Shown: in pieces, positions 1-64,000 of the stretch
How positions within the stretch are numbered: position 1 is the first letter of the stretch
How the letters are laid out: the number at the start of each line of letters is the position of its first letter
From: Rhodospirillales bacterium BBD 1991-14
GTDB lineage: Bacteria; Pseudomonadota; Alphaproteobacteria; Kiloniellales; Kiloniellaceae
Direction: 5' to 3'
DNA: 64,000 bases
NCBI GenBank assembly: GCA_001657395.1
Contig: LYSY01000006.1
Span: forward strand, 186,001-250,000
The notes under the pieces: generated by a model
Seen by the model: the letters and a program-made list of their open reading frames with translations, nothing else
Told to the model about the DNA's origin: nothing
The model's database searches: none
Position numbers and translations under genes: made by a program

Positions 1-1
1 C

Positions 2-337
2 GAAGATCCCGGCACCTACGTCTACACGGCATCGCGCGCTGCCCGAGATTCCTATCGGTCCGCTGCAGCCCATGACTGTCCGCGCGCCGCCAGCTGGGAT
101 GTTGCCGCCCCTGGAGAGGCGCTCTTCGAGCTCCGACGGCAGGGCTTTGGCCGATGTCTTGCCTGGCGGGCAGACGGCGTCGCCGGCCTGCTCCAGACAT
201 CGAAGGGAAGCCTATGGCGCGCCATCCTGATCGAGGGGGACAGGATCGCGATCATCGACGGAACCGACAGTGCGGATGGCCTCCGGCCCCTCTCGAAGCT
301 TCCGCTGCGCTGCCTGGGCTATGGCCGACAGAGTTAA
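2..337 (+). CDS. Heparinase II/III-like protein, C-terminal fragment (gene runs off the left edge)
   Basis: An open frame enters at base 2 and runs 111 codons to TAA at 335-337. It opens with EDPGTYVYTASRAARDSYRS and then AAAHD, which matches the DPGTYVYT...R...FRSTAAHN stretch of heparinase II/III-like polysaccharide lyases, followed by a beta-rich tail (GDRIAIIDG). Enzymes of this family cleave uronic-acid polysaccharides by beta-elimination and often sit in exopolysaccharide loci beside asnB and glycosyltransferases, as here. The stop overlaps the next start by 17 bases, so the two genes are probably cotranscribed. The catalytic N-terminal part lies outside the window, so activity cannot be judged. 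Confidence 0.72.
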   Translation, partial: EDPGTYVYTASRAARDSYRSAAAHDCPRAASWDVAAPGEALFELRRQGFGRCLAWRADGVAGLLQTSKGSLWRAILIEGDRIAIIDGTDSADGLRPLSKLPLRCLGYGRQS

Positions 338-1526
338 GGCCCTCTACGTCCTGTTCGAGGGCCTGCCGGAGACGGTGATCGATTCGCAGGTGGCGGCGCA
401 CATCCGGACGGTGCGTGAGGGCCTCGGCTGGGAGTTTGAGCTCTTGGCCGTCGCCTGCACGTCGAGCGGCATGACGCAATCGCTGCGCCGCAGGGAGGCC
501 GTGGAGGAGCACACCGGATGCAGGGTCCGTGTGTTGCGCGGGGTGCAGCCGGCCGTGCCTTTGAGCCACCGGCTAAATGGACTGCTCCTTGCGCGGGCGC
601 TTGGGAAAGGCCGTCCAGCCTTCGACCTCGTCCACGCGCGGACCGACTATACGGCCGCGGCAATGGGCCCGATCGCGCGACGGCACGGAGTTCCCATGAT
701 CTGGGACTGCCGCGGCGACAGCGTCGCGGAGTTCGAGGCCCGCGCCGACCAGGGCGGGCTCGCAAAGGGGCTGCTGCGGCGCTGGCGCTCGGCAAAGCTG
801 GTCGAAGCTCGGCGCATTGCGGCACAGCACGCTGCCGGGGCACTGTTCGTCTCCGAGCCGCTGCAGGCGCTCTGCGCCCCGCTGCTGAGTGACAAGCCGG
901 CGGCTGTCATTCCCTGCGTCGCGTCACAAAAGGACATGCATTTCGACCCCGGGCTGCGGCAGACGACACGGGCCGCACTGTCCCTGCCAGACGACGTGAC
1001 GGTCTTCGTCTACAGCGGCAGTCTCGTGGCCTATCAGTGTTTTTCCCAGACTGTCGACCTGTTTCGCTCCCTCCATGCCTCTCGGCCGCAGACCCACCTT
1101 CTCGTCATGACTCCCCAGAAGGCAGCGGCCGACGCGGTCCTGAGCCGGCTTCCGGACGGCAGCTTCACGTCACTGTCGGCGCGGTATCAGGAGGTGAATG
1201 CCTACCTCAATGCCGCCGATCTCGCATTCATGTTGCGGGAAGACACGCCCGTGAACCGGGTCGCCTCGCCAACGAAGTTTGCGGAGTACTGCCTTGCCGG
1301 CCTGCCCGTGATTATGACGGATGCGGTTCGAGACAGTGCCAGGATAGCGGACAGACTCGGCAACCGAATCGCCCCTGAGCTGGAATCCATTTTTGCCGCT
1401 CCGGAGCAGAACCGCGCCGTCGTCGCCCAGAAGGCCGGCGAATTGCTGTCACGGTCCCGCTATCTGCCAATCTACGAAGCACTCTGTGACGGCGCCCGCC
1501 GGCGACGCGCCGGCGGAGAGGACTGA
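321..1526 (+). CDS. Glycosyltransferase (GT4-like, GT-B fold)
   Basis: A 401-residue protein starting MADRVKALYVLFEG. A longer in-frame ATG exists at 270, but its extra 17 residues are arginine-rich and non-conserved and would lie deeper inside the upstream gene, so 321 is chosen. Residues around 95-125 (FDLVHARTDY, then MIWDCRGD) and the C-terminal half (VFVYSGSL, ADLAFMLRED, SPTKFAEYCLAGLPVI) follow the GT-B pattern, the last being the donor-nucleotide region of GT4 enzymes. It is expected to act in the cytoplasm on a polyprenyl-linked glycan. The sugar donor cannot be inferred. asnB follows after 6 bases, so the two are operonic. Confidence 0.82.
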   Translation: MADRVKALYVLFEGLPETVIDSQVAAHIRTVREGLGWEFELLAVACTSSGMTQSLRRREAVEEHTGCRVRVLRGVQPAVPLSHRLNGLLLARALGKGRPAFDLVHARTDYTAAAMGPIARRHGVPMIWDCRGDSVAEFEARADQGGLAKGLLRRWRSAKLVEARRIAAQHAAGALFVSEPLQALCAPLLSDKPAAVIPCVASQKDMHFDPGLRQTTRAALSLPDDVTVFVYSGSLVAYQCFSQTVDLFRSLHASRPQTHLLVMTPQKAAADAVLSRLPDGSFTSLSARYQEVNAYLNAADLAFMLREDTPVNRVASPTKFAEYCLAGLPVIMTDAVRDSARIADRLGNRIAPELESIFAAPEQNRAVVAQKAGELLSRSRYLPIYEALCDGARRRRAGGED

Positions 1527-1532
1527 GCGGCC

Positions 1533-3482
1533 ATGTGCGGCTTCGCCGGCTTTATCGACATTAGCGCTTCGACACCCCAGGACGCACTGGAGCGGCTGGC
1601 CCAGGCTATGGTCGATCCGATCCGGCACCGAGGTCCGGATGCCGGCGGTGTATGGGCCGATGCAACAGCCGGATTTGCGGTTGGTTTTCGCCGCCTGGCG
1701 ATCATTGATTTGAGTGCGGCCGGCGATCAGCCGATGATCTCGGCAAGTGGCCGCAATGTCATCGTTTATAATGGCGAAACATACAACGCCGCCGAGATCA
1801 GGGCTGACCTCGAAGCCCTGGGCATTCGTTTTCGCGGACACAGCGATACCGAGGTGGTGCTCGAGGCCTGCGAGGCCTGGGGTGTGGAGGCGGCGGTCGC
1901 GCGGATGAATGGCATGTTCGCCTTTGCTCTGTGGGACCGGCGGGATCGGCGCTTGCAGCTCGTGCGGGATCGCGTCGGCATCAAGCCGCTCTATTGGGGA
2001 AAACTGGGCGGAACGATCTTCTTCGGATCTCAGAGCAAGTCCTTCGCTGCACACCCTGCGTGGCGAGGCGAAGTCGATCAGGAGGCGCTGGCGGCCTATT
2101 TTCAATTCGGCTACGTGCCGTCGCCGCTTTCGGTGTTCCGGGGTATCCGCCAGATCGAACCGGGGCGGATCCTCAGCCTTGAGGCCGGCGGCACGGTCCG
2201 GGATACGGTCTATTGGGATGCCCGGTCGGTCGCCGAGACAGGGCAGGGTGACCTGAGCAAGCTTACTGAGCAAGATGCCATCGAAGAGTTGGACCGGCTC
2301 TTGCGCGACGCCGTGAAAAGCCGCTTGGTTGCCGATGTCCCGTTGGGGGCCTTCCTCTCGGGCGGTATCGACAGCTCCACTGTCGTTGCCCTGATGCAGA
2401 GCCAGTCGACACACAAAGTGAAGTCTTTTTCTATCGGCTTCCGCGAGAGCGACCACGACGAGGCGGCCTATGCAAAGGCGATTGCCGCTCACCTGGGCAC
2501 CAACCATACCGAGCTGTATGTGGACGCTGGTCAGGCACTCGATCTCATTCCGTCCCTGGCCCAGTGGTACGACGAGCCCTTTGCCGATTCCTCGCAGATT
2601 CCGACCTTGCTGGTTTCCCAACTCGCCCGCAGCTCAGTTACTGTTTCCCTGTCGGGCGATGGTGGCGATGAGCTGTTCGCGGGATACAACCGCTATGCCT
2701 TAGGGGAATTGATCTGGCGCCGGTTCGGCTCCCTGCCTCTGCCGGTTCGGCGCGCGCTGTCTGGCGCGATGAAGATGGTGTCGCCGGACGGATGGGATTC
2801 GGTCCACGGGTTTCTGCCGGGCCGGCGCCGATACTCCCAGTTCGGCGACAAGGTGCACAAGGTTGCTGATGTGATCACCGGTGAAGACAGCGATGCCATG
2901 TATGCCCGCCTGCTGAGCCACTGGAAACCCGAGACGGGTGTGGTGCGTGGTGCAGCGGGACGGAACACGGTCAAGGACGCGCCCGGACTGCAAGACACCT
3001 TGCCGGGCCTGATGGAGCGTATGCAGTATCTCGATCAAGTGACTTACCTGCCCGACGACATTCTGACAAAGCTGGATCGGGCCACGATGGCGGTCAGTCT
3101 CGAAGGCCGGGTGCCATTGCTTGACTTCCGGGTGGTGGAATGGGCGTGGCGTCTGCCGCGCTCGCTCAGGCTTCGGAACGGCAGCGGAAAGTGGATCCTC
3201 AGGCGTGTCCTGGAGCGTTACGTACCAAGCGAACTGTTCGAGCGGCCCAAGACGGGGTTTGGCCTGCCGCTGGACGCGTGGCTGCGTGGGCCGCTTCGCG
3301 AATGGGCGGAGGCGATGCTGGCGGAGCCGGCACTGGAAGCCCACGGCCTGTTGAACGCTGCGCCCATCCGTACCCGATGGCAAGAACACCTGTCCGGACG
3401 GCGCAGCTGGCACCACTCGCTTTGGTGCGTACTGATGTTCCAGTCCTGGCATAGGTCTGTTGTGGACGGGGTACGGCAATGA
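1533..3482 (+). CDS. asnB: Asparagine synthase (glutamine-hydrolysing) family amidotransferase
   Basis: The 649-residue protein begins MCGFAGFID, so Cys2 can act as the N-terminal glutaminase nucleophile after Met removal. The class II amidotransferase domain covers about residues 2-215 (RHRGPDAGG, YNGETYN, GHSDTE). The ATP-pyrophosphatase synthase domain follows, with the P-loop SGGIDSS at residues 276-282 and later SLSGDGGDELFAGY. The family converts aspartate to asparagine with glutamine and ATP. Copies inside polysaccharide loci are often thought to amidate uronic acids or modify glycans instead. Its position between glycosyltransferases makes the surface-glycan role at least as likely as housekeeping asparagine synthesis. 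Confidence 0.9.
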   Translation: MCGFAGFIDISASTPQDALERLAQAMVDPIRHRGPDAGGVWADATAGFAVGFRRLAIIDLSAAGDQPMISASGRNVIVYNGETYNAAEIRADLEALGIRFRGHSDTEVVLEACEAWGVEAAVARMNGMFAFALWDRRDRRLQLVRDRVGIKPLYWGKLGGTIFFGSQSKSFAAHPAWRGEVDQEALAAYFQFGYVPSPLSVFRGIRQIEPGRILSLEAGGTVRDTVYWDARSVAETGQGDLSKLTEQDAIEELDRLLRDAVKSRLVADVPLGAFLSGGIDSSTVVALMQSQSTHKVKSFSIGFRESDHDEAAYAKAIAAHLGTNHTELYVDAGQALDLIPSLAQWYDEPFADSSQIPTLLVSQLARSSVTVSLSGDGGDELFAGYNRYALGELIWRRFGSLPLPVRRALSGAMKMVSPDGWDSVHGFLPGRRRYSQFGDKVHKVADVITGEDSDAMYARLLSHWKPETGVVRGAAGRNTVKDAPGLQDTLPGLMERMQYLDQVTYLPDDILTKLDRATMAVSLEGRVPLLDFRVVEWAWRLPRSLRLRNGSGKWILRRVLERYVPSELFERPKTGFGLPLDAWLRGPLREWAEAMLAEPALEAHGLLNAAPIRTRWQEHLSGRRSWHHSLWCVLMFQSWHRSVVDGVRQ

Positions 3483-3543
3483 GTGGGATCACGACCGCGA
3501 GTCTCCGCCGCCTAAGGCGGCCCCGAGTGAAGGAACCCAGGTG

Positions 3544-4710
3544 ATGCGCATCCTGCATGTCATAACAGGCCTGCAGCGCGGAGGTGCCGAAGCGATGCTG
3601 GCTAAATTGCTCTCGCGGATGGACAGCACACGGTTCGAGAATCATGTCGTAACTCTTCTATCCGGTGGTAGTCTTTGGCACGAAGTCGAGCCACACTGCG
3701 GAAGTCTCACCAGCCTCGGCATAAGTTCGCCGGTGCAAGGGCCGCAGGCGATCTTCGCGCTCCAGCGCCATATGCGAGCGCTGAGACCCGACGTTGTCCA
3801 GACCTGGCTCTATCACGGCGACCTGGTTGGAGGCGTGTGCGCAAGGCTGTGTGGACTTCCCTTCATCTGGAACATCCGTTGCTCGGACATGGACATGCGG
3901 CGGTACTCCCTTGCGTCGCGGACAGTCCTCGCGATCCTGCCCCATCTATCGCGGCTTCCGGCTGCCGTTATTGCCAATTCACGGGCGGGTCGCGTAGCGC
4001 ACGAAGCGCTTGGCTATCGCCCGAAGCGCTGGGTCCTGATTCCGAACGGCTTCGATACCAACCGTTTCCGGCCCGATCCGGCCGCCGCGGCGGACATCCG
4101 TCGGGAACTGGGGCTGGCGCCAGGCGCCTTCGTGGTGGGCATGGCGGCCCGCTTCGATCCCAAGAAAGACCATGAGACTTTTCTGCGGGCTGCCGCGCTG
4201 CATGCCGAGCGCCATCCACAAACGCGATTTATCCTGGTTGGTCAAGGTCTCAAGGCCGAATCCAGCGCGCTTGCAGACGATGTTGACGCAAAAGGACTGC
4301 AGGGTAGGGTGCTGTTGCTTGAAGAGCGTGCGGACATTCCGCGGGTCTTGCAGGCTTTCAATGTGGCGACTCTGTCGTCGGCCTTCGGTGAGGGCTTCCC
4401 CAACTTCATCGGTGAGGCAATGGCCTGCGCCCTGCCTTGTGCCGCCACCGACGTCGGAGACTCTGCTGCGATCATCGGCGAAACCGGGCATGTCGTTCCG
4501 CCGGCCGACCCGGCGGCGCTGGCTGCGGCGTGGACGGCTCTGGCGGATGCGGGTCCATCGGAGCGCAATTCCCTGGGAGAGGCGGCCCGAAAGCGAATCG
4601 TGGAGCACTATTCCTTGCCAGCAGTCGTGCGCCAGTATGAGGGCCTCTACGCAGCGATAGGCAACGGCAAGTACGCCGATCGCCGGTCAGAGATATCGCC
4701 TGCCGTCTAA
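3544..4710 (+). CDS. Glycosyltransferase, GT4 family
   Basis: The start at 3544 gives MRILHVITGLQRGGAEAML, the classic N-terminal G-G-A-E loop of GT4 enzymes. GAAGGA about 10 bases upstream is a plausible ribosome site, and a GTG immediately before it (3541) is an alternative. An ATG at 3460 would add 28 unconserved residues and overlap asnB, so it was rejected. The protein has 388 residues. Later motifs are WNIRCSDMDM, VLIPNGFD, VGMAARFDPKKDHETF and SSAFGEGFPNFIGEAMACALP, the last containing the E-x7-E-like donor-binding region. It should add one sugar to a lipid-linked oligosaccharide at the inner membrane. The specific sugar is unknown. Confidence 0.88.
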   Translation: MRILHVITGLQRGGAEAMLAKLLSRMDSTRFENHVVTLLSGGSLWHEVEPHCGSLTSLGISSPVQGPQAIFALQRHMRALRPDVVQTWLYHGDLVGGVCARLCGLPFIWNIRCSDMDMRRYSLASRTVLAILPHLSRLPAAVIANSRAGRVAHEALGYRPKRWVLIPNGFDTNRFRPDPAAAADIRRELGLAPGAFVVGMAARFDPKKDHETFLRAAALHAERHPQTRFILVGQGLKAESSALADDVDAKGLQGRVLLLEERADIPRVLQAFNVATLSSAFGEGFPNFIGEAMACALPCAATDVGDSAAIIGETGHVVPPADPAALAAAWTALADAGPSERNSLGEAARKRIVEHYSLPAVVRQYEGLYAAIGNGKYADRRSEISPAV

Positions 4711-4947
4711 GTGTACAGATTTGCGTCAGCGTGGCCGGGGCTCATTCTGGTGGTGGATCGAACAGCAACTCTGAGCCGACGTTCGACGGAACGCAGCTTG
4801 ATGTCTCGACCGAAGCCATCGAACTGGGGGCGGCGGTCAACAATTGGGGCGCGACGCCACCGTCAGTCCGCGCGTAGAACGGGGCTCAGGACGGCAGCCC
4901 GAAAAGTAGGTACTTAGACGCCAATTCACAATCGAGAGTCCAAGAAA
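4711..4947 (+). other. Gap with an unassigned coding remnant
   Basis: No complete gene is visible between the glycosyltransferase stop and the broken acyltransferase. One frame reads through 4738-4876 with a plausible protein-like composition (GGGSNSNSEPTFDG, then LDVSTEAIELGAAVNNWG) and stops at TAG. It has no start codon and I do not recognise a family. It may be the tail of a secreted or repeat protein whose front was deleted, in line with the decayed gene next to it, or chance. Confidence 0.25.
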
Positions 4948-6113
4948 ATACCTAACGTCATACACCCGTCGGTCCCCGTCTATCGTCCCTTTGGTACCTT
5001 CCGCTTCCTGCTCGCGATCGCGGTCGTGGTCAGTCATACGTTCCCGATGACCTTTCCCGACGATCATCTTCTGCGGCAGATCGGAATCGGCAACGTTGCC
5101 GTAATGGGCTTTTTCATCCTGTCCGGCTTCATCATATCGGAAGCAGCGATCACGCGTTCTATTCGGGCAGGCCGATCGCCTTCATGAGCAACCGGCTGGC
5201 GCGCATCGTCCCACCTTATTGGGCCGCACTGTTCGTCTCCGTTTGCATTCACGCGGCGCTCGCGCAGGATGGCCCGGTTAGAACATCGGCGACAGAGACG
5301 ATGCCGTCCGGCGCCCTGGACGCCAGCAGCCTTGTGGAGAACGCTCTCAAGATCTTCGCCCGTCCATCGGAATTGACCATGGCACTGGACCACCCGTTTT
5401 ACGGGTTCGTGCGTTTCTACTGGGCGGTTTACATCGAGTTACTCTTCTACGGCGCGACCTTCCTCGTCGCGGCGCTGACAGTGGTTCCCTTGGTAAAACG
5501 GATGCGCCTCGGTGGGAGCGTCGTCGCCGCGGCGATGGTCTTTGCGACGGCTCTCCACGTCTCAGGGGAGTATGCCGGCCGTGAGATTGTGGCGTTTCCT
5601 GGACGATGGGGCTTCACCTTTGCGCCCTATTTCCTGATCGGCGTCTCGCTCTACTTCTGCTTGACCCTGCGGTCCCGCGCAGCCTTTGCCGGCTTCGCGG
5701 TCTCCTACGCCCTGATGTCGCTGCATTTCAGCCGTTACGTCCAGGGCAAGATTCCGCTCTTCAACGAATGGGCAAGCGGCTTGCTCGAACCGGGCCATGC
5801 GATCCCGATCCTGCTGCTGCTCGCCGTGCCGGCCGTACTATGGCGTCTTGCGCACATCAGGATCGATCGCTTTACGTCAGTTGACTGGCGGCTCGGCAAC
5901 CTCTCCTATCCGATCTACCTCAATCACTGGGTCGTCATCGTCGCGATGTACACCTTGACCGAGGGCACCGGGTTTGCGGTGCAAGCGGTGTCGATCGCCG
6001 CGTCTATTGCGCTGTCGTGGGCTCTCATGCATGCCGTCGAGACGCCGCTGCAGTCCGTGCGCGACAAGCTGAGAGGCCAATCGTTAATGGTAGAAGAGGA
6101 GTCGGCCCGTTAG
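4948..6113 (+). pseudogene. Acyltransferase-3 family gene, frameshifted and lacking a clear start
   Basis: Two frames together encode an acyltransferase-3 (OafA/NodX type) integral membrane protein. The first part, about 4948-5145, reads VYRPFGTFRFLLA and FFILSGFIISEA, the typical first two membrane helices. The second, from about 5145 to TAG 6111-6113, reads HAFYSGRPIAFMSNRLARIV and continues through some eight more helices to the end. The join needs a -1 shift near 5145. The first part is preceded by a stop at 4915-4917 and has no ATG, GTG or TTG before the conserved helix. An ATG at 5184 would give a 309-residue protein lacking the catalytic front. The intact family O-acetylates surface sugars. 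A sequencing error could explain the shift but not the missing start. Confidence 0.72.
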
Positions 6114-6135
6114 GCTCAAGCGAGCAAGGAGTCTG

Positions 6136-6270
6136 ATGCTTCCACTGAGTAGAGTTCTCTACCGCTATCTGTTGTATGAAGGCTCAAGAGCAATGAAACC
6201 TGCGGATCTCTATAAAGTGCGCGTGCGCGAAGAATGGGTCTCCACCGAGCGGGTCAGGGAAACCGCTTAA
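6136..6270 (+). CDS. Small hypothetical protein (44 aa) directly before manC
   Basis: An ATG at 6136 preceded by AAGGA (6126-6130) opens a 44-residue basic, tyrosine- and arginine-rich protein: MLPLSRVLYRYLLYEG at the start and EEWVSTERVRETA at the end. TAA at 6268-6270 is four bases before the manC ATG, so translation of manC may be coupled to it. No family is recognised and no membrane segment is evident. It could be a genuine small protein, a leader peptide, or chance in a short gap. The good ribosome site and tight spacing argue for translation. Confidence 0.4.
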   Translation: MLPLSRVLYRYLLYEGSRAMKPADLYKVRVREEWVSTERVRETA

Positions 6271-6274
6271 CGAC

Positions 6275-7702
6275 ATGACCATTCATCCAGTTCTTCTCTG
6301 TGGTGGCAGCGGAACGCGACTTTGGCCGCTCTCGCGTATGCTCTATCCAAAGCAACTGCTTCAGTTCGGGGGCGAGGATCCACTGCTGCTGTCGACGGCC
6401 AAGCGTGCTCAGGGCAAAGCCTTTGCGGCGCCGCTTGTGATCTGCAATGAGGAACACCGTTTTCTGGTTGCCGCGCTGTTCCGGCACGCCTCGATCGACA
6501 CGGCTGGAATCGTCTTGGAGGCTGAGGGCCGCAACACGGCACCGGCCGCCGCGGTTGCGGCGCTCTGCGCCCTGCGGGATGCAGGGGAGGAGGAAGACCC
6601 GCTTTTGCTGCTACTGCCTTCAGATCACGTTGTCCCGGACTCAGTTGCATTTCGAGATTGTGTTCTAAAGGCTGTCCCGGCAGCGCAGGCCGGGCGGATC
6701 GTGACCTTTGGCATTCGTCCGACCCGCGCGGAGACCGGATACGGCTATATCGAGGTGGCGAAGACAGTCGGGGATGGCACGGCGCCCGTCGATGCTCGGC
6801 GTTTTGTCGAGAAGCCGGACCTGTCAACCGCCAAGGGCTACGTCAAGGATGGCAAGCATTACTGGAACGCCGGTATCTTTCTCTGCTCGGCCAGAACTCT
6901 GCTGGGGGAGTTGCAGGGCTTCGCGTCGGATGTCCTGGCTGCCGCCGATGCCGCCCTTGCCGGAGCGCAGGAGGATAGCGACTTTCTAAGGCTTGATCCG
7001 GACGCTTACGGAGAGTCACCTGCCATCTCCATCGACCATGCGGTCATGGAGAGGACGAATCGGGCCTCTGTCTTGCCGGTGGCTTTCGAATGGAGCGACA
7101 TCGGGTCCTGGCAGGAGATTTGGGCCCGGTCGCAGAAAGACACAGCGCAGAACGCGGTGATCGGCGACGCCATCCTGCAGAACACTTCGGGGAGCCTTGC
7201 CTACAGCGCAGCCGAGGCTCTGACAGTGGTTGCCGGGCTGGAGGACGTGGTCGTGGTCAACACCGAGGACGTGGTCCTGGTGACCCGGCGTGACGAAGGC
7301 ACCGCTGTTAAGGCGGTGATCGAGCGCTTGGCCGAGGAAGGGCGCAGAGAGCACCTTACTCACACCACGGTCTACCGGCCCTGGGGTTCCTACAAAGGGC
7401 TGACCTACGGCCCGAAGTTCCAGGTTAAGGAATTGAACATCGACGCCGGTGCGGCGATCTCTCTGCAGTACCACGAGCATCGCTCGGAGCACTGGGTGGT
7501 GGTCGACGGCACCGCGGAGGTGACGCGCGACGGCGAGGTTTTCGATTTGAAACCCAATCAGTCCACCTTTATTGCACCCGGCCAGAAGCATCGTCTGGCC
7601 AATCGCGGCCCCGGCAGTCTGAAGATCATTGAGATTCAGTGCGGCGACTACATCGGTGAGGACGACATCGTGCGCCTGGAAGACAACTACGGGCGGCGTT
7701 GA
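6275..7702 (+). CDS. manC: Mannose-1-phosphate guanylyltransferase / mannose-6-phosphate isomerase
   Basis: The 475-residue protein has the two-domain type II architecture. The N-terminal nucleotidyltransferase starts at about residue 5 with LCGGSGTRLWPLSR, followed by LLLPSDHVV and FVEKP. The C-terminal cupin isomerase domain has TVYRPWGSYKGL and then QYHEHRSEHWVVV, containing the metal-binding histidines. Such enzymes make GDP-mannose from mannose-1-phosphate and often also interconvert fructose-6-phosphate and mannose-6-phosphate. The product is the donor for mannose, rhamnose or fucose residues in capsule or O-antigen, matching the neighbouring glycosyltransferases. No phosphomannomutase or GDP-mannose dehydratase is seen in the window. 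Confidence 0.95.
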   Translation: MTIHPVLLCGGSGTRLWPLSRMLYPKQLLQFGGEDPLLLSTAKRAQGKAFAAPLVICNEEHRFLVAALFRHASIDTAGIVLEAEGRNTAPAAAVAALCALRDAGEEEDPLLLLLPSDHVVPDSVAFRDCVLKAVPAAQAGRIVTFGIRPTRAETGYGYIEVAKTVGDGTAPVDARRFVEKPDLSTAKGYVKDGKHYWNAGIFLCSARTLLGELQGFASDVLAAADAALAGAQEDSDFLRLDPDAYGESPAISIDHAVMERTNRASVLPVAFEWSDIGSWQEIWARSQKDTAQNAVIGDAILQNTSGSLAYSAAEALTVVAGLEDVVVVNTEDVVLVTRRDEGTAVKAVIERLAEEGRREHLTHTTVYRPWGSYKGLTYGPKFQVKELNIDAGAAISLQYHEHRSEHWVVVDGTAEVTRDGEVFDLKPNQSTFIAPGQKHRLANRGPGSLKIIEIQCGDYIGEDDIVRLEDNYGRR

Positions 7703-8482
7703 GGAGACCGTTGCGTGGCATGGGTCACTCTACAGCAGATGGCTTGATCTTTGATCAAATCAGCAATCCCACGCGTTGACCTAACCTGCCGGATTGCTAG
7801 CATAAGTTTTCCCGCTGTTCGGCTGGCCTCTATGTCGTCCGCCTAAACCATCCGGCAGCAATTCCGGGCGGCCGTTCTGTAAGAGGCTCTTCAAGATATG
7901 TATGGCCTTAAAAGAATGCCTGCCTGGGTGCTCGGCTGCCGCGAGACGGTCGGCGGAGGTGATCGATCCCCTGTAGAAGGAGCGCTGCGACGTTCTCAGT
8001 GTGCCGCTCAGTGTTCCGCGCCGTGAGTTGAGCTTGACGCGCCGGACTCTACGTCCCTCAGCCCCAATCCTTTCTCGCAGATGTCATCGCCCGTCTCGGA
8101 CGCCACTCTCCCTGCCAGCCGGCGAACTTGCTGCCTTACGACCCGAAACCCAGATCTTGAACGGTTTTCCAGTTGAAGAGCCGTGTTCCGACGAGCGTAG
8201 AGATGATAGCTTGACGCACAGTTCGTCCGGTAGAATCCAGTGCAAAGCAGTGTTTGCTGTCGAAGATCTAACGGGCGAAGATTGGTGAAGTAACACTCTA
8301 CCGGCCGTCTGCAAACGCCATGGAGATCGGGTCTCCTGTCGACCATGTCGGATTGCCTCTTGAAACGTCTCAGCTTAGCGTGGTTCCTTTGCAAGCTGGC
8401 AAATGTCACTTAAGAAAGTCACCACATCAAATCTAGTCCAGCCCATTGATAACTGGATGGGCCTAAGCGCGGGCACAGCACG
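7703..8482 (+). other. 780-base gap without a convincing gene
   Basis: This stretch separates manC from the next glycosyltransferase. It looks poorer in G and C than the surroundings and contains only short frames whose translations are not protein-like. Structures seen are a palindrome TTTGATCAAA at 7750-7759, a distant 9-base inverted pair (CTGCCGGAT 7786-7794 and ATCCGGCAG 7850-7858), and a short hairpin GCCCAT...ATGGGC at 8441-8462 just before the next gene. The frame at 8008-8409 on the minus strand has faint transposase flavour but no motif that can be defended. It is probably decayed DNA plus a promoter. Confidence 0.5.
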
Positions 8483-9667
8483 ATGACATGTCTACACGTC
8501 GCTATCATCGGGGCTCATGCCCGTTATTTGGTCAACTTTCGCAGCCCTCTGATGCAGGCGATAAAGGCCTACGGTCATGAGGTTTCAGCGCTGGCCCCGG
8601 ACTTCGATGACGAGACGCGCTCTGAACTCCGCGCCATCGGCGTCCAGCCAGTCGATATCTCCTTGTCGCGCACAGGGATGAATCCTCTTCGGGATCTCCG
8701 TGACATCATCGGTTTGCACGCGCATATGCGCCGACTGAAACCGGACGCTGTTCTGGCGATCGCGATGAAGCCGGCGATCTATGGCATCCTTGCCGCCGCG
8801 ATCGCGGGCCTCCCTCGGCGGTTTGCGCTTATCGCGGGCCTGGGCTATGTCTTCTCCGAGGGCAGGTCACTTCGCGACCGGATAGTGCAGATGATATCAC
8901 GCCAACTTTGCCGTCTGGCCCTGCGTAGGGCCGAAGTGGTTTTCGTGCAGAACCCTGACGATGCCGATGAACTTGCCGCTCTGGACATTGTCTGGCGCGA
9001 TCGGATCGTTCGAGTTAACGGGACCGGGGTCGATCTCATTGCGTGGCCTCAGATGGATCTGCCGCCCCCACCGGTGACCTTTGCGCTGGTCGCCAGATTG
9101 CTGGCGGAAAAAGGCGTGCGCGAGTACGTCGCCGCTGCTCGCCGGGTCAAGGCGAGGCACCCCGAGGTGCGCTTCCTACTTCTTGGCTGGATAGACGCCA
9201 GGCCTTCTGCCATCGGAGAAGCAGAGTTGGCTTCTTGGGTCGCTGACGGCGTAGTGGAGTGGCCGGGCTATGTGGATGTGCAGCCATGGCTGGCGCAAAC
9301 CAGCGTCTTCGTACTCCCTTCCTATTACCGTGAGGGTGTTCCGCGCAGTACCCAGGAAGCTCTCGCCGCAGGGCGGCCTGTGATCACCACGGATTCTCCC
9401 GGTTGCAGAGAAACCGTTATTCCTGGCGAGAACGGTTTTCTCATTCCTCCGCGCGACGTCGATTCTCTTGCGATCGCGATGCTTCATTTCGTCGAGAATC
9501 CACAGCAAGTCTGCGTTATGGGGTATAACAGCCGCCGGCTTGCCGAGGAGCGCTTCGATGTTAGAGCGATCAATGAGAGGATGCTTTCGGCTATGGAGCT
9601 TGATAGAACCGGATTGCCTGATCAAGCCGACGGTCAACCAGCGACGCGACAACAGCAAGCGCCTTGA
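8483..9667 (+). CDS. Glycosyltransferase, CapM/PglA-like GT4
   Basis: A 394-residue protein. The N-terminal half (LVNFRSPLMQAIKAYGHEV, then LSRTGMNPLRDL, HAHMRRLKPDAVLAIAMKP and GLGYVF) is the pattern of CapM/PglA-type enzymes that add a hexose or N-acetylhexosamine to undecaprenyl-diphosphate-linked sugars. The C-terminal half has FALVARLLAEKGVREYV, LPSYYREGVPRSTQEALAAG and ITTDSPGCRETV, the GT4 donor-binding region. No strong ribosome site precedes the ATG at 8483. An upstream in-frame start was not found. It is separated from manC by a long gap, so it probably has its own promoter. Confidence 0.88.
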   Translation: MTCLHVAIIGAHARYLVNFRSPLMQAIKAYGHEVSALAPDFDDETRSELRAIGVQPVDISLSRTGMNPLRDLRDIIGLHAHMRRLKPDAVLAIAMKPAIYGILAAAIAGLPRRFALIAGLGYVFSEGRSLRDRIVQMISRQLCRLALRRAEVVFVQNPDDADELAALDIVWRDRIVRVNGTGVDLIAWPQMDLPPPPVTFALVARLLAEKGVREYVAAARRVKARHPEVRFLLLGWIDARPSAIGEAELASWVADGVVEWPGYVDVQPWLAQTSVFVLPSYYREGVPRSTQEALAAGRPVITTDSPGCRETVIPGENGFLIPPRDVDSLAIAMLHFVENPQQVCVMGYNSRRLAEERFDVRAINERMLSAMELDRTGLPDQADGQPATRQQQAP

Positions 9668-9824
9668 CCAGCCCTTGCGGGAAGGGGGGCTGCCCATCAG
9701 GGCTCGCACGGTCGTTGATTGCTGTGCAGTAGCCGGGCAGTCGCCTCGGCGCCTCACGAGCCGCGGGGTCTTGTTATCTATCCGCCGGCGCAGAGCGTGC
9801 CGGCGTCGGTCGGACCCCCGTCCG

Positions 9825-11144
9825 TTACGTCGAAAGGTCTTTAGACCTGAAGAACGGGGAAGAAGCCGCGGGCGAGGCGCTCCCCGTGATCTTCGCCTGC
9901 GGTGCCGGCTGTACGGCGACGAAAACCGCCGCGGCGGCGCCGATCATTGCCAGCCAGTGGCTCTGCCAGATTCCGTAGGCGGTGCAGGCAATCCCGAGAA
10001 CGGCGACGAACATCGCGGTCGCACAGGCCCGGGCTGGCAGCGCCAGGCGATCAATCCGCTGGGCGATCAGAACTAGTATGGCCATGACAAGCAGGCTGCC
10101 GACTATCCCGGTCTCCACCATGATCTGCAGCGATGCGTTGTGTGGATGAGAAGGAATGACTTTTCTTCCCGGCTTGAAGGGCTCAACACCGGGCGTGGGG
10201 AGGTCGGGCGAGGCATCGAAGCCCCAGCCGAAGAGCGGACGGTCGGCGATGCGCTCGTTGACCACTCCCCAGATGTGCAGGCGATGAAGGCCATTCTCGT
10301 GGATCAGGTCGCTCTGCTCGAGGCCGGCCCGCTGCATCAGGTCCACGGCCAGTGGGGCGCCGAGCAGCGTGCCAGCTATGGCGGCTCCAAGCATCAGACG
10401 CGCGGTAGCGCGCCCGAGGCAAGCCATCGCTCCGGCCAGAATACCGCCAGCAAGGGCGAGGATGGAGGCGGAGGATTGGGACAAGAGGGTCAAGGCGAAG
10501 AAGGCCGGTGGCAGCAGCAGCGCGGCGGTATGCCACCCCTGCCGCCAGGCAAACAAAGCGAACGGCCAGATCAGGATGGCCAAGGCGGAGACGCCGCGGT
10601 TCAGCCGCGCATAGGCGGCACTCTCGCTTTGGGCCGTGCCTTTCAGCAGGTCGAAGATAGGCGTGCCGAACGGCAGATCGATCACGGCGATAGCGCCCGC
10701 AACGGCAAAACCGAGACAGAAGCCATGCATCACGCGTTTGCGCTGGCGGTCGTCGAGCAGTTGCATCAGGCTGGCCAGATAGGTCAGCACTAGCAGCAGC
10801 ACGCCCACTCTGAGCGCGAGAGTGGCGGCGTCCAGCGGATGAAAGCTCCACCACGCCGTCACCAGGCACCATGCAGTGAAAAGGGCCAGCGCCACGGCCA
10901 GATGCCGGTTGATCACGCGCCAGGGCAAAGCGGGGGCGCCAAGTAACAAGCCGCCCCCGATCGCTGCGGCGATGACCAGCGGCACCACCGCCTTGGCTGC
11001 CAGCAGACCGAGCGGCGCCAACAGCAGTGTAAAGAGCGTCAGAGCAAAGCTGAGACGGTCGGTGCGGTGCCGGTTGTTGGCGAGGGTTTCTGGGGCAGTT
11101 GTCACAGTGCCCCTCTTAGCACGAAATCCGCCGGCCTTCCGCAT
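9825..11144 (-). CDS. O-antigen ligase/polymerase-like membrane protein
   Basis: A 439-residue polytopic protein on the minus strand with about ten to twelve hydrophobic helices, starting near residue 30 (LSFALTLFTLLLAPLGLLA). The large loop around residues 285-345 carries RPLFGWGFDASPD and then HPHNASLQIMVETG, the G-x-G-x-D and H-x-H-N signature of the Wzy_C/WaaL family. WaaL ligates polysaccharide from undecaprenyl-diphosphate to lipid A-core, and Wzy polymerises repeat units. The sequence alone does not separate the two. It is transcribed towards the adjacent glycosyltransferase and shares the polysaccharide context. A GTG 13 codons in is an alternative start. Confidence 0.85.
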   Translation of the reverse strand: MRKAGGFRAKRGTVTTAPETLANNRHRTDRLSFALTLFTLLLAPLGLLAAKAVVPLVIAAAIGGGLLLGAPALPWRVINRHLAVALALFTAWCLVTAWWSFHPLDAATLALRVGVLLLVLTYLASLMQLLDDRQRKRVMHGFCLGFAVAGAIAVIDLPFGTPIFDLLKGTAQSESAAYARLNRGVSALAILIWPFALFAWRQGWHTAALLLPPAFFALTLLSQSSASILALAGGILAGAMACLGRATARLMLGAAIAGTLLGAPLAVDLMQRAGLEQSDLIHENGLHRLHIWGVVNERIADRPLFGWGFDASPDLPTPGVEPFKPGRKVIPSHPHNASLQIMVETGIVGSLLVMAILVLIAQRIDRLALPARACATAMFVAVLGIACTAYGIWQSHWLAMIGAAAAVFVAVQPAPQAKITGSASPAASSPFFRSKDLST

Positions 11145-11551
11145 AGTAACGGGTCGCGATGGCGATTTTCATGACGTTGGTGTCATGTCCCGTCCAATCC
11201 GTGCCGCCGGAGACGATCTCAGCCGCCGCGGTCGATCTGCCCTCCGCAGCCTGCGGGCCCCGGGTAGACCGCCGCTTGCAGCCCGATGGCAGCGGTCCAA
11301 ACTGAGCAGTTGTACCAAGGCCGCAGGCGGGCCAGGTCGAAGCGAAGCCGAGCGTTGAGCCCGGGTGCGGAGGAAAAGCTGGTCAACTGATGCCTCGCGC
11401 CCGGCCATAATCACGGCCAATTGAGGCGGGCTCGCCAACGCGTATCGGATCTTTAATGAACCACCCGGGAAAGCAGGGCTCAGGCAAAACGCGACGGGGC
11501 GCGTGCGATTCTGTCCCGTGCTGTTGCGGAGTAGCTTGAGGGGGGAGAGGT
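11145..11551. other. Gap between the ligase gene and the broken transglutaminase gene
   Basis: No convincing gene is present. A 48-codon frame from ATG at about 11,164 (MAIFMTLVSCPVQSV) has no ribosome site and a composition like random high-GC sequence. The segment presumably holds the divergent promoters of the ligase gene (minus) and the downstream pseudogene (plus), but no clear -35/-10 pair could be assigned. Confidence 0.4.
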
Positions 11552-12363
11552 TTGGCTGTGCTCTCCACACATCGGCAGGAAAGCAGGCTCAGCATCAGGC
11601 GCGGCTCTGCCCTTGGCTTGGTGCTTGCCGGCGCGATCCTGCTGGTCGCGGCACTGGCGGGACATTCGGGGCTCTACCAGGGCTTTGACCGCCTTGCGAA
11701 CGGTGCTCCCCGGACGGTGGAGAGCCTGTTCGCCCAAGCCGCCAGATGAGACTTCAAGACGCTCTCGCCAGCAGCTCAGATGCAGCGGCTCTATAGTGCG
11801 TCACAGATCGCATACCGGATAGTACGCCTTCCACTCATACGGTGTTCACCAACCGGATCATGTGGGCGCTCGGGACCGTGGACTCTGACCTAGGTACCAT
11901 CCGCAGGCCCAACAATCTGCTGCGCTACACGGATTCTGCCTTTTACGGCCAGCAATCCTATCTGCTGCTGACACTCGCGGAGAAGGCAGGCATTCCTTCC
12001 CGGCACGTGGGGCTGATCGGCCATGTGGTCATGGAGTCCTGGTATGATGGCGCATGGCACATGTACGACCCGACGTTCGGGATCGTGCCAAAGCCTAACG
12101 GCACGGTCGCCAGCGTCGCCGAGCTGAGCGAGAACGAGTCGCTTCTGGTGCTGTACGATGCGTGGCCTGACATCAAGGCGGCTCTCCAGCAGCCGCAGAG
12201 GCACAACTATATCGCTTACCCTGCCGGCGGATGTTCCGTCTGGAAGGCTCAAGTCCTCTACCATGCGGAGCAAGCCGCCGACTGGCTGAAGTTCGCCCTG
12301 CCGGCTGGGTTCATAGTTCTTGGCGGACTTCTGCTCGCGCGGCCTTCCGGTCGCATGTCTTGA
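11552..12363 (+). pseudogene. Transglutaminase-like membrane-anchored protein, broken by a stop and a frameshift
   Basis: A TTG at 11,552 behind GGGGGGAGAGG opens a frame with one N-terminal helix (LGLVLAGAILLVAALAG). It stops at TGA 11,747-11,749, yet the same frame continues sensibly with DFKTLSPAAQMQRLYSASQI. Near 11,817 the coding potential moves to the next frame (STPSTHTVFTNRIMWALGT) and runs to TGA at 12,361-12,363. The second part is transglutaminase-like: KAGIPSRHVGL, then GHVVMESWYDGAWHMYDP provides the His and Asp positions. The expected nucleophile position in the G-Q-C-S motif reads GQQS, so the cysteine is missing. A C-terminal helix (FALPAGFIVLGGLLLA) closes the protein. It is a decayed gene or an already inactive homologue. 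Confidence 0.65.
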
Positions 12364-12420
12364 TGCTGCGGTTGTCTTCATCAACCGTTAGCCCACCCTA
12401 AACCTCCCAATTCCCGCCTA

Positions 12421-12479
12421 ACCCCCCTTGATGCTTCTATTTATAGGAGTATCGGCTGTTCGTTGACAGCAAGGGGGGT
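12421..12479. repeat. Perfect 10-base inverted repeat
   Basis: ACCCCCCTTG at 12,421-12,430 is exactly complementary to CAAGGGGGGT at 12,470-12,479, with a 39-base spacer. The right arm leads directly into the tRNA-like fragment. It could be a terminator-like hairpin with a long loop or part of a recombination site. There is no following T-run. Confidence 0.5.
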
Positions 12480-12505
12480 CCGTGGTTCGATCTCAGGTGC
12501 GCCCA
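12471..12505 (+). other. tRNA 3'-half-like fragment, candidate attachment-site remnant
   Basis: TTCGATC at 12,486-12,492 is flanked by CGTGG and TCAGG, which can form a T-arm (four of five pairs), followed by TGCGCCC and A, an acceptor 3' strand with a discriminator base. No matching acceptor 5' strand (GGGCGCA) lies upstream, so this is not a complete tRNA. It most resembles the 3' end of a tRNA-Val type gene. Elements that integrate in tRNA genes leave such fragments at their far end. No integrase is in the window, so this stays an inference. Confidence 0.35.
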
Positions 12506-12717
12506 CGGTTCTTTTTCAAGCACTTAGCAGTTAGTCGGAAGGTCGGGCGCTTGACCTCTCGGGTGCAGTTCGGGTGCAAATCCGAACCGGCACCGCGTCT
12601 GTTCACACTAAAAGATTGAGCAGGCTAAGCGGTTCTGCAATCTCAAGCCGGGTAGGTTTGGCGCGGTAAGCCGGCTTGAGCGGCGCTGGCCGATCCGTGA
12701 ACTGTGATAGTCGATTG

Positions 12718-12756
12718 CCCTGGCCCGACACCCTGGCCCGACACTCTGGCCCGGCG
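12718..12756. repeat. Three copies of a 13-base tandem repeat
   Basis: CCCTGGCCCGACA occurs at 12,718-12,730 and 12,731-12,743, and a variant CTCTGGCCCGGCG follows at 12,744-12,756. It sits in non-coding DNA upstream of the AraC gene. Copy number could vary between strains. Confidence 0.75.
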
Positions 12757-13011
12757 CCTGGTCTGACAACCGGGCCTGACGCTCGGCGCTCGTGAGCGCG
12801 CGTGGGTCTCATCGGAAGATGTCGACGCGCAGACCGTGCTCCGACCTTGGTCGGATTGACCCGCTCTTGGGCCGCCCCTACCTTTTGCGCTAGGCGAACG
12901 GGAAAAGACGTCGGCGTTCCGGCTTTGCCGACGCATCTTCCACCTCGATGGCACGGTCGCGACTGGACCGGTTTTCCCGCGACCGGGAAGAGGGATACGG
13001 CGGATCCCGAG

Positions 13012-13914
13012 ATGAAAGCGACGACCCAACAAGAGACGCGGCTCATAGACCCGGACGAACTGCCGATCTGGGTGCCGGGTACGGTTCTCTGCGAAAGCAA
13101 GGGGCTCGGTTGGAACGGGGTGGCTCAACGCACCTACCGCTATCATGGTCAGGACGTCGAAATCCCGCCCATGAACACCTTCATGATCGTGCAGTACCGC
13201 AAGGGCGATACGCCGATGGACCGGCAGTTCGACGGTCGCTGGACGCGCACGCGATGCGGCCCCGGCCACTTCTCTCTGCTCTCCCGCTCGATGCAGTCAC
13301 ACTGGAACTGGACCGAGGGGCTGGTGGTGTCGCACCTGTACCTGAATGACACGCTAATGACCCGTGTCGCCCGTGACATCCAGGACAAGGATGTCGGGCA
13401 GGTCTGCCTGCACGACGTCCTGCAGGGCAGCGATCCGGTCGTTAGCCATATCGCCGATCAACTGACGATGGAGGCTGCCGACGACGGACCGGCTGGTAGA
13501 CTCTATGCCGAGGCGCTTTCGGTGCAGCTGGCCGTTCATCTGCTGCGCAACTACGCCTCGTTCGAAAGCCGGAAAGCGGCAGGTGCCGCCGGCCTGTCGC
13601 AGAGGCAACTCAGTTTGCTGGAAGAGTATATCGACGCCCATCTCCACGAGTCGCTCTCGCTCGACGAGTTGGCAGGCGTGCTCGGAATGGGGGTCTGGAC
13701 GTTCAACCGGCATCTGCGCGAGTGTGTCGGCCTGCCAGCCTACGCCTTTGTGCAGCACAAGCGGTTGGAACGCGCCCGCACCATGCTTCGCGAGCCAGGC
13801 CGCGCGCTCAAGGACATTGCCGCCGCCTGCGGCTATTCCGACCAGGCACACATGACCCGCAGCTTCCGCAAGGCAATGGGCGTAACCCCCGGACAGTACC
13901 GCACCGCGCTCTGA
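13012..13914 (+). CDS. AraC family transcriptional regulator
   Basis: The ATG at 13,012 gives a 300-residue protein (MKATTQQETRLIDPDEL). A longer frame back to 12,802 adds 70 arginine-rich residues across tandem repeats and is rejected. The C-terminal 100 residues form the paired helix-turn-helix domain: LSLDELAGVLGMGVWTFNRH, then FVQHKRLERARTMLRE and IAAACGYSDQAHMTRSFRKA, ending GVTPGQYR. The N-terminal half is a probable effector domain without a recognised ligand. It lies upstream of and in line with the monooxygenase/esterase pair and is the likely activator of that pair. Confidence 0.9.
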   Translation: MKATTQQETRLIDPDELPIWVPGTVLCESKGLGWNGVAQRTYRYHGQDVEIPPMNTFMIVQYRKGDTPMDRQFDGRWTRTRCGPGHFSLLSRSMQSHWNWTEGLVVSHLYLNDTLMTRVARDIQDKDVGQVCLHDVLQGSDPVVSHIADQLTMEAADDGPAGRLYAEALSVQLAVHLLRNYASFESRKAAGAAGLSQRQLSLLEEYIDAHLHESLSLDELAGVLGMGVWTFNRHLRECVGLPAYAFVQHKRLERARTMLREPGRALKDIAAACGYSDQAHMTRSFRKAMGVTPGQYRTAL

Positions 13915-13920
13915 CTGTTC

Positions 13921-13983
13921 CCGGCCCGCGCCCGGCCCGCGCCCGGCCCGCGCCCGGATCGCGCCCGGATCGCGCCCGGATCG
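13921..13983. repeat. Six-unit 11-base tandem repeat after the AraC gene
   Basis: Three copies of CCGGCCCGCGC (13,921-13,953) are followed by CCGGATCGCGC twice and a partial third copy. The two halves differ by only CC to AT inside the unit. The array begins six bases after the AraC stop, in the 216-base gap before the monooxygenase. It can form GC-rich secondary structure, but no T-run follows. Confidence 0.85.
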
Positions 13984-14130
13984 TTCAAAACTTCCCCACC
14001 GATCCTTCAAGACCGCCTGCCGGCGGCTTGGCAGGCTGCCAGCTTGTCTTAGGAGGCCGGGCCGAAAGGCCCCCATCCGGACACATCAAGCGGCCGGCAG
14101 CAAATGGCCGCGACCCAACGGGAGGAAGTC

Positions 14131-15804
<1,674 letters not shown>

Positions 15805-15838
15805 ACCCGGCCCTCTAACCCCGGCCCGGAAACGATTG

Positions 15839-15864
15839 CCTGCCCCGGCAAGACTTGGGGCAGG
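15839..15864. promoter_or_regulatory. Hairpin between the monooxygenase and esterase genes
   Basis: CCTGCCCC (15,839-15,846) pairs exactly with GGGGCAGG (15,857-15,864) over a 10-base loop. There is no T-run, so it may be an mRNA processing or stability element rather than a terminator. The esterase ribosome site follows about 25 bases later. Confidence 0.4.
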
Positions 15865-15897
15865 TGCGGAACCGGCCCCCGAAAATGGGAGGATTCC

Positions 15898-17085
15898 ATG
15901 AGCCACAAATTCAATGCGGACGCCATCCTGAACGGTGTCGTCACCTCCGATCCGCGTGTGCCCGGCGTTGTTGCGATGGTCACAGACCGCGAAAGGAACA
16001 TCTATGAAGGTGCGGCGGGTCTGCGTCGCATCGACGGGAAGGCGGCGATGACCACCGACGACGTCTTCGCCATCTTTTCGACCACCAAGGCCATCACCGG
16101 CACGGCAGTTCTGCAACTGGTTGAAGAGGGTAAACTCGATCTCGATGCGCCGGCAAAGAACTACGCACCCGATATCGGAAAGCTTCAGGTGATCGAGGGC
16201 TTCGAAGCCAATGGCGAGCCACGGCTGCGTGCGCCCAAACGCGATGTCACGACGCGCATGCTGATGCTGCACACCGCGGGTTTTGGTTACGACTTCTTCA
16301 GCGAGACCTATAACCGCCTCGCTGAGGAGCATGGCCAACCCAGCGTCATTACCGCATCGAAGGCGGCCCTGATGACGCCGCTCCTGTTTGATCCCGACGA
16401 AAGCTGGGAGTACGGCACCAGTGTCGACTGGTGTGGGCAGGTCGTTGAGGGAATTGCCAATCGCCGTCTCGGTGAGGTTTTCCAGAAGCGGATTTTCGAA
16501 CCGCTTGGGATGACGAGCACGACGTTCGAGCTGAATGACACGCTTCGGCAAAACCTCGCCGGGATGCACGGGCGCGGAGCAGACGGCAGCCTGACGCCGA
16601 TGGACTTCGAACTGCCGGACAAGCCGGAAGTCCATATGGGCGGTCACGGCCTCTACGGCACTGTCGGCGACTACATGCGCTTTATCCGTATGTGGCTGAA
16701 CGACGGCGCTGGCGAAAACGGCCGTGTTCTTAAAGCGGATACGGTTCAAATGGCCGCGCGGAACCACTTGGGTGAGCGCAAGATCACACCTTTCAAAGGC
16801 GTGATTCCGTCGCTGTCGAACGATGCGGAGTTCTTCCCCGGGCTCTCAAAGTCGTGGTCATTCACTTTCATGGTGAACGACGAGCAGGCGCCGACGGGCC
16901 GGCCTGCCGGAGCGATCGGTTGGGCAGGTCTTGCCAATCTGTTCTATTGGATCGACCGCCGGAACGGCTTCGGAGGATTCTGGGCAACACAGATCCTGCC
17001 GTTTGGAGACCCGGCCTCCTTCACGGGCTATCTGGAACTGGAAACTGCCTTCTACGACTCCTTGAGCGCGGCAGAGGCCGCCTGA
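15898..17085 (+). CDS. Serine beta-lactamase-like esterase (family VIII)
   Basis: The ATG at 15,898 follows GGGAGGATTCC. The 395-residue protein has the S-x-x-K motif S61-TTK64 inside [16 protein letters not shown], the acylation site of class C beta-lactamase-fold esterases. Further family landmarks are [21 protein letters not shown] and [15 protein letters not shown]. Family VIII esterases hydrolyse carboxylic esters and some lactones rather than beta-lactams. There is no signal peptide, so it should act in the cytoplasm. Placement behind the Baeyer-Villiger monooxygenase suggests it opens the ester or lactone product. Confidence 0.87.
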
Positions 17086-17104
17086 TCCATCATTTCGACT
17101 GCGG

Positions 17105-17138
17105 GACCCTCGGCGACCGGTTTTCGGCGCCGAGGGTC
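17105..17138. terminator. Putative bidirectional terminator hairpin
   Basis: GACCCTCGGCG (17,105-17,115) and CGCCGAGGGTC (17,128-17,138) form an 11-base perfect stem over a 12-base loop. It lies between the stops of two convergent genes. The T-run is lacking on both sides, so termination strength is uncertain. Confidence 0.5.
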
Positions 17139-17217
17139 TCCGGAACCTCCGCAGCGATCTGGCCCGGGCTATCGATGGACTCCGGCCGGATCGCCGCTTT
17201 TGCCAAGGCCGCCGCCT

Positions 17218-17775
17218 TCAACCGAGGTTCCGTGCCGCCTGCGCCGCGGAGCCCTTTGTCAGGCAGTAGTACGCGCTGTCATGGACTTCGCCCCGCCACG
17301 CCCAGCTGCCGGGGGCCACTTTCTCCCGGACAAATCCAACTCTCTCCAGCACACGGAAAGACGCCGTGTTGCGCAGGGTGACCCCTGCCTCGATCCGGGT
17401 CGCCGCGGTTTCGCTGAAAACCCAGTCTGCGACCGCTGCCAGTGCTTCGGTCGCATAGCCCTTGCGATGCTCGCGGTGAGAGACGAAGTACCCGACCCGG
17501 CAGACGTTGTCTGCCGTCTGCGAATACTCGGCCCCGAAGTAAAGATCGAAGAGCCCGATGGCCCGCCCGTCTTTCCGGATGATCCAGACCAGGTTCAAGG
17601 GATCTTCCAGACTCGGATCGAACCAGGCTCTGACGTCTTGGATGCCCTCGGCTGCGTGCTGAAAGTCCTCGATGCTTTTCTTGTCGCGGGCGATCTCGAA
17701 GATCTCATCCAGGTCTCCCGGTGTTGCCGGGTCCAGTGTGAGTCTTTCGGTTCGCAGTCTCGCGGCCACCACCAT
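17218..17775 (-). CDS. GNAT family N-acetyltransferase (RimJ/RimL-like)
   Basis: A 185-residue protein with the RimJ/RimL layout: an N-terminal RLRTERLTLDPATPGDLDEI, then VWIIRKDGRAIGLFDL, the core VGYFVSHREHRKGYATEAL, where the R-K-G-Y-A-T-E loop is the acetyl-CoA pyrophosphate site, and LRNTASFRVLERVGFV near the end. These enzymes acetylate N-terminal amines of proteins or small molecules. It is convergent with the esterase and probably monocistronic. The substrate cannot be told from the sequence. Confidence 0.85.
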   Translation of the reverse strand: MVVAARLRTERLTLDPATPGDLDEIFEIARDKKSIEDFQHAAEGIQDVRAWFDPSLEDPLNLVWIIRKDGRAIGLFDLYFGAEYSQTADNVCRVGYFVSHREHRKGYATEALAAVADWVFSETAATRIEAGVTLRNTASFRVLERVGFVREKVAPGSWAWRGEVHDSAYYCLTKGSAAQAARNLG

Positions 17776-17981
17776 GGCGAATTCCCTCTTCTTCTTTGCT
17801 GGCCGGATTGGGCCGTCGATGTCGCTGCCACCCCTGTGATTGCCCGTCGCCGGATCATGGGAGCTGCGGCGGCCAAAGCAGGCGTTCGAGGGTCGCCAGC
17901 CTTGCCGTTTTCCGGTCCTTGTGGCAAGGGCAGGGGGCAGGGGCGTTCCGCGCCCGGCCCGTGATCCTCCGGAGACCAGAC

Positions 17982-19625
17982 ATGTCGGCGCGCCATGGTG
18001 GCCAGATCCTCGTAGACCAGCTTCGCATCCAGGGCGTGGAGCGCGTCTTCTGCATCCCCGGCGAGAGCTTCCTGGCGGCGCTGGACGGGCTGCATCAGAG
18101 CCAGATCCATACGGTGGTCTGCCGGCAGGAAGGCGGGGCCGCCATGATGGCGGAGGCCCATGGCAAGCTCACCGGCAAGCCCGGTGTCGCTTTCGTGACC
18201 CGCGGGCCCGGGGCCACCAACGCGTCCGCGGGCATCCATATCGCCTTCCAGGACTCCACGCCGATGGTGCTCTTCGTGGGCCAGGTGGCCCGCGATCAGC
18301 GCGACCGGGAGGCCTTTCAGGAGGTCGACTACCGCCGCATGTTCGCCCCCCTGGCCAAGTGGGTCGCCGAGATCGAGGTGACCGAGCGGATTCCCGAATA
18401 CGTGAGCCAGGCTTTCCACGTCGCCGCTTCAGGGCGGCCGGGCCCCGTCGTCCTGGCCCTGCCGGAGGACATGCTGTCAGCCGAGGCCGACGCCGCGGAC
18501 GCACTTCCGGCCAGCCTGCCCGCGGGTGGGGCATCCCAGGCCGACGTTGAGGCGGTTCTCGAGGCCCTGCAGGGGGCGCAGCGGCCGCTGGCGGTGGTCG
18601 GTGGCCCCGGTTGGTCGGCTGCGGCGTCCCAGGCCCTCGGGCGCTTTGCCGAAGCGACGGCCCTTCCCGTCGGCGCCGCCTTCCGCTGCCAGGACTATCT
18701 CGACAACCGGCACCCCTGCTACGTCGGCGACGTGGGCATCGGCATCAACCCGAAGCTGGCGGACCGGGTCAGGGCGGCCGACCTGCTGCTGGTCCTCGGC
18801 GCGCGGCTCGGCGAGATGACGACCAGCGGATACACCCTGGTGGACATCCCCAATCCGCGCCAGCGGCTGATCCACGTGCATCCCGACCCAAGCGAGCTCG
18901 GCCGTGTCTACCGGCCGGAGCGGGCCGTGGCGGCCGCGGCCGGTGTTTTCGTCCAGCAGCTCGCCGAGGCCGCGGCAGGCTCCCGCCAAGGGCCGGGCGA
19001 CTGGCTTTCGGCTGCCCGGGCCGACTATGAGGACTGGCAACAGCCCCGGCAGACGCCGGGGGACTTGAAGATGGAGCAGGTCATCGCCCACCTGGGCCGC
19101 GTTCTCCCTGACGATGCGATTCTCACCAACGGGGCCGGGAACTACTCGGCCTGGCTGCATCGCTACCATCGCTACAAGACCTGGCGCAGCCAGCTTGCGC
19201 CGACCTCCGGATCGATGGGCTACGGCCTGCCGGCAGCGGTGGCGGCCAAGCTGCAGTATCCGGATCGGGACGTGATCTGCCTCGCCGGTGACGGCTGTTT
19301 CCAGATGACCATGCAGGAACTGGGAACCGCCGCCCAGTATGGCGCCGGTGTGGTGGTGCTGGTGTCTAACAACGGCCTTTACGGGACGATTCGGATGCAC
19401 CAGGAGCGCAGCTATCCCGGCCGCCCGTCCGGGACCGATATCGTCAACCCGGACTTTGCCGCCCTTGCGGCGGCCTATGGCGGCTACGGCGAGCTGGTGA
19501 GTCAGGATGAGGACTTCCCCGACGCCCTGGCCCGCGCCCGCGAAGCGGCGCGTACGTCCCGGCGCCCGGCAGTGCTGGAGCTCCGCATCTCGCCGGCCGC
19601 GCTGACGCCGCGCTCAACGGTTTAG
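17982..19625 (+). CDS. Thiamine-diphosphate enzyme, acetolactate synthase-like
   Basis: The ATG at 17,982 follows CCGGAGACC. An open frame from 17,796 adds 62 unlikely residues and is rejected. The 547-residue protein has the family order: N-terminal Pyr domain with catalytic E50 in VVCRQEGGAAM, then FVTRGPGATNA, a central domain, and a C-terminal PP domain with G436-D-G438 and VSNNGLYGT binding Mg and thiamine diphosphate. Housekeeping acetolactate synthases usually pair with ilvH, which is absent, so this is more likely a specialised decarboxylase or ligase of the same superfamily. The substrate is unassigned. Confidence 0.85.
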   Translation: MSARHGGQILVDQLRIQGVERVFCIPGESFLAALDGLHQSQIHTVVCRQEGGAAMMAEAHGKLTGKPGVAFVTRGPGATNASAGIHIAFQDSTPMVLFVGQVARDQRDREAFQEVDYRRMFAPLAKWVAEIEVTERIPEYVSQAFHVAASGRPGPVVLALPEDMLSAEADAADALPASLPAGGASQADVEAVLEALQGAQRPLAVVGGPGWSAAASQALGRFAEATALPVGAAFRCQDYLDNRHPCYVGDVGIGINPKLADRVRAADLLLVLGARLGEMTTSGYTLVDIPNPRQRLIHVHPDPSELGRVYRPERAVAAAAGVFVQQLAEAAAGSRQGPGDWLSAARADYEDWQQPRQTPGDLKMEQVIAHLGRVLPDDAILTNGAGNYSAWLHRYHRYKTWRSQLAPTSGSMGYGLPAAVAAKLQYPDRDVICLAGDGCFQMTMQELGTAAQYGAGVVVLVSNNGLYGTIRMHQERSYPGRPSGTDIVNPDFAALAAAYGGYGELVSQDEDFPDALARAREAARTSRRPAVLELRISPAALTPRSTV

Positions 19626-19866
19626 GCTTCTCTCCAGCCCGTTCCAGCGCTCCCTGCCGAAGAGCCGCATCACCCTCCGCGGGCCAATGCGCGCTCTGGT
19701 TGAGTATGGAGAATGATTCGCCTGTTAAGACTAATAATCCAGCTTTGCCATGCGCTTAAGGGTGGATAAAGGAATTGTCGTTATTGCTTGTTAAGCATGG
19801 CTGTCGTCCAACCTGAGTCACCGCTTGGAAGCGTCCGAACAGTCGCCGCAGGAGCAGAGGAGTCCC

Positions 19867-20823
19867 ATGGCCGGTACCGCAAAAGCGGCTCCGCAGACGC
19901 GCAATAAGGTCCGCATTCCGTTCTGGATGCGGCTGAAGGCGTGGTGGGAAGGCTACGACCTCTCGATTCGCGAGAAGCAGGCAATTCCCTTCGACACCGG
20001 CGACCTTTCCCAGGATGCCGTGCGCTACGATTCGCCCGAGTGGATGTCCAAACGCCTGGAGATCATGCAGGAGATCTGGGGCAAGGGCATGACCGGGCCC
20101 GGCGATGCGGCTTACATCCTGAAGCTGGTGAAGCCGCTGGCTCTGGACCCGGCTTTCACGGTGATCGAGGTGGGCGCCGGGCTCGGCGGTGCGACCCGGG
20201 TGATCTCTGAGCACTTCGACATCTGGATGACCGGCCTGGAGGCCGACCGCGAGGTGGCCGATGCCGGCATGGAACTCTCGACCATGGCCGGCATGGCCAA
20301 GAAGGCGCCGGTCCACTACTTCGACGTCGACCACTACGAGTTCCGCGAAGCCTCGATCGACTGCGTCTTCTCCAAGGAATCCCTCTATGTGGTAGAGGAC
20401 AAGAAGCGGCTGCTGGCGGAAATCATCAATATGATCAAGCCGCGCGGGCAGCTGCTCTTTACCGACTATGTCTTCGCCGAAGACGCGGCCAAGAAGGACG
20501 TCCAGGCCTGGGTCAGCGGCGAGCCGGAGACGCCCCACCCCTGGACCCAGCGCCAGTACGAGCAGACTCTGACCGAGGCACGGCTCGATATCCGCATCAA
20601 GGAAGACATCACGGACGAGGTCTACAAGATCATCACCTCGGCCTGGGCGGAGTTCCTGGCAAGCCTCAGAGGGCGCGAGCTCGACAAGTCGACCTCCGAT
20701 GCCATCAACGAAGCGGTGGATCTCTGGACGCGCCGGACCAAGGCCATCGAGAGCGGCGCTCTGCGCCTCTGCCGTTTTCATGCCCTGAAGAAGGAGGGAG
20801 AGAAGATGCTCTCCGACTGGTAG
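19867..20823 (+). CDS. Class I SAM-dependent methyltransferase
   Basis: The ATG at 19,867 follows AGGAGCAGAGGAG and gives 318 residues. A frame start at 19,825 lacks a ribosome site. Motif I is VIEVGAGLGGATRVI at about residues 98-112, motif II/III is FDVDHYEF, and VFSKESLYVVEDKKRLL is followed by IKPRGQLLFTDYV, the post-II strand. These are features of small-molecule or lipid methyltransferases such as the UbiE/phosphoethanolamine group. The N-terminal 60 residues are basic with an amphipathic PFWMRLKAWWEGY. No partner gene identifies the substrate. Confidence 0.85.
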   Translation: MAGTAKAAPQTRNKVRIPFWMRLKAWWEGYDLSIREKQAIPFDTGDLSQDAVRYDSPEWMSKRLEIMQEIWGKGMTGPGDAAYILKLVKPLALDPAFTVIEVGAGLGGATRVISEHFDIWMTGLEADREVADAGMELSTMAGMAKKAPVHYFDVDHYEFREASIDCVFSKESLYVVEDKKRLLAEIINMIKPRGQLLFTDYVFAEDAAKKDVQAWVSGEPETPHPWTQRQYEQTLTEARLDIRIKEDITDEVYKIITSAWAEFLASLRGRELDKSTSDAINEAVDLWTRRTKAIESGALRLCRFHALKKEGEKMLSDW

Positions 20824-20877
20824 CCCGGGCTACCGCAGAGGGCATCGAGAATCCCCCGAATTCCAGGCCGGCCGCGC

Positions 20878-20906
20878 TTGACAGCCCCTGTTCCGCTGCC
20901 TATGTT
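20878..20906 (+). promoter_or_regulatory. Sigma-70 type promoter of rpmJ
   Basis: TTGACA at 20,878-20,883 is a perfect -35 box, followed by exactly 17 bases and TATGTT at 20,901-20,906 as the -10 box. The predicted start of transcription, near 20,913, leaves about 50 bases of leader before the rpmJ ATG. Confidence 0.75.
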
Positions 20907-20964
20907 CGCCGCGATTTTCGCCTCGGGACTGAACCCGGCGGCAGAGAGGGTAGAGAGTAGAAAG

Positions 20965-21090
20965 ATGAAGGTCGTTAACTCTTTGAAGACCGCGAAACTG
21001 CGGGAAAAGGGCTGCCGCGTCGTCCGGCGCCGTGGCCGCGTTTATGTGATCAACAAGAAGAACCCGCGGTTCAAGGCCCGCCAGGGCTGA
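20965..21090 (+). CDS. rpmJ: 50S ribosomal protein L36
   Basis: A 41-residue basic protein: [20 protein letters not shown], then [20 protein letters not shown] and a final Gly. It matches the zinc-independent alternative L36 type found in alphaproteobacteria, retaining only one cysteine (Cys17) instead of the C-x2-C-x12-C-x4-H zinc site. The ATG follows GTAGAGAGTAGAAAG. It is an independent unit with its own promoter and a strong terminator. L36 binds 23S rRNA in the large ribosomal subunit. Confidence 0.95.
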
Positions 21091-21150
21091 GGACCTCCGC
21101 GGCCGCGCCCGGACAACCGGGCTGGCCGGCGCGGAACATACGGATGACCG

Positions 21151-21188
21151 CAAGGCCGCGCCCCCAATCGGGGGCGCGGCCTTGCTTT
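21151..21188 (+). terminator. Strong Rho-independent terminator of rpmJ
   Basis: CAAGGCCGCGCCCCC (21,151-21,165) and its exact complement (21,170-21,184) form a 15-base-pair stem over the four-base loop AATC, followed by a short T-run (TTTT at 21,185-21,188). Confidence 0.92.
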
Positions 21189-21314
21189 TGGCAACCGCAG
21201 GGATCACCGCAGCGGTCTGAAAACCAGCCCGCTCGGGCGGATTCCGGCTGCTTTTTTGCCGCTTCGGCAGCCTCGGCCATTGACCCGCCATCGGCCCCAC
21301 GCCATAGTCAAAGA

Positions 21315-21331
21315 AATTGGTAATACCAATT
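21315..21331. promoter_or_regulatory. PdhR/GlcC-type operator before glcDEF
   Basis: AATTGGTAATACCAATT is a perfect 17-base palindrome containing TTGGT-N3-ACCAA, the consensus recognised by FCD/FadR-subfamily GntR regulators such as PdhR. It lies 174 bases upstream of the glcD ATG. A second copy, one base off symmetry, sits before the FCD regulator gene at 31,526-31,538. Confidence 0.75.
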
Positions 21332-21504
21332 TTGCAGCCTATGGCCAGTTTGCGGTCTATGGAACGACCCAGGGCCGGTCCCGGTGAGACCCGGGACCGT
21401 CCGGACGGCGCAGCACCGAAGGGCAGGCAAGACCCGCGCCGCCGCAGCACCCTGGAGAAACAATCCCCCGTCCGAATGCGACGGGACCCGGGGAGAGCGA
21501 TGCC

Positions 21505-22992
21505 ATGCAGATGCCCGAGCCAGATCAGGCGATCATCGATGCCAAGCGCGACATCGTCGCCGCCCTCCAGGCCATCGTGCCGGGCGAGGGTGTGATCGTC
21601 GACGAGGACGAACTGAGGGCCTACGAGACCGACGGGCTGACCGCCTACAAACAGCTTCCGCTGATCGTCGTGCTGCCGGAGACGACGGAGCAGGTGAGCC
21701 GGATCCTGAAGTGCTGCCGGGAGCGTGGCGTGAAGGTGGTTCCGCGCGGCGCGGGCACCTCGCTTTCCGGCGGCGCGCTGCCACTGGCGGACGGGATCAT
21801 TCTGGGCCTCGGCAAGTTCAACCGCGTGCTGGAGATCGACCTGGAGAACCGCTGCGCCGTGGTGCAGCCCGGCGTCACCAACCTGGGCGTGACCAAGGCC
21901 GTGGAGGCCGACGGCTTCTACTACGCTCCGGACCCTTCCAGCCAGATCGCCTGCACCATCGGCGGCAATGTGGCGGAGAACTCCGGCGGCGTGCACTGCC
22001 TGAAGTACGGGCTGACCACCAACAACCTTCTGGGCCTTGAGATGGTGCTGATGGACGGCACCATCCTGCGCGTGGGCGGCAAGCATCTGGATGCCGAGGG
22101 CTATGATCTGCTGGGCCTGATGACCGGTTCGGAGGGCCTGCTGGGCGTCGTCACGGAGGTGACGGTACGTCTCCTGCGCAAGCCCGAGACGGCCCGCGCG
22201 GTGCTGCTGGGCTTCGAAACCGCCGAGCAGGCCGGCGATACCGTGGCCGCCATTATCGCCGCCGGGATCATTCCCGGCGGCATGGAGATGATGGACAAGC
22301 CCGCCATTCATGCCGCCGAGGACTTCGTCCAGGCCGGCTACCCCCTGGACGTCGAGGCCCTGCTGATCGTCGAACTGGACGGCCCGCAGGCGGAGGTGGA
22401 CCACCTGCTGGCTGAAGTCTCGCGGATCGCCGAGGAGCACGGCGCCATCACCAGCCGGGTCAGCGACAGCGAGGAGGAGCGCCTGTCGTTCTGGGCCGGG
22501 CGCAAGGCCGCCTTTCCGGCCGTGGGGCGTATCTCGCCTGACTACTACTGCATGGACGGCACCATCCCCCGTGCGCAGTTGCCGCTGGTGCTGCGGCGCA
22601 TGCGGGAGATGAGCGAGAAGTACGGGCTGCGCGTTGCCAATGTCTTCCATGCCGGCGACGGCAATCTGCATCCGCTGATCCTCTACGATGCCAACAAGCC
22701 GGGTGAACTGGAGGCCGCTGAAGACTTCGGCTCCGAGATCCTGAAGCTCTGCGTCGAGGTGGGCGGCGTGCTCACCGGCGAGCACGGCGTCGGCGTGGAG
22801 AAGCGCGATCTCATGGGCGAGATGTTCAGTGAGACCGATCTGAAGCAGCAGCAGCGCGTGAAGTGCGCTTTCGATCCGGAGGCGCTGCTCAATCCGGGCA
22901 AGGTCTTCCCGCAGCTTCATCGCTGCGCGGAACTGGGGCGCATGCACATCAGCGGGGGCAAGCTGCCGTTCCCCGACCTGCCGCGTTTCTAG
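21505..22992 (+). CDS. glcD: Glycolate oxidase FAD subunit
   Basis: A 495-residue FAD-linked oxidase. The N-terminal PCMH FAD domain shows VVPRGAGTSLSGGALP and PSSQIACTIGGNVAENSGGV. The C-terminal domain shows HAGDGNLHP and ends GEHGVGVEKRD, the usual GlcD/vanillyl-alcohol-oxidase closing block. With GlcE and GlcF it oxidises glycolate (and D-lactate) to glyoxylate, passing electrons to the quinone pool at the inner membrane. An ATG at 21,500 is out of frame. glcE begins 14 bases after the stop, and glcF follows, forming one operon. Confidence 0.94.
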   Translation: MQMPEPDQAIIDAKRDIVAALQAIVPGEGVIVDEDELRAYETDGLTAYKQLPLIVVLPETTEQVSRILKCCRERGVKVVPRGAGTSLSGGALPLADGIILGLGKFNRVLEIDLENRCAVVQPGVTNLGVTKAVEADGFYYAPDPSSQIACTIGGNVAENSGGVHCLKYGLTTNNLLGLEMVLMDGTILRVGGKHLDAEGYDLLGLMTGSEGLLGVVTEVTVRLLRKPETARAVLLGFETAEQAGDTVAAIIAAGIIPGGMEMMDKPAIHAAEDFVQAGYPLDVEALLIVELDGPQAEVDHLLAEVSRIAEEHGAITSRVSDSEEERLSFWAGRKAAFPAVGRISPDYYCMDGTIPRAQLPLVLRRMREMSEKYGLRVANVFHAGDGNLHPLILYDANKPGELEAAEDFGSEILKLCVEVGGVLTGEHGVGVEKRDLMGEMFSETDLKQQQRVKCAFDPEALLNPGKVFPQLHRCAELGRMHISGGKLPFPDLPRF

Positions 22993-23006
22993 CCGGGCCG
23001 GACGCC

Positions 23007-24221
23007 ATGGGATCGACCTTTTCCGCGGAGAACCGCGACCAGGTTGTGGAGGCGGTTGCCTGGGCGGCCGCCGAGGAACAGCCGCTGGAAATCCTGGGCC
23101 GGGGCAGCAAGCGTGCGCTGGGGCGCCCGGTGCAGGCGGCCCACAGCCTGGACCTGTCGAAGCTGAGCGGCATCACGCTCTACGAGCCGGAGGAGCTCGT
23201 CCTCTCCGCGCGTGCCGGCACGCCGCTCGCCGAAATCGAGGCGGCCCTGGATGCGGAAAACCAGATGATGGCCTTCGAGCCGGCGGACCTCGCGCCGCTG
23301 CTCGGAACCGAGACGGGCAATGGCTCCATCGGCGGCATGCTTGCCTGCAACCTTTCCGGCCCGCGGCGCATCAAGGCCGGCGCGGCGCGTGACCACTTCC
23401 TCGGCGTCGAGTCCGCCTCGGGCCGCGGCGAGGTTTTCAAGTCCGGCGGCCGGGTGGTGAAGAACGTCACCGGCTACGATCTCTGCAAGCTGCTGTGCGG
23501 CTCCTACGGCACGCTGGCCGTGATGACGGATGTGACCTTGAAGGTGCTGCCGCGGCCGCAGAAGACCTACACGGTTCTGCTCTTCGGCCTCGATGACGCA
23601 ACGGCGGTGAAGGCGATGAGCCGTGCCCTGGGCTCGCCGCACGAGGTCGCCGGCGCGGCCCATCTGCCCGCTGCCCTGGCGGCGGGCTCTCAGGTTTCCT
23701 ACGTCGCGGGGGCCGGCGGTGCGGTCACTGCCCTGCGTCTTGAAGGGCCCGGTCCTTCGGTCGAGTACCGCTGCGCGGCCCTGCGCCGGGAACTGGCCGA
23801 CCTCGGTGAAACCGAGGAGCTGCACAGCCAGAACTCGCTCGCGCTCTGGCGGGAGCTGCGCGATGTCCGGCCATTCTGGACAGACAGCGACAGAGCCGTT
23901 TGGCGCCTTTCGGTGGCCCCCGGCCTGGGGCCGGAGGTGGTCGCGAGCATCGCCGAGGGTGAGGCCTTTTACGACTGGGGCGGCGGCCTGGTCTGGCTGG
24001 CGCTCTCGGCCGACGGCGACGCCGGGGCCGCGCGCATTCGCGACGTGCTGCAGCCGCTGGGCGGCCACGCGACCCTGATCCGGGCCCCGGCGGAGGTGCG
24101 CGCGGCGGAGGCGGTCTTCCAGCCGCAGGACCCGGCGATGGCGGCCCTGCAGGCGCGGGTGAAGGAGGGCTTCGACCCGCACCGCATCCTGAACCCCGGC
24201 CGCATGTACGCCGGGCTCTGA
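23007..24221 (+). CDS. glcE: Glycolate oxidase FAD-binding subunit
   Basis: The ATG at 23,007 gives 404 residues (MGSTFSAENRDQVVEAV). A frame from 22,863 overlapping glcD by 130 bases is rejected. It is a shorter paralogue of GlcD with one PCMH domain: ILGRGSKRALGRP, LVLSARAGTPLAEIEAAL, GNGSIGGMLACNLSGPRRI and NVTGYDLCKLLCGSYGTLAV. It ends with FDPHRILNPGRM. The subunit is required for glycolate oxidase activity. It lies 12 bases before glcF. Confidence 0.93.
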   Translation: MGSTFSAENRDQVVEAVAWAAAEEQPLEILGRGSKRALGRPVQAAHSLDLSKLSGITLYEPEELVLSARAGTPLAEIEAALDAENQMMAFEPADLAPLLGTETGNGSIGGMLACNLSGPRRIKAGAARDHFLGVESASGRGEVFKSGGRVVKNVTGYDLCKLLCGSYGTLAVMTDVTLKVLPRPQKTYTVLLFGLDDATAVKAMSRALGSPHEVAGAAHLPAALAAGSQVSYVAGAGGAVTALRLEGPGPSVEYRCAALRRELADLGETEELHSQNSLALWRELRDVRPFWTDSDRAVWRLSVAPGLGPEVVASIAEGEAFYDWGGGLVWLALSADGDAGAARIRDVLQPLGGHATLIRAPAEVRAAEAVFQPQDPAMAALQARVKEGFDPHRILNPGRMYAGL

Positions 24222-24233
24222 GGCGAGGCGCCG

Positions 24234-25559
24234 ATGCAAACGAACTTTTCTCTCGCTCAGCTTGCCGATCCGGATACCGCCGAGTCCGAAAAGATCCTGC
24301 GCAACTGCGTGCACTGCGGCTTCTGCACCGCGACCTGTCCGACCTACACCCTGCTGGGCGACGAGCTCGACAGTCCGCGCGGACGCATCTACCTGCTGAA
24401 GGACATGCTGGAGAAGGGGCAGCCGGCCTCGGCCAAGGTGGTCAAGCACATCGACCGCTGTCTTTCCTGCCTCTCCTGCATGACCACCTGTCCTTCCGGC
24501 GTGCACTACATGCATCTGGTGGATCATGGCCGGAAGTACATCGAGGAGACCTTCCGCCGCCCCCTGCCTGAGCGCGCATTGCGCTGGCTGCTGGCCTTCG
24601 TGCTGCCGAGCCCCTTTCGCTTTCGCCTGGCGCTGCTCGGCGCCTTCTTCGCCAAGCCGCTGGCGCCGCTGATGCCCGGCCGCCTGAAGGGGCTGCTGGC
24701 CATGGCTCCGGCGGAGGTGCGCCCGCCCAGCAAGGTGGACCGGCCGCAGGTTTTCGCCGCCGAGGGCAAGCGGCGGGCGCGGGTGGCGCTGATGACCGGC
24801 TGCGCGCAGAAGGTGCTGGCGCCGGAGATCAACGAGGCGACGATACGCCTGCTGACGCGCCTGGGCGTCGAGGTCGTCGTGGCGAAGGGCGCCGGCTGCT
24901 GCGGTGCGCTGGTCCACCACATGGGCAAGGAAGAGCCCGCCCTGGAAAGCGCCCGTGCCAACATCGGCGCCTGGACGCGCGAGCTCGAGGGCAACGGCCT
25001 CGATGCGATCATCATCAACGCCTCGGGCTGCGGCACCACGGTGAAGGACTACGGCTTCATGCTGCGCGAGGACGCGGCCTGGAAGGACAAGGCCGCCACC
25101 ATCGCGGCGCTGACCAAGGACGTCACGGAGTTCCTGGACAGCCTGGACGTGATCGCCCCGCGGGAGGACGCAGGCCTCACCGTCGCCTATCACTCGGCCT
25201 GTTCCATGCAGCACGGCCAGCAGATCCGGCGCCAGCCGAAGGACCTTCTGAGCAAGGCGGGCTTTGCGGTGAAGGAGGTGCCGGAGGGGCACCTCTGCTG
25301 CGGTTCGGCCGGCACCTACAACCTGCTGCAGCCGGAGATCGCCAAGCAGCTCAAAGAGCGCAAGGTACGCAACATCGAGTCGACCCGGCCGGATATCATC
25401 GCAACCGGCAACATCGGCTGCATGACACAGATCGGCGGCGGCACCGCGGTTCCGGTCGTGCATACGGTCGAATTGCTGGATTGGGCCACCGGCGGACCGA
25501 CGCCGCCGGCACTGGACCGCGCAGGGGTCGACCGGGTGGGGATCGAACGGGCTAGCTGA
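24234..25559 (+). CDS. glcF: Glycolate oxidase iron-sulfur subunit
   Basis: A 441-residue protein with two ferredoxin motifs: C25-x2-C28-x2-C31-x3-C35-P and C76-x2-C79-x2-C82-x3-C86-P, each able to hold a [4Fe-4S] cluster. Two CCG domains follow (GAGCCGALVHHMG; HLCCGSAGTYNLL), which in this family bind additional cofactors or quinone-site iron-sulfur clusters. It passes electrons from GlcD/GlcE to the quinone pool. It overlaps the convergent DUF2817 gene by 8 bases at the stop. Confidence 0.94.
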   Translation: MQTNFSLAQLADPDTAESEKILRNCVHCGFCTATCPTYTLLGDELDSPRGRIYLLKDMLEKGQPASAKVVKHIDRCLSCLSCMTTCPSGVHYMHLVDHGRKYIEETFRRPLPERALRWLLAFVLPSPFRFRLALLGAFFAKPLAPLMPGRLKGLLAMAPAEVRPPSKVDRPQVFAAEGKRRARVALMTGCAQKVLAPEINEATIRLLTRLGVEVVVAKGAGCCGALVHHMGKEEPALESARANIGAWTRELEGNGLDAIIINASGCGTTVKDYGFMLREDAAWKDKAATIAALTKDVTEFLDSLDVIAPREDAGLTVAYHSACSMQHGQQIRRQPKDLLSKAGFAVKEVPEGHLCCGSAGTYNLLQPEIAKQLKERKVRNIESTRPDIIATGNIGCMTQIGGGTAVPVVHTVELLDWATGGPTPPALDRAGVDRVGIERAS

Positions 25560-26655
25560 CCGCCTCGGACTGCTTGCTGGTGAGGCCCGCGAGGGCGAGC
25601 CGCTGGGTTTCCACCGCCCGGTCCCAGACCATCTGCTTCCAGTCGTCGGCGTCCTGATAGAAGGCTTCGCGGATCTGCGCCTTGATGGCGCGGCCCTTGG
25701 CCGAGTCCACGGCGCCATGAAGATGCAGCCAGTTGTCGGCCCGGAGCGCCAGCTTGACCTCCTCGGTCGGCAGGGTGCCGTACTCCAGGGCGATGGCCGT
25801 CACCTCGGCGTCAGGTGCCGCCGCTTGCATGCCGATCACGTTGTGCCCGCGGATCTCCGTCGACGAGGAGGTGCCGAGCGCCGGGCAGGTGTGGTCGTCG
25901 CCGTACCAGGCCTCGACCCGCGCCAGGCCCGGCGATTGTGGGTCGGCGGCGCAGATCCGTTCGCCATGACCGCGCGGCCCCAGCCCCGTGTGGTAGTCGA
26001 TGACCGCAATCTGACGCGCAGCGGCCAGATCTTCCGAGAACAGCGCCTTCAGCGTCTTGTGCGACCAGGTCGGGGTCTGGCCGCCGAAGAAGATGCCGTC
26101 GGGATGGCTGTACTGCCCGCCGGAGACAGCGGCCTGCAGGGCGGCCCGCCCATGGGCCTCCACGTAGGCCACCAGCACATCGCGGGTGGCGGCGATGGTG
26201 GAGTCGTCCCAGCTGGGCGGGCAGAGCGCCTCTGCCAGCTCCTCATAGCCGGGATTGCGCGGCAGGGGTGCCGAGAAATCGGCGAAATTGCGGTTGAGAT
26301 CGACGTTGTCCTCGGTCACGCGCCTCAGCCAGGCGAAGCCGTGGGGATTGATGGCGTGGACCGCCATATAGGCGACACCGTCGGGCAGCTCACCGGCCAG
26401 GCCGCTTTCGAACCAGCCGACCTGCACGCCGGAGCCGCAGAAGCCCTCGGCACCGTGGGTGCCCGAGATGCTCACCAGCACGCGTTCCGCATCGCGGGGG
26501 CCCAGCCAGGCGACGTCGGTCGAAAGCGCCTCGCCATCGGGCCCGGAGCCGGGATGACGGTGGCTCGCAAGCTCCGCGCCGGCGCGCTCGCCGGCCTCGG
26601 CGAAGCGGCGTCTGGCCTCGAAGTAGTCTTGCGAAAAATAGCGCGCCACGGTCAT
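25552..26655 (-). CDS. DUF2817 family, M14-like metallopeptidase
   Basis: The start at 26,655 (MTVARYFSQDYFEARRRF) has GAAGGGA upstream. A frame start at 26,730 lacks a ribosome site and is rejected. The protein is 367 residues. SGTHGAEGFCGSG near residue 70 supplies the His and Glu of an M14-type zinc site, and AINPHGFAWLRR with DLNRNF matches the substrate-carboxylate region of carboxypeptidase-like enzymes. The family is annotated only as DUF2817 in most genomes. It is probably a cytoplasmic amidohydrolase or peptidase. The 8-base overlap with glcF is tail to tail and implies no shared function. Confidence 0.8.
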   Translation of the reverse strand: MTVARYFSQDYFEARRRFAEAGERAGAELASHRHPGSGPDGEALSTDVAWLGPRDAERVLVSISGTHGAEGFCGSGVQVGWFESGLAGELPDGVAYMAVHAINPHGFAWLRRVTEDNVDLNRNFADFSAPLPRNPGYEELAEALCPPSWDDSTIAATRDVLVAYVEAHGRAALQAAVSGGQYSHPDGIFFGGQTPTWSHKTLKALFSEDLAAARQIAVIDYHTGLGPRGHGERICAADPQSPGLARVEAWYGDDHTCPALGTSSSTEIRGHNVIGMQAAAPDAEVTAIALEYGTLPTEEVKLALRADNWLHLHGAVDSAKGRAIKAQIREAFYQDADDWKQMVWDRAVETQRLALAGLTSKQSEAVS

Positions 26656-26705
26656 CGTGCGGGTCCCTTCATGGAAATGTGATTCCGGCGGATCAACCAA
26701 GTCCT

Positions 26706-26733
26706 TTGGCAGGCTGGCCGTTTCCGCCATAAT
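26706..26733 (+). promoter_or_regulatory. Promoter of the TPR gene
   Basis: TTGGCA (26,706-26,711), a 16-base spacer and CATAAT (26,728-26,733) match a sigma-70 promoter. The expected transcript start is at or beside the ATG at 26,741, and no ribosome site precedes that ATG, so the mRNA may be leaderless. Confidence 0.55.
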
Positions 26734-26740
26734 CTAGTCT

Positions 26741-27298
26741 ATGAGAAAACTCGGCCTTAAGACGATTATTGTGTTGTTTAGCCTTTTGTCGGCGGCGCCC
26801 GCCCTGGCCGACCAGAAGGACGCGCGCCTGGAGGACCTCTTCTCGCAGCTGCTCGCCGCTCCCGGCCCCGCCGAGGCGCAAATCATCGAAGGGGCAATCT
26901 GGCATATCTGGGGGCAGTCCGACGACGGCGCCGTCCGGGCGCTGATGGAAGACGGCGTGGCCGCCATGTCGCGGCGCGACTACCGCCGGGCGCTTTCCAG
27001 GTTCGAGCAGATGGTCGCCATCGCGCCGGACTTTGCCGAAGGCTGGAACAAGCGCGCCACCGTGCACTACCTGATGGGCAACTACAGCGCTTCCCTGGAA
27101 GACATCGTTCGCACCCTCGAACTGGAGCCGCGTCACTTCGGCGCCCTGTCCGGGCGCGGCCTCGTCTACGTCGCCTTGGAAGACGAGCAGCGCGCCCTCA
27201 ACTCCTTCGAGGAGGCGCTGGCCATTCACCCCAACCTCGTCTCTGCGGCGGTCAACGCCGAGGCCCTGCGCAAGAGCCTGCGCGAGAAGCAGATCTAG
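26741..27298 (+). CDS. Periplasmic TPR-repeat protein
   Basis: A 185-residue protein with a signal peptide: a basic start MRKLG, a hydrophobic core IIVLFSLLSAAPALA and an A-L-A cleavage site near residue 24. At least two tetratricopeptide repeats follow (RRALSRFEQMVAIAPDFAEG and ASLEDIVRTLELEPRHFGAL), with a third ending in LAIHPNLVSA. These helical repeats mediate protein-protein contacts. It lies divergently from the DUF2817 gene and convergently with the cupin. No partner can be named. Confidence 0.85.
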   Translation: MRKLGLKTIIVLFSLLSAAPALADQKDARLEDLFSQLLAAPGPAEAQIIEGAIWHIWGQSDDGAVRALMEDGVAAMSRRDYRRALSRFEQMVAIAPDFAEGWNKRATVHYLMGNYSASLEDIVRTLELEPRHFGALSGRGLVYVALEDEQRALNSFEEALAIHPNLVSAAVNAEALRKSLREKQI

Positions 27299-27325
27299 AG
27301 CAGATCCGGGTTTGATCCGCTCTAG
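27295..27325. terminator. Convergent terminator hairpin containing both stop codons
   Basis: CTAGAGCAGATC (27,295-27,306) and GATCCGCTCTAG (27,314-27,325) pair with one mismatch over a seven-base loop. The arms contain the TAG of the TPR gene and, on the other strand, the TAG of the cupin gene, so one hairpin serves both. Confidence 0.55.
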
Positions 27326-27723
27326 GAGGCGTCTTCCAGCGGCTTATGTTCGGTGCCTTCGCCCGCGGTCATGAACACCATCTTGCCCGGCTCGACGACC
27401 TTGACCCGATGCCAGCGGCCGCGCGGCACGATGACCGTCTCTCCGGCCGCGACCGCGATCTCCCGCGTGCCCTCCGGTTCTTCCAGCACGACGATGGCCC
27501 GCCCGTTCATCAGGATCAGGACCTCATCGCCTGCCGGATGCATTTCCCAGTGCCCCATGTCCGCAGTCATTTCCGCGGCCATCACCATGCGCCCTTCGAT
27601 ACGGACCCCGCCGGACATCAGGTCCTGCCAGAAGGTGTCGGTGACCGGGATTTCGGCAACCTTGCCGCCGTCCTGCAGATCCAGGTAGGTCCGTGTCAGA
27701 TCGAGAGACGTCGATGATGCCAT
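27322..27723 (-). CDS. Cupin-domain protein
   Basis: A 133-residue single-domain cupin. The central barrel carries MGHWEMHPAGDEVLILMNG, giving cupin motif 1 (with H, E and D positions), and VPRGRWHRVKV as motif 2, followed by FMTAGEG. Single-domain cupins of this size include metal-dependent isomerases, dioxygenases and sugar-binding proteins, and the sequence does not choose between them. It lies 30 bases downstream of pyk on the same strand and could be the last gene of that transcript. Confidence 0.82.
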   Translation of the reverse strand: MASSTSLDLTRTYLDLQDGGKVAEIPVTDTFWQDLMSGGVRIEGRMVMAAEMTADMGHWEMHPAGDEVLILMNGRAIVVLEEPEGTREIAVAAGETVIVPRGRWHRVKVVEPGKMVFMTAGEGTEHKPLEDAS

Positions 27724-27753
27724 GGCACCCGCTTTCCGTCCCGGCTTGCGCCT

Positions 27754-29172
27754 CTACTGCTCGATCTTGGCGATGCGCAGCATGTTGGTCGTGCCCGGTG
27801 TCCTGAAGGGAACGCCGGCGGTGATCGCCAGGTTGTCGCCGAGATTGGCAAAACCTTCGCGCACCGCGATGCGGCTGGCCTTGTCCACCATCTCCTGCGT
27901 GTTGGAGACGTCTTCGGTATGCACGCAGTGAGCGCCCCAGAGCACGGCCAGCCGGCGGGCGGTGCGGATCTCGTTGGTCAGCACCAGGATCGGCACGTTG
28001 GGCCGCTGGCGCGCCGCGCGCAGGGCGGTCGATCCGGACATGGTGTAGTTGACGATGGCGGCGGTGGAGATGGTCGCTGAAACCTGGGCCGCGGCCGTCG
28101 AGATGGCGTCGGCGCCGGTAGCCTCCGTTTCGCCGTCGCGGGCATGGATGATCCCGCGATAGGACGGGTCGATCTCCGTGCTCTGGATGATGCGGTCCAT
28201 GATCGCCACCGCCTCGTTGGGGTACTGACCGGCAGCGGTCTCGGCGGAGAGCATGACGGCATCGGCGCCGTCATAAACCGCGGTGGCGACGTCCGAGGCC
28301 TCGGCGCGGGTCGGGGCCGGCGCAGCGATCATGGACTCCAGCATCTGTGTCGCGACGACCACCGGCACGCCGGAGAGGCGGCAGGCATGGACGATCTGCT
28401 TCTGACGTGCCGGAATGCTCTCCGGCGGCATCTCCACGCCCAGATCGCCGCGCGCCACCATGACGGCATCCGACAGGGCCACAAGCTGCGGCAGGCAGTC
28501 GAGCGCCGCCGGCTTCTCGATTTTCGTCATGATGGTGGCGCGGTCGCCGATCAACCGCCGCGCCTCGGTCAGATCCTCGGGCCGCTGCACGAAGGAGAGG
28601 GCGACCCAGTCGACCCCCAGGTCGAGGGCAAAGTCCAGATCCTTGCGGTCCTTGTCGGTCAGGGGAGAGATCGGCAGGATGACACCCGGCAGGTTCACGC
28701 CCTTGCGGTCGCGCAAGGGGCCGCCGGTGACGACCTTGGTGATCGCATAGTCCGGCGTGCTCTCCGCAACCTCCAGCCGCAGCTTGCCGTCGTCGATCAA
28801 CAGAGCCGTGCCCGGCGAGATCGCCGCGAAGATTTCCGGATGCGGCAGCGGCGCCCGGGTTTCGTCACCCGTCTGCGGGTCGAGGTCCAGCCTGTAGGTC
28901 TGGCCTGCCTCCAACTCCACCGAGCCGTCCTTGACGGTACCGATGCGCAGCTTCGGCCCCTGCATGTCGGCCAGGACGCCGATCGGCCGCTCGACCTCCC
29001 GCTCAACCTGGCGGATGGTGTCGTAACGCGCCTTGTGGTCGTCATGGCTGCCGTGACTGAAGTTGAGGCGAAAGACATCGGCCCCCGCAACGAAGAGGTC
29101 GCGGATGGTTTCTTTCGTCGATGTCGCCGGACCCAGGGTGGCGACGATCTTGGCTTTTCGGCTACGGCGCAT
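27754..29172 (-). CDS. pyk: Pyruvate kinase
   Basis: A 472-residue protein opening MRRSRKAKIVATLGPATS, the conserved N-terminal strand of the TIM barrel. The active-site segment IMTKIEKPAALDCL provides the catalytic lysine, VARGDLGVEMP binds magnesium, and PVVVATQMLESM follows. The final 130 residues are the C-terminal domain. It converts phosphoenolpyruvate and ADP to pyruvate and ATP. It lies downstream of a glycerate 2-kinase gene, so the pair can take glycerate to 2-phosphoglycerate and, via enolase, onward to pyruvate. Confidence 0.95.
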   Translation of the reverse strand: MRRSRKAKIVATLGPATSTKETIRDLFVAGADVFRLNFSHGSHDDHKARYDTIRQVEREVERPIGVLADMQGPKLRIGTVKDGSVELEAGQTYRLDLDPQTGDETRAPLPHPEIFAAISPGTALLIDDGKLRLEVAESTPDYAITKVVTGGPLRDRKGVNLPGVILPISPLTDKDRKDLDFALDLGVDWVALSFVQRPEDLTEARRLIGDRATIMTKIEKPAALDCLPQLVALSDAVMVARGDLGVEMPPESIPARQKQIVHACRLSGVPVVVATQMLESMIAAPAPTRAEASDVATAVYDGADAVMLSAETAAGQYPNEAVAIMDRIIQSTEIDPSYRGIIHARDGETEATGADAISTAAAQVSATISTAAIVNYTMSGSTALRAARQRPNVPILVLTNEIRTARRLAVLWGAHCVHTEDVSNTQEMVDKASRIAVREGFANLGDNLAITAGVPFRTPGTTNMLRIAKIEQ

Positions 29173-29317
29173 GGCAGGACGGTTACCTTAAGTGAAGCTT
29201 TGTTTCGGCAGCGTGACGGCGGTCTGACGATCTCTTGAAGAGCAGGCCCGCCGCTCTGACAGGCAAGCCCAAGAGATATCAGCACATCCTGTTATTGAGC
29301 CCCCCGCACACAGACGT

Positions 29318-30601
29318 CTAGTGTATACGTTGGATCAGGATTGCGCGAAAGTCATTCACGTTGGTCCGCGTCGGCCCGGTCTCCACCAGCGCGCCAAGCC
29401 TGGAAAAGAACCCGTAGCCATCGTTGTTGGCCAGCATGGCCTTGGCGTCCAGGCCCGCGGCCGCGGCCTGCGCCAGAGTATCGGGCGTCAGAACCGCTCC
29501 CGCATTGTCTTCGCTGCCGTCTATGCCGTCGGTGTCGCAGGCCAGCGCGTAGACCCCCGGCAGAGCGTCGAGCGCGACGGTCAGGGCCAGCAGGAACTCG
29601 GCATTGCGTCCGCCACGCCCGCCGCCGCGCACCGTTACCGTCGTCTCGCCGCCGGAGAGCAGGACACAGGGGGCCGGGACCGGCTGTCCGTAGTGCACCA
29701 CCTGCCGCGCGATCCCCGCCATCACCTGGGCCACATCGCGTGCCTCGCCTTCGATGGAATCGCCCAGGATGACAGGCATGATGCCGGCTTCGCGGGCGGC
29801 CGCCGCAGCCTCCTCCAGGCAGGCCTGCGGCTTGGCGATGACATAGGTCTCCGCCTTTTCGAGGCGCGGATCGCCGGGCTTCGGCGTTTCGTCAGCCGCT
29901 TCCCAGAGCAGCTTGGCGACGCCTTCGGGCGCGGCGATGCCGTACTTCTCCAGGATCGCGCGGGCGTCCGCGAAGGTGGTCGGATCGGCGACCGTCGGGC
30001 CGGAGGCGATGACCGAGGGGTCGTCCCCCGGCACGTCGGAGATCAGCAGGCTGACCACCTTGGCCGGTGCTGCGGCGGCCGCGAGGCGTCCGCCCTTGAT
30101 GGCGGAGAGATGCTTGCGCACGCAGTTCATCTCGTCGATGGCGGCGCCGGACTTCAGCAGGGCCCGGTTGAGCGCCTGCTTTTCTTCGAGCGTGATGCCC
30201 TCCGCCGGCAGCGCCAGAAGGGCCGAGCCGCCGCCGGAGATGAGACAAAGAACGAGGTCGTCGGGGCCGAGACCCTCGACCATGCCGAGAATGCGTCCGG
30301 CGGCCTCGCGCCCCTTGCTGTCCGGCACCGGGTGGGCCGCTTCGATGACTTCGATGCGCTGGCAGTCGGCGCCGTGATCGTAGCGGGTCACCACCAGGCC
30401 TTCCAAGGGACCGTCCCAGTGCTGCTCTACAGCCTTGGCCATGGCCGCCGCCGCCTTGCCGGCGCCGATCACCACCGTTCGCCCCTTGGGGCGGGGCGGC
30501 AGGAAGGCCGGCACCGCCTTGGCGGGGTCGGCGGCCGCCAGGGCCGCATCGAAAAGCCGGCGCACGAAATCGGCCGGGTTTGCATCTGATGTCGCTGTCA
30601 T
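29318..30601 (-). CDS. Glycerate 2-kinase (MOFRL family)
   Basis: A 427-residue protein of the GckA/TtuD type. Landmarks are TVVIGAGKAAAAMAKAVE in the N-terminal domain, DLVLCLISGGGSALLALP, and the C-terminal MOFRL domain with LLSGGETTVTVRGGGRGGRN and ACDTDGIDGSEDNAGAVL. The family phosphorylates D-glycerate (some were first called hydroxypyruvate reductases), producing 2-phosphoglycerate. It is 60 bases after the FCD regulator gene and upstream of pyk on the same strand. With glcDEF, whose product glyoxylate can become glycerate, this forms a C2/C3 acid assimilation route. Confidence 0.9.
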   Translation of the reverse strand: MTATSDANPADFVRRLFDAALAAADPAKAVPAFLPPRPKGRTVVIGAGKAAAAMAKAVEQHWDGPLEGLVVTRYDHGADCQRIEVIEAAHPVPDSKGREAAGRILGMVEGLGPDDLVLCLISGGGSALLALPAEGITLEEKQALNRALLKSGAAIDEMNCVRKHLSAIKGGRLAAAAAPAKVVSLLISDVPGDDPSVIASGPTVADPTTFADARAILEKYGIAAPEGVAKLLWEAADETPKPGDPRLEKAETYVIAKPQACLEEAAAAAREAGIMPVILGDSIEGEARDVAQVMAGIARQVVHYGQPVPAPCVLLSGGETTVTVRGGGRGGRNAEFLLALTVALDALPGVYALACDTDGIDGSEDNAGAVLTPDTLAQAAAAGLDAKAMLANNDGYGFFSRLGALVETGPTRTNVNDFRAILIQRIH

Positions 30602-30661
30602 GCTGCGCTGAGCCTTGGATGGAGGGATTCGATGAGGTCCGGCGGGGCCTTGAAGTGGCGC

Positions 30662-31423
30662 TCAGCCGCTGGCCGTCCCCTTGGCTTCGGTTTGCGCTTC
30701 GGCGTCCTGGGATGGGGTATCATTCTCTTCGTAGCGCGACAGAACCGTGGTCAGGTGGTCCTGCATGGCGGCTGCGGCTGCGTCGCCGTCGCGCGCCTTG
30801 ATGGCAGACCAGATGGCCCGGTGCTGTTGGGTGAAGCGCTGGTCGTCCGCCGGGGTGGCATAGAGGCTGTAACGGTGGAAGGCCAGCATCTGCTCCAGGA
30901 TGTCGCCCAGCACCGACATGAGATGGAGGTAGACCGCGGAGCCGGAAGCCTTGGCGATCGCCAGATGGAAGTTGAGGTCGTCTTCCGCCTTGAAGCGCGA
31001 GGGGCGCCCGGCGGCGGTCATGGTGACGAAGGCGCGGTCGATCTCGGTCCGCTGTTCCGGCGTCGCCCGCTCCGCCGCCCGCCGCGCGGCCCAGACCTCC
31101 AGCTTCGAGCGGATTTCGGCCAGGTCGTGCAGGTTGTTGCGGTTGGAACGGACCAGGCGGGCGAGTGCGGAGTCGAGCTGATCGGCGGCTGCCGTGATCC
31201 GGGTGCCGCCGCCCTGGACGGCGGTGACGAAGCCCTGGGCCTTGAGCTGTTGCAGCGCGGCGCGGATCGAAACGCGGCTGACGCCCATCATGTCCGCCAG
31301 CTGGCGTTCGCCCGGCAGCCGTTCCCCCGGCGCCAGTTCACCGCTGGTGATCAGGCGCAGCAGCTCGCTGGCGATGCGGTCGGCAACGCGCTCGCGTGGA
31401 ATCTCCTGGAACCTCGGATCCAT
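30662..31423 (-). CDS. GntR/FadR-family (FCD) regulator, likely controlling glcDEF and glycerate kinase
   Basis: The ATG at 31,423 follows CGGAGACG, whereas the longer GTG at 31,450 has no ribosome site, so 253 residues are called. The N-terminal winged helix-turn-helix covers about residues 8-75 (ADRIASELLRLITSGELAPG, then RLPGERQLADMMGVSRVSIR). The C-terminal FCD ligand domain has FKAEDDLNFHLAIAKASGS and FTQQHRAIWSAIKARD, with the Asp/His positions that coordinate metal and carboxylate ligands. GlcC, LldR and PdhR are relatives that sense glycolate, lactate and pyruvate. The palindrome at 31,526 suggests autoregulation. Confidence 0.88.
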   Translation of the reverse strand: MDPRFQEIPRERVADRIASELLRLITSGELAPGERLPGERQLADMMGVSRVSIRAALQQLKAQGFVTAVQGGGTRITAAADQLDSALARLVRSNRNNLHDLAEIRSKLEVWAARRAAERATPEQRTEIDRAFVTMTAAGRPSRFKAEDDLNFHLAIAKASGSAVYLHLMSVLGDILEQMLAFHRYSLYATPADDQRFTQQHRAIWSAIKARDGDAAAAAMQDHLTTVLSRYEENDTPSQDAEAQTEAKGTASG

Positions 31424-31525
31424 CGTCTCCGACCGTGGGCTTGTCGCCACCGGCCCCCTGGGTGTTCATGCCCGCCTGCGCCGCTCGCAGAGGGGTCCGG
31501 TCCCCCGAGTGGTCTGACTGGCATT

Positions 31526-31538
31526 TTGGTATCACCAA
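31526..31538. promoter_or_regulatory. PdhR/GlcC-type operator before the FCD regulator gene
   Basis: TTGGTATCACCAA fits TTGGT-N3-ACCAA with one asymmetric inner base. The symmetry extends weakly outwards (GCATT at 31,521-31,525 and AATGC at 31,543-31,547). It is 103 bases upstream of the regulator ATG on the minus strand. The same motif occurs before glcD at 21,317-21,329. Confidence 0.72.
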
Positions 31539-31607
31539 TTTGAATGCCTCTTTATGGGCGCCGCGGACGGCTTCGTCAAGGCGCCGGGGCATCAATGAGG
31601 GAGCCGG

Positions 31608-32063
31608 TCAGGCTGCCACGGCGGCGCGGGCCACGCGCGCGACGTCGGCGCAGAGCGGTTGAGGCAGACGGTCCGGTGTTGCCCAGCAGAGCTCCAGCGC
31701 ATCGTCCGCCGCGGCTGGATTGCCGCCGAGCCAGTCGAGCCGGAGGGCCAACATCAGGTGATGGGCCGCCCCCCTGCGGGCCTGCGGATCAGCGGATGCG
31801 CTGGGCTCTATCAGATCCACGGCGGCGAGGGCGCGCGGGTTGCCGCCACGAAGTCCGGTTTCCTCGTGCAGTTCCCGCAGCGCCGCCGCGGCGGCCGTCT
31901 CCCCCAGTTCCACCTTGCCGCCGGGAAAGCCCCAGGCGCCGGCCTGCGGCGGATTGGCGCGGCGCACCAGCAGCACCGCGCCGTCGTGGACCACGACCGC
32001 CAGCACCGACAGCAGCGGCACGCTGTCCGGGGGGCGCCTTGAGCGCCGTGCGGTTCCTTGCAT
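31608..32063 (-). CDS. Nudix hydrolase
   Basis: Called from ATG at 32,063 ([20 protein letters not shown]), 151 residues. A much longer open frame continues upstream but crosses the divergent gene and is rejected. The Nudix box is complete: [20 protein letters not shown] followed by ETGL, fitting G-x5-E-x7-R-E-U-x-E-E-x-G-U. It hydrolyses a nucleoside diphosphate linked to another group, using magnesium. ADP-ribose or oxidised nucleotides are typical substrates, but nothing here distinguishes them. The ribosome site is weak, so the start is uncertain by some residues. Confidence 0.82.
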
Positions 32064-32244
32064 GTCGGTCTTGAACGATATGGTCCTGCCCTCCGATGGG
32101 CCGCTCCGCAGCGGCCGGGCGGGAAGCGATTGCGGCCGATGACAGCGCAGCATGCGCATGCTAAGCCGAAGGGCCGGGTCAGTTCCAGGACCGGATCGGC
32201 GCGAGAATGCAAAAGGGCCAAACAAGAGGGCAGGAGGTGGTGCG

Positions 32245-33150
32245 ATGACCGTTGAATGGCAAGGCGTCTTTCCCGCCGTGACCACCCAGTTCACGACCGC
32301 CGAGGCCGTGGATATGGAAGCGACCCGCGCGCACATCGACATGCTGATCCGCGCCGGGGTGCACGGTCTTGTCATGCTGGGGACGGTGGGGGAGAACTGC
32401 TCGCTCAGTGCCGATGAGAAGCGCGCAATCATGCAGGCTGCTGTTGAAACCGCAGCCGGCCGCGTTCCGGTACTGGCCGGGGTGGCGGAGACGACCACGG
32501 CCCAGGCCTGCCGCTTTGCCGCCGATGTCGAAGCGATCGGCGCCCAGGGACTGATGGTGCTGCCGGCCATGGTCTACAGGTCCGATGCGCGGGAAACCAT
32601 GGCCCACTACCGCGCCGTTGCCCAGGCCAGCGCGCTTCCCATCATGTGCTACAACAACCCGGTCACCTACGGGGTCGACATCACGCCGGAGATGTTCGCG
32701 GAGCTTGGCGACGAGCCGACCCTGGTGGCGATCAAGGAGTCCTCCGACGATCCGCGCCGGCTCACCGATCTGGTGAATGCCTGCGGTGATCGCTACATCC
32801 TGTTCGGCGGCGTCGACGACCTGGTCATGGAGTCCGTGATGCTGGGCGCCCAGGGCACCGTCGCCGGCCTCGTCAACGCCTTTCCCGAAGAGACCCTGCA
32901 GCTCTGGGCGATGGCCGTGCAGGGCCGCTATGCCGAGGCGCTGGACCTCTACCGCTGGTTCATGCCGGTGCTCCACCTCGACTGCCATCCCAAGCTGGTG
33001 CAGTACATCAAGCTGGCTCAGGCCCTGTGCGGCTACGGCAGCGAGACCTGCCGGGCGCCGCGCCTCGCCCTGGAAGGGGAGGAGCGGGCCCGCATCACGG
33101 CGTTGATTCAGCAGGCGATCGACACCCGGCCCGGCGCCAAGGCAGCGTGA
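32245..33150 (+). CDS. DapA/DHDPS-family lyase or deaminase, LhpC/HypD-like
   Basis: The ATG at 32,245 follows CAGGAGGTGG and gives 301 residues. An open frame from 32,152 is not conserved. K164 in VAIKESSDD is the Schiff-base lysine and Y136 in MCYNNP the partner tyrosine of the DHDPS family. [14 protein letters not shown] replaces the GTTGE loop of true DapA, and the sequence resembles 1-pyrroline-4-hydroxy-2-carboxylate deaminases of hydroxyproline catabolism as I know them. An epimerase-like gene of the same pathway lies at 43,248. The D-hydroxyproline oxidase and the semialdehyde dehydrogenase were not seen here, so the function is probable, not proven. Confidence 0.75.
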
Positions 33151-33200
33151 ACCGCGGCGATTGAGACGGATTGCCGGCCGAGATCGAAGGCAGGCGCCGG

Positions 33201-33488
33201 CTAACCTGGCGTCGCGCTGTAGCGGAGCTTCATGAAGACGATGGTCGAGACGAGTGCGGTCGAGATGGCGTTGGCCACGACAAGGGGCCAGGAGCCGATC
33301 ATCAGCCCATAGATCATCCACAGGCTGACCGCACTCAAGAGCATAAGATTGGCGGCCAGCGAAATGCCGGCGGTCTGTTTCTCACGGATCACCTTGACCG
33401 ACTGCGGCAGCCAACAGAGGGTGCCGAGGATGGCCGCGGCGCTCCCAATCAGTTCGACAAGCCAGGACGATAGCAGTCCTGCATCCAT
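33201..33488 (-). CDS. SemiSWEET-like PQ-loop transporter
   Basis: A 95-residue membrane protein with three helices: about residues 8-28 (LVELIGSAAAILGTLCWLPQ), 42-62 and 68-88. LPQSVKVIREKQTAGISL holds the proline-glutamine pair of the PQ-loop family and the length fits bacterial SemiSWEETs, which work as dimers to move sugars across the inner membrane. AAGGAC precedes the ATG. It is monocistronic, and the transported substrate cannot be told. Confidence 0.85.
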   Translation of the reverse strand: MDAGLLSSWLVELIGSAAAILGTLCWLPQSVKVIREKQTAGISLAANLMLLSAVSLWMIYGLMIGSWPLVVANAISTALVSTIVFMKLRYSATPG

Positions 33489-33749
33489 GGATTTGTCCTT
33501 CTGTCTGTCTCTTTGACAAGCGGCGTTGCCGGAGCCGAAGCCCGGTCCTTACGTCGCTGATGTTCGGCGGGTTGGGATAGTTTGATCGGTCCCCTGCTGG
33601 GCCGCAAGGGCGCTTTGCAGCGGTTCGGAGGATGGCCTGGCAGGTGGCAGTGAGCGATTGCACGGCACTGCGTGCTGGTGTTCTATCGCCCAGGCAGTGT
33701 TTTGCCGGCCGAATGCCTGTCCCCAAAGTCCCGCGCAGGAGTCTTCCCC

Positions 33750-34739
33750 ATGCTCGCCGTTCAGCTTCAGCGCCATGCGCGCCCGGATCTCGCCTGTGCA
33801 TCCGTTGACGTGCCCGACCCGGGCGCACCGGGGCCCGGGGAGGCGGTGGTGGCGATCCGCGCAGCGGCGATCAACCCGGCCGATCTGCTGATCTTCGAGG
33901 GGCGCTATCCCGGCCCCGAAGAGTTGCCGGCCTTTGTCGGTATCGAAGGGGCGGGGGAAGTGCTGGCGGTGGGCGAGGGCGTCGATCTGGCACCCGGCGA
34001 TCACGTGCTCAGCCTGGGGCGGGCCAACTGGGCGGAGAAGGTGAAGGCCGAGGCGAGCCAGTTCATGCGCATTCCCAAGAGCCTGGCGTGGCGCGATGCG
34101 GCGCAGCTGAAGGCCAACCCGCCCTCCGCCCATCTGATGCTCAGCCAGTACGTCGACCTGCAACCCGGGGACTGGGTCGTCCAAAACGCCGCCAACTCCG
34201 CCGTCGGCCGCCACATCATCCGCTTTGCCCGGGCCCGCGGGTTGAAGACGGCCAACATCGTCCGGCGCACGCCGCTGATCGAGGAACTCACGGCCCTGGG
34301 CGCCGATGTTGTGGTCACCGACGAGGGCGACATCGCTGCGAAGATCCGGGATGCCGCCGGCGCCGACGCGCCGATCCGTCTCGGCATTGATGCCGTCGGC
34401 GGCGCCTCCACCTCGATCCTGGCAGACTGCCTCAGCGACGGCGGCACGGTCGTGAACTACGGTTTCATTTCCGGCGAGGCCTGCCGCATGACGCCCTATC
34501 ACACGGTGATCCACGGCCTCACGCTCACCGGTTTCTGGCTCGTCGGCTACATGCGCTCCACCCCGCGCTTCGAGATCGAGGCGATGTATGCGGAGATGGC
34601 CCGCGCCTTCGAGGACGGGGTGCTGGTTTCGCCGGTGGAGGCGGAATACACCCTGGAGCAGGCGCGCGAGGCGCTGGCCCATGCCCATGCGGAAAGCCGC
34701 GGCGGCAAGATCCTGCTGATGCCGAACGGCGCGCTTTAG
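33750..34739 (+). CDS. MDR-superfamily oxidoreductase, trans-2-enoyl-CoA reductase-like
   Basis: The ATG at 33,750 follows CAGGAGTCTTCCCC and gives 329 residues. A 26-residue upstream extension from 33,672 is not conserved. The groES-like N-terminal part has AAAINPADLLIFEGRYPG, and the Rossmann domain has WVVQNAANSAVGRHIIRFAR, the Q-N-x-x-N-S-x-V-G block typical of mitochondrial-type enoyl thioester reductases (MECR/Etr1). No zinc-ligand cysteines are present. The likely reaction is NADPH-dependent reduction of a 2-enoyl thioester or quinone. It is convergent with matB and not part of that operon. Confidence 0.8.
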   Translation: MLAVQLQRHARPDLACASVDVPDPGAPGPGEAVVAIRAAAINPADLLIFEGRYPGPEELPAFVGIEGAGEVLAVGEGVDLAPGDHVLSLGRANWAEKVKAEASQFMRIPKSLAWRDAAQLKANPPSAHLMLSQYVDLQPGDWVVQNAANSAVGRHIIRFARARGLKTANIVRRTPLIEELTALGADVVVTDEGDIAAKIRDAAGADAPIRLGIDAVGGASTSILADCLSDGGTVVNYGFISGEACRMTPYHTVIHGLTLTGFWLVGYMRSTPRFEIEAMYAEMARAFEDGVLVSPVEAEYTLEQAREALAHAHAESRGGKILLMPNGAL

Positions 34740-34743
34740 GGCC

Positions 34744-36315
34744 TCAGCCTGAGGCCCGGGCTCCGGCGGCCGGCGGTGCGCTGGCCGCAAAGGCGTCCTT
34801 GTAGCGGTCGCGCAAAAGGTTCTTCTGGACCTTGCCCATGGCGTTGCGCGGCAGTTCCGTCTCGAAGTAGATGCGCTTGGGCTGCTTGAAGCGCGCCAGA
34901 TCGGTCTTCAGTGCCGCGGCGACCTCTTCTTCGGTGAGGCGGCTCCCGCCCTCGGGCACGATGACCGCGGCCACGCCTTCGCCGAAGTCGGGATGGGGCA
35001 GACCGATGACCGCCGACTCTCGCACGCCCGCAAGATCGTCGATCAGGGCCTCGATTTCCTTGGGATAGATGTTATAGCCCCCGGAGATGATGAGGTCCTT
35101 GGAGCGGCCGACGATGGCGATGTAACCCTCGGCGTCGACGACCCCGACATCGCCGGTGATGAAGAAGCCGTCCTCGCGTAGTTCCTCTGCCGTCTTTTCC
35201 GGCATGCGCCAGTAGCCCTTGAAGACATTGGGCCCGCGCACCTCGATGCCGCCGACCTTGCCCGGCGGCAGCACGGCGCCGCTTTCCGGATCGGTGATGC
35301 GGATCTCGACGCCGGGCAGCGGGAACCCCACCGTGCCGGCGCGCCGTTCGCCGTCATAGGGGTTGGAGGTGTTCATGCCCGTTTCGGTCATGCCGTAGCG
35401 CTCCAGGATCGCGTGACCGGTGCGCTCGGTCCATTGCCGGTGCGTCTCGGCAAGCAGAGGCGCGGAGCCGGAGATGAAGACGCGCATGCCAGCGGCGGCC
35501 TCCCGCCCGAGTCCCGGGCAGTCCAGCAGCCGGGTGTAGAAGGTCGGCACCCCCATCAGCGCGGTGGCTTCGGCCATATCGCCAAGCACGGCCTCGGCGT
35601 CGAAACGGCCGCGGAAGATGAGCCTTGCCCCGCTCACCAGAGTCACGTTGGTGGCAACGAACAGACCATGGGTATGAAAGATCGGCAGGGCGTGGATCAG
35701 CACGTCATCGGCGGTAAAACGCCAGCTCTCCGTCAGCACCTCTGCATTGGAAGCAAGGTTGGCATGGGTCAGCATGGCGCCCTTGGAGCGGCCGGTGGTT
35801 CCGGAGGTGTAGAGAATGGCCGCCAGATCCTCTGCGCCGCGGGGCACGGCCTCGAAGCCGGTGTCCTGGGCGGCGACGGCTTCGGTCAGGCTGCCGCTGC
35901 CGTCGGCGGCGAGGGTGAGAACGGCGCCGACACCGGCCTCCGCCGCAACGGCGCTCAAGGCCTCCAGCTTCGTCGGATCGCAAACGAAAACCCGCGGCTC
36001 CGCATCGCCCAGGAAATAGCTGATCTCCGCGACCGTATAGGCGGTGTTGAGAGGCAGGAAGACGCCGCCGGCGAGAACGCTGCCGAGGTAGAGCTCGATC
36101 GCCTCGATGGACTTCTCGACTTGCACCGCCACCCGGTCCCCCGGCTGCAGGCCGGCGCCGACAAGGGCTTTCGCACAGCGCTCCGCAGCCTCGAAGAGAG
36201 CGCCATAGGTGACGACGGGCCGGCCCGGTTGCTCTGCAAGTTCCGCGAAGCCCACCGCCTCGCGGTCCAGCGAAGCGGAGCGCAGACGGCTGGCGAGGTG
36301 GTTGCGGTCATACAT
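34744..36315 (-). CDS. matB: Malonyl-CoA synthetase
   Basis: The ATG at 36,315 follows GGAGCTCTGTCC and gives 523 residues. A frame from 36,390 extends into matA and is rejected. The AMP-binding signature is LYTSGTTGRSKGAMLTH at about residue 150, followed by ALPIFHTHGLFVA, ERYGMTETGMNTSNPYDGER and the A10 motif PRNAMGKVQKN with the adenylating lysine. Its SNPYDGERRAGTVGFP stretch fits malonate-specific enzymes. It makes malonyl-CoA from malonate, ATP and CoA. The start overlaps the matA stop by 8 bases. Confidence 0.92.
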   Translation of the reverse strand: MYDRNHLASRLRSASLDREAVGFAELAEQPGRPVVTYGALFEAAERCAKALVGAGLQPGDRVAVQVEKSIEAIELYLGSVLAGGVFLPLNTAYTVAEISYFLGDAEPRVFVCDPTKLEALSAVAAEAGVGAVLTLAADGSGSLTEAVAAQDTGFEAVPRGAEDLAAILYTSGTTGRSKGAMLTHANLASNAEVLTESWRFTADDVLIHALPIFHTHGLFVATNVTLVSGARLIFRGRFDAEAVLGDMAEATALMGVPTFYTRLLDCPGLGREAAAGMRVFISGSAPLLAETHRQWTERTGHAILERYGMTETGMNTSNPYDGERRAGTVGFPLPGVEIRITDPESGAVLPPGKVGGIEVRGPNVFKGYWRMPEKTAEELREDGFFITGDVGVVDAEGYIAIVGRSKDLIISGGYNIYPKEIEALIDDLAGVRESAVIGLPHPDFGEGVAAVIVPEGGSRLTEEEVAAALKTDLARFKQPKRIYFETELPRNAMGKVQKNLLRDRYKDAFAASAPPAAGARASG

Positions 36316-37624
36316 GGACAGAGCTCCGTTTGCTGCTTCTGGCAAGGCGCTGGACGGCCGTCGAGGCGGCGATGCTGCCGTCGTTGGCATAGGCCTCGTG
36401 GTTCTTCTCGATACTCTTAAGATCGTAGAGGTAGTTCACCATCACGCCCCAGGCATTGGCGCGCCCGCGCTCGCTGAGGTCGGCGGCCGCGTTGATGCGT
36501 TCCAGGCGGGCGCCGTTGCCGAGGTGAAAGCGGGCCACCGGATCCAGGGCACCGCCGCGCCGGCCGCGGGCCTGGAGCAGGTAGACGGCCGCCAGTTCCA
36601 GCAGTTCGTCGTCGACAACCGCCGGATCGTCCTTGTTCAGCAAAGCCACGCGCGTGCGTTGTTCCGGGCCGAGCAGGCCCTCTTCGTCCTCCGCCTCGCG
36701 CTCCGCCCAGCGCCGCAGGCCGGGCACGGGAGAGAGCGTGACGAAGGTGGTGAGACCATCGAATTCCCGCCGCAGTTCCTCGACCACCTGCTTGATCAGG
36801 AAGTTGCCGAAGGAAATGCTGCGCAGGCCCTTCTGACAGTTGGAGATCGAGTAGAAGACGGCGGTGGTTGCCTTGCCGGGTTCCAGCGGCTCCCGGTCCT
36901 CGGCCAGGATGGGCCGGATGGCGTCGGGGAGCGCAGCCGTCAGGGCCACTTCGACGAAGATCAGCGGGTCGTCGCTGAGGGCCGGATGGAAGAAGCCGTA
37001 AAGGCGCCGGTCCGGCGCCGCGACCCGGCGCCTGAGATCGTCCCAGCCGGCGATCTCGTGCACCGCCTCGTAGGCGATGATCTTCTCCAGGATCGCGGCC
37101 GGGGTCGACCAGTCGATGCGCCGCAGTTCCAGGAACCCCCTGTTGAACCAGGAGGCCAGGAGGTGCTGGAAGTCGGTGTCGAGCTGCTGCAGGGTCGCGT
37201 CCTCCGCGACCGCATCGATCAGGTCGGCGCGCATGTCCACCAGCGCCTTGGTGCCGCCCGGCGCGCGGTTCAGGCGGCGGATCAGCTCCTGGCTGCGCGG
37301 CTCGGAGGCGAAGTGCAGGGCCCGTGCCGCAGTGCTGCCCTCCTGCCGCCAGGTCTCGACGGCTTTTTCGAGGGCTCCGTCGTCGACACCGAAACGCTCG
37401 GAGACCTGGCGGAAGAAGCCCTGCCTGCTTTCTGGGTCGAGCCCGCCGTAGGCATCGAAGACCTGTTGGGCGATGGCCAGACCCGTCGCCTCGCCCTTGC
37501 CGCTCAAAAGGCGTTCGCAGAGCGCCAGCGGGTCGCCCGCCGTCGCCTGCGTGCCCAGGGCCAGACTGCGCCCGGCCTCGGCAATCCGCGCCACAAGGTC
37601 GTTGAAGATGCTGCTGCTGATCAT
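36308..37624 (-). CDS. matA: Malonyl-CoA decarboxylase
   Basis: A 438-residue protein with the malonyl-CoA decarboxylase layout: an N-terminal helical domain ending around residue 90, and a C-terminal GNAT-like catalytic domain with TTFVTLSPVPGLRRWAERE, DPVARFHLGNGARLERINAA and WGVMVNYLYDL. The catalytic Ser/His positions of the family lie in LSPVPGL and the DPVARFHLGNG region. It releases acetyl-CoA and CO2 from malonyl-CoA. It overlaps matM by four bases (ATGA) and matB by eight, so the operon is tightly coupled. Confidence 0.93.
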   Translation of the reverse strand: MISSSIFNDLVARIAEAGRSLALGTQATAGDPLALCERLLSGKGEATGLAIAQQVFDAYGGLDPESRQGFFRQVSERFGVDDGALEKAVETWRQEGSTAARALHFASEPRSQELIRRLNRAPGGTKALVDMRADLIDAVAEDATLQQLDTDFQHLLASWFNRGFLELRRIDWSTPAAILEKIIAYEAVHEIAGWDDLRRRVAAPDRRLYGFFHPALSDDPLIFVEVALTAALPDAIRPILAEDREPLEPGKATTAVFYSISNCQKGLRSISFGNFLIKQVVEELRREFDGLTTFVTLSPVPGLRRWAEREAEDEEGLLGPEQRTRVALLNKDDPAVVDDELLELAAVYLLQARGRRGGALDPVARFHLGNGARLERINAAADLSERGRANAWGVMVNYLYDLKSIEKNHEAYANDGSIAASTAVQRLARSSKRSSVHV

Positions 37625-38943
37625 TGTATCACCGGTCCCATGACGACATCCGGCAGCCAGGTTACCAGACCGGGGAAGACCGAGAGGATGACAATGGCGA
37701 GAACCATGCAGACCACAAAGGGTAGGGAGCCCTTCAGAATGGTCTTCAGCGAGATATCAGGCGCTATGCCATTGATGACATAGAGGTTGAGGCCGACCGG
37801 CGGAGTGATCAGGCCGATTTCCATGTTGATGGTCAGGATCACCGCGAACCAGTAGGGATCGAAGCCGGCGGAGACGACGATGGGCAGCAGGATCGGCGCC
37901 GACATCAGGATGACCGCCACCGGCGGCAGGAAGAAGCCCGCCACCAGGAGGAAGAGGTTGATTGCGATCATCAGGGTCCAGCGGTTGACGTCGAGGCCGG
38001 CGATCCACTCGGCGATGGCCTGGGTGACGAAGAGGCTGGAGAGCATGTAGGAGAACACGCCCGCGGCGCCGATGATGAAGAGAATCATCACGCTTTCGCG
38101 GGTGGAATCCCTGAGGACCGCCCAGAGCGAGCGCGGTGCGAAGAGCCGGTAGATGATGACGGCGACGATGACGCAGAGCAGAGCGCCGACGGCTGCGGTC
38201 TCCGAGGGGGTGGCGACGCCGCCATAGAGCGCGTAGAGCACGCCCAGGATGATGGCGATGAAGGGCAGGACCCGTGGCAGGATCTCCAGCTTCTCGACCC
38301 AGGAATAGCGCAGCCGGCCGAGGGCGACCTCGCCGCCGCCCTGGCGCCAGGTGTCGAAGATCGACCAGACCATGAACAGCAGGACCAGCAGCAGGCCGGG
38401 GATCACGCCGGCGAGAAAGAGCCGCCCGATCGAGGTCTCGGTGGAGATGCCGTAGACGATCATGGTGACCGAGGGCGGGATCAGGATGCCCAGGGTGCCG
38501 CCGGCGGCGATCGAACCTGCGGCGACGCCGTCGGGATAGCCGCGCTTGCGCATCTCCGGGATGCCCATCTTGCCGATGGCGGCGCAGGTCGCGGGCGAGG
38601 AGCCGGACATGGCGGCGAAAAGGGCGCAGGCGCCGAGGTTGGAAACCACGAGGCCGCCGGGCACGCGGGTCAGCCAGCGCTCCAGCGCCTCGTAGAGGTC
38701 GGCCCCGGCACGCGTTGAGGAGATCGCAGCGCCCATGATGATGAACATGGGGATGGACAGGAGGGCGAAGTTGTCCAGCTTGCCGAAGAAGATCTCCGGC
38801 AGCAGCTCCATGGAGCCGAAGCCGTCGAAGACGATGAGGAAGCCGGCCGAGACGATCAGCAGGCCCGCGGCGACGGAGACGCCGGAGAACAGCACAAGGA
38901 TGGTGAAGACAGCCACCAGGGCGCCCAGAACGAGCGGGTCCAT
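37621..38943 (-). CDS. matM: TRAP transporter large permease, malonate type
   Basis: A 440-residue protein with about 12 hydrophobic segments, starting LVLGALVAVFTILVLFSG. The DctM family blocks LSIPMFIIMGAAISSTRAG and GSIAAGGTLGILIPPSVTMI are present, as is NMEIGLITPPVGLNLYVING near the end. It forms the sodium-driven translocation channel with the small subunit and receives substrate from the periplasmic binding protein. The malonate assignment comes from the operon, where malonyl-CoA synthetase and decarboxylase follow. It starts one base inside the end of matQ. Confidence 0.88.
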   Translation of the reverse strand: MDPLVLGALVAVFTILVLFSGVSVAAGLLIVSAGFLIVFDGFGSMELLPEIFFGKLDNFALLSIPMFIIMGAAISSTRAGADLYEALERWLTRVPGGLVVSNLGACALFAAMSGSSPATCAAIGKMGIPEMRKRGYPDGVAAGSIAAGGTLGILIPPSVTMIVYGISTETSIGRLFLAGVIPGLLLVLLFMVWSIFDTWRQGGGEVALGRLRYSWVEKLEILPRVLPFIAIILGVLYALYGGVATPSETAAVGALLCVIVAVIIYRLFAPRSLWAVLRDSTRESVMILFIIGAAGVFSYMLSSLFVTQAIAEWIAGLDVNRWTLMIAINLFLLVAGFFLPPVAVILMSAPILLPIVVSAGFDPYWFAVILTINMEIGLITPPVGLNLYVINGIAPDISLKTILKGSLPFVVCMVLAIVILSVFPGLVTWLPDVVMGPVIQ

Positions 38944-39530
38944 CAGTCCTTCTCCCCCCGAGAGCCGTGAGCGCCCGGTACGCCCGGCGCGCCGGCGTCT
39001 TCGCGGCCGGTCACCACCGCGAAGAGATCGGCGGCGAGCTGCACGACAAAGAGCCCGAAGCCCAGCGGGATGGCGAGGTAGGGAATCCAGAGCGAGACGC
39101 CCCAGACGGTGTCGGACTTCCAGTTGCGCTCAAAGGCCAGATGGAAGAGCTCGAAGCCGTAGAAGGCGACGACGCCGGCCACCGCGATGGTGAGACAGAG
39201 CGTGACGGCGGCCAGGGTGCGGCGGGCCGGCGGCGGCAGGAGCATCGGCAGAAGGTCGACGTTCACGTGGCCGCGCAGGCGCTGGACGTAGGGCAGGCCG
39301 ATCATGGTGGCGGAGATCATCAGATAGACCACCATCTCCGTCTGCCAGATGGTCGAGGCGTTCATGACGAAGCGCATCCAGATCATCTGGCAGGTGATGA
39401 GAACGGAGGCGAAGATCATCGTCGCGGCCGCGATCCCGCAGAGGGTGGAGATCAGTCCGATCGCCCAGAAAAGGGATCTGGCAAAGGCGCCGTCGCGCGG
39501 CGCAGCGCGCTCTCTCGCGTGCTCTGTCAT
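38943..39530 (-). CDS. matQ: TRAP transporter small permease, malonate type
   Basis: A 195-residue protein with four helices at about residues 22-45, 60-80, 104-124 and 146-170, the DctQ pattern. The middle contains YLMISATMIGLPYVQRLRGH and then VNVDLLPMLLP, the family block. It pairs with the large subunit in the inner membrane. The gene is 93 bases downstream of matP, and its stop overlaps the matM ATG. Confidence 0.87.
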   Translation of the reverse strand: MTEHARERAAPRDGAFARSLFWAIGLISTLCGIAAATMIFASVLITCQMIWMRFVMNASTIWQTEMVVYLMISATMIGLPYVQRLRGHVNVDLLPMLLPPPARRTLAAVTLCLTIAVAGVVAFYGFELFHLAFERNWKSDTVWGVSLWIPYLAIPLGFGLFVVQLAADLFAVVTGREDAGAPGVPGAHGSRGEKD

Positions 39531-39623
39531 GGCATCGCTCCGGCCGGCCTTCGCGAGGACAGGGTTCTGGAGGGGAAGCCGGCGCCGGGGCGCCGCCGCG
39601 CCGCCGGCTTCCCGGGGGTCCGC

Positions 39624-40613
39624 TTACTCGACCGAGAGGGCCAGATCCAGGAGCTCCTGGCCGCCGGGCGTCTGCTCGACGAAGGCCTTGTAGGACGACG
39701 TCTTGGCGATCTCGCGCCAGGCGGTGAAGTCGTCGTTGCTCATGGAGGCGATCTCGACGCCCGCCTTCTTGAAGGCCTCGACCGAGGCCGCGTCGGCCCT
39801 CTTCGCTTCGTCCAGATAGTAGGCCTGGGCCTTTGCCGCGCCGGCCTTCAGCGCCGCCTGCTGCTCGGCACTGAGGTTGTCGAAGGTCGTCTTGTTCATC
39901 AGCAGCGGCTGGTACATGAACCACAGCGCCACGTCGCCGGCGGGCGTGTAGCACTTGAGCTGCTCATAGAGCCGGTAGGAGACGAAGCTGGAGGAAGAGG
40001 TGTTGGCGGCCTGCAGAACGCCGGTCTGCATGGCGGAGTAGATCTCCGAGGACGGCATCGAGGTGATGGAGGCACCGGCGGCTGCCAGCATCTGCTCGAA
40101 GGCCTTGCCCGCGGCGCGGGTCTGCAGGCCCTTCACGTCGTCGGGCCCTGTGATGCAGCGGTCCTTGCCGCCGAAGCCGCCGGCGAGATAGCCGTGGACC
40201 AGCACCATTACGTCGTCGCCGGCCATGATCTCTTCGAGCTTGTCCATGAAGGGCGATTCGACCAGGCGCGACCAGTGGTCATGGTTCTTCACCAGGCCCG
40301 GCATCAGGGTCAGGTTGTAGGCCGGCTGCTGGCCGCCGGCGTAGGACAGCGGCAGCACCACCATGTCGAGCCGGCCGCGGGTCAGCGGGTTGTACTGTTC
40401 GCGCGGTTTGAACAGCGACTTGGAGGGATAGATCTTGATCTCCAGGTCGACATTGGCGGCGGCGACCTCGTTGGCGACGATCTCCGCGACCTTGTGGCGG
40501 ACGTCGCTGGTCGACCACTGATGGCTGAGCTTCAGCTCGGCCGCCTGCACGGCGCCGAAGGACACAGCCGTGGCAACCGCTGCGGCGGCAGCGATGGATG
40601 TGGTTTTCAACAT
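39624..40613 (-). CDS. matP: TRAP transporter solute-binding protein, malonate type
   Basis: The ATG at 40,613 follows GGGAGGAACCCC and gives 329 residues. A frame from 40,709 adds an unlikely basic extension. A signal peptide covers MLKTTSIAAAAAVATAV to the AVQA-A cleavage at about residue 24. The mature part has the DctP order: HQWSTSDVRHKVAEI, LPLSYAGGQQPAYN, LQTRAAGKAFEQMLAAAGAS and EIYSAMQTGVLQAA. The arginine in the L-Q-T-R-A segment is the conserved carboxylate-binding residue. It captures malonate in the periplasm, by operon inference. Confidence 0.9.
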   Translation of the reverse strand: MLKTTSIAAAAAVATAVSFGAVQAAELKLSHQWSTSDVRHKVAEIVANEVAAANVDLEIKIYPSKSLFKPREQYNPLTRGRLDMVVLPLSYAGGQQPAYNLTLMPGLVKNHDHWSRLVESPFMDKLEEIMAGDDVMVLVHGYLAGGFGGKDRCITGPDDVKGLQTRAAGKAFEQMLAAAGASITSMPSSEIYSAMQTGVLQAANTSSSSFVSYRLYEQLKCYTPAGDVALWFMYQPLLMNKTTFDNLSAEQQAALKAGAAKAQAYYLDEAKRADAASVEAFKKAGVEIASMSNDDFTAWREIAKTSSYKAFVEQTPGGQELLDLALSVE

Positions 40614-40730
40614 GGGGTTCCTCCCGGGTTTCTTGTTTCGAGCCCGTGGCCCGCTTGGTCGGCATCGAAGGACCGGAGCGGTCTTCATCGAACACTGGGA
40701 TATCACCACATGAGTGCACGGTCAATCGTT

Positions 40731-40772
40731 ATGTATACATGAATGCAATTGCGGTATTTATTGAATTGCATT
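40731..40772. promoter_or_regulatory. Palindromic operators between matP and the GntR regulator
   Basis: ATGTATACAT (40,731-40,740) is a perfect 10-base palindrome. AATGCAATT (40,742-40,750) is exactly mirrored by AATTGCATT (40,764-40,772) over a 13-base spacer. The segment is markedly AT-rich for this genome and lies between two divergent starts, as expected for autoregulated GntR control of the malonate operon. Confidence 0.6.
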
Positions 40773-40805
40773 ATTGTATCCAGGTCCGAATCGGAAGGGT
40801 GTGCA

Positions 40806-41468
40806 ATGGAAAAGCGGGCGGAAAGGCTGCGGGACGTGCTGGAGGAGGAGATCCTCACCGGTGTGCTGAGGCCGGGAGACCGGCTGGAAGAGCTGTTGCT
40901 GGCCGAACGCTTCGGCGTTTCCCGCACGCCGATCCGTGAAGCCCTGTTCCAGCTTTCGGCCGCCGGCCTCATCGAGCAGCGGCCGCGGCGCGGCACCTTC
41001 GTGGCCGAACTCGGTCCGCGGCGCCTCATGGAGATGTTCGACGTCATGGCGGAACTGGAGGCGATGTGCGCGCGCCTGGCCGCCCGCCGCGCGGCGCCGG
41101 AGGATCTGGCCGCCCTGCGCCGTGCCCACGCCGGCTGCGAGGCCGCCGCGGAGCGCGGCGACTGCGACGGCTACTACTATGAGAACGAAGTCTTCCACGA
41201 GGCGATCCGCGACGCGAGCCGCAACGAGTTCCTGGTCGAACAGGCCAGCGCCCTGCAGAAGCGTCTGAAAGCCTATCGCCGACTGCAGCTGCGTGCGCGC
41301 GACCGCGTCCGCGCGTCCTTTGCCGAGCACGAAGCCATCATCGCGGCCATCGAAGCCGGCGATGCCGAGGCCGCCGCGGAGGCCATGCGCACCCATGTGA
41401 CGGTGCAGGGCGAGCGCTTCGCCGACCTGCTGGCCTCCCTGGAGCAACGCGAGGCCAAGAGCGCCTGA
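40806..41468 (+). CDS. matR: GntR-family (FCD) regulator, probable malonate operon regulator
   Basis: The ATG at 40,806 follows CGGAAGGG and gives 220 residues. A frame from 40,743 has no ribosome site. The winged helix domain is RLRDVLEEEILTGVLRPGDR followed by ERFGVSRTPIREALFQL, and the FCD domain includes YYENEVFHEAIRDASRNEFL and FAEHEAIIAAIEAGDAEAA with the metal-binding Asp and His positions. It is divergent from matPQMAB and the intervening palindromes are its likely sites. The ligand is presumably malonate or malonyl-CoA. Confidence 0.85.
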   Translation: MEKRAERLRDVLEEEILTGVLRPGDRLEELLLAERFGVSRTPIREALFQLSAAGLIEQRPRRGTFVAELGPRRLMEMFDVMAELEAMCARLAARRAAPEDLAALRRAHAGCEAAAERGDCDGYYYENEVFHEAIRDASRNEFLVEQASALQKRLKAYRRLQLRARDRVRASFAEHEAIIAAIEAGDAEAAAEAMRTHVTVQGERFADLLASLEQREAKSA

Positions 41469-41671
41469 AACGGCGGCACGGCCTGTCGTGTCCACAGCGG
41501 GCTTCCACCCCGTGCGCTGCTACACAGTGCGCTACCACACAATCTGACTAGACGAACGGCCCAGGGTGTCGGCTATGATTGCCGGTAGGCCCGCCGTTTC
41601 CGCAACTGCCGGGGGAAGGCATCGGCGCGGGGCGGCGCGAGCTGTCATTCGTGGTGCGCCACGGTCGCTTG

Positions 41672-41696
41672 AGAACCGGCGGGCACCGCCGGTTCT
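41672..41696 (+). promoter_or_regulatory. Strong hairpin just before the LpxA-like gene
   Basis: AGAACCGGCGG (41,672-41,682) and CCGCCGGTTCT (41,686-41,696) form a perfect 11-pair stem with a three-base loop. The ribosome site GGGGAGACCGGAG begins immediately after, so the hairpin could affect translation or act as an operator. No T-run follows. Confidence 0.6.
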
Positions 41697-41711
41697 GGGG
41701 AGACCGGAGCG

Positions 41712-42560
41712 ATGTCGGGTATTCATCGGACGGCGCAGATCCATCACAGCGCCGTTGTGGGAGAAGGGGCCACCCTCGGTCCGGAGGTCGCAGTCGGTCC
41801 GGGCGCGGTCATCGAGGACGGCGCGGTGGTCGGTCCGCGCTGCAGGATCGGTCCGCATGCTTTCATCGGTGGCGGCGCGCGCCTGGGGCCCGACAACACC
41901 ATCGGACTGGCTGCCCAGATCGGCGGCGACCCGCAGGTCGCGGGGTGGCAGCCGGTGGCGAGCCGCGCGGTGCTGGGTGTCGGCAACACGGTGCGCGAAT
42001 ACGCCTCCATCCACCGCGCCATGGCCGAAGGCGGCGAGACCCGCATCGGCGACCGCTGCTACCTCATGGGCTCCAGCCATGTCGCCCACGACTGCCGCCT
42101 GGGGGACGAGGTGGTGCTGGCCAACGGCGCCTTGATCGCCGGTCATGTGGAGATCGGCGACAACGCCTTTGTTTCCGGCAACTGCGTCGTGCACCAGCAT
42201 GTACGGATCGGTCGGCGGGTCATGGTGCGGGGGCTCACCGCCCTCGGCAAAGACGTGGTTCCCTTCGTGCTGGTCGACCAGTCCAACACCGTCAGGGCGC
42301 TGAACAAGGTCGGCCTGCGCCGCGCCGGCTTTGCCGCTGATGTGACGGCGGCCTTGGATCAGGCCTTTCGCACGATCTTTCGCAGCGGCCTTACGGTATC
42401 CGAAGCGGTGGCGCAGCTCGAGGCACGCCCGCAGGTGCCGGAAGTGCGAGAGATGCTGGATTTCATCCGCAGCAGCAAGCGCGGCATCTGCCTGACCTTC
42501 TCCACCCAGGTCCGCCGCCTCGACCGGCAAGCGGCGGAAGACGCGCGGGACATCGCCTAG
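41712..42560 (+). CDS. LpxA-like acyl-[ACP]-UDP-GlcNAc O-acyltransferase paralogue
   Basis: The 282-residue protein starts IHRTAQIHHSAVVGEGATLG and shows hexapeptide repeats of a left-handed beta-helix to about residue 180. MGSSHVAHDC places H123 and H126 where LpxA has its catalytic histidine pair, and VALVDQSNTVRALNKVGLRR type sequence (VLVDQSNTVRALNKVGLRRA) marks the C-terminal helical domain. True LpxA starts lipid A synthesis and usually lies with lpxD, fabZ and lpxB. None is nearby, so this is an orphan copy with perhaps a different acyl or sugar acceptor. Confidence 0.82.
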   Translation: MSGIHRTAQIHHSAVVGEGATLGPEVAVGPGAVIEDGAVVGPRCRIGPHAFIGGGARLGPDNTIGLAAQIGGDPQVAGWQPVASRAVLGVGNTVREYASIHRAMAEGGETRIGDRCYLMGSSHVAHDCRLGDEVVLANGALIAGHVEIGDNAFVSGNCVVHQHVRIGRRVMVRGLTALGKDVVPFVLVDQSNTVRALNKVGLRRAGFAADVTAALDQAFRTIFRSGLTVSEAVAQLEARPQVPEVREMLDFIRSSKRGICLTFSTQVRRLDRQAAEDARDIA

Positions 42561-42611
42561 AGCGGCGCCACGATCAGGCACCGGATCAGATACCGGATGA
42601 GCTGCCGGGCA

Positions 42612-43076
42612 TCAGGTCAGAGGAGTCTGCGCCAGGCCGCCGTCGACGCAGTCCCAGTCGAAGTCTAAACCCTCTTGCCGATCGTCGGTTCTTATCAGTT
42701 CTTCGCCTTCCACGGTCATACGCATGACCCCGTCGGTGTCCTTGGGCGGCGAATCGACGACGAGCTCGACGTTGATCACCCAGAATGCCGATCCGTGAAT
42801 CAATGATGCTGAGAGCGTCCTGACCGGGATAGAGTCGATAATCACGCAACTTTTGCTGTTGCCCTGTCTTTGCCAGTGGGCGTGGGTCACGTATCCCGAT
42901 GCGGTGACCTGCAGAAAGCGGTAGCTGTTGCCCTCGCCCAGAACGCCGCTTTCCCAGACCCCGACGAAGTCGCTGTACTCCTGGGAGATCGGCACGGCTT
43001 CCTGGTCGCAACCGCCCAGGAGGAACGCCATAAGGCCCGCGCAGCCGGCGGCTTTCAGACTTGCGCAGCGTTTCAT
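42612..43076 (-). CDS. Hypothetical lipoprotein
   Basis: A 154-residue protein with a lipoprotein signal: MKRCASLKAAGCAGLMAFLL ending LLGGC, a lipobox with the modified cysteine at about residue 23. The mature part is acidic with several beta-strand-like segments and no recognised domain. Alternating hydrophobic stretches (YSDFVGVWESGVLG, SYRFLQVTASGYVTH) suggest a small lipocalin- or beta-sandwich-like fold. It stands alone on the minus strand, convergent with the LpxA-like gene. Confidence 0.7.
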   Translation of the reverse strand: MKRCASLKAAGCAGLMAFLLGGCDQEAVPISQEYSDFVGVWESGVLGEGNSYRFLQVTASGYVTHAHWQRQGNSKSCVIIDSIPVRTLSASLIHGSAFWVINVELVVDSPPKDTDGVMRMTVEGEELIRTDDRQEGLDFDWDCVDGGLAQTPLT

Positions 43077-43247
43077 CGGCCTCTCCCGCGTAACAAAGCC
43101 TCGAAGGCATGTCCATCAACCATAGCGGGAGAACGTCATTGCGCAACCGCGTCGTTTCCGAGGCACTCCTGTTCCACGGCCTTGGTTCCAGCGCCGGCTG
43201 CTGGCTGCCACCCGGCGTCCGGGCATGGCCGGAGTGATGCCCGGCGA

Positions 43248-44270
43248 TTACACCACCTGGAAGCCGTGGGCGTAGGGGTCGCGGTCGTCGATTGTGATGG
43301 TGTTGAGACCGGTCATACGTGCCCAGCCTTCGATGGAGGGGACGATGGCGGCATGGTTGCCGACCTTGGTCTCCCCTTCGATGCGCCCGGTGAAGAGGCT
43401 GCCGATGATGCTCTCGTGCACGAAGCGCTGACCGGTCTTCAGGCGGCCCTTGGCGTGAAGCTGGGCCATGCGGGCCGAGGTGCCGGTGCCGCAGGGGCTG
43501 CGGTCGATGGCCTTGTCGCCGTAGAAGACCGCGTTGCGCGCGTCCGCTTCGGGTTTGGTGGGCGCGCCGGTCCAGAGTATGTGGCTGACGCCGCGGATCG
43601 TCGGGTCCTCGGGGTGAACCATTTCCACCGCATCGTTCAGCGCCCGGCGCAGGAGCGGGGAAAAGCGCAGGATGTCGCCGGCGCCGAGCTGCGCGAGATC
43701 CTCGTAGCCGGGCTGCGGTTCCACGATGGCGTAGAAGTTGCCGCCGTAGGCGATGTCGACGCTGAGCGGGCCAAGGCCGGGGCAGTCCACGGTCACGGCC
43801 TCGGCGGCCAGGTAGGCACCGACGTTGGTCAGCCTTACCGACTCGACATAGCCGGCCCGGAGGTCGTAGCGCGCCTCGACCGGGCCCGCGGGGGTATCGA
43901 GCATCAGGCGTCCCGCTTCGCGCGGCTGCACCAGTCCGCGTTCGACCGCGAAGGTCACCGTGCCGATGGTTCCGTGCCCGCACATCGGCAGGCAGCCGCT
44001 GGTCTCGATGTAGAGCACGCCGACGTCGCAGTCCTCGCGCGTCGCCGGATAGAGGATGGCGCCGGACATCATGTCGTGGCCGCGCGGCTCGAACATCAGG
44101 CCGGTGCGGATCCAGTCGTAGCGGGCGAGAAAGTCCTGCCGCCGCGCGCTCATGCTGGACCCCTCCAGCGCCGGGCCGCCGCCGGCGACCAGCCGCACCG
44201 GGTTGCCGCAGGTGTGTCCGTCGATGCAGAAAAAGGTGTTGGGCTTCACCGGCCCGGGTGCCCCGCTCAT
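43248..44270 (-). CDS. Proline racemase-family protein, likely 4-hydroxyproline 2-epimerase
   Basis: Starting at ATG 44,270 (MSGAPGPVKPNTFFCIDGHT), 340 residues. The ATG at 44,339 adds a poorly conserved 23 residues. Both catalytic cysteines of the two-base epimerase mechanism are present: C97 in PMCGHGTIG and C260 in SPCGTGTSARMA. That excludes the dehydratase subgroup, which has threonine at the second site. The family interconverts trans-4-hydroxy-L-proline and cis-4-hydroxy-D-proline. The downstream deaminase of that pathway may be the DapA-like gene at 32,245. The ribosome site is weak for either start. Confidence 0.85.
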   Translation of the reverse strand: MSGAPGPVKPNTFFCIDGHTCGNPVRLVAGGGPALEGSSMSARRQDFLARYDWIRTGLMFEPRGHDMMSGAILYPATREDCDVGVLYIETSGCLPMCGHGTIGTVTFAVERGLVQPREAGRLMLDTPAGPVEARYDLRAGYVESVRLTNVGAYLAAEAVTVDCPGLGPLSVDIAYGGNFYAIVEPQPGYEDLAQLGAGDILRFSPLLRRALNDAVEMVHPEDPTIRGVSHILWTGAPTKPEADARNAVFYGDKAIDRSPCGTGTSARMAQLHAKGRLKTGQRFVHESIIGSLFTGRIEGETKVGNHAAIVPSIEGWARMTGLNTITIDDRDPYAHGFQVV

Positions 44271-44407
44271 GGGTGCCGAGTATCGGCCCCGCCCTGCCCT
44301 TTGGCAATGCCGGCAACCGGGGCGTGGCGTCACGGTCATGACACTGGATTTGCACAGTGCTGCGGCGGTTACATGCGCTCTGGCATTTCAGGGGCAGCAA
44401 GGCGCAG

Positions 44408-46108
44408 ATGGCCGAAACGTTCGACGACCTGCAATCGGTCCTGCTCGAGACCACGCCGGAGCGGATCGCGTCCCTCCCAGTGGATGCCATTGTCGTTGGT
44501 GGCGGGGCGGCCGGCGGCCTGGCCTCGCTGCTGCTTTGCGAGGCGGGCCTACAGGTCCTCACCCTCGATGCCGGCGTCCGGAAAGGCTTTCTCCAGGCAC
44601 CCTATTCACGGGCGCTGTCGGCGGTCGTGACCCGCGTCGCAACGCCCGAGATGTTCGAACGCCTACCGCTGAGCGTCTCCAACCTGGGGCGCAAGGCCCT
44701 GCGCCTGGCCGGACGGCTGCGTCAGCCCGTACAGTCGCGCTGTTTTGCCTGGGAGCTGCAGCCGGACTGTCTGGTCGACGACCGCGACAACCCCTATGTC
44801 TCCGATCCTGACGGCCCGTTCTGCTGGTTTCGGTCCCGCCAGCTTGGCGGGCGCATGATCGTGCCGGGTCACGGGCGTCAGTACTACAGACTGAGCGCCG
44901 CCGACCTCCACCCGCGGGATGGCTTGAGCCCGCCCTGGCCGGTGACCGCCGAAGACCTGGCGCCCTGGTATGCGCTGGTCGAGCGCCGGCTGGGGCTGCG
45001 TGGCCGCCGGGAAGGCCATCCCTGGGTGCCGGACAGCGAGATCGCTCAGGCGATCGAGCCGACGCCGGCTGAGGCCGATCTGATGACGGCGATCATCCGC
45101 CGCTGGCCGCATCTGCACCCCATCTCCGGCCGCTTTGCCCCACCGCTGGCGTCTCTGGCCCTGGCGGCGCGCAGCGGCCGGCTGACCTGCCGCCAGGGGG
45201 CCGTCGTGCGTCAGATCCATGTGGACGGCGCGGGCGCGGTCTGCGGGGTCAGCTTCGTCGACGATGCCAGCGGCGCAGAGCTCCGCGTCGAGGCGCCACT
45301 GGTGTTCCTCTGCGCGTCGACGCTGGAGTCGACGCGCCTTCTGATGCTGTCGCGTTCTCCACGGCATCCGGAAGGCCTTGGGGGTGCATCGGGCGCTCTC
45401 GGCCGCAACCTCATGGACCACGTGGTCATGAGCGGGCGCGGCTTCGGGCCCGCGTTGCCGGGTGGCCGCGCGACCTTCGTCGACGGCCGCAGCGTCTACG
45501 TTCCGCGCTTCGACCTGCAGGGGGGAGAGGATGGTCAGGCGCAAGGGGCGGGGCGCGGCTTCGGCGTTCAGCTCTACCGGATGTCCAAGGGCGCCGATGC
45601 TTCGTTCTTTCAGGCGGTGGCCTTTGCCGAGATGACACCGCGCCCGGAGAACCGCATCGCGCTCGACGGCAGGGTGAGGGACCGCTGGGGCGTGCCGGCG
45701 CTTTCGATCCGCTGCCGCCATAGCGCGCAGGAGATCGACCAGGCCCGGCGGCAGTCGGCGGCCTTGCAGGCCATTGCAGATGTCCTTGGTGTGACCTTAT
45801 CGGACCTGAACACCCAATCGACCCCGCCCGGTATGGCGATCCATGAATGCGGTACGGCCCGCATGGGCAGCACGCCGGAGACCTCCGTGCTCGATCCCTC
45901 CAATCAATGCTGGGACGCAAAGGGCCTCTACGTCACCGACGGCGCCTGCTTTCCGTCGCAGGGCGCGCAGAACCCGACCCTGACCATCATGGCCTTGACG
46001 GCCCGGGCCTGCGATCACGCCCTGCGTGACCTGAAGGCGTCAGCAACCGCCGCTCAGAACGACGGCAGGCCGGCAGTCGGCCAACCCGTCGGCGCCCCGG
46101 TCGGATGA
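44408..46108 (+). CDS. GMC-family FAD oxidoreductase
   Basis: The ATG at 44,408 gives 566 residues. A frame from 44,357 lacks support. The FAD-binding GGGAAGG lies at about residues 31-37 within AIVVGGGAAGGLASLLLCEA. The C-terminal block HECGTARMGSTPETSVLDPS, then LYVTDGACFPSQGAQNPTLT, has the H-x-x-G-T-x-R-M-G motif and the active-site segment of membrane-linked gluconate or sugar dehydrogenase-type GMC enzymes. Such proteins oxidise alcohol groups of sugars or sterols. The stop overlaps the aldo/keto reductase start (ATGA), so the two act together. Confidence 0.87.
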   Translation: MAETFDDLQSVLLETTPERIASLPVDAIVVGGGAAGGLASLLLCEAGLQVLTLDAGVRKGFLQAPYSRALSAVVTRVATPEMFERLPLSVSNLGRKALRLAGRLRQPVQSRCFAWELQPDCLVDDRDNPYVSDPDGPFCWFRSRQLGGRMIVPGHGRQYYRLSAADLHPRDGLSPPWPVTAEDLAPWYALVERRLGLRGRREGHPWVPDSEIAQAIEPTPAEADLMTAIIRRWPHLHPISGRFAPPLASLALAARSGRLTCRQGAVVRQIHVDGAGAVCGVSFVDDASGAELRVEAPLVFLCASTLESTRLLMLSRSPRHPEGLGGASGALGRNLMDHVVMSGRGFGPALPGGRATFVDGRSVYVPRFDLQGGEDGQAQGAGRGFGVQLYRMSKGADASFFQAVAFAEMTPRPENRIALDGRVRDRWGVPALSIRCRHSAQEIDQARRQSAALQAIADVLGVTLSDLNTQSTPPGMAIHECGTARMGSTPETSVLDPSNQCWDAKGLYVTDGACFPSQGAQNPTLTIMALTARACDHALRDLKASATAAQNDGRPAVGQPVGAPVG

Positions 46109-47133
46109 GGTCGGAGACCTTGAGCGCCTTGTTGGGCAAGGCCTTTGCGGACGGCGGGCCCCGGCTCGGCTTCGGCACCGGCGACGTCTATGGGCGGGAC
46201 CGCGCCGAGGCCTCGCGGCGCCTGATTGACAGCGCGCTCGACCATGGATTCCGCTACATCGATACGGCCAGGATGTACGGCGACGGCAGCGCGGAATCGG
46301 TGATCGGTGCGGCGGTGGCGGGCCGCCGCGACAAGGTCGTGCTGGCCAGCAAGGTGGGGATCCTGCCCTGGCGCATGCGCAGCGGGCGGCGGATCGCCCA
46401 CCGCGCGCGGCGCCTTGTCAGAAGGGGGGGCGGCCTTGCCCGGGCTTTGATCGCCGCGCCGGAGCCGGCGGCTGCGCTCTTCGGTGCCTTTGGACCCGGT
46501 CAGCTGCGCCGCAGCCTGGAGGTGAGCCTGAAAGCGCTGCGCACCGATCACCTGGACATCCTGCTGCTGCACGAATGCACGCCGGCCGACGCGTTGCGCG
46601 CGGAAACCCAGGACTTCCTCCTCCGCGTGATGCAGGAGGGCAAGGTGCGTCATTGCGGGATTGCGACCACGGTGGAGGCGACCACAGAGATCCTCGACCG
46701 AAAGCCTGCGGCTATCGAGGTGGTGCAGGGCCCCAGCGATGCGCGGGCGCGCAATCTGCCCCTCTACCGCAGGGCCTCCGGCAGCCTTGTCGTGACCCAC
46801 TCGGCGCTGAAGACACTGCTGCCGGAGATCGTCGCACAGGCCGGAGCCGACGCGGCCTATGCGGCCCGTTTCGCCGAAGCCACCGGCACGGATGGCGGCG
46901 ATCCGGCCGCCGTGGCGACCCTGCTGCTCGCCCATGCCCTTCGGGAGAACGGCGAGGGTGCTGTGCTGTTCTCGACTCTGAAGCCGGACCGCGCGGCCGC
47001 CGTCCGCAAGGCGCTCTCGGACGCTTCTTTCTCGCCGGAGCAGTTCTCCGGTCTGGAGCAGGCCGTTGCCGAACTCCTTCCGATCCAAAGCCCGTCCGAG
47101 ACCCCGGCTGGACTGGCCTCTCAGGGAGGCTAG
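46105..47133 (+). CDS. Aldo/keto reductase
   Basis: A 342-residue (beta/alpha)8-barrel oxidoreductase. The tetrad is visible: D53 and Y58 in DTARMYGDGSAE, K83 in ASKVGILPW, and H156 in ILLLHECTP. Between the lysine and the histidine there is a roughly 40-residue arginine-rich insertion (residues about 90-130: RSGRRIAHRARRLVRRGGG) not usual in the family. It reduces a carbonyl or oxidises an alcohol with NADP(H). The four-base overlap with the GMC gene indicates joint expression, and a sugar or ketone intermediate passed between them is plausible. Confidence 0.82.
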   Translation: MRSETLSALLGKAFADGGPRLGFGTGDVYGRDRAEASRRLIDSALDHGFRYIDTARMYGDGSAESVIGAAVAGRRDKVVLASKVGILPWRMRSGRRIAHRARRLVRRGGGLARALIAAPEPAAALFGAFGPGQLRRSLEVSLKALRTDHLDILLLHECTPADALRAETQDFLLRVMQEGKVRHCGIATTVEATTEILDRKPAAIEVVQGPSDARARNLPLYRRASGSLVVTHSALKTLLPEIVAQAGADAAYAARFAEATGTDGGDPAAVATLLLAHALRENGEGAVLFSTLKPDRAAAVRKALSDASFSPEQFSGLEQAVAELLPIQSPSETPAGLASQGG

Positions 47134-47282
47134 GCTCTCCGCAGTTCTGGTCGGGGGATCAAGGTGGTGGCCGGGAAAAGGGGCGGTCCCGGGCGCCGCT
47201 TTTCGGCCCCCCGCGCCTTGGCTGCCTTTGCGCGCCGGGAGGCTTTGCCTGGCCGTGCGGCGGCGGCTATAGTCGGCCTCTT

Positions 47283-48131
47283 ATGTCGATCGCAACCATG
47301 GACAGCCCCGAAATCGTCGCCGACCGCAAAGACCAGGAGAAGGCCGGGGGTCAGCTTCTGGCCGAGGACGAGCCGCGCCCTTTTGAGCTTTTCAATCTCT
47401 CCGGCCGCGCGCCGGTGCTGCTGATCTGCGATCACGCCACCCGCTTCATTCCGCGCTCTCTGAACGCCCTCGGGCTCGACGAAGCCTGCCTTTCCCGCCA
47501 TATCGCCTGGGATATCGGCATCGCCGAGGTGACCCGTCGTCTCGCCGAGCGCCTGGAGGCACCGGCTGTCCTCAGCCACTTTTCGCGCCTGATCGTCGAT
47601 CCCAACCGTCAGGTGAACAACCCCACCTCGATCCCGGAGATCAGCGACGGTGTCATCGTGCCCGGCAACCGCGATCTCGATGAGCAGGCTGTCGCGGCCC
47701 GTCTGGAAGCCTTCTTCTATCCCTATCATGAGGCGATCGAGCGGCAGTTGGACCGGATGATGGCGACGGGGACCGCGCCGGCCCTGATCTCCATGCACAG
47801 TTTCACGCCAGTGATGAGGGGCCAGGAGCGGCCTTGGGAGATCGGTATCCTGTGGAACAAGGACCCGCGCCTGCCCAAGCCGCTGATGGACCGGCTGCGG
47901 GCCGATGGCCTGACCGTCGGCGACAACCTGCCTTACTCCGGGGCCGACGAGCACGGCTACAGCCAGCACGTCCACGGGGACCGCCGGGGCCTGGCCAACG
48001 CCCTCATCGAGGTCCGCCAGGATCTGATCGACACCCATCACGGTGCCGCCGAGTGGGCCGAGCGCCTGGGGCCTGTGCTGGAAGAGGTGCTGCGCGACCC
48101 GGAGCTCTACAAGGTGGAGCACTACGGCTGA
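47283..48131 (+). CDS. N-formylglutamate amidohydrolase-family protein
   Basis: Called from ATG 47,283, 282 residues (MSIATMDSPEIVADRKDQEK). ATG 47,298 is an alternative. VLLICDHATRFIPRSLNALG, then DIGIAEVTRRLAERL, HFSRLIVDPNRQVNNP and LISMHSFTPVMRG are the family metal-binding and catalytic blocks. HutG-type members release formate from N-formyl-glutamate in histidine catabolism, but no other hut gene is nearby. The stop overlaps the next ATG (TGATG), so it belongs functionally with the YbdK-like ligase. Confidence 0.86.
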   Translation: MSIATMDSPEIVADRKDQEKAGGQLLAEDEPRPFELFNLSGRAPVLLICDHATRFIPRSLNALGLDEACLSRHIAWDIGIAEVTRRLAERLEAPAVLSHFSRLIVDPNRQVNNPTSIPEISDGVIVPGNRDLDEQAVAARLEAFFYPYHEAIERQLDRMMATGTAPALISMHSFTPVMRGQERPWEIGILWNKDPRLPKPLMDRLRADGLTVGDNLPYSGADEHGYSQHVHGDRRGLANALIEVRQDLIDTHHGAAEWAERLGPVLEEVLRDPELYKVEHYG

Positions 48132-49270
48132 TGCGACGCGAGCCTTCCTTCACCGTCGGCATCGAAGAGGAATACCTGCTGGTCGACCGCGAGACGCGGG
48201 ACCTGGTCGTCGACCCGCCGGATGCCCTGATGACCCGCTGCGAGGCGGAGCTTGCCGAGCGGGTCAGCCCGGAGTTTCTGCAGTCGCAGATCGAGGTCGG
48301 CACCTCCAAGAGAGAGACCGTGCGTGAAGCGGCGGAGGAACTGGCGGAGCTGCGCCGCTGCATCGCCCGCGTGGCTGCGGACTACAACCTTGCCCCCATC
48401 GCCGCCTCAACCCATCCCTTTGCCCAGTGGGACGCCCAGAAGCACACCCGCAAGGAACGCTACGACGAGCTGGCGCGCGACATGCAGGCGGTGGTCCGCC
48501 GCCTTCTGATCTGCGGCATGCACGTTCATGTCGGTCTGGACGACGACGAGCTGCGCATCGATCTGATGCAGCAGATCAGTTACTTCCTGCCGCACCTGCT
48601 GGCGCTGTCCACCTCTTCGCCGTTCTGGCGGGGGGAGACGACGGGCCTGAAGTGTTATCGCCTGTCCGTCTTCGAGGAACTGCCGCGCACCGGCCTGCCG
48701 GAGTCCTTCGACAGCTTCGGCGAGTATCAGCGCCATGTCGATGCCATGGTCAGCGCCGGGCTGATCGAGGATGCCACCAAGATCTGGTGGGACGTGCGGC
48801 CCTCGGCGCGATTCCCGACACTGGAGATGCGGGTTGCCGATGTCTGCACCAGGATCGAGGACGGGGTCACCGTGGCGGCGCTCTACGTCAGCCTGATGCG
48901 CATGCTCTATGCCCTGAAGCGCGACAACCAGCGCTGGCGCAAGTACAGCAACATGCTGATTCAGGAGAACCGCTGGCGGGCGCAGCGCTACGGCTTCGAC
49001 GAGGGCCTGGTCGACTTCGGCAAGGGCGAGGTGGTTTCCTATGGGACCCTTCTTGAGGAGATCATCGGGCTGGTCTCCGAACACGCCGGGGCCCTGAACT
49101 GCCTGGAGGAGGTGGCACACGCCCGCGACATCCTGAACCGCGGCACCTCGGCCCACCGCCAGATTGCCACCTATGACGCGGCGATTGCCGCGGGGGCGGA
49201 CAAACGCGAGGCTCTGGCCCAGGTGGTGGACTTCCTGATCGCGGAGACCGTGCCCGGCGAGGCGGCCTGA
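48131..49270 (+). CDS. YbdK-type carboxylate-amine ligase (glutamate-cysteine ligase 2 family)
   Basis: A 379-residue protein beginning MRREPSFTVGIEEEYLLVD, the N-terminal G-I-E-E-E-Y motif of the YbdK family. ASTHPFAQWDAQKH, MHVHVGLDDDE, STSSPFWRGETTGLKCYRL and WDVRPSARFPTLEMRVADVC complete the ATP- and metal-binding cup. These enzymes join an amine to a glutamate-like carboxylate using ATP, with weak gamma-glutamylcysteine formation shown for the E. coli protein. The amidohydrolase stop overlaps its start. The real substrate is unknown. Confidence 0.87.
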   Translation: MRREPSFTVGIEEEYLLVDRETRDLVVDPPDALMTRCEAELAERVSPEFLQSQIEVGTSKRETVREAAEELAELRRCIARVAADYNLAPIAASTHPFAQWDAQKHTRKERYDELARDMQAVVRRLLICGMHVHVGLDDDELRIDLMQQISYFLPHLLALSTSSPFWRGETTGLKCYRLSVFEELPRTGLPESFDSFGEYQRHVDAMVSAGLIEDATKIWWDVRPSARFPTLEMRVADVCTRIEDGVTVAALYVSLMRMLYALKRDNQRWRKYSNMLIQENRWRAQRYGFDEGLVDFGKGEVVSYGTLLEEIIGLVSEHAGALNCLEEVAHARDILNRGTSAHRQIATYDAAIAAGADKREALAQVVDFLIAETVPGEAA

Positions 49271-49367
49271 AGGGCTGGACTTCGGCGCCGCAGTCCCCAG
49301 ATTCTACTGAAGCATCCAATTCCTTTGGCCCGGGAGAGCCAAAAAAAGAGCCAGGGAGAGAGCAAGA

Positions 49368-49664
49368 ATGGACGACAAGACCCGCACCGAACTGGAGGCT
49401 GCGGCCTTCCGCACACTGGTTTCGCACCTGCGCGAGCGCACGGACGTGCAGAACATCGACCTGATGAACCTGGCCGGGTTCTGCCGCAACTGCCTGTCCA
49501 AGTGGTACCGGGCCGCGGCCGAGGACAAGGGGATCGAGATGGACTACGACTCGGCGCGGGAGCTGATCTACGGCATGCCCTACGCCGATTGGAAGGCCAA
49601 GTACCAAACCGAGGCGACGCCGGAGCAGAAGGCCGCCTTCGAGGCCAGCCATAAGCACGGCTGA
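49368..49664 (+). CDS. DUF1244 protein
   Basis: A 98-residue acidic protein (MDDKTRTELEAAAFRTLVSH). NLAGFCRNCLSKWYRAAAED has two cysteines spaced C-x2-C, and GMPYADWKAKYQTEAT follows, which is the DUF1244 signature widespread in alphaproteobacteria. The start follows GGGAGAGAGCAAG. The biochemical role is not established. The C-x2-C pair suggests metal or redox function. It precedes the gapR promoter by a short non-coding gap. Confidence 0.88.
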   Translation: MDDKTRTELEAAAFRTLVSHLRERTDVQNIDLMNLAGFCRNCLSKWYRAAAEDKGIEMDYDSARELIYGMPYADWKAKYQTEATPEQKAAFEASHKHG

Positions 49665-49725
49665 CCGGTCACAAGCGCCGCTGAGCGGTCTCGCCGCTCT
49701 GCGGTGACCTGGGAGCTTTCCCCCG

Positions 49726-49734
49726 TTATCCACA
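49726..49734 (+). promoter_or_regulatory. Perfect DnaA box upstream of gapR
   Basis: TTATCCACA is the exact high-affinity DnaA-binding nonamer. A single copy lies 107 bases before the gapR ATG. No second box or AT-rich unwinding region is seen near, so it is more likely regulatory than an origin. Confidence 0.6.
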
Positions 49735-49840
49735 GCTTTCCCGCGTTGTCAGTCCTCCGGCCGCGGTCTAGTCTCGGCGCCCTTCAGCAGGCCTGAATCA
49801 GCAGTCTGGATCGGGCGCATCTAGAGGAGTTTGTACGTCT

Positions 49841-50089
49841 ATGGCTGATGTCGGCGGCATCGGGGCGGATCGGCTGCGGTCTTTCGTTGAGCGGATCGAG
49901 CGCCTGGAAGAGGAAAAGGCGGCGTTGACCGCGGACATCCGCGAGGTCTATGCCGAGGCGAAGGGCGATGGCTTCGACACCAAGGTGATGCGCCAGGTGG
50001 TCCGCCTGCGCAAGATGGACTCCGGCGACCGCCAGGAACAGGAGGCCATCCTCGACCTCTACAAACAGGCCCTCGGCATGGTGGGTTAG
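49841..50089 (+). CDS. gapR: Nucleoid-associated protein GapR (DUF2312)
   Basis: An 82-residue protein (MADVGGIGADRLRSFVERIE), starting 4 bases after TACG with TAGAGGAG in the leader. The central coiled-coil region RLEEEKAALTADIREVYAEA and the tail TKVMRQVVRLRKMDSGDRQE match DUF2312/GapR. GapR of Caulobacter binds overtwisted AT-rich DNA ahead of forks and polymerases as a tetramer and supports topoisomerase action. The lone DnaA box upstream suggests cell-cycle control. A hairpin terminator follows. Confidence 0.9.
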   Translation: MADVGGIGADRLRSFVERIERLEEEKAALTADIREVYAEAKGDGFDTKVMRQVVRLRKMDSGDRQEQEAILDLYKQALGMVG

Positions 50090-50517
50090 GGGGTCAGGGT
50101 CTTCCCTGACCGAACCTGCCTCTGGTCCGCCGCTCTGGAGGCAGGTCTTTTCTGTTCGCGCAGCCCGCGGCGGCAACCAGGGAAAAGGCCAGCGGAGCGA
50201 AAAGCCAGTTCCGAAGCAGATGCCGGCGGTCGTACAGCGAAGGGTGATCTTGCGACGCAGAGTGGGCTTTGCTGTCGGCGACGCGGTTGCGCTTCACGGC
50301 CATGGTCTGAATGTCCTGGGCTGCCTTTGTGGCGTCTATGATTGAGATATGAGTTGGGTCGCCGGCAAGATCAACGGCACGGCCCGGCGCGTCTTCACGT
50401 TTTGGTGCTTCACGCAACCGGGATCCTCCAACGGCGCTTCCGCCATTGACCCTGGCGATGTGCCTGCCCGATACTTCTCGCCAAGACCCAAAAGCCGCGG
50501 AAAATCGGGAGAGCGGG
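50090..50517 (+). other. Gap with two hairpins, no supported gene
   Basis: Past gapR lie two hairpins (50,093-50,110 and 50,114-50,146), the second followed by TTTT, then about 370 bases with no convincing frame. A minus-strand frame (50,094-50,417) ends inside the terminator and contains a basic, membrane-like piece but no ribosome site or known family. The promoter of the nitrile hydratase-like operon presumably lies here. Confidence 0.5.
50114..50151 (+). terminator. Rho-independent terminator of gapR
   Basis: ACCTGCCTC (50,114-50,122) pairs with GAGGCAGGT (50,138-50,146) over a 15-base loop and is followed by CTTTT. A second small hairpin, GTCAGGG/CCCTGAC (50,093-50,099 and 50,104-50,110), precedes it. 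Confidence 0.7.
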
Positions 50518-50886
50518 ATGCTACGCAGACATCACGACATGGGTGGTTTGGATGCCGGACCGGTCGACCCTTTCGGGCCCGGGGCCGAGCACGACTACGC
50601 GCCCTGGGAGAAAAAGGTCGACGCCATCCTGCGTCTCGTCAGCGACCGGAAGCGCCAGATCATGACGGTGGACGAACTGCGCCGCGGCATTGAGGAATTG
50701 GGGCCCGGCGTCTACGACGAGCTCAGCTACTACGAACGCTGGATCGCTTCGGTCACCAATATCCTCATCGAGAAGGGCGTCATCGAGATCGAGGAGCTTG
50801 GCCGCCGGATGGCCGAGATCACCGACGCCTGGCCCGCCGGCGGCGTGACCGAGGCGGAACCGAAAACCGCCGGCGGTTCGTCATGA
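50518..50886 (+). CDS. Nitrile hydratase/thiocyanate hydrolase-like subunit, N-terminal beta half
   Basis: Called from ATG 50,518 behind GGAGAGCGGG, 122 residues: MLRRHHDMGGLDAGPVDPFG. The HDMGG opening and the helical LRRGIEELGPGVYDELSYYE and RWIASVTNILIEKGVIEIEE match the N-terminal half of the nitrile hydratase beta subunit. In thiocyanate hydrolase (ScnB) and in three-subunit nitrile hydratases this half is a separate protein, as here. A longer frame from 50,446 is not conserved. It overlaps the next gene by four bases. Confidence 0.85.
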   Translation: MLRRHHDMGGLDAGPVDPFGPGAEHDYAPWEKKVDAILRLVSDRKRQIMTVDELRRGIEELGPGVYDELSYYERWIASVTNILIEKGVIEIEELGRRMAEITDAWPAGGVTEAEPKTAGGSS

Positions 50887-51173
50887 CCGCCCGCTTCGAT
50901 ATCGGAGCCCGGGTTGCGGTGTGCGCGGCCTATCCACCCGGCCATGTGCGTACGCCTTTCTTCGTGCGCGGCAAGACCGGCGTGGTGACCGAGATCCTGG
51001 GCCCCTACCGCAATCCGGAGGCGCTGGCCTACGGGCGCAGCGGCGATCCGGCGCTGCCGCTCTACCGCGTTCTGTTCCGGACCGCTGAGCTCTGGGACGG
51101 CTACGACGGCGCTTCGGGCGACACCACCGTGGTGGACATCTACGAGAACTGGCTGAATCCGTCGGAGGCCTGA
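50883..51173 (+). CDS. Nitrile hydratase/thiocyanate hydrolase-like subunit, C-terminal beta half
   Basis: A 96-residue SH3-like protein: FDIGARVAVCAAYPPGHVRT, then PFFVRGKTGVVTEILGPYRN, LYRVLFRTAELWDGYDGAS and VVDIYENWLNP. This is the C-terminal half of the nitrile hydratase beta subunit, which contacts the metal site of the alpha subunit. As a free subunit it corresponds to ScnA of thiocyanate hydrolase. Its ATG overlaps the stop of the upstream gene, and the catalytic subunit starts 4 bases later. Confidence 0.87.
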   Translation: MTARFDIGARVAVCAAYPPGHVRTPFFVRGKTGVVTEILGPYRNPEALAYGRSGDPALPLYRVLFRTAELWDGYDGASGDTTVVDIYENWLNPSEA

Positions 51174-51177
51174 CGTC

Positions 51178-51807
51178 ATGGCGCACGATCACTCGCACCC
51201 CCATCCGCATCAGCCGGACCTGGAGGAGACTCCGCTCACCCACTATCAGGCCATGACCGAGGCGGTGGGCCAGCTCCTCATCGAGAAAGGTGTCATCTCG
51301 GGCGAAGAACTGCGCGCCGTGCTGGAGCAGATCGATTCCAAGAGCCCGGCCGCCGGTGCGCGCATGGTCGCCCGCGCCTGGGTGGATGACGACTTCAAGG
51401 CGCGCATGCTGGCGGACGTCAACAAGGCCGCGGAAGAGATGGGCATCGACGCCGGCACCATTCCCATCCGCGCGGTCGAGAACACCGAGGCTGTGCACAA
51501 CGTCATCGTCTGCACGCTTTGCTCCTGCTATCCGCGCAACCTCATCGGCCTGCCGCCGGATTGGTACAAGGCGCGCAGCTACCGCAGCCGCACGGTCCGC
51601 GAGCCGCGCGCCGTGCTGACCGAGTTCGGCACGAGCATTCCGGAGGCTGTGGAGGTCCGCGTGCACGACTCCACCGCCGACCTGCGCTACATGGTGCTGC
51701 CGGCGCGCCCGGCGGGCAGCGAGGGCCTGGACGAGGCTGCCCTGGCCGACCTCGTCACCCGCGACTGCATGATCGGCGTCACCCTGCCGAAGAACCCGGA
51801 CCCATAG
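51178..51807 (+). CDS. Metal-binding catalytic subunit of nitrile hydratase or thiocyanate hydrolase
   Basis: A 209-residue protein. The claw-setting motif is V-C112-T-L-C115-S-C117-Y, the cobalt type (threonine rather than serine after the first Cys). It continues PR, where most nitrile hydratases have PW, and later has RDCMIGV where nitrile hydratases usually have RDSMIGV. Both points and the His-rich start MAHDHSHPHPH recall thiocyanate hydrolase gamma, while DWYKARSYRSRTVREPRAVL is closer to nitrile hydratase. It hydrates nitriles to amides or thiocyanate to carbonyl sulfide and ammonia. No activator protein gene is seen. Confidence 0.88.
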   Translation: MAHDHSHPHPHQPDLEETPLTHYQAMTEAVGQLLIEKGVISGEELRAVLEQIDSKSPAAGARMVARAWVDDDFKARMLADVNKAAEEMGIDAGTIPIRAVENTEAVHNVIVCTLCSCYPRNLIGLPPDWYKARSYRSRTVREPRAVLTEFGTSIPEAVEVRVHDSTADLRYMVLPARPAGSEGLDEAALADLVTRDCMIGVTLPKNPDP

Positions 51808-51899
51808 CAGTCTTTCGTGGGCTCTTGCAGGGTGGCTCCGCGTGGAGGCGCTGGCTTGCCCGCGGGCCGATCACCCTAACGCATGAGGGGAGCCAGCTC

Positions 51900-52403
51900 A
51901 TGATGGAGGTCGCAAGCCGGAGTATCGAGTCCACCGCGCAAGCGCGCGTGAAGGAATGCCTGGTCGAAGCCCATGCCTTCAGAAGGCGTCTGGCGCTGCT
52001 GTCAAGGACCAACTGGATCACCATTGTCGCCCCGGCCCTGCTCTCGGCTTTTGCGGGGGCGGCAATCTTCGAAGCTTCGGAGGCCAATGTCCTGGGTGCA
52101 CAGTGGAAGGTCTGGAGCGGTGGAGCCGCACTCCTCAGCGCCTTGCTGGTGGCGGTGCACAAGGGCCGCAACTGCGACTTCTATCAGGCCGAGAGCCGCC
52201 GCCTGGTGCAGGAGTTCGAAGGGCTTGCGACACGGTACCGTTCCCTTTTGCAGATCGAAGTCGCAGAGCCCCAGCAACGCCTGGAGGAACTTGAACTCAG
52301 ACTGGCGATGGTCCGGGAGACGGCGGCCATCGACTACCCCGCCTCCTACAGAGCCGATGCGGAAAAGTCGGTCGACGCGGCGCTTCAGGCAGCTGCGGCT
52401 TAG
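51900..52403 (+). CDS. Small two-helix membrane protein, SLATT-like
   Basis: The ATG at 51,900 follows GAGGGGAGCCAG and gives 167 residues (MMEVASRSIESTAQARVKEC). Two membrane helices are at about residues 40-60 (WITIVAPALLSAFAGAAIFE) and 70-88 (GGAALLSALLVAVHKG), followed by a coiled-coil C-terminus (ESRRLVQEFEGLATRYRSLL). The arrangement resembles the SLATT family of small effector-like membrane proteins. It could be a pore-type defence protein, but no sensor gene is adjacent, so this is only a resemblance. Confidence 0.65.
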   Translation: MMEVASRSIESTAQARVKECLVEAHAFRRRLALLSRTNWITIVAPALLSAFAGAAIFEASEANVLGAQWKVWSGGAALLSALLVAVHKGRNCDFYQAESRRLVQEFEGLATRYRSLLQIEVAEPQQRLEELELRLAMVRETAAIDYPASYRADAEKSVDAALQAAAA

Positions 52404-52485
52404 GCAACCCCCGGCTGGTTCTGCTAAGAGACCCCCAAGACCGCTTTGGTCGCCCGGATCTGGGGTGTCCTATGCCCCTGACGTC

Positions 52486-52971
52486 CTATGCTTTTCTGGG
52501 TGTCCGCGTGCGCTCCCAGCGGTAGCGAACGTCGGGCGTCTTTTCCTCGTTGCCGGATCCATCGGTGAGGGCGATGGCTTTGAAACCATGGGCTTCATAG
52601 AAACGACGCCCTGCGGTGTTGGCCTGGAAGCACCAGAGCTCGAGGGCCTCGACGTCCTCCTGCTTGGCCGCTTCCAGCAGCCGCCCGCCGGCACTGCGCC
52701 CGATGAAGTCTGGGTGCGTGTAGAGCAGGCGGACCTCCTCGCCGTCGCGGGCGAGGAAGGCAACGATGCGCTCCGCAAGCTCTGCTACCGTCACTTCACA
52801 TTCCTTGAAGATGATGCCGGCGATGAACTCACGATCCTCGTCGGCCGTGTGCAGCGCCGGCAGAAAAGTCAGCAGGCGGTATGAGGGGGAGTAGACAGCC
52901 GCGACGGCTGCCGCGTCGTCCGGTCCTGCGCGCCGCAGCGCAATCGTGCCGCGTCCCGGCGCCGGATTCAC
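52486..52971 (-). CDS. GNAT family N-acetyltransferase
   Basis: A 161-residue protein: IALRRAGPDDAAAVAAVYSP, a central LLYTHPDFIGRSAGGRLLEA with the acetyl-CoA R/Q-x-x-G-x-G/A-type loop, and LELWCFQANTAGRRFYEAHG at the end, the usual GNAT closing strand. The substrate is not apparent. It is convergent with the membrane protein gene and lies 16 bases after the glutathione transferase gene on the same strand, so cotranscription is possible. Confidence 0.83.
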   Translation of the reverse strand: MNPAPGRGTIALRRAGPDDAAAVAAVYSPSYRLLTFLPALHTADEDREFIAGIIFKECEVTVAELAERIVAFLARDGEEVRLLYTHPDFIGRSAGGRLLEAAKQEDVEALELWCFQANTAGRRFYEAHGFKAIALTDGSGNEEKTPDVRYRWERTRTPRKA

Positions 52972-52987
52972 GTCACGGGGTCCATCA

Positions 52988-53608
52988 CTAGGTCTCTGCC
53001 GGCATCGCGGCGTCGTCGAGGGCCGCGGCGCGTTTGAAAGCCTCGCGCGCGGTCAGCTTGGCCACGTAGTCGGCGAAACCCGGCCGCGCTTCCATGGTGC
53101 CGAACTGCAGGCCCCAGTTTATCTGGGCGCCCAGAAAGACATCGGCGGCGGTGAAGCGGTCACCGGCGATGTAGCGCCCCTGGGCGAGCGCCTGCTCCAG
53201 CACATCCATCACCAGGGCGAAGGTGCCGTAGCCGACCATGCCTTGTTGGTCCGCATCCGGCTCGAGGCCCATGGCCTTGTCCATGACGGCCGCCTCGACC
53301 GGGCCGGCGGCAAAGAACAGCCAGCGGTAGTAGCTGCCGCGCTCCCCCGGCGGCGGCGCCAGGCCCGCTTCGGGAAAGGCATCGGCCAGATAGGCGCAGA
53401 TCGCCGCGCACTCGGTGACCACCGTCTCGCCATGGCGGACTGCGGGCACCTTGCCCATTGGGTTGATGGCGCGATAGCCGGGGCCCTTCATCTCCTCGCC
53501 GTAGGCGACGATCTCGGTTTCGAAGGGCGCGCCCACTTCCTCCAGCATCCAGCGGGCGATGCGGCCGCGCGAACGCGGATTGGTGTAGAAGACGAGGTCC
53601 TTGGACAT
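52988..53608 (-). CDS. Glutathione S-transferase family protein
   Basis: The ATG at 53,608 follows GGGAGCGGTGGC and gives 206 residues. A frame from 53,824 extends through non-coding sequence. The thioredoxin-like N-terminal domain has LVFYTNPRSRGRIARWMLEE, with Ser13 at the usual nucleophile/activation position, then NPMGKVPAV with the cis-proline and VTECAAICAYLAD binding the gamma-glutamyl part. The C-terminal helical domain holds AGDRFTAADVFLGAQINWGL. It probably conjugates glutathione to electrophiles. Divergent from the DUF900 gene. Confidence 0.88.
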   Translation of the reverse strand: MSKDLVFYTNPRSRGRIARWMLEEVGAPFETEIVAYGEEMKGPGYRAINPMGKVPAVRHGETVVTECAAICAYLADAFPEAGLAPPPGERGSYYRWLFFAAGPVEAAVMDKAMGLEPDADQQGMVGYGTFALVMDVLEQALAQGRYIAGDRFTAADVFLGAQINWGLQFGTMEARPGFADYVAKLTAREAFKRAAALDDAAMPAET

Positions 53609-53811
53609 GCCACCGCTCCCGGTTGACTGCGGGCGAGCATAGCGGGAAAGCGCAGGCCGGTCATCCGGCGGCCCCGGTTGACGCGCAGATGCCACCATTG
53701 TCCCGATCGGGCCTATCCCTTCGCGTCCTGCCCATCCGCGGCAAAGCCTGCTAGGCTCGCGCTGCGTTGGAGAGCGCTTGGACACGCAAGTCCTGAAGGG
53801 AAGACCGCGAC

Positions 53812-54879
53812 ATGGCTGTGACAATCTATTTCGCGACCAACCGCAAGGTGGTCAAGAGCGGCGAGGATGCCGAGATCGGGGAGGCCTTCCACCCCGACAA
53901 CATCGACGAGCTGCGCTTCGGCAAGGCCGCCTTCGCCGGCAAGGATCTCTTCAAGAAGGATCTCGCCGACTTCATGGACAAGGCCAAGATCAGCCTGGCG
54001 CCGGAGCGGCTGGACAGAGACGACGCCGCGAAGTCGAAGCTGGGCAGTGCGGCGGTCTTCGATGCCGTGCGCCAGGACATGCTCCAAAAAGGCGACGCCC
54101 TGATCTTCGTGCATGGCTACGACCACACCTTTCGCGAGGCGGCGGGCCGCGCGGCGCAGCTCCAGCAGTGGCTGGCGGCCGGCGGCAAGGACATGACAGT
54201 GCTGCTGTTTTCCTGGCCTTCCGCGGGGGCAGGGGTGGGGCGCCGCACCTATGCCGACGACCGCAGGCGGGCCGAGGCCTCCGGCGCAGCTTTGGGGCGG
54301 GCGATCCTCAAGGCCACCGACTTCATCCGCAACACGCCGCGCGCCGAGCGCTGCGACGGGCGCATCCACCTGCTCTGCCACTCCATGGGCAACTGGGCGA
54401 TCCGCGGCGCGGTCCAGGCCATGCGCACCTTCGTCGGCGACAACATTCCGCCGCTGCTCGACGAGGTCATCCTGACTGCCGCCGACGAGGACGACGATAC
54501 GGTCCAGGCGCGCCACAAGATCGCGCCGCTGCTGCGCGGCTGCCGGCGCCTGACGGTCTACTACAACCACCAGGACCTGGCCCTGAAGGCGAGCGACTAT
54601 GCCATGGGCAACCCGGACCGCCTGGGCCGCAGCGGGCCGCGACGGAAAGCCGATCTCTCGGACAAGGTCGCCGTGGTGAACGTCGCCCCGAAGATCATCT
54701 GGGAGTCGAAAGGTGCCAACGCCTGGGCCGCCGACCCCACGGGACACCAGTACTTCCGCAACAACGCGCGGGTGCGCCAGGACATGGTCGAGGTGCTGAA
54801 CGGCAAACTCGACGAGGAGTTCCTGGAGAAGAGAGAGCGCCGCGTCAACGACATCGGCAGCTACTGGCGTTTGACCTGA
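53812..54879 (+). CDS. DUF900 alpha/beta hydrolase
   Basis: A 355-residue protein starting MAVTIYFATNRKVV, a usual opening of DUF900 hydrolases. DALIFVHGYDHTFREAAGRA supplies the oxyanion-hole H-G-Y segment, VLLFSWPSAG follows, and the nucleophile elbow is L-C-H-S-M-G, that is a G-x-S-x-G variant with Cys/His in place of the first Gly. The catalytic Asp/His are less clear. An esterase or lipase function is probable. There is no signal peptide. Confidence 0.83.
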   Translation: MAVTIYFATNRKVVKSGEDAEIGEAFHPDNIDELRFGKAAFAGKDLFKKDLADFMDKAKISLAPERLDRDDAAKSKLGSAAVFDAVRQDMLQKGDALIFVHGYDHTFREAAGRAAQLQQWLAAGGKDMTVLLFSWPSAGAGVGRRTYADDRRRAEASGAALGRAILKATDFIRNTPRAERCDGRIHLLCHSMGNWAIRGAVQAMRTFVGDNIPPLLDEVILTAADEDDDTVQARHKIAPLLRGCRRLTVYYNHQDLALKASDYAMGNPDRLGRSGPRRKADLSDKVAVVNVAPKIIWESKGANAWAADPTGHQYFRNNARVRQDMVEVLNGKLDEEFLEKRERRVNDIGSYWRLT

Positions 54880-54912
54880 GACGATTAGGCGGGCGGCTGC
54901 CCTCACTACTTA

Positions 54913-55086
54913 CCCTCTCCCCTCGCGGGAGAGGGAGGAGCCCGCGGAGCGGGAGGGTGAGGGGGCTTTGGTTTTGTAAGGGGAACGGCGAACGGTTCGG
55001 ACCGTCTGGCTCCCCCTCACCCGGCTTCGGCTAGGCTCGCTGCGCTCAACAAGCCTGCGCAACCCTCTCCCACGAAGGGGAGAGGG
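54913..55086. repeat. Palindromic intergenic repeat (REP/RUP-like)
   Basis: CCCTCTCCC and GGGAGAGGG form a hairpin at 54,913-54,935 and again at 55,063-55,086. Between them GGGTGAGGGGG (54,955-54,965) pairs exactly with CCCCCTCACCC (55,012-55,022). The composite structure is typical of dispersed palindromic repeats in alphaproteobacterial intergenic DNA. It lies between convergent genes and may end transcription of both. Confidence 0.8.
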
Positions 55087-55104
55087 AAGGTGACGAGGCC
55101 CCTG

Positions 55105-58100
55105 TTACTCCGCGGCGGTCTGGCGCTGGGCCGGGTCGCGGAAGGCGGTCAGCAGATCGGCTTCGCAGGCCTTGGCGGTCTTCACGTGGGCTTCCTTCAC
55201 GTGGCCGTAGCCGCGGATCTTCTCCGGAACCGAGGCCAGCTCCACCGCCAGGGCGTGATTGTCCGGCGTCAGCTTGCCGGCGATCTCCTGCATCAGCGTT
55301 TCATAGTCGCGGATCAGGCCGCGCTCCATCCTGCGTTCGGCGGAGTAGCCGAAGATGTCCAGGGCCGAGCCGCGCAGGCCCTTCAGTTTCGCCATGGTGC
55401 GCAGGACGGGGAGCATCCAGGCGCCGAATTCCTGCTTCTGCAGTTCGCCGGTATCGGGGTCGCGCTTGGCGAAGAGCGGCGGCGCCAGATGGAAGGAGAG
55501 CTTGAAGTCGCCTTCGAACTGTTCGTTCAGCTTCTGGGCGAATTCCGGGCCGGCGTAGAGCCGCGCCACCTCGTATTCGTCCTTCACCGCCAGGAGCTTG
55601 AAGTAGTAGCGCGCCACGGCCTCGGCGAGGCCGGAGAATCCCGGGGCCTTTTCCCCCTCCGCCTTTTTCAGGCGCTCGACCAGCGTCGCGTAGCGCTTCG
55701 CATAGGCGGCGTTCTGATAGCCGGTGAGGAAGTCGACGCGCCGTTGGATGATCTCCTCCAGGCTCTGGGAGAGATGATGGCTCTGCGGTTCTTCGGCCGG
55801 AGTCACCGTGCGCTCGACCGCGGCCAGGTCGTGCGCCGCGCGGCGGCCCCAGCGGAAGGCGCGCTTGTTGGCCTCCACCGCCACCGCGTTCAGTTCGATT
55901 GCCTGGTTGATGGCATCGGCGCTCAGCGGCACCAGACCTTTCTGCCAGGCATAGCCCAGCATGAAGAGGTTGGTGGCGATGGAATCGCCCAGGAGGGCGG
56001 TGGCGATGCGCGTTGCGTCGATGAAGTCCGCCTGGCCGGGGCCGCTGGCCTCGGCAATCAGCCGTTCAAGCTCGCCGCCGGGGAAGGCGAGGTCAGGATT
56101 GCGGGTGAAATCGCCGGTCATCACCTGGTGGCTGTTGATGACGGCGCGGGTTTCGCCCTGCTTGACCTTTGACAGCGCTTCGAAGCCGCTGGCGACCACC
56201 AGGTCGCAGCCGAGGATCAGCCCGGCGCCGCCGGCGGAGATGCGCACGGCATGGATGTCCTCCGGTTGCGGGGCGAGGCGGATGTGGCTCACCACCGCAC
56301 CGCCCTTTTGCGCGAGGCCGGCCATGTCGAGCACGGAGCAGCCGCGCCCTTCCAGGTGGGCGGCCATGCCCAGCAGCGCGCCGATGGTCACCACGCCGGT
56401 ACCGCCGACGCCGGTCACGACGATGCCGAAGGGGCTGTCCAGGGCCGGGACCTGGGGCTCCGGCAGATGCTCCCAGATGTCGGCGTCGCTCTTCGGTCCC
56501 TGCGACAGCGGCTTCATCTTGCGGATCTTGCCGCCGTGCACGGAGACGAAGCTGGGGCAGAAGCCCTTTACGCAGGAGAAGTCCTTGTTGCAGGACGACT
56601 GGTCGATGGCGCGCTTGCGCCCGAACTCGGTTTCGACCGGCGCCACCGAGACGCAGTTGGACTTCACCGAGCAGTCGCCGCAGCCCTCGCAGACCAGGTC
56701 GTTGATGAAGGCGCGCTTGGGCGGGTCGGGAAAGAGGCCGCGCTTGCGGCGCCGGCGCTTCTCGGCCGCGCAGGTCTGGTCGTAGAGCAGAATGGTGACG
56801 CCGTCGATCTCGCGCAGTTCCTTCTGGACGGCGTCCAGGCGGTCGCGGTGTTCCACCGTGACGCCGGGCGCCCAGTTGGTGCCGATGGGGTACTTGTCCG
56901 GCTCGTCGGTCACCACGACGATGCGTTGCACGCCCTCGGCGGCGACCTGGCGGGTAATCATGGCGGGATCGAGCGGGCCGTCGACCGCCTGGCCACCGGT
57001 CATCGCCACCGCGTCGTTGTAGAGGATCTTGTAGGTGATGTTCACCCCGGCGCCGATGGCCGCGCGGATCGCCAGAATGCCGGAGTGGAAATAGGTGCCG
57101 TCGCCCAGGTTCACGAAGACGTGCTTGGTCTTCGAGAAGGGCGCCTGGCCGACCCAGGCCACGCCCTCGCCGCCCATCTGGGAGAAGGTGTCGGTGTTGC
57201 GGTCCATCCACTGGACCATGTAGTGGCAGCCGATTCCGGCGAGCGCGCGGCTGCCCTCGGGCACCTGGGTCGAGGTGTTGTGCGGACAGCCGGAGCAGAA
57301 GTAGGGCACCCGGGTCATGGGCGTCTGCTCGGCCTGCAGAGACTCTTCCTTCGCGACCAGGAAGCGCAGGCGCTGGTCGATGTCCTCGCTGGAATGGAAA
57401 CGGGCGATGCGCTTGGCGATGGCCCGGGCGATGCGTGCCGGCGTCAGCTCGCCGATGGACGGCAGAATCCACTCGCCGTTCTCGTCGAACTTGCCGACGA
57501 CCCGCGGGCGCACGTCGGCGCGCCAGTTGTAAAGCTGTTCCTTCACCTGGTTCTCGATGATGGCGCGTTTTTCCTCCACCACCAGGATCTCTTCCAGGCC
57601 TTCGGCAAAGCGGCGGATGCCCTCGCGCTCCAGCGGCCAGGACATGCCCACCTTGTAGACGGCCAGACCGATCTCGGCGGCACGGGCCTCGTCGATGCCA
57701 AGGTCGTCGAGGGCCTGGCGCACGTCGAGATAGGCCTTGCCGGCGGTGACGATGCCGAAACGCGGTTTCTCGGCCCCCAGCACCATCCGGTCCAGCCTGT
57801 TGGCGCGGGCGAAGGCCAGGGCGGCATAGATCTTGTCGCGGTGCAGGCGCTCTTCCTGCTGCAGCGGCGTGTCGGGCCAGCGCACCTGCAGGCCGCCCGC
57901 CGGAACCTCGAAGTCCTTCGGCAGGATGATCGGGTTGCGCGCCGGATCGATCGAGACGCTGGCCGAGGAATCCACTGTTTCGCCGATGGTCTTGAACCCC
58001 ACCCAGCAGCCGGAGAAACGGCTCATCGCCCAGCCGTAGAGACCGAGGTCGAGAAACTCCTGCACGCCGGCCGGGTTCAGCACGGGGATCATGAGATCCA

Positions 58101-58590
58101 TGAAGGTGTATTCGCACTGGTGGGCGGTGGTGGAGGACTTCGCCGTGTGGTCGTCCCCCGCCAGCAGCAGCACACCGCCGTGGCGCCCGGCGCCGGCCAT
58201 GTTGCCGTGGCGCAGCACGTCGCCGGAGCGGTCGACGCCCGGGCCCTTGGCGTACCACATGGCGAAGACGCCGTCGTAGTTGCTGTCGCCGAAGAGTTCG
58301 CCCTGCTGGCTGCCCCAGACCGCCGTGGCGGCCAGGTCCTCGTTGACGCCGGCCTGGAAATGGATGTGATGGCGTTTCAGGAACGGCGCCGCGCGGCCCA
58401 TCTGCTGATCGACGCCGCCCAGGGGCGACCCGCGGTAGCCGGTGACGAAGCCCGCCGTGTTCAGGCCGGCGGCAAGGTCGCGCTGCCGCTGCATCATCGG
58501 CAGACGCACCAGCGCTTGCGTACCGGTTAGGAAAACCTGCCCGCGCTCAAGAGCATACTTGTCGTCGAGGGATACCGCCTGCAAAGCCAT
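55105..58590 (-). CDS. Indolepyruvate ferredoxin oxidoreductase, fused alpha-beta
   Basis: A 1161-residue fusion. The N-terminal part (ALERGQVFLTGTQALVRLPM, then TAGFVTGYRGSPLGGVDQQM) is the pyruvate:ferredoxin-type domain, a thiamine diphosphate-binding domain follows (NLGDGTYFHSGILAIRAAI), a cluster motif C634-EG-C637-GD-C640 continues to C646, and the gamma-type domain begins at about residue 720 (GIVVTGVGGTGVVTIGALLG). It oxidatively decarboxylates aryl pyruvates to aryl-acetyl-CoA. It is divergent from hpd and phhA, making an aromatic amino-acid catabolism block. Confidence 0.92.
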   Translation of the reverse strand: MALQAVSLDDKYALERGQVFLTGTQALVRLPMMQRQRDLAAGLNTAGFVTGYRGSPLGGVDQQMGRAAPFLKRHHIHFQAGVNEDLAATAVWGSQQGELFGDSNYDGVFAMWYAKGPGVDRSGDVLRHGNMAGAGRHGGVLLLAGDDHTAKSSTTAHQCEYTFMDLMIPVLNPAGVQEFLDLGLYGWAMSRFSGCWVGFKTIGETVDSSASVSIDPARNPIILPKDFEVPAGGLQVRWPDTPLQQEERLHRDKIYAALAFARANRLDRMVLGAEKPRFGIVTAGKAYLDVRQALDDLGIDEARAAEIGLAVYKVGMSWPLEREGIRRFAEGLEEILVVEEKRAIIENQVKEQLYNWRADVRPRVVGKFDENGEWILPSIGELTPARIARAIAKRIARFHSSEDIDQRLRFLVAKEESLQAEQTPMTRVPYFCSGCPHNTSTQVPEGSRALAGIGCHYMVQWMDRNTDTFSQMGGEGVAWVGQAPFSKTKHVFVNLGDGTYFHSGILAIRAAIGAGVNITYKILYNDAVAMTGGQAVDGPLDPAMITRQVAAEGVQRIVVVTDEPDKYPIGTNWAPGVTVEHRDRLDAVQKELREIDGVTILLYDQTCAAEKRRRRKRGLFPDPPKRAFINDLVCEGCGDCSVKSNCVSVAPVETEFGRKRAIDQSSCNKDFSCVKGFCPSFVSVHGGKIRKMKPLSQGPKSDADIWEHLPEPQVPALDSPFGIVVTGVGGTGVVTIGALLGMAAHLEGRGCSVLDMAGLAQKGGAVVSHIRLAPQPEDIHAVRISAGGAGLILGCDLVVASGFEALSKVKQGETRAVINSHQVMTGDFTRNPDLAFPGGELERLIAEASGPGQADFIDATRIATALLGDSIATNLFMLGYAWQKGLVPLSADAINQAIELNAVAVEANKRAFRWGRRAAHDLAAVERTVTPAEEPQSHHLSQSLEEIIQRRVDFLTGYQNAAYAKRYATLVERLKKAEGEKAPGFSGLAEAVARYYFKLLAVKDEYEVARLYAGPEFAQKLNEQFEGDFKLSFHLAPPLFAKRDPDTGELQKQEFGAWMLPVLRTMAKLKGLRGSALDIFGYSAERRMERGLIRDYETLMQEIAGKLTPDNHALAVELASVPEKIRGYGHVKEAHVKTAKACEADLLTAFRDPAQRQTAAE

Positions 58591-59005
58591 GCCACAGTTC
58601 CTGCTTGCTGTTACGGCGCCTTGGACCCGAAGGGCTCCATAAAAAGGTAATAGATACTGACCTAAATGACAATTTCACGCGGCGGCCGCGGCCAAAGAAA
58701 GCAAGGAAAAACCGAATCTGGAAACGGCTTTGATCATATCGCAATGCGCCCTCCGCGATAGGCGAAAGAATTGCCAAGGCCGGAGCCTCCGGCGCTTCGC
58801 AATGCTGCTGTGCAGCATGAGCGCGGTGCGCGTCGCCGCACGCGCTGCCCATTCAATGCGCCCTCTGCCGCGCCTATATTGAGGGTATATTGATGGTTAC
58901 ATCCTGCCGGTCTAGTGGTGCCGGCAAAGAGATGTCGCGCCGGATCATGATTGATCACAGCTTGCGCTGCGACCGGGAGCACAAAGAGAGACGAAAGGAC
59001 CCGCC
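58591..59005. other. Divergent promoter region of the indolepyruvate oxidoreductase and hpd genes
   Basis: No gene is supported. A palindrome GATCA-TGAT-TGATC at 58,943-58,956 lies 50 bases before the hpd ATG and may be an operator. GTATATTGATGGTTAC (about 58,885) is AT-rich and could include a -10 box. An assignment of boxes is not secure. Confidence 0.45.
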
Positions 59006-60079
59006 ATGGCGGACCATTGGGACAATCCGATGCAGACCGATGGCTTCGAGTTCATCGAGTTCACTTCGCCGGACCCGGCGGCCCTGGGCCGGCTGTTCGA
59101 GACCATGGGCTTCACCGCCATCGCCAAGCATCGCTCCAAAGACGTGACGCTCTATCGCCAGGGCGATGTGAACTTCATCCTGAATGCCGAAGGCGAAGGG
59201 TTTCCCCAGGCCTTCACCCTGCTGCACGGCCCTTCGGTCTGCGCGATCGCCTTCAGGGTCAAGGACGCGGCGGCGGCCTGTAAGCGTGCGGAGGAACTGG
59301 GCGCCTGGGTGGTCGAGTCGAGTGCCGGGCCGATGGAGTTGAACATCCCGGCCATCAAGGGCATCGGCGACTCGCTGATCTATCTCGTCGACCGCTACGG
59401 CGACAACGGCTCCATCTACGACGTCGATTTCAAGCCCTTGCCGGGCGTCGATCAGCACCCGCCGGGCGCGGGCCTGACCTACATCGACCACCTGACCCAC
59501 AATGTCTATCGCGGCCGCATGAAGGAGTGGGCGGAGTTCTACGAACGCCTCTTTAACTTCCGCGAGATCCGATACTTCGACATCGAAGGCAAGCTGACGG
59601 GGCTGAAGTCCAAGGCCATGACCAGCCCCTGCGGCAAGATCCGCATTCCCATCAACGAAAGCGCCGACGACAAGTCGCAGATCGCCGAGTACCTGGAAGA
59701 ATACAAGGGCGAGGGCATCCAGCACATCGCCCTGGGCACCGACGACATCTACGCTTCGGTGGAGCGCTTGACCGACCAGGGCGTCGAATTCCAGTCCGGT
59801 GTGCCCGACACCTACTACGAAAAGGTGGATGCGCGCCTGCCGGGCCACGGCGAGGATCTGGCGCGCCTCGCGGCCAACAAGATCCTCATCGACGGCGCGC
59901 CGACGGAAGACGGCGGGCGCCTGCTGCAGATCTTCACCCGCAATGTCATCGGCCCGGTCTTTTTCGAGCTGATCCAGCGCAAAGGCGACGAAGGTTTTGG
60001 CGAGGGCAATTTCCAGGCGCTCTTCGATTCCATCGAGGAAGACCAGATCCGCCGCGGTGTGTTGAAGGCGGAGGCCTAG
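59006..60079 (+). CDS. hpd: 4-Hydroxyphenylpyruvate dioxygenase
   Basis: A 357-residue VOC-fold protein with the three iron ligands: H162 in YIDHLTHNVY, H240 in IQHIALGTDD and E321 in FFELIQRKGD, in the spacing of the Pseudomonas enzyme. It ends GFGEGNFQALFDSIEEDQ. It converts 4-hydroxyphenylpyruvate and O2 to homogentisate and CO2. GAGAGACGAAAGGA precedes the ATG. The phenylalanine hydroxylase gene follows after 154 bases, in the same direction. Confidence 0.96.
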   Translation: MADHWDNPMQTDGFEFIEFTSPDPAALGRLFETMGFTAIAKHRSKDVTLYRQGDVNFILNAEGEGFPQAFTLLHGPSVCAIAFRVKDAAAACKRAEELGAWVVESSAGPMELNIPAIKGIGDSLIYLVDRYGDNGSIYDVDFKPLPGVDQHPPGAGLTYIDHLTHNVYRGRMKEWAEFYERLFNFREIRYFDIEGKLTGLKSKAMTSPCGKIRIPINESADDKSQIAEYLEEYKGEGIQHIALGTDDIYASVERLTDQGVEFQSGVPDTYYEKVDARLPGHGEDLARLAANKILIDGAPTEDGGRLLQIFTRNVIGPVFFELIQRKGDEGFGEGNFQALFDSIEEDQIRRGVLKAEA

Positions 60080-60233
60080 GATTAACCTTTGGGTAAGGAC
60101 GCTGCTGTCAAGCTGATACGTCAGGCAAGCTTACGCGTCAGGTCGGTGCCCGCATCGTTTGAACGAGACTTCCCGGGACCGGGCCCTAGAACGGGGCGGA
60201 AAACGGGCCGGAGAACGGGAACGAGGAAGGACC

Positions 60234-61037
60234 ATGGCGAAATCGACCAGCTATGAATCCAAGATCCCGGACGAAAACGGGATCATCGCCTACAGCGAGG
60301 AGGAGAACGCCGTCTGGCGCGACCTCTATGCTCGCCAGGAAGCGCTGCTGCCCGGCCGCGTCTGCAATGCCTATCTGAACGGCCTTGAAGCGCTGGACCT
60401 GCCGCGCGACCGGGTGCCTCAGCTCAAAGACGTCAACGCCCGCCTGCAGGAGATCAGCGGCTTCGGCGTCGAGGCGGTGCCGGCGCTGATCTCGCCCAAA
60501 CGCTTCTTCACGCTACTCGCCGAGCGCAAGTTTCCGGCGGCGACCTTCATCCGCCGCCGCGAGGAGTTCGACTACCTGCAGGAGCCGGACGTCTTCCACG
60601 AGATCTTCGGCCATTGCCCGATGCTGACCCTGCCGACCTACGCCAACTTCCTGCAGAAGTACGGCGAGAAGGCGCTGGAACTCGACAAGTCCTACATCTG
60701 GATGATGCAGCGCCTGTTCTGGTTCACGGTGGAGTTCGGCCTGATCCGCACGGAGGAGGGGGTGCGGATCTACGGCGCGGGTATCGCCTCCTCGGCCGGC
60801 GAGACGCCCTATGCGGTGGAAAGCCCGGAGCCGGAACGCCGGCCCTTTGATGCGCTGACCGTGTTCCGCACGCCCTATCGCATCGACATCTTCCAGCGCG
60901 TCTACTACGTGATCGAGTCGGCCCAGCAGCTCTACGATCTGGTCACCAGCGATCTCATGCCCATCATGGACGAAGCCAAGCGCCTGAAGTCCCTGCCGCC
61001 CACCTTCCCGCCGAAGGAAGAAGCCGGCGCTGCCTGA
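60234..61037 (+). CDS. phhA: Phenylalanine 4-monooxygenase
   Basis: The ATG at 60,234 follows GAGGAAGGACC, 267 residues. A frame from 60,159 adds a non-conserved basic leader. Iron ligands are H122 and H127 in PDVFHEIFGHCPML and E167 in TVEFGLIRTEEG. It lacks the regulatory domain of the animal enzyme and ends shortly after the catalytic domain, as in Chromobacterium-type enzymes. It makes tyrosine from phenylalanine with tetrahydropterin and O2, feeding HPPD via transamination. No pterin carbinolamine dehydratase gene is present here. Confidence 0.95.
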   Translation: MAKSTSYESKIPDENGIIAYSEEENAVWRDLYARQEALLPGRVCNAYLNGLEALDLPRDRVPQLKDVNARLQEISGFGVEAVPALISPKRFFTLLAERKFPAATFIRRREEFDYLQEPDVFHEIFGHCPMLTLPTYANFLQKYGEKALELDKSYIWMMQRLFWFTVEFGLIRTEEGVRIYGAGIASSAGETPYAVESPEPERRPFDALTVFRTPYRIDIFQRVYYVIESAQQLYDLVTSDLMPIMDEAKRLKSLPPTFPPKEEAGAA

Positions 61038-61070
61038 TCCGCGTACCGTTTCGGTTTTTGGCTGCCTGCC

Positions 61071-61592
61071 TTAGAAGACCGCGTCCAGCGGCAGGTGGTA
61101 GTAGAGACTGAGGACCTCTGCGCCTGGATTGTCGTCGTCGGTGCTGGCGTTGGAGATGTGGCTGAAGCCGAGAGAAACCCGCGACAGGTTCTCGAACTGG
61201 TAGCCCAGCTCAATCTGGCTGCGGATTTCGAAGGTGCTGCCGAGGTCCTTGCCGTCACCTTCCTCATAGAGGCCCGGCGCGATGCTGGCGGTGACGACGA
61301 TGTCCTCGAAGAAGACGACATCCACCAGGACGCCGATGCCGCCCCAGACCGATCCGTCGGTGGTGACTTCCACACCGCCCCAGGGCTTCAGGAAGAGGAA
61401 GTCCTCCCCATGCCGGTACTCGAGACGGAAGTCCACGGCCTGATCGTCATCCTGGACGAGGTCGAACCAGCCGACGGCAGCGCTGAAGACAGCGGGCGTT
61501 TCGTTAAGGGTCACCTGCGCGTTTGCGCGCTGGTTGAAGCTGAAAACGGCCAAGCAGAACAGCGCCGCCACAAGCGCCAAGCGTCTTATCAC
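61071..61592 (-). CDS. PagL-like acyloxyacyl hydrolase (lipid A deacylase)
   Basis: A GTG at 61,592 behind GGGGGATT opens 173 residues. An ATG-based frame from 61,919 runs through non-coding repeats and is rejected. The signal peptide runs IRRLALVAALFCLAVFSFNQ to about residue 25 (ANA-Q). The mature part alternates beta-strands. SLGFSHISNASTDDDNPGAE has the H-x-S...E arrangement of PagL, and YYHLPL near the C-terminus ends an outer-membrane strand. PagL removes the 3-position acyl chain of lipid A. It is separated from fadD-like gene by tandem repeats. Confidence 0.75.
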   Translation of the reverse strand: MIRRLALVAALFCLAVFSFNQRANAQVTLNETPAVFSAAVGWFDLVQDDDQAVDFRLEYRHGEDFLFLKPWGGVEVTTDGSVWGGIGVLVDVVFFEDIVVTASIAPGLYEEGDGKDLGSTFEIRSQIELGYQFENLSRVSLGFSHISNASTDDDNPGAEVLSLYYHLPLDAVF

Positions 61593-61833
61593 CTTTGGAA
61601 TCCCCCGATTCTGAACGGTCCCCGACAGATCAGACCCGCCCAGCAAGCTGTGACATACTGGCCGGCGGAACGGGCCATCCGCTCCCCTTATGTCACAGCT
61701 TGTGGCCGCGATCCAGCATCCTGAATTGCGCCTTCCGGGCGGGGGAATGCCGGGCCTCCCACCCGCCGGTCGCCGCTTTTCCGATGCGCCGGCCGGCCCG
61801 CGGGTTTCACGGCCGGCTTTCCCGGATGGCGTT

Positions 61834-61884
61834 CCAGGGCACGATCGGGCCCAGGGCACGATCAGGTCCAGGGCGCGATCAGGC
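61834..61884. repeat. Three copies of a 17-base tandem repeat
   Basis: CCAGGGCACGATCGGGC (61,834-61,850), CCAGGGCACGATCAGGT (61,851-61,867) and CCAGGGCGCGATCAGGC (61,868-61,884) lie in tandem. The third copy contains the stop codon of the acyl-CoA synthetase gene on the minus strand. Confidence 0.8.
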
Positions 61885-63687
61885 CCGTTTCTCGTAGAGC
61901 CCCTCCAGCACCGGGCCATAGGCTTCCCGGATCTTGTGGCGCCGGATCTTCAGGGTCGGGGTCATCATGTGGTTCTCGACGGTGAAGGCCTCCGGCAGGA
62001 TGGCGAAGCGGCGGATCTTCTCCAAGGGCGAAAGCTCGCCGTTGACCTTGTCGACCACCGCGCCAACGGCGGCGCGGAAGTCCGGGTCTTCGGCCAGGGC
62101 CGCCTGGTCCGCCGGCTTGCCGTTTTGTTTGGCCCAGCCGGAGAGGAACTCTTCATCGGGCACCAGCACGGCCACCAGGTTGGGGCGCTTGTCGCCGTAG
62201 ACCATGGCCTGGGTGATCTCGGTCTGCAGCGTCAGGATGCCCTCGACGCGCGCAGGGGAGACGTTGTCGCCGCCCGATAGGACGATGATGTCCTTCTTGC
62301 GGTCGGTGATGATGAGATAGCCGTCGTCATCGATCTTGCCGATGTCGCCGGTGTGCAGCCAGCCGTCCTTCAGCGCCAACGCCGTTGCCTCCTCGTCGCG
62401 CCAGTAGCCGTTCATCACCAGTTCGCCGCGAATCAGGATCTCGCCATCCTCGGCGATCTTGGCTTCAACGCCCGTGAAGGGCGGGCCGACGGTGTGGAGC
62501 TTCACTTTCCATGGCGGGTTGGCCGAGACGACGGGCGCGGTCTCGGTCTGTCCGTAGCCCTGCAGGATCGGCAGGCCCAGAGCCGTGAAAAACAGCCCGA
62601 TGTCGAAATTGAGCGCCGCGCCGCCGGAAACGATCGCCTTGATCCGCCCGCCGAAGCGCTCGCGGATCTTTTTGCGCACCAGCCTTTCGAGGAAGAAGTC
62701 CTGGATGCGGTCGAGAAGGGTGAGTTTTTCCGGCGCAAGGTAGCGGCGGCGCCCGATTTCCTCGGCCTTGGCGAAGAGCCTGGCCTTGAAGCCGCCCTGC
62801 TTGTCGATGCCGCGGCGGATCTTCAGGTGCATGGACTCGTAGAGCCGCGGGACGGCGGTCAGGATCGTCGGCCGTGCCTCGCCCAGATTGCGAAGCAGGT
62901 GCTCGACACCCTCGGAGTAATAGATCTCCGCGCCGATCGTCATGGGAAAGAACTGGCCGGCGGTATGTTCGTAGGCATGGGACAGCGGCAGGAAGCAGAG
63001 AAAGACCTCATGGCCGAGGCCGACCTTGACCAGCAGGTCATAGGCGCCCATGCAGTTGCACAGTATCGCACCATGGCTGAGCATGACGCCGCGTGGCACG
63101 CCGCCGGTCCCGGAGGTGTAGATGATGCAGGCCGTGTCGCCGCGTTCGGCCACGGCTGCGTAGTCTTCGACATCGTCGGGCAGGGCGCGCCCGCGCTCCA
63201 TCACCGCGTCCCAGTTGTGGACCGCCTTGGGACCGGCCTGGCCCTGCTGCAGGTCCTCCATGGCAACGACCCAACGGCAGTCCGGGGCATCCAGGACGGC
63301 GGGCATCAGCTTCTTCGCCAGGGCCCGGGTGGACACGATGGCGCCAACGGCGCCACTGTTGCTGAGGAGATGCAGATGATCGCCGGGCAGGTTGGTGGTG
63401 TAGGCCGGCACGGTGATGCCGCCGGCCGCCATCACGGCGACATCGGCCACCAGCCATTCGGGGCGGTTCTCCGAGACCAGCACCACACGGTCGCCGCGCT
63501 CCAGCCCCAGATCGCGCAGGCCCCGGCTCAGGTCCTTGACCTGCTCGCTGACGGCAGCCCAGGTCTGCGGCCGGTAGGTGCCGTCCACCTTCGACCACAG
63601 AAAGTTCTTGTCGCGCCGCGCGGCCGCCTGCTCGAAGAACATCGCGGTCAGCGACGGCCAAGCCGTGAAATCCATATCGTCTCCCAT
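61879..63687 (-). CDS. Long-chain acyl-CoA synthetase (AMP-forming)
   Basis: A 602-residue protein from ATG 63,687. ATG 63,675 behind GGAGACGAT is equally good. The P-loop signature is IIYTSGTGGVPRGVMLSHG, followed by FLCFLPLSHAYEHTAGQFFP, LGLPILQGYGQTETAPVVSA and WLHTGDIGKIDDDGYLIITD with the D-x(6)-G-Y hinge, then ENHMMTPTLKIRRHKIREAY with the C-terminal lysine. It adenylates long-chain fatty acids and forms acyl-CoA, mostly for beta-oxidation. It stands alone, divergent from the next gene. Confidence 0.92.
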   Translation of the reverse strand: MGDDMDFTAWPSLTAMFFEQAAARRDKNFLWSKVDGTYRPQTWAAVSEQVKDLSRGLRDLGLERGDRVVLVSENRPEWLVADVAVMAAGGITVPAYTTNLPGDHLHLLSNSGAVGAIVSTRALAKKLMPAVLDAPDCRWVVAMEDLQQGQAGPKAVHNWDAVMERGRALPDDVEDYAAVAERGDTACIIYTSGTGGVPRGVMLSHGAILCNCMGAYDLLVKVGLGHEVFLCFLPLSHAYEHTAGQFFPMTIGAEIYYSEGVEHLLRNLGEARPTILTAVPRLYESMHLKIRRGIDKQGGFKARLFAKAEEIGRRRYLAPEKLTLLDRIQDFFLERLVRKKIRERFGGRIKAIVSGGAALNFDIGLFFTALGLPILQGYGQTETAPVVSANPPWKVKLHTVGPPFTGVEAKIAEDGEILIRGELVMNGYWRDEEATALALKDGWLHTGDIGKIDDDGYLIITDRKKDIIVLSGGDNVSPARVEGILTLQTEITQAMVYGDKRPNLVAVLVPDEEFLSGWAKQNGKPADQAALAEDPDFRAAVGAVVDKVNGELSPLEKIRRFAILPEAFTVENHMMTPTLKIRRHKIREAYGPVLEGLYEKRA

Positions 63688-63806
63688 GGGAAGCCTCGCC
63701 GCCCCTGCGCTGCGCCCTTATCCCGGTGTTTGCGCCGGTGACCGGCCAGAAACCCGTGACCAGTCCGAAACCCGATCCTGCGCCTTTATCCTTGGTTCTC
63801 CAGTAT

Positions 63807-63824
63807 TTGCGGTCTATATCGCAA
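63807..63824. promoter_or_regulatory. Inverted repeat in the divergent promoter
   Basis: TTGCG (63,807-63,811) and CGCAA (63,820-63,824) flank GTCTATAT, in the 206-base region between the acyl-CoA synthetase and the M3 peptidase gene. It may be a regulator site or overlap a -10 box (TATAT). Confidence 0.4.
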
Positions 63825-63893
63825 GGGGTCAAGTTGTTGTGTCGGCCGGATTTAGTAGTAGGGACCCTCACGGTCAAGCGCTGAGGTGGTGAC

Positions 63894-64000
63894 GTGGACG
63901 CAAAACCGGTAGTTGACGAGGCCTTGGGGGAACTTCCTGCCTGGGATCTGAGCGATCTCTACGGCGGGCCGGAGTCCGACCAACTGGGCCAGGACCTGAT
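63894..64000 (+). CDS. M3 family oligoendopeptidase, N-terminal fragment (runs off the right edge)
   Basis: A GTG at 63,894 behind GAGGTGGTGAC opens a frame that continues to the window end: MDAKPVVDEALGELPAWDLS, then DLYGGPESDQLGQDL. The LP-x-W-D-L-S-D-L-Y start matches PepF-type oligoendopeptidases of family M3, in which a zinc HEXXH motif comes much later. With only about 35 residues visible, the assignment rests on this short stretch. Confidence 0.65.
   Translation, partial: MDAKPVVDEALGELPAWDLSDLYGGPESDQLGQDL

Follow-up and report, generated by a model that had tools for sequence, protein, structure and literature searches.

The window, a 64,000-nucleotide stretch of contig LYSY01000006.1 from Rhodospirillales bacterium BBD 1991-14, probably encodes a three-chain cobalt nitrile hydratase (NHase) of the ScNHase kind, one that matures itself and belongs to a widespread Arg-pocket branch of the family. 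We base this reading on the family scores and cobalt motif, a fixed gene layout, the trees, the results of an activator profile (A2), the kept catalytic Arg and Glu residues, and the precedent of ScNHase from Streptomyces canus CGMCC 13662. The genes, their layout, their conserved residues, the separate branch and the finding of no canonical activator are matters of observation. The features are as follows.

50518..50886, plus strand: bN, a free-standing N-terminal half of NHase beta (AnhD/ScnB-like), 122 aa, 13.6 kDa; PF21006, 73.4 bits
50677..50694, plus strand: bN Leu54-Arg55-Arg56-Gly-Ile-Glu59; Arg55 and Glu59 are kept in both groups compared below, Arg56 marks the Arg-pocket group, and Leu54 aligns with ScnB Arg90
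50883..51173, plus strand: bC, a free-standing C-terminal half of NHase beta (AnhE/ScnA-like), 96 aa, 10.5 kDa; PF02211, 69.7 bits
50943..50951, plus strand: bC His21-Val-Arg23, equivalent to the second of the conserved Arg regions in NHase beta; His21 and Arg23 occur in at least 95% of both groups
51178..51807, plus strand: alpha, the cobalt-binding and predicted catalytic subunit (AnhA/ScnC-like), 209 aa, 22.9 kDa; PF02979, 259.4 bits
51511..51537, plus strand: cobalt motif of alpha, Cys112-TL-Cys115-S-Cys117-Y-P-Arg120, found in the sequence by motif match; Arg120 replaces the Trp of Trp-type NHases

Thiocyanate hydrolase has the gene order scnB-scnA-scnC, and a preliminary description of this DNA had proposed two overlapping beta genes followed by the catalytic subunit, an order of that type; the open reading frames and Pfam matches bear this out at the same place. 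bN runs from an ATG at 50518 to a stop at 50884-50886 that shares four bases, ATGA, with the bC start codon at 50883, and a GGAGG at 51164-51168 lies upstream of the alpha ATG at 51178. The three Pfam matches listed above, to NHase_beta_N (bN), NHase_beta_C (bC) and NHase_alpha (alpha), are each far above cut-off. Against the NCBIfam models, alpha barely passes the NHase alpha model TIGR01323 (250.3, cut-off 249.85) and falls under the thiocyanate hydrolase gamma model TIGR03887 (203.3, cut-off 291.45), while the two halves of beta reach 67.1 and 64.5 on the whole-beta NHase model, whose cut-off of 152.2 half-length proteins cannot be expected to reach. The alpha subunit is 51.7% identical to that of Pseudomonas putida NHase versus 42.4% to ScnC, and 49 to 52% identical to Trp-type Co-NHases of solved structure (PDB 3qxe, 1v29). 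A search of the organism's own genome returned a single matching alpha and a single PF21006 (beta-N-type) match, which is bN.

Judged from the sequences, the features of the three genes that carry information are the split beta and the Arg that follows CYP. For residue counts and trees, five rows were dropped (four copies and one short row) and the remainder was thinned at 82% identity. Position 120 of alpha is Arg in 85, Lys in 3, Ile in 1 and Trp in 1 of 90 Arg-group representatives, whereas it is Trp in all 40 Trp-type representatives. Many columns separate the groups, among them alpha 163 (His in 78 of 90 versus Trp in 40), bN 56 (Arg in 74 of 86 versus His in 19 and Phe in 9 of 40) and bC 90 (Trp in 86 of 86 versus Tyr in 27 and His in 12). 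The cobalt motif, bN Arg55, bN Glu59, bC His21 and bC Arg23 are kept in both. The other hallmarks named in the preliminary description, namely VCTLCSCYPR, YRSRTVREPR, RDC and a His-rich N-terminus, are all present in alpha, but two of them lose the diagnostic value they had been given. RDC, taken as a mark of thiocyanate hydrolase, is a minority residue pattern in both groups (17 of 91 Arg-group and 1 of 40 Trp-type representatives, with 12 and 1 rows not readable by script), and YRSRTVREPR, taken as a mark of NHase, reflects a Tyr-Arg-x-Arg with a later Pro-Arg that is conserved in NHases and ScnC alike. Natural pocket changes also occur inside the Arg branch: locus L121 (4634-6591) has the bN-bC-alpha order but Trp after CYP, with an enoyl-CoA hydratase gene just before it, and L133 and L136 have Ile at this position.

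The split of beta is a fixed property of this group. All eight genomes of the genus that were searched, including the organism's own, carry alpha in the bN-bC-alpha layout. Among 185 loci (a count with repeats: three rows for the window, two for G025 and two for one contig), 121 combine bN-bC-alpha with Arg after CYP and one more does so with a second bN; the same order occurs with Lys in three, Ile in two and Trp in one (L121). Six loci read bC-alpha-bN with Arg, two pair an annotated scnC with a fused bN-bC, and five have an Arg alpha with no beta genes on the stretch. A contig end cuts four of these five, and around the fifth, L163, a longer stretch shows that both beta genes are intact and lie about 2.6 kb upstream, in the usual order. 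The remaining class, 44 of the 185, is of Trp type, with alpha first or a fused beta first and a further beta-N-like gene, the activator, in 41; seven Trp-type loci have alpha, a split beta and an activator. Parts of this locus set are biased: L062-L141, retrieved with an Arg-type alignment as the best 80 of 592 matches, favor the Arg type, and L032-L061, which scored highest against PF02979 in the class sample, favor the Trp type.

Motif searches, which are free of any assumption about layout, give a fairer sample. Across 385 genomes of the class, 142 of which have some NHase alpha, CYP-Arg was found in 63, CYP-Trp in 71 and both in 17; the reversed motif pattern gave no match. Of 74 Arg places, 30 were read, and 29 are bN-bC-alpha, the thirtieth being L163; of 77 Trp places, 30 were likewise read, all of them alpha-first and 28 with an activator (2 of the 30 Arg and 12 of the 30 Trp loci overlap the earlier locus sets). 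Variations on the layout were seen. On the stretch L218 (G109:C5:19000-24900), bN, bC and alpha follow one another as usual but alpha stands about 2.6 kb away from bC; L101 (4563-6624, Candidatus Binatota) has a short-chain dehydrogenase-like gene, recognised by eye at 4903-5685, between bN and bC; and a second bN-like stretch lies near the operon in L107 (labelled Devosia equisanguinis) and at G085:C57:88524-88760, the latter match having an internal stop.

Pfam and NCBIfam typing of the surrounding genes agreed with the preliminary description that no activator gene adjoins the three genes, and in the organism's own genome both the PF21006 search and the activator profile matched bN alone (profile score 21.6 bits). 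This profile, A2, was built from 17 activators and targets relatives of known Co-type activators; it detected the activators of G017 and G025, which a Pfam search of 20 genomes had missed. On 22 related genomes, A2 gave 11 matches of 69.8 to 149.3 bits. These adjoin the 11 alphas, spread over 8 genomes, that fall outside the Arg set (assigned to the Trp type by reading in some cases and by layout in the others). In the 14 relatives with the Arg type only, the sole match was each genome's own bN, never above 24.3 bits. In 45 class-sample genomes with the Arg motif only, a status that rests on two motif searches, nothing scored above 34.2 bits (in six of them, scoring stopped at 75 of the 77 to 109 first-look candidates), and in 15 genomes with the Trp motif only a match of at least 88 bits was found in every one, including G237, which had contributed a row to the profile. 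Combined, A2 exceeded 35 bits in 0 of 59 Arg-only genomes (with the same partial scoring, 75 of 77 to 109 candidates, in six) versus at least 69.8 bits in 23 of 23 Trp-type genomes. No canonical activator gene was thus found in these Arg-only genomes.

As a competing explanation, the window enzyme might be an NHase that receives its cobalt not from bN but from a helper encoded elsewhere and so far unrecognised, for example a CobW-type GTPase. Extracts of PMC7193024 and PMC3511329 describe activators as needed in almost all NHase clusters, and for thiocyanate hydrolase too, which favors such a helper, as does the coverage of our search, confined to helpers related to known Co-type activators. 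On the other side are the 0 of 59 result, with its six partly scored genomes, and ScNHase itself, since in the extracted text of PMC7329996 its AnhD subunit is the chaperone and its genome has no activator gene. We consider the hidden helper unlikely, although it is the most serious of the competing explanations.

The closest precedent for self-maturation comes from the extracts of PMC7329996. ScNHase is encoded in the order anhD-anhE-anhA with beta in halves, is assembled as AnhD2E2A2 with 0.84 mol cobalt per mol enzyme, and is active on acetamiprid, thiacloprid and BN with almost no activity on indole-3-acetonitrile. AnhD serves as its cobalt and swapping chaperone: apo-ScNHase mixed with holo-AnhDA regained 54% of full activity, from which that report concludes that AnhD is both chaperone and subunit. 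ScNHase as described there resembles the window enzyme in its bN-bC-alpha order, its three small subunits and a genome free of an activator gene, and differs in the size of AnhD (10.4 kDa versus 13.6 kDa for bN), the likeness being one of description and not of sequence. The first residues of AnhD, MARINDV in a published primer, resemble the Arg group no more than the Trp group when compared by eye. Key ScNHase residues given in the extracts of PMC13243292 are AnhD Glu56 and AnhE His21; compared by number and description, bC His21 shares its number with the latter and bN Glu59 is the probable counterpart of the former. Two observations complicate the assignment to the ScNHase kind. A split beta does not by itself release an enzyme from its activator, as the seven Trp-type split loci have one and the split thiocyanate hydrolase is aided by one (see below), which counts against this reading; and activator-free loading is not peculiar to the ScNHase type, since the extracted text of PMC7329996 points to two other enzymes, a Co-NHase from Aurantimonas and an Fe-NHase from Comamonas, that are able to take up their metal with no activator.

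A plasmid-borne NHase of Microvirga flocculans, described in extracts of PMC11573777, has three subunits with alpha between the two beta genes, unlike the window; the plasmid copy in a congener (L216) has this same arrangement and CYPR like the window, and differs from the window's locus in having a cobalt transporter downstream. ToyJKL, as described in extracts of PMC8574189, is a heterohexamer with subunits of 21.2, 10 and 11.4 kDa, and is likened to the window by its three subunits, again from description and not from sequence; PMC7329996, in an extract citing Nelp 2014, states that the alpha of toyocamycin NHase by itself suffices for activity and forms the active centre. The six NHase gene layouts given in the extracts of PMC7193024 do not include bN-bC-alpha without an activator. 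Trp-type Co-NHases (PDB 3qxe, 1v29) have the cobalt motif CTLCSC and the conserved beta Arg and Glu in common with the window, and differ in their pocket Trp, a beta that is mostly fused, an activator in 41 of 44 loci and a clade of their own. The substrate of ToyJKL is a nucleoside.

By analogy with these systems, the three chains would assemble as (alpha bN bC)2, with Co(III) held by Cys112, Cys115 and Cys117. Two of these Cys residues would be oxidised and clamped by bN Arg55 and bC Arg23, and a nitrile bound to cobalt would be attacked by water or by an oxidised Cys to give the amide. We propose that bN acts as a maturation chaperone: free bN would substitute for an activator by loading cobalt on alpha in an alpha-bN2 complex, from which alpha would then be swapped into the complete enzyme, in the manner of AnhD in ScNHase. 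In the pocket, Arg120 may favor polar or anionic nitriles over bulky hydrophobic ones; an unusual substrate, as the preliminary description suggested, is possible for this enzyme.

Phylogeny sets the window apart from the Trp-type enzymes. Trees were computed from 131, 55 and 75 locus rows with 3, 3 and 2 PDB-chain rows added, Fe-type NHases being left out. Trp-type NHases form one clade in the alpha tree (58 rows, support 100/99), in the three-subunit tree (77 rows, 100/100) and again in a quick tree of 134 alphas (SH-aLRT 99). Forcing the window into this clade costs 44 log-likelihood units with three subunits (AU p 0.023), while with alpha alone the constraint is not quite rejected (AU p 0.0965). 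The earlier proposal of a distinct three-subunit enzyme is therefore upheld as to its separate branch and conserved split; nitrile-hydrating, activator-free cobalt NHases of three subunits already appear in the extracts of PMC7329996 and PMC11573777. Specifically, a split beta without an activator is the kind already described as ScNHase in the extracted text of PMC7329996.

The position of thiocyanate hydrolase in these trees is less settled. In all three trees ScnC lies within the Arg-type rows, and none of the 200 bootstrap trees of either the alpha or the three-subunit run placed the Arg rows without ScnC on one side of a branch. Its branch is long (1.05 in the alpha tree), its attachment shifts from near L019, L020 and L135 in the alpha tree to L143 and L145 in the three-subunit tree, and AU tests of ScnC outside the Arg rows do not reject that alternative (p 0.296 for alpha, 0.079 for three subunits). 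Because the attachment is unstable, our claim is limited to its place among Arg-type rows; given the long branch and the AU tests as well, we regard the nesting of thiocyanate hydrolase among Arg-type enzymes as likely only.

This bears on whether the window enzyme is itself a thiocyanate hydrolase, with Arg120 binding SCN- and carbonyl sulfide and ammonia as the products. Like ScnABC (PDB 2dd4), it has three chains, CYPR and the gene order of scnB-scnA-scnC, and ScnC lies among Arg-type enzymes in the best trees. Two Arg residues, that after CYP and ScnB Arg90, determine thiocyanate selectivity, and crystallographers altered exactly the former in a thiocyanate hydrolase crystal (3vyg_C reads CYPW, 2dd4_C reads CYPR). 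The chain 3vyh_A, from the 1ire_A series, scores 76.4 bits against the window stretch, above 1ire_A at 72.7, and presumably carries the reverse change at this residue, with which its higher score is in line. The second Arg is the point of difference: bN Leu54 stands opposite ScnB Arg90 in two alignments, although the match hangs on one gap and a one-residue shift alters it, so that, given these roles of the two Arg residues, the window would have one of them. Further evidence against a thiocyanate hydrolase is the TIGR03887 score below its cut-off, the lower identity to ScnC than to P. putida NHase, and the long branch of ScnC itself; the best trees put the window elsewhere, although the AU test on alpha does not reject the window and ScnC grouped together (p 0.265). 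ScnABC also has an activator, P15K, which according to the title of a reference listed in PMC3511329 aids the split-chain thiocyanate hydrolase. We have set thiocyanate hydrolase proper aside on the TIGR03887 score, the ScnB Arg90 position and the branch, the AU tests not being decisive, and rate it as very improbable. Least credible, to the point of being negligible, is the idea that sequencing error or a recent mutation cut the beta gene of an ordinary NHase in two, for while each half does match an NHase beta model, the split is shared by all eight genus genomes and the 121 Arg loci, which rules out such an error, and bC Trp90, found in 86 of 86 Arg-group rows versus Tyr or His in the Trp type, and the separate branch speak against it as well.

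The neighbors of the three genes were typed alongside them. DUF1244 and GapR-like genes lie upstream (49368-50089), and downstream of alpha are a weak SLATT match (51900-52403; 27.7 bits where the cut-off is 55) and, on the opposite strand, a GNAT gene. None of these typed neighbors is an evident partner, and no amidase was found among them or among 20 typed proteins near related loci; the genes therefore have no pathway context. In a comparison of 83 loci, with one protein typed per cluster, the recurrent neighbors in Roseobacter-type loci were DUF1223 (25 loci), aconitase (24), lipid A acyltransferase (21), FliG-like (17) and EamA (15) genes. In L068-L114 it is common for bN, bC and alpha to have a FliG-like gene on one side and, on the other, DUF1223, aconitase and lipid A acyltransferase or EamA genes. 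Neighbors outside the Roseobacter-type loci are unrelated to these, and no common partner gene was found across lineages, so that gene neighbors were abandoned as a substrate clue. If one may guess, a broad task, for example the removal of small nitriles or of cyanide, would suit the housekeeping setting in Roseobacter-type genomes. Other settings were recorded individually. On plasmid p1 of Planktothrix agardhii (L142, 232-6579), the Arg-type genes directly follow asparagine synthase, GST, NADAR, TauD dioxygenase and methyltransferase genes, a setting reminiscent of a cluster for a natural product whose synthesis involves a nitrile or an amide. Cobalt transporter genes (NixA or CbtAB) adjoin L143, L144, L145 and L216, a set made up of loci with the bC-alpha-bN order and one locus on a Streptomyces plasmid; aquaporin and DUF302 genes are further neighbors of some of them.

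The Arg-pocket branch is much wider than the described three-subunit cases, and in the NHase literature surveyed, seen in extracts, we found no account of Arg-pocket, activator-free enzymes as one branch. More tentatively, and with considerable doubt, the Arg-pocket three-gene enzymes could be a separate functional family that is old, widespread and activator-free, with its own small polar or anionic substrate and often placed among housekeeping genes. Thiocyanate hydrolase would then have arisen from them, free bN would be a built-in activator, and the activators of Trp-type NHases would derive from such a bN.

Co-type NHases are industrial catalysts; that they need an activator is inconvenient in practice and poses an open question about how the cobalt site is assembled. 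With its motif in 63 of 385 class genomes and none of the 59 Arg-only genomes searched yielding a canonical activator, the Arg branch offers many natural tests of the self-maturation model drawn from ScNHase. The Arg-for-Trp difference in its pocket is the same switch that parts Trp-type NHases from thiocyanate hydrolase.
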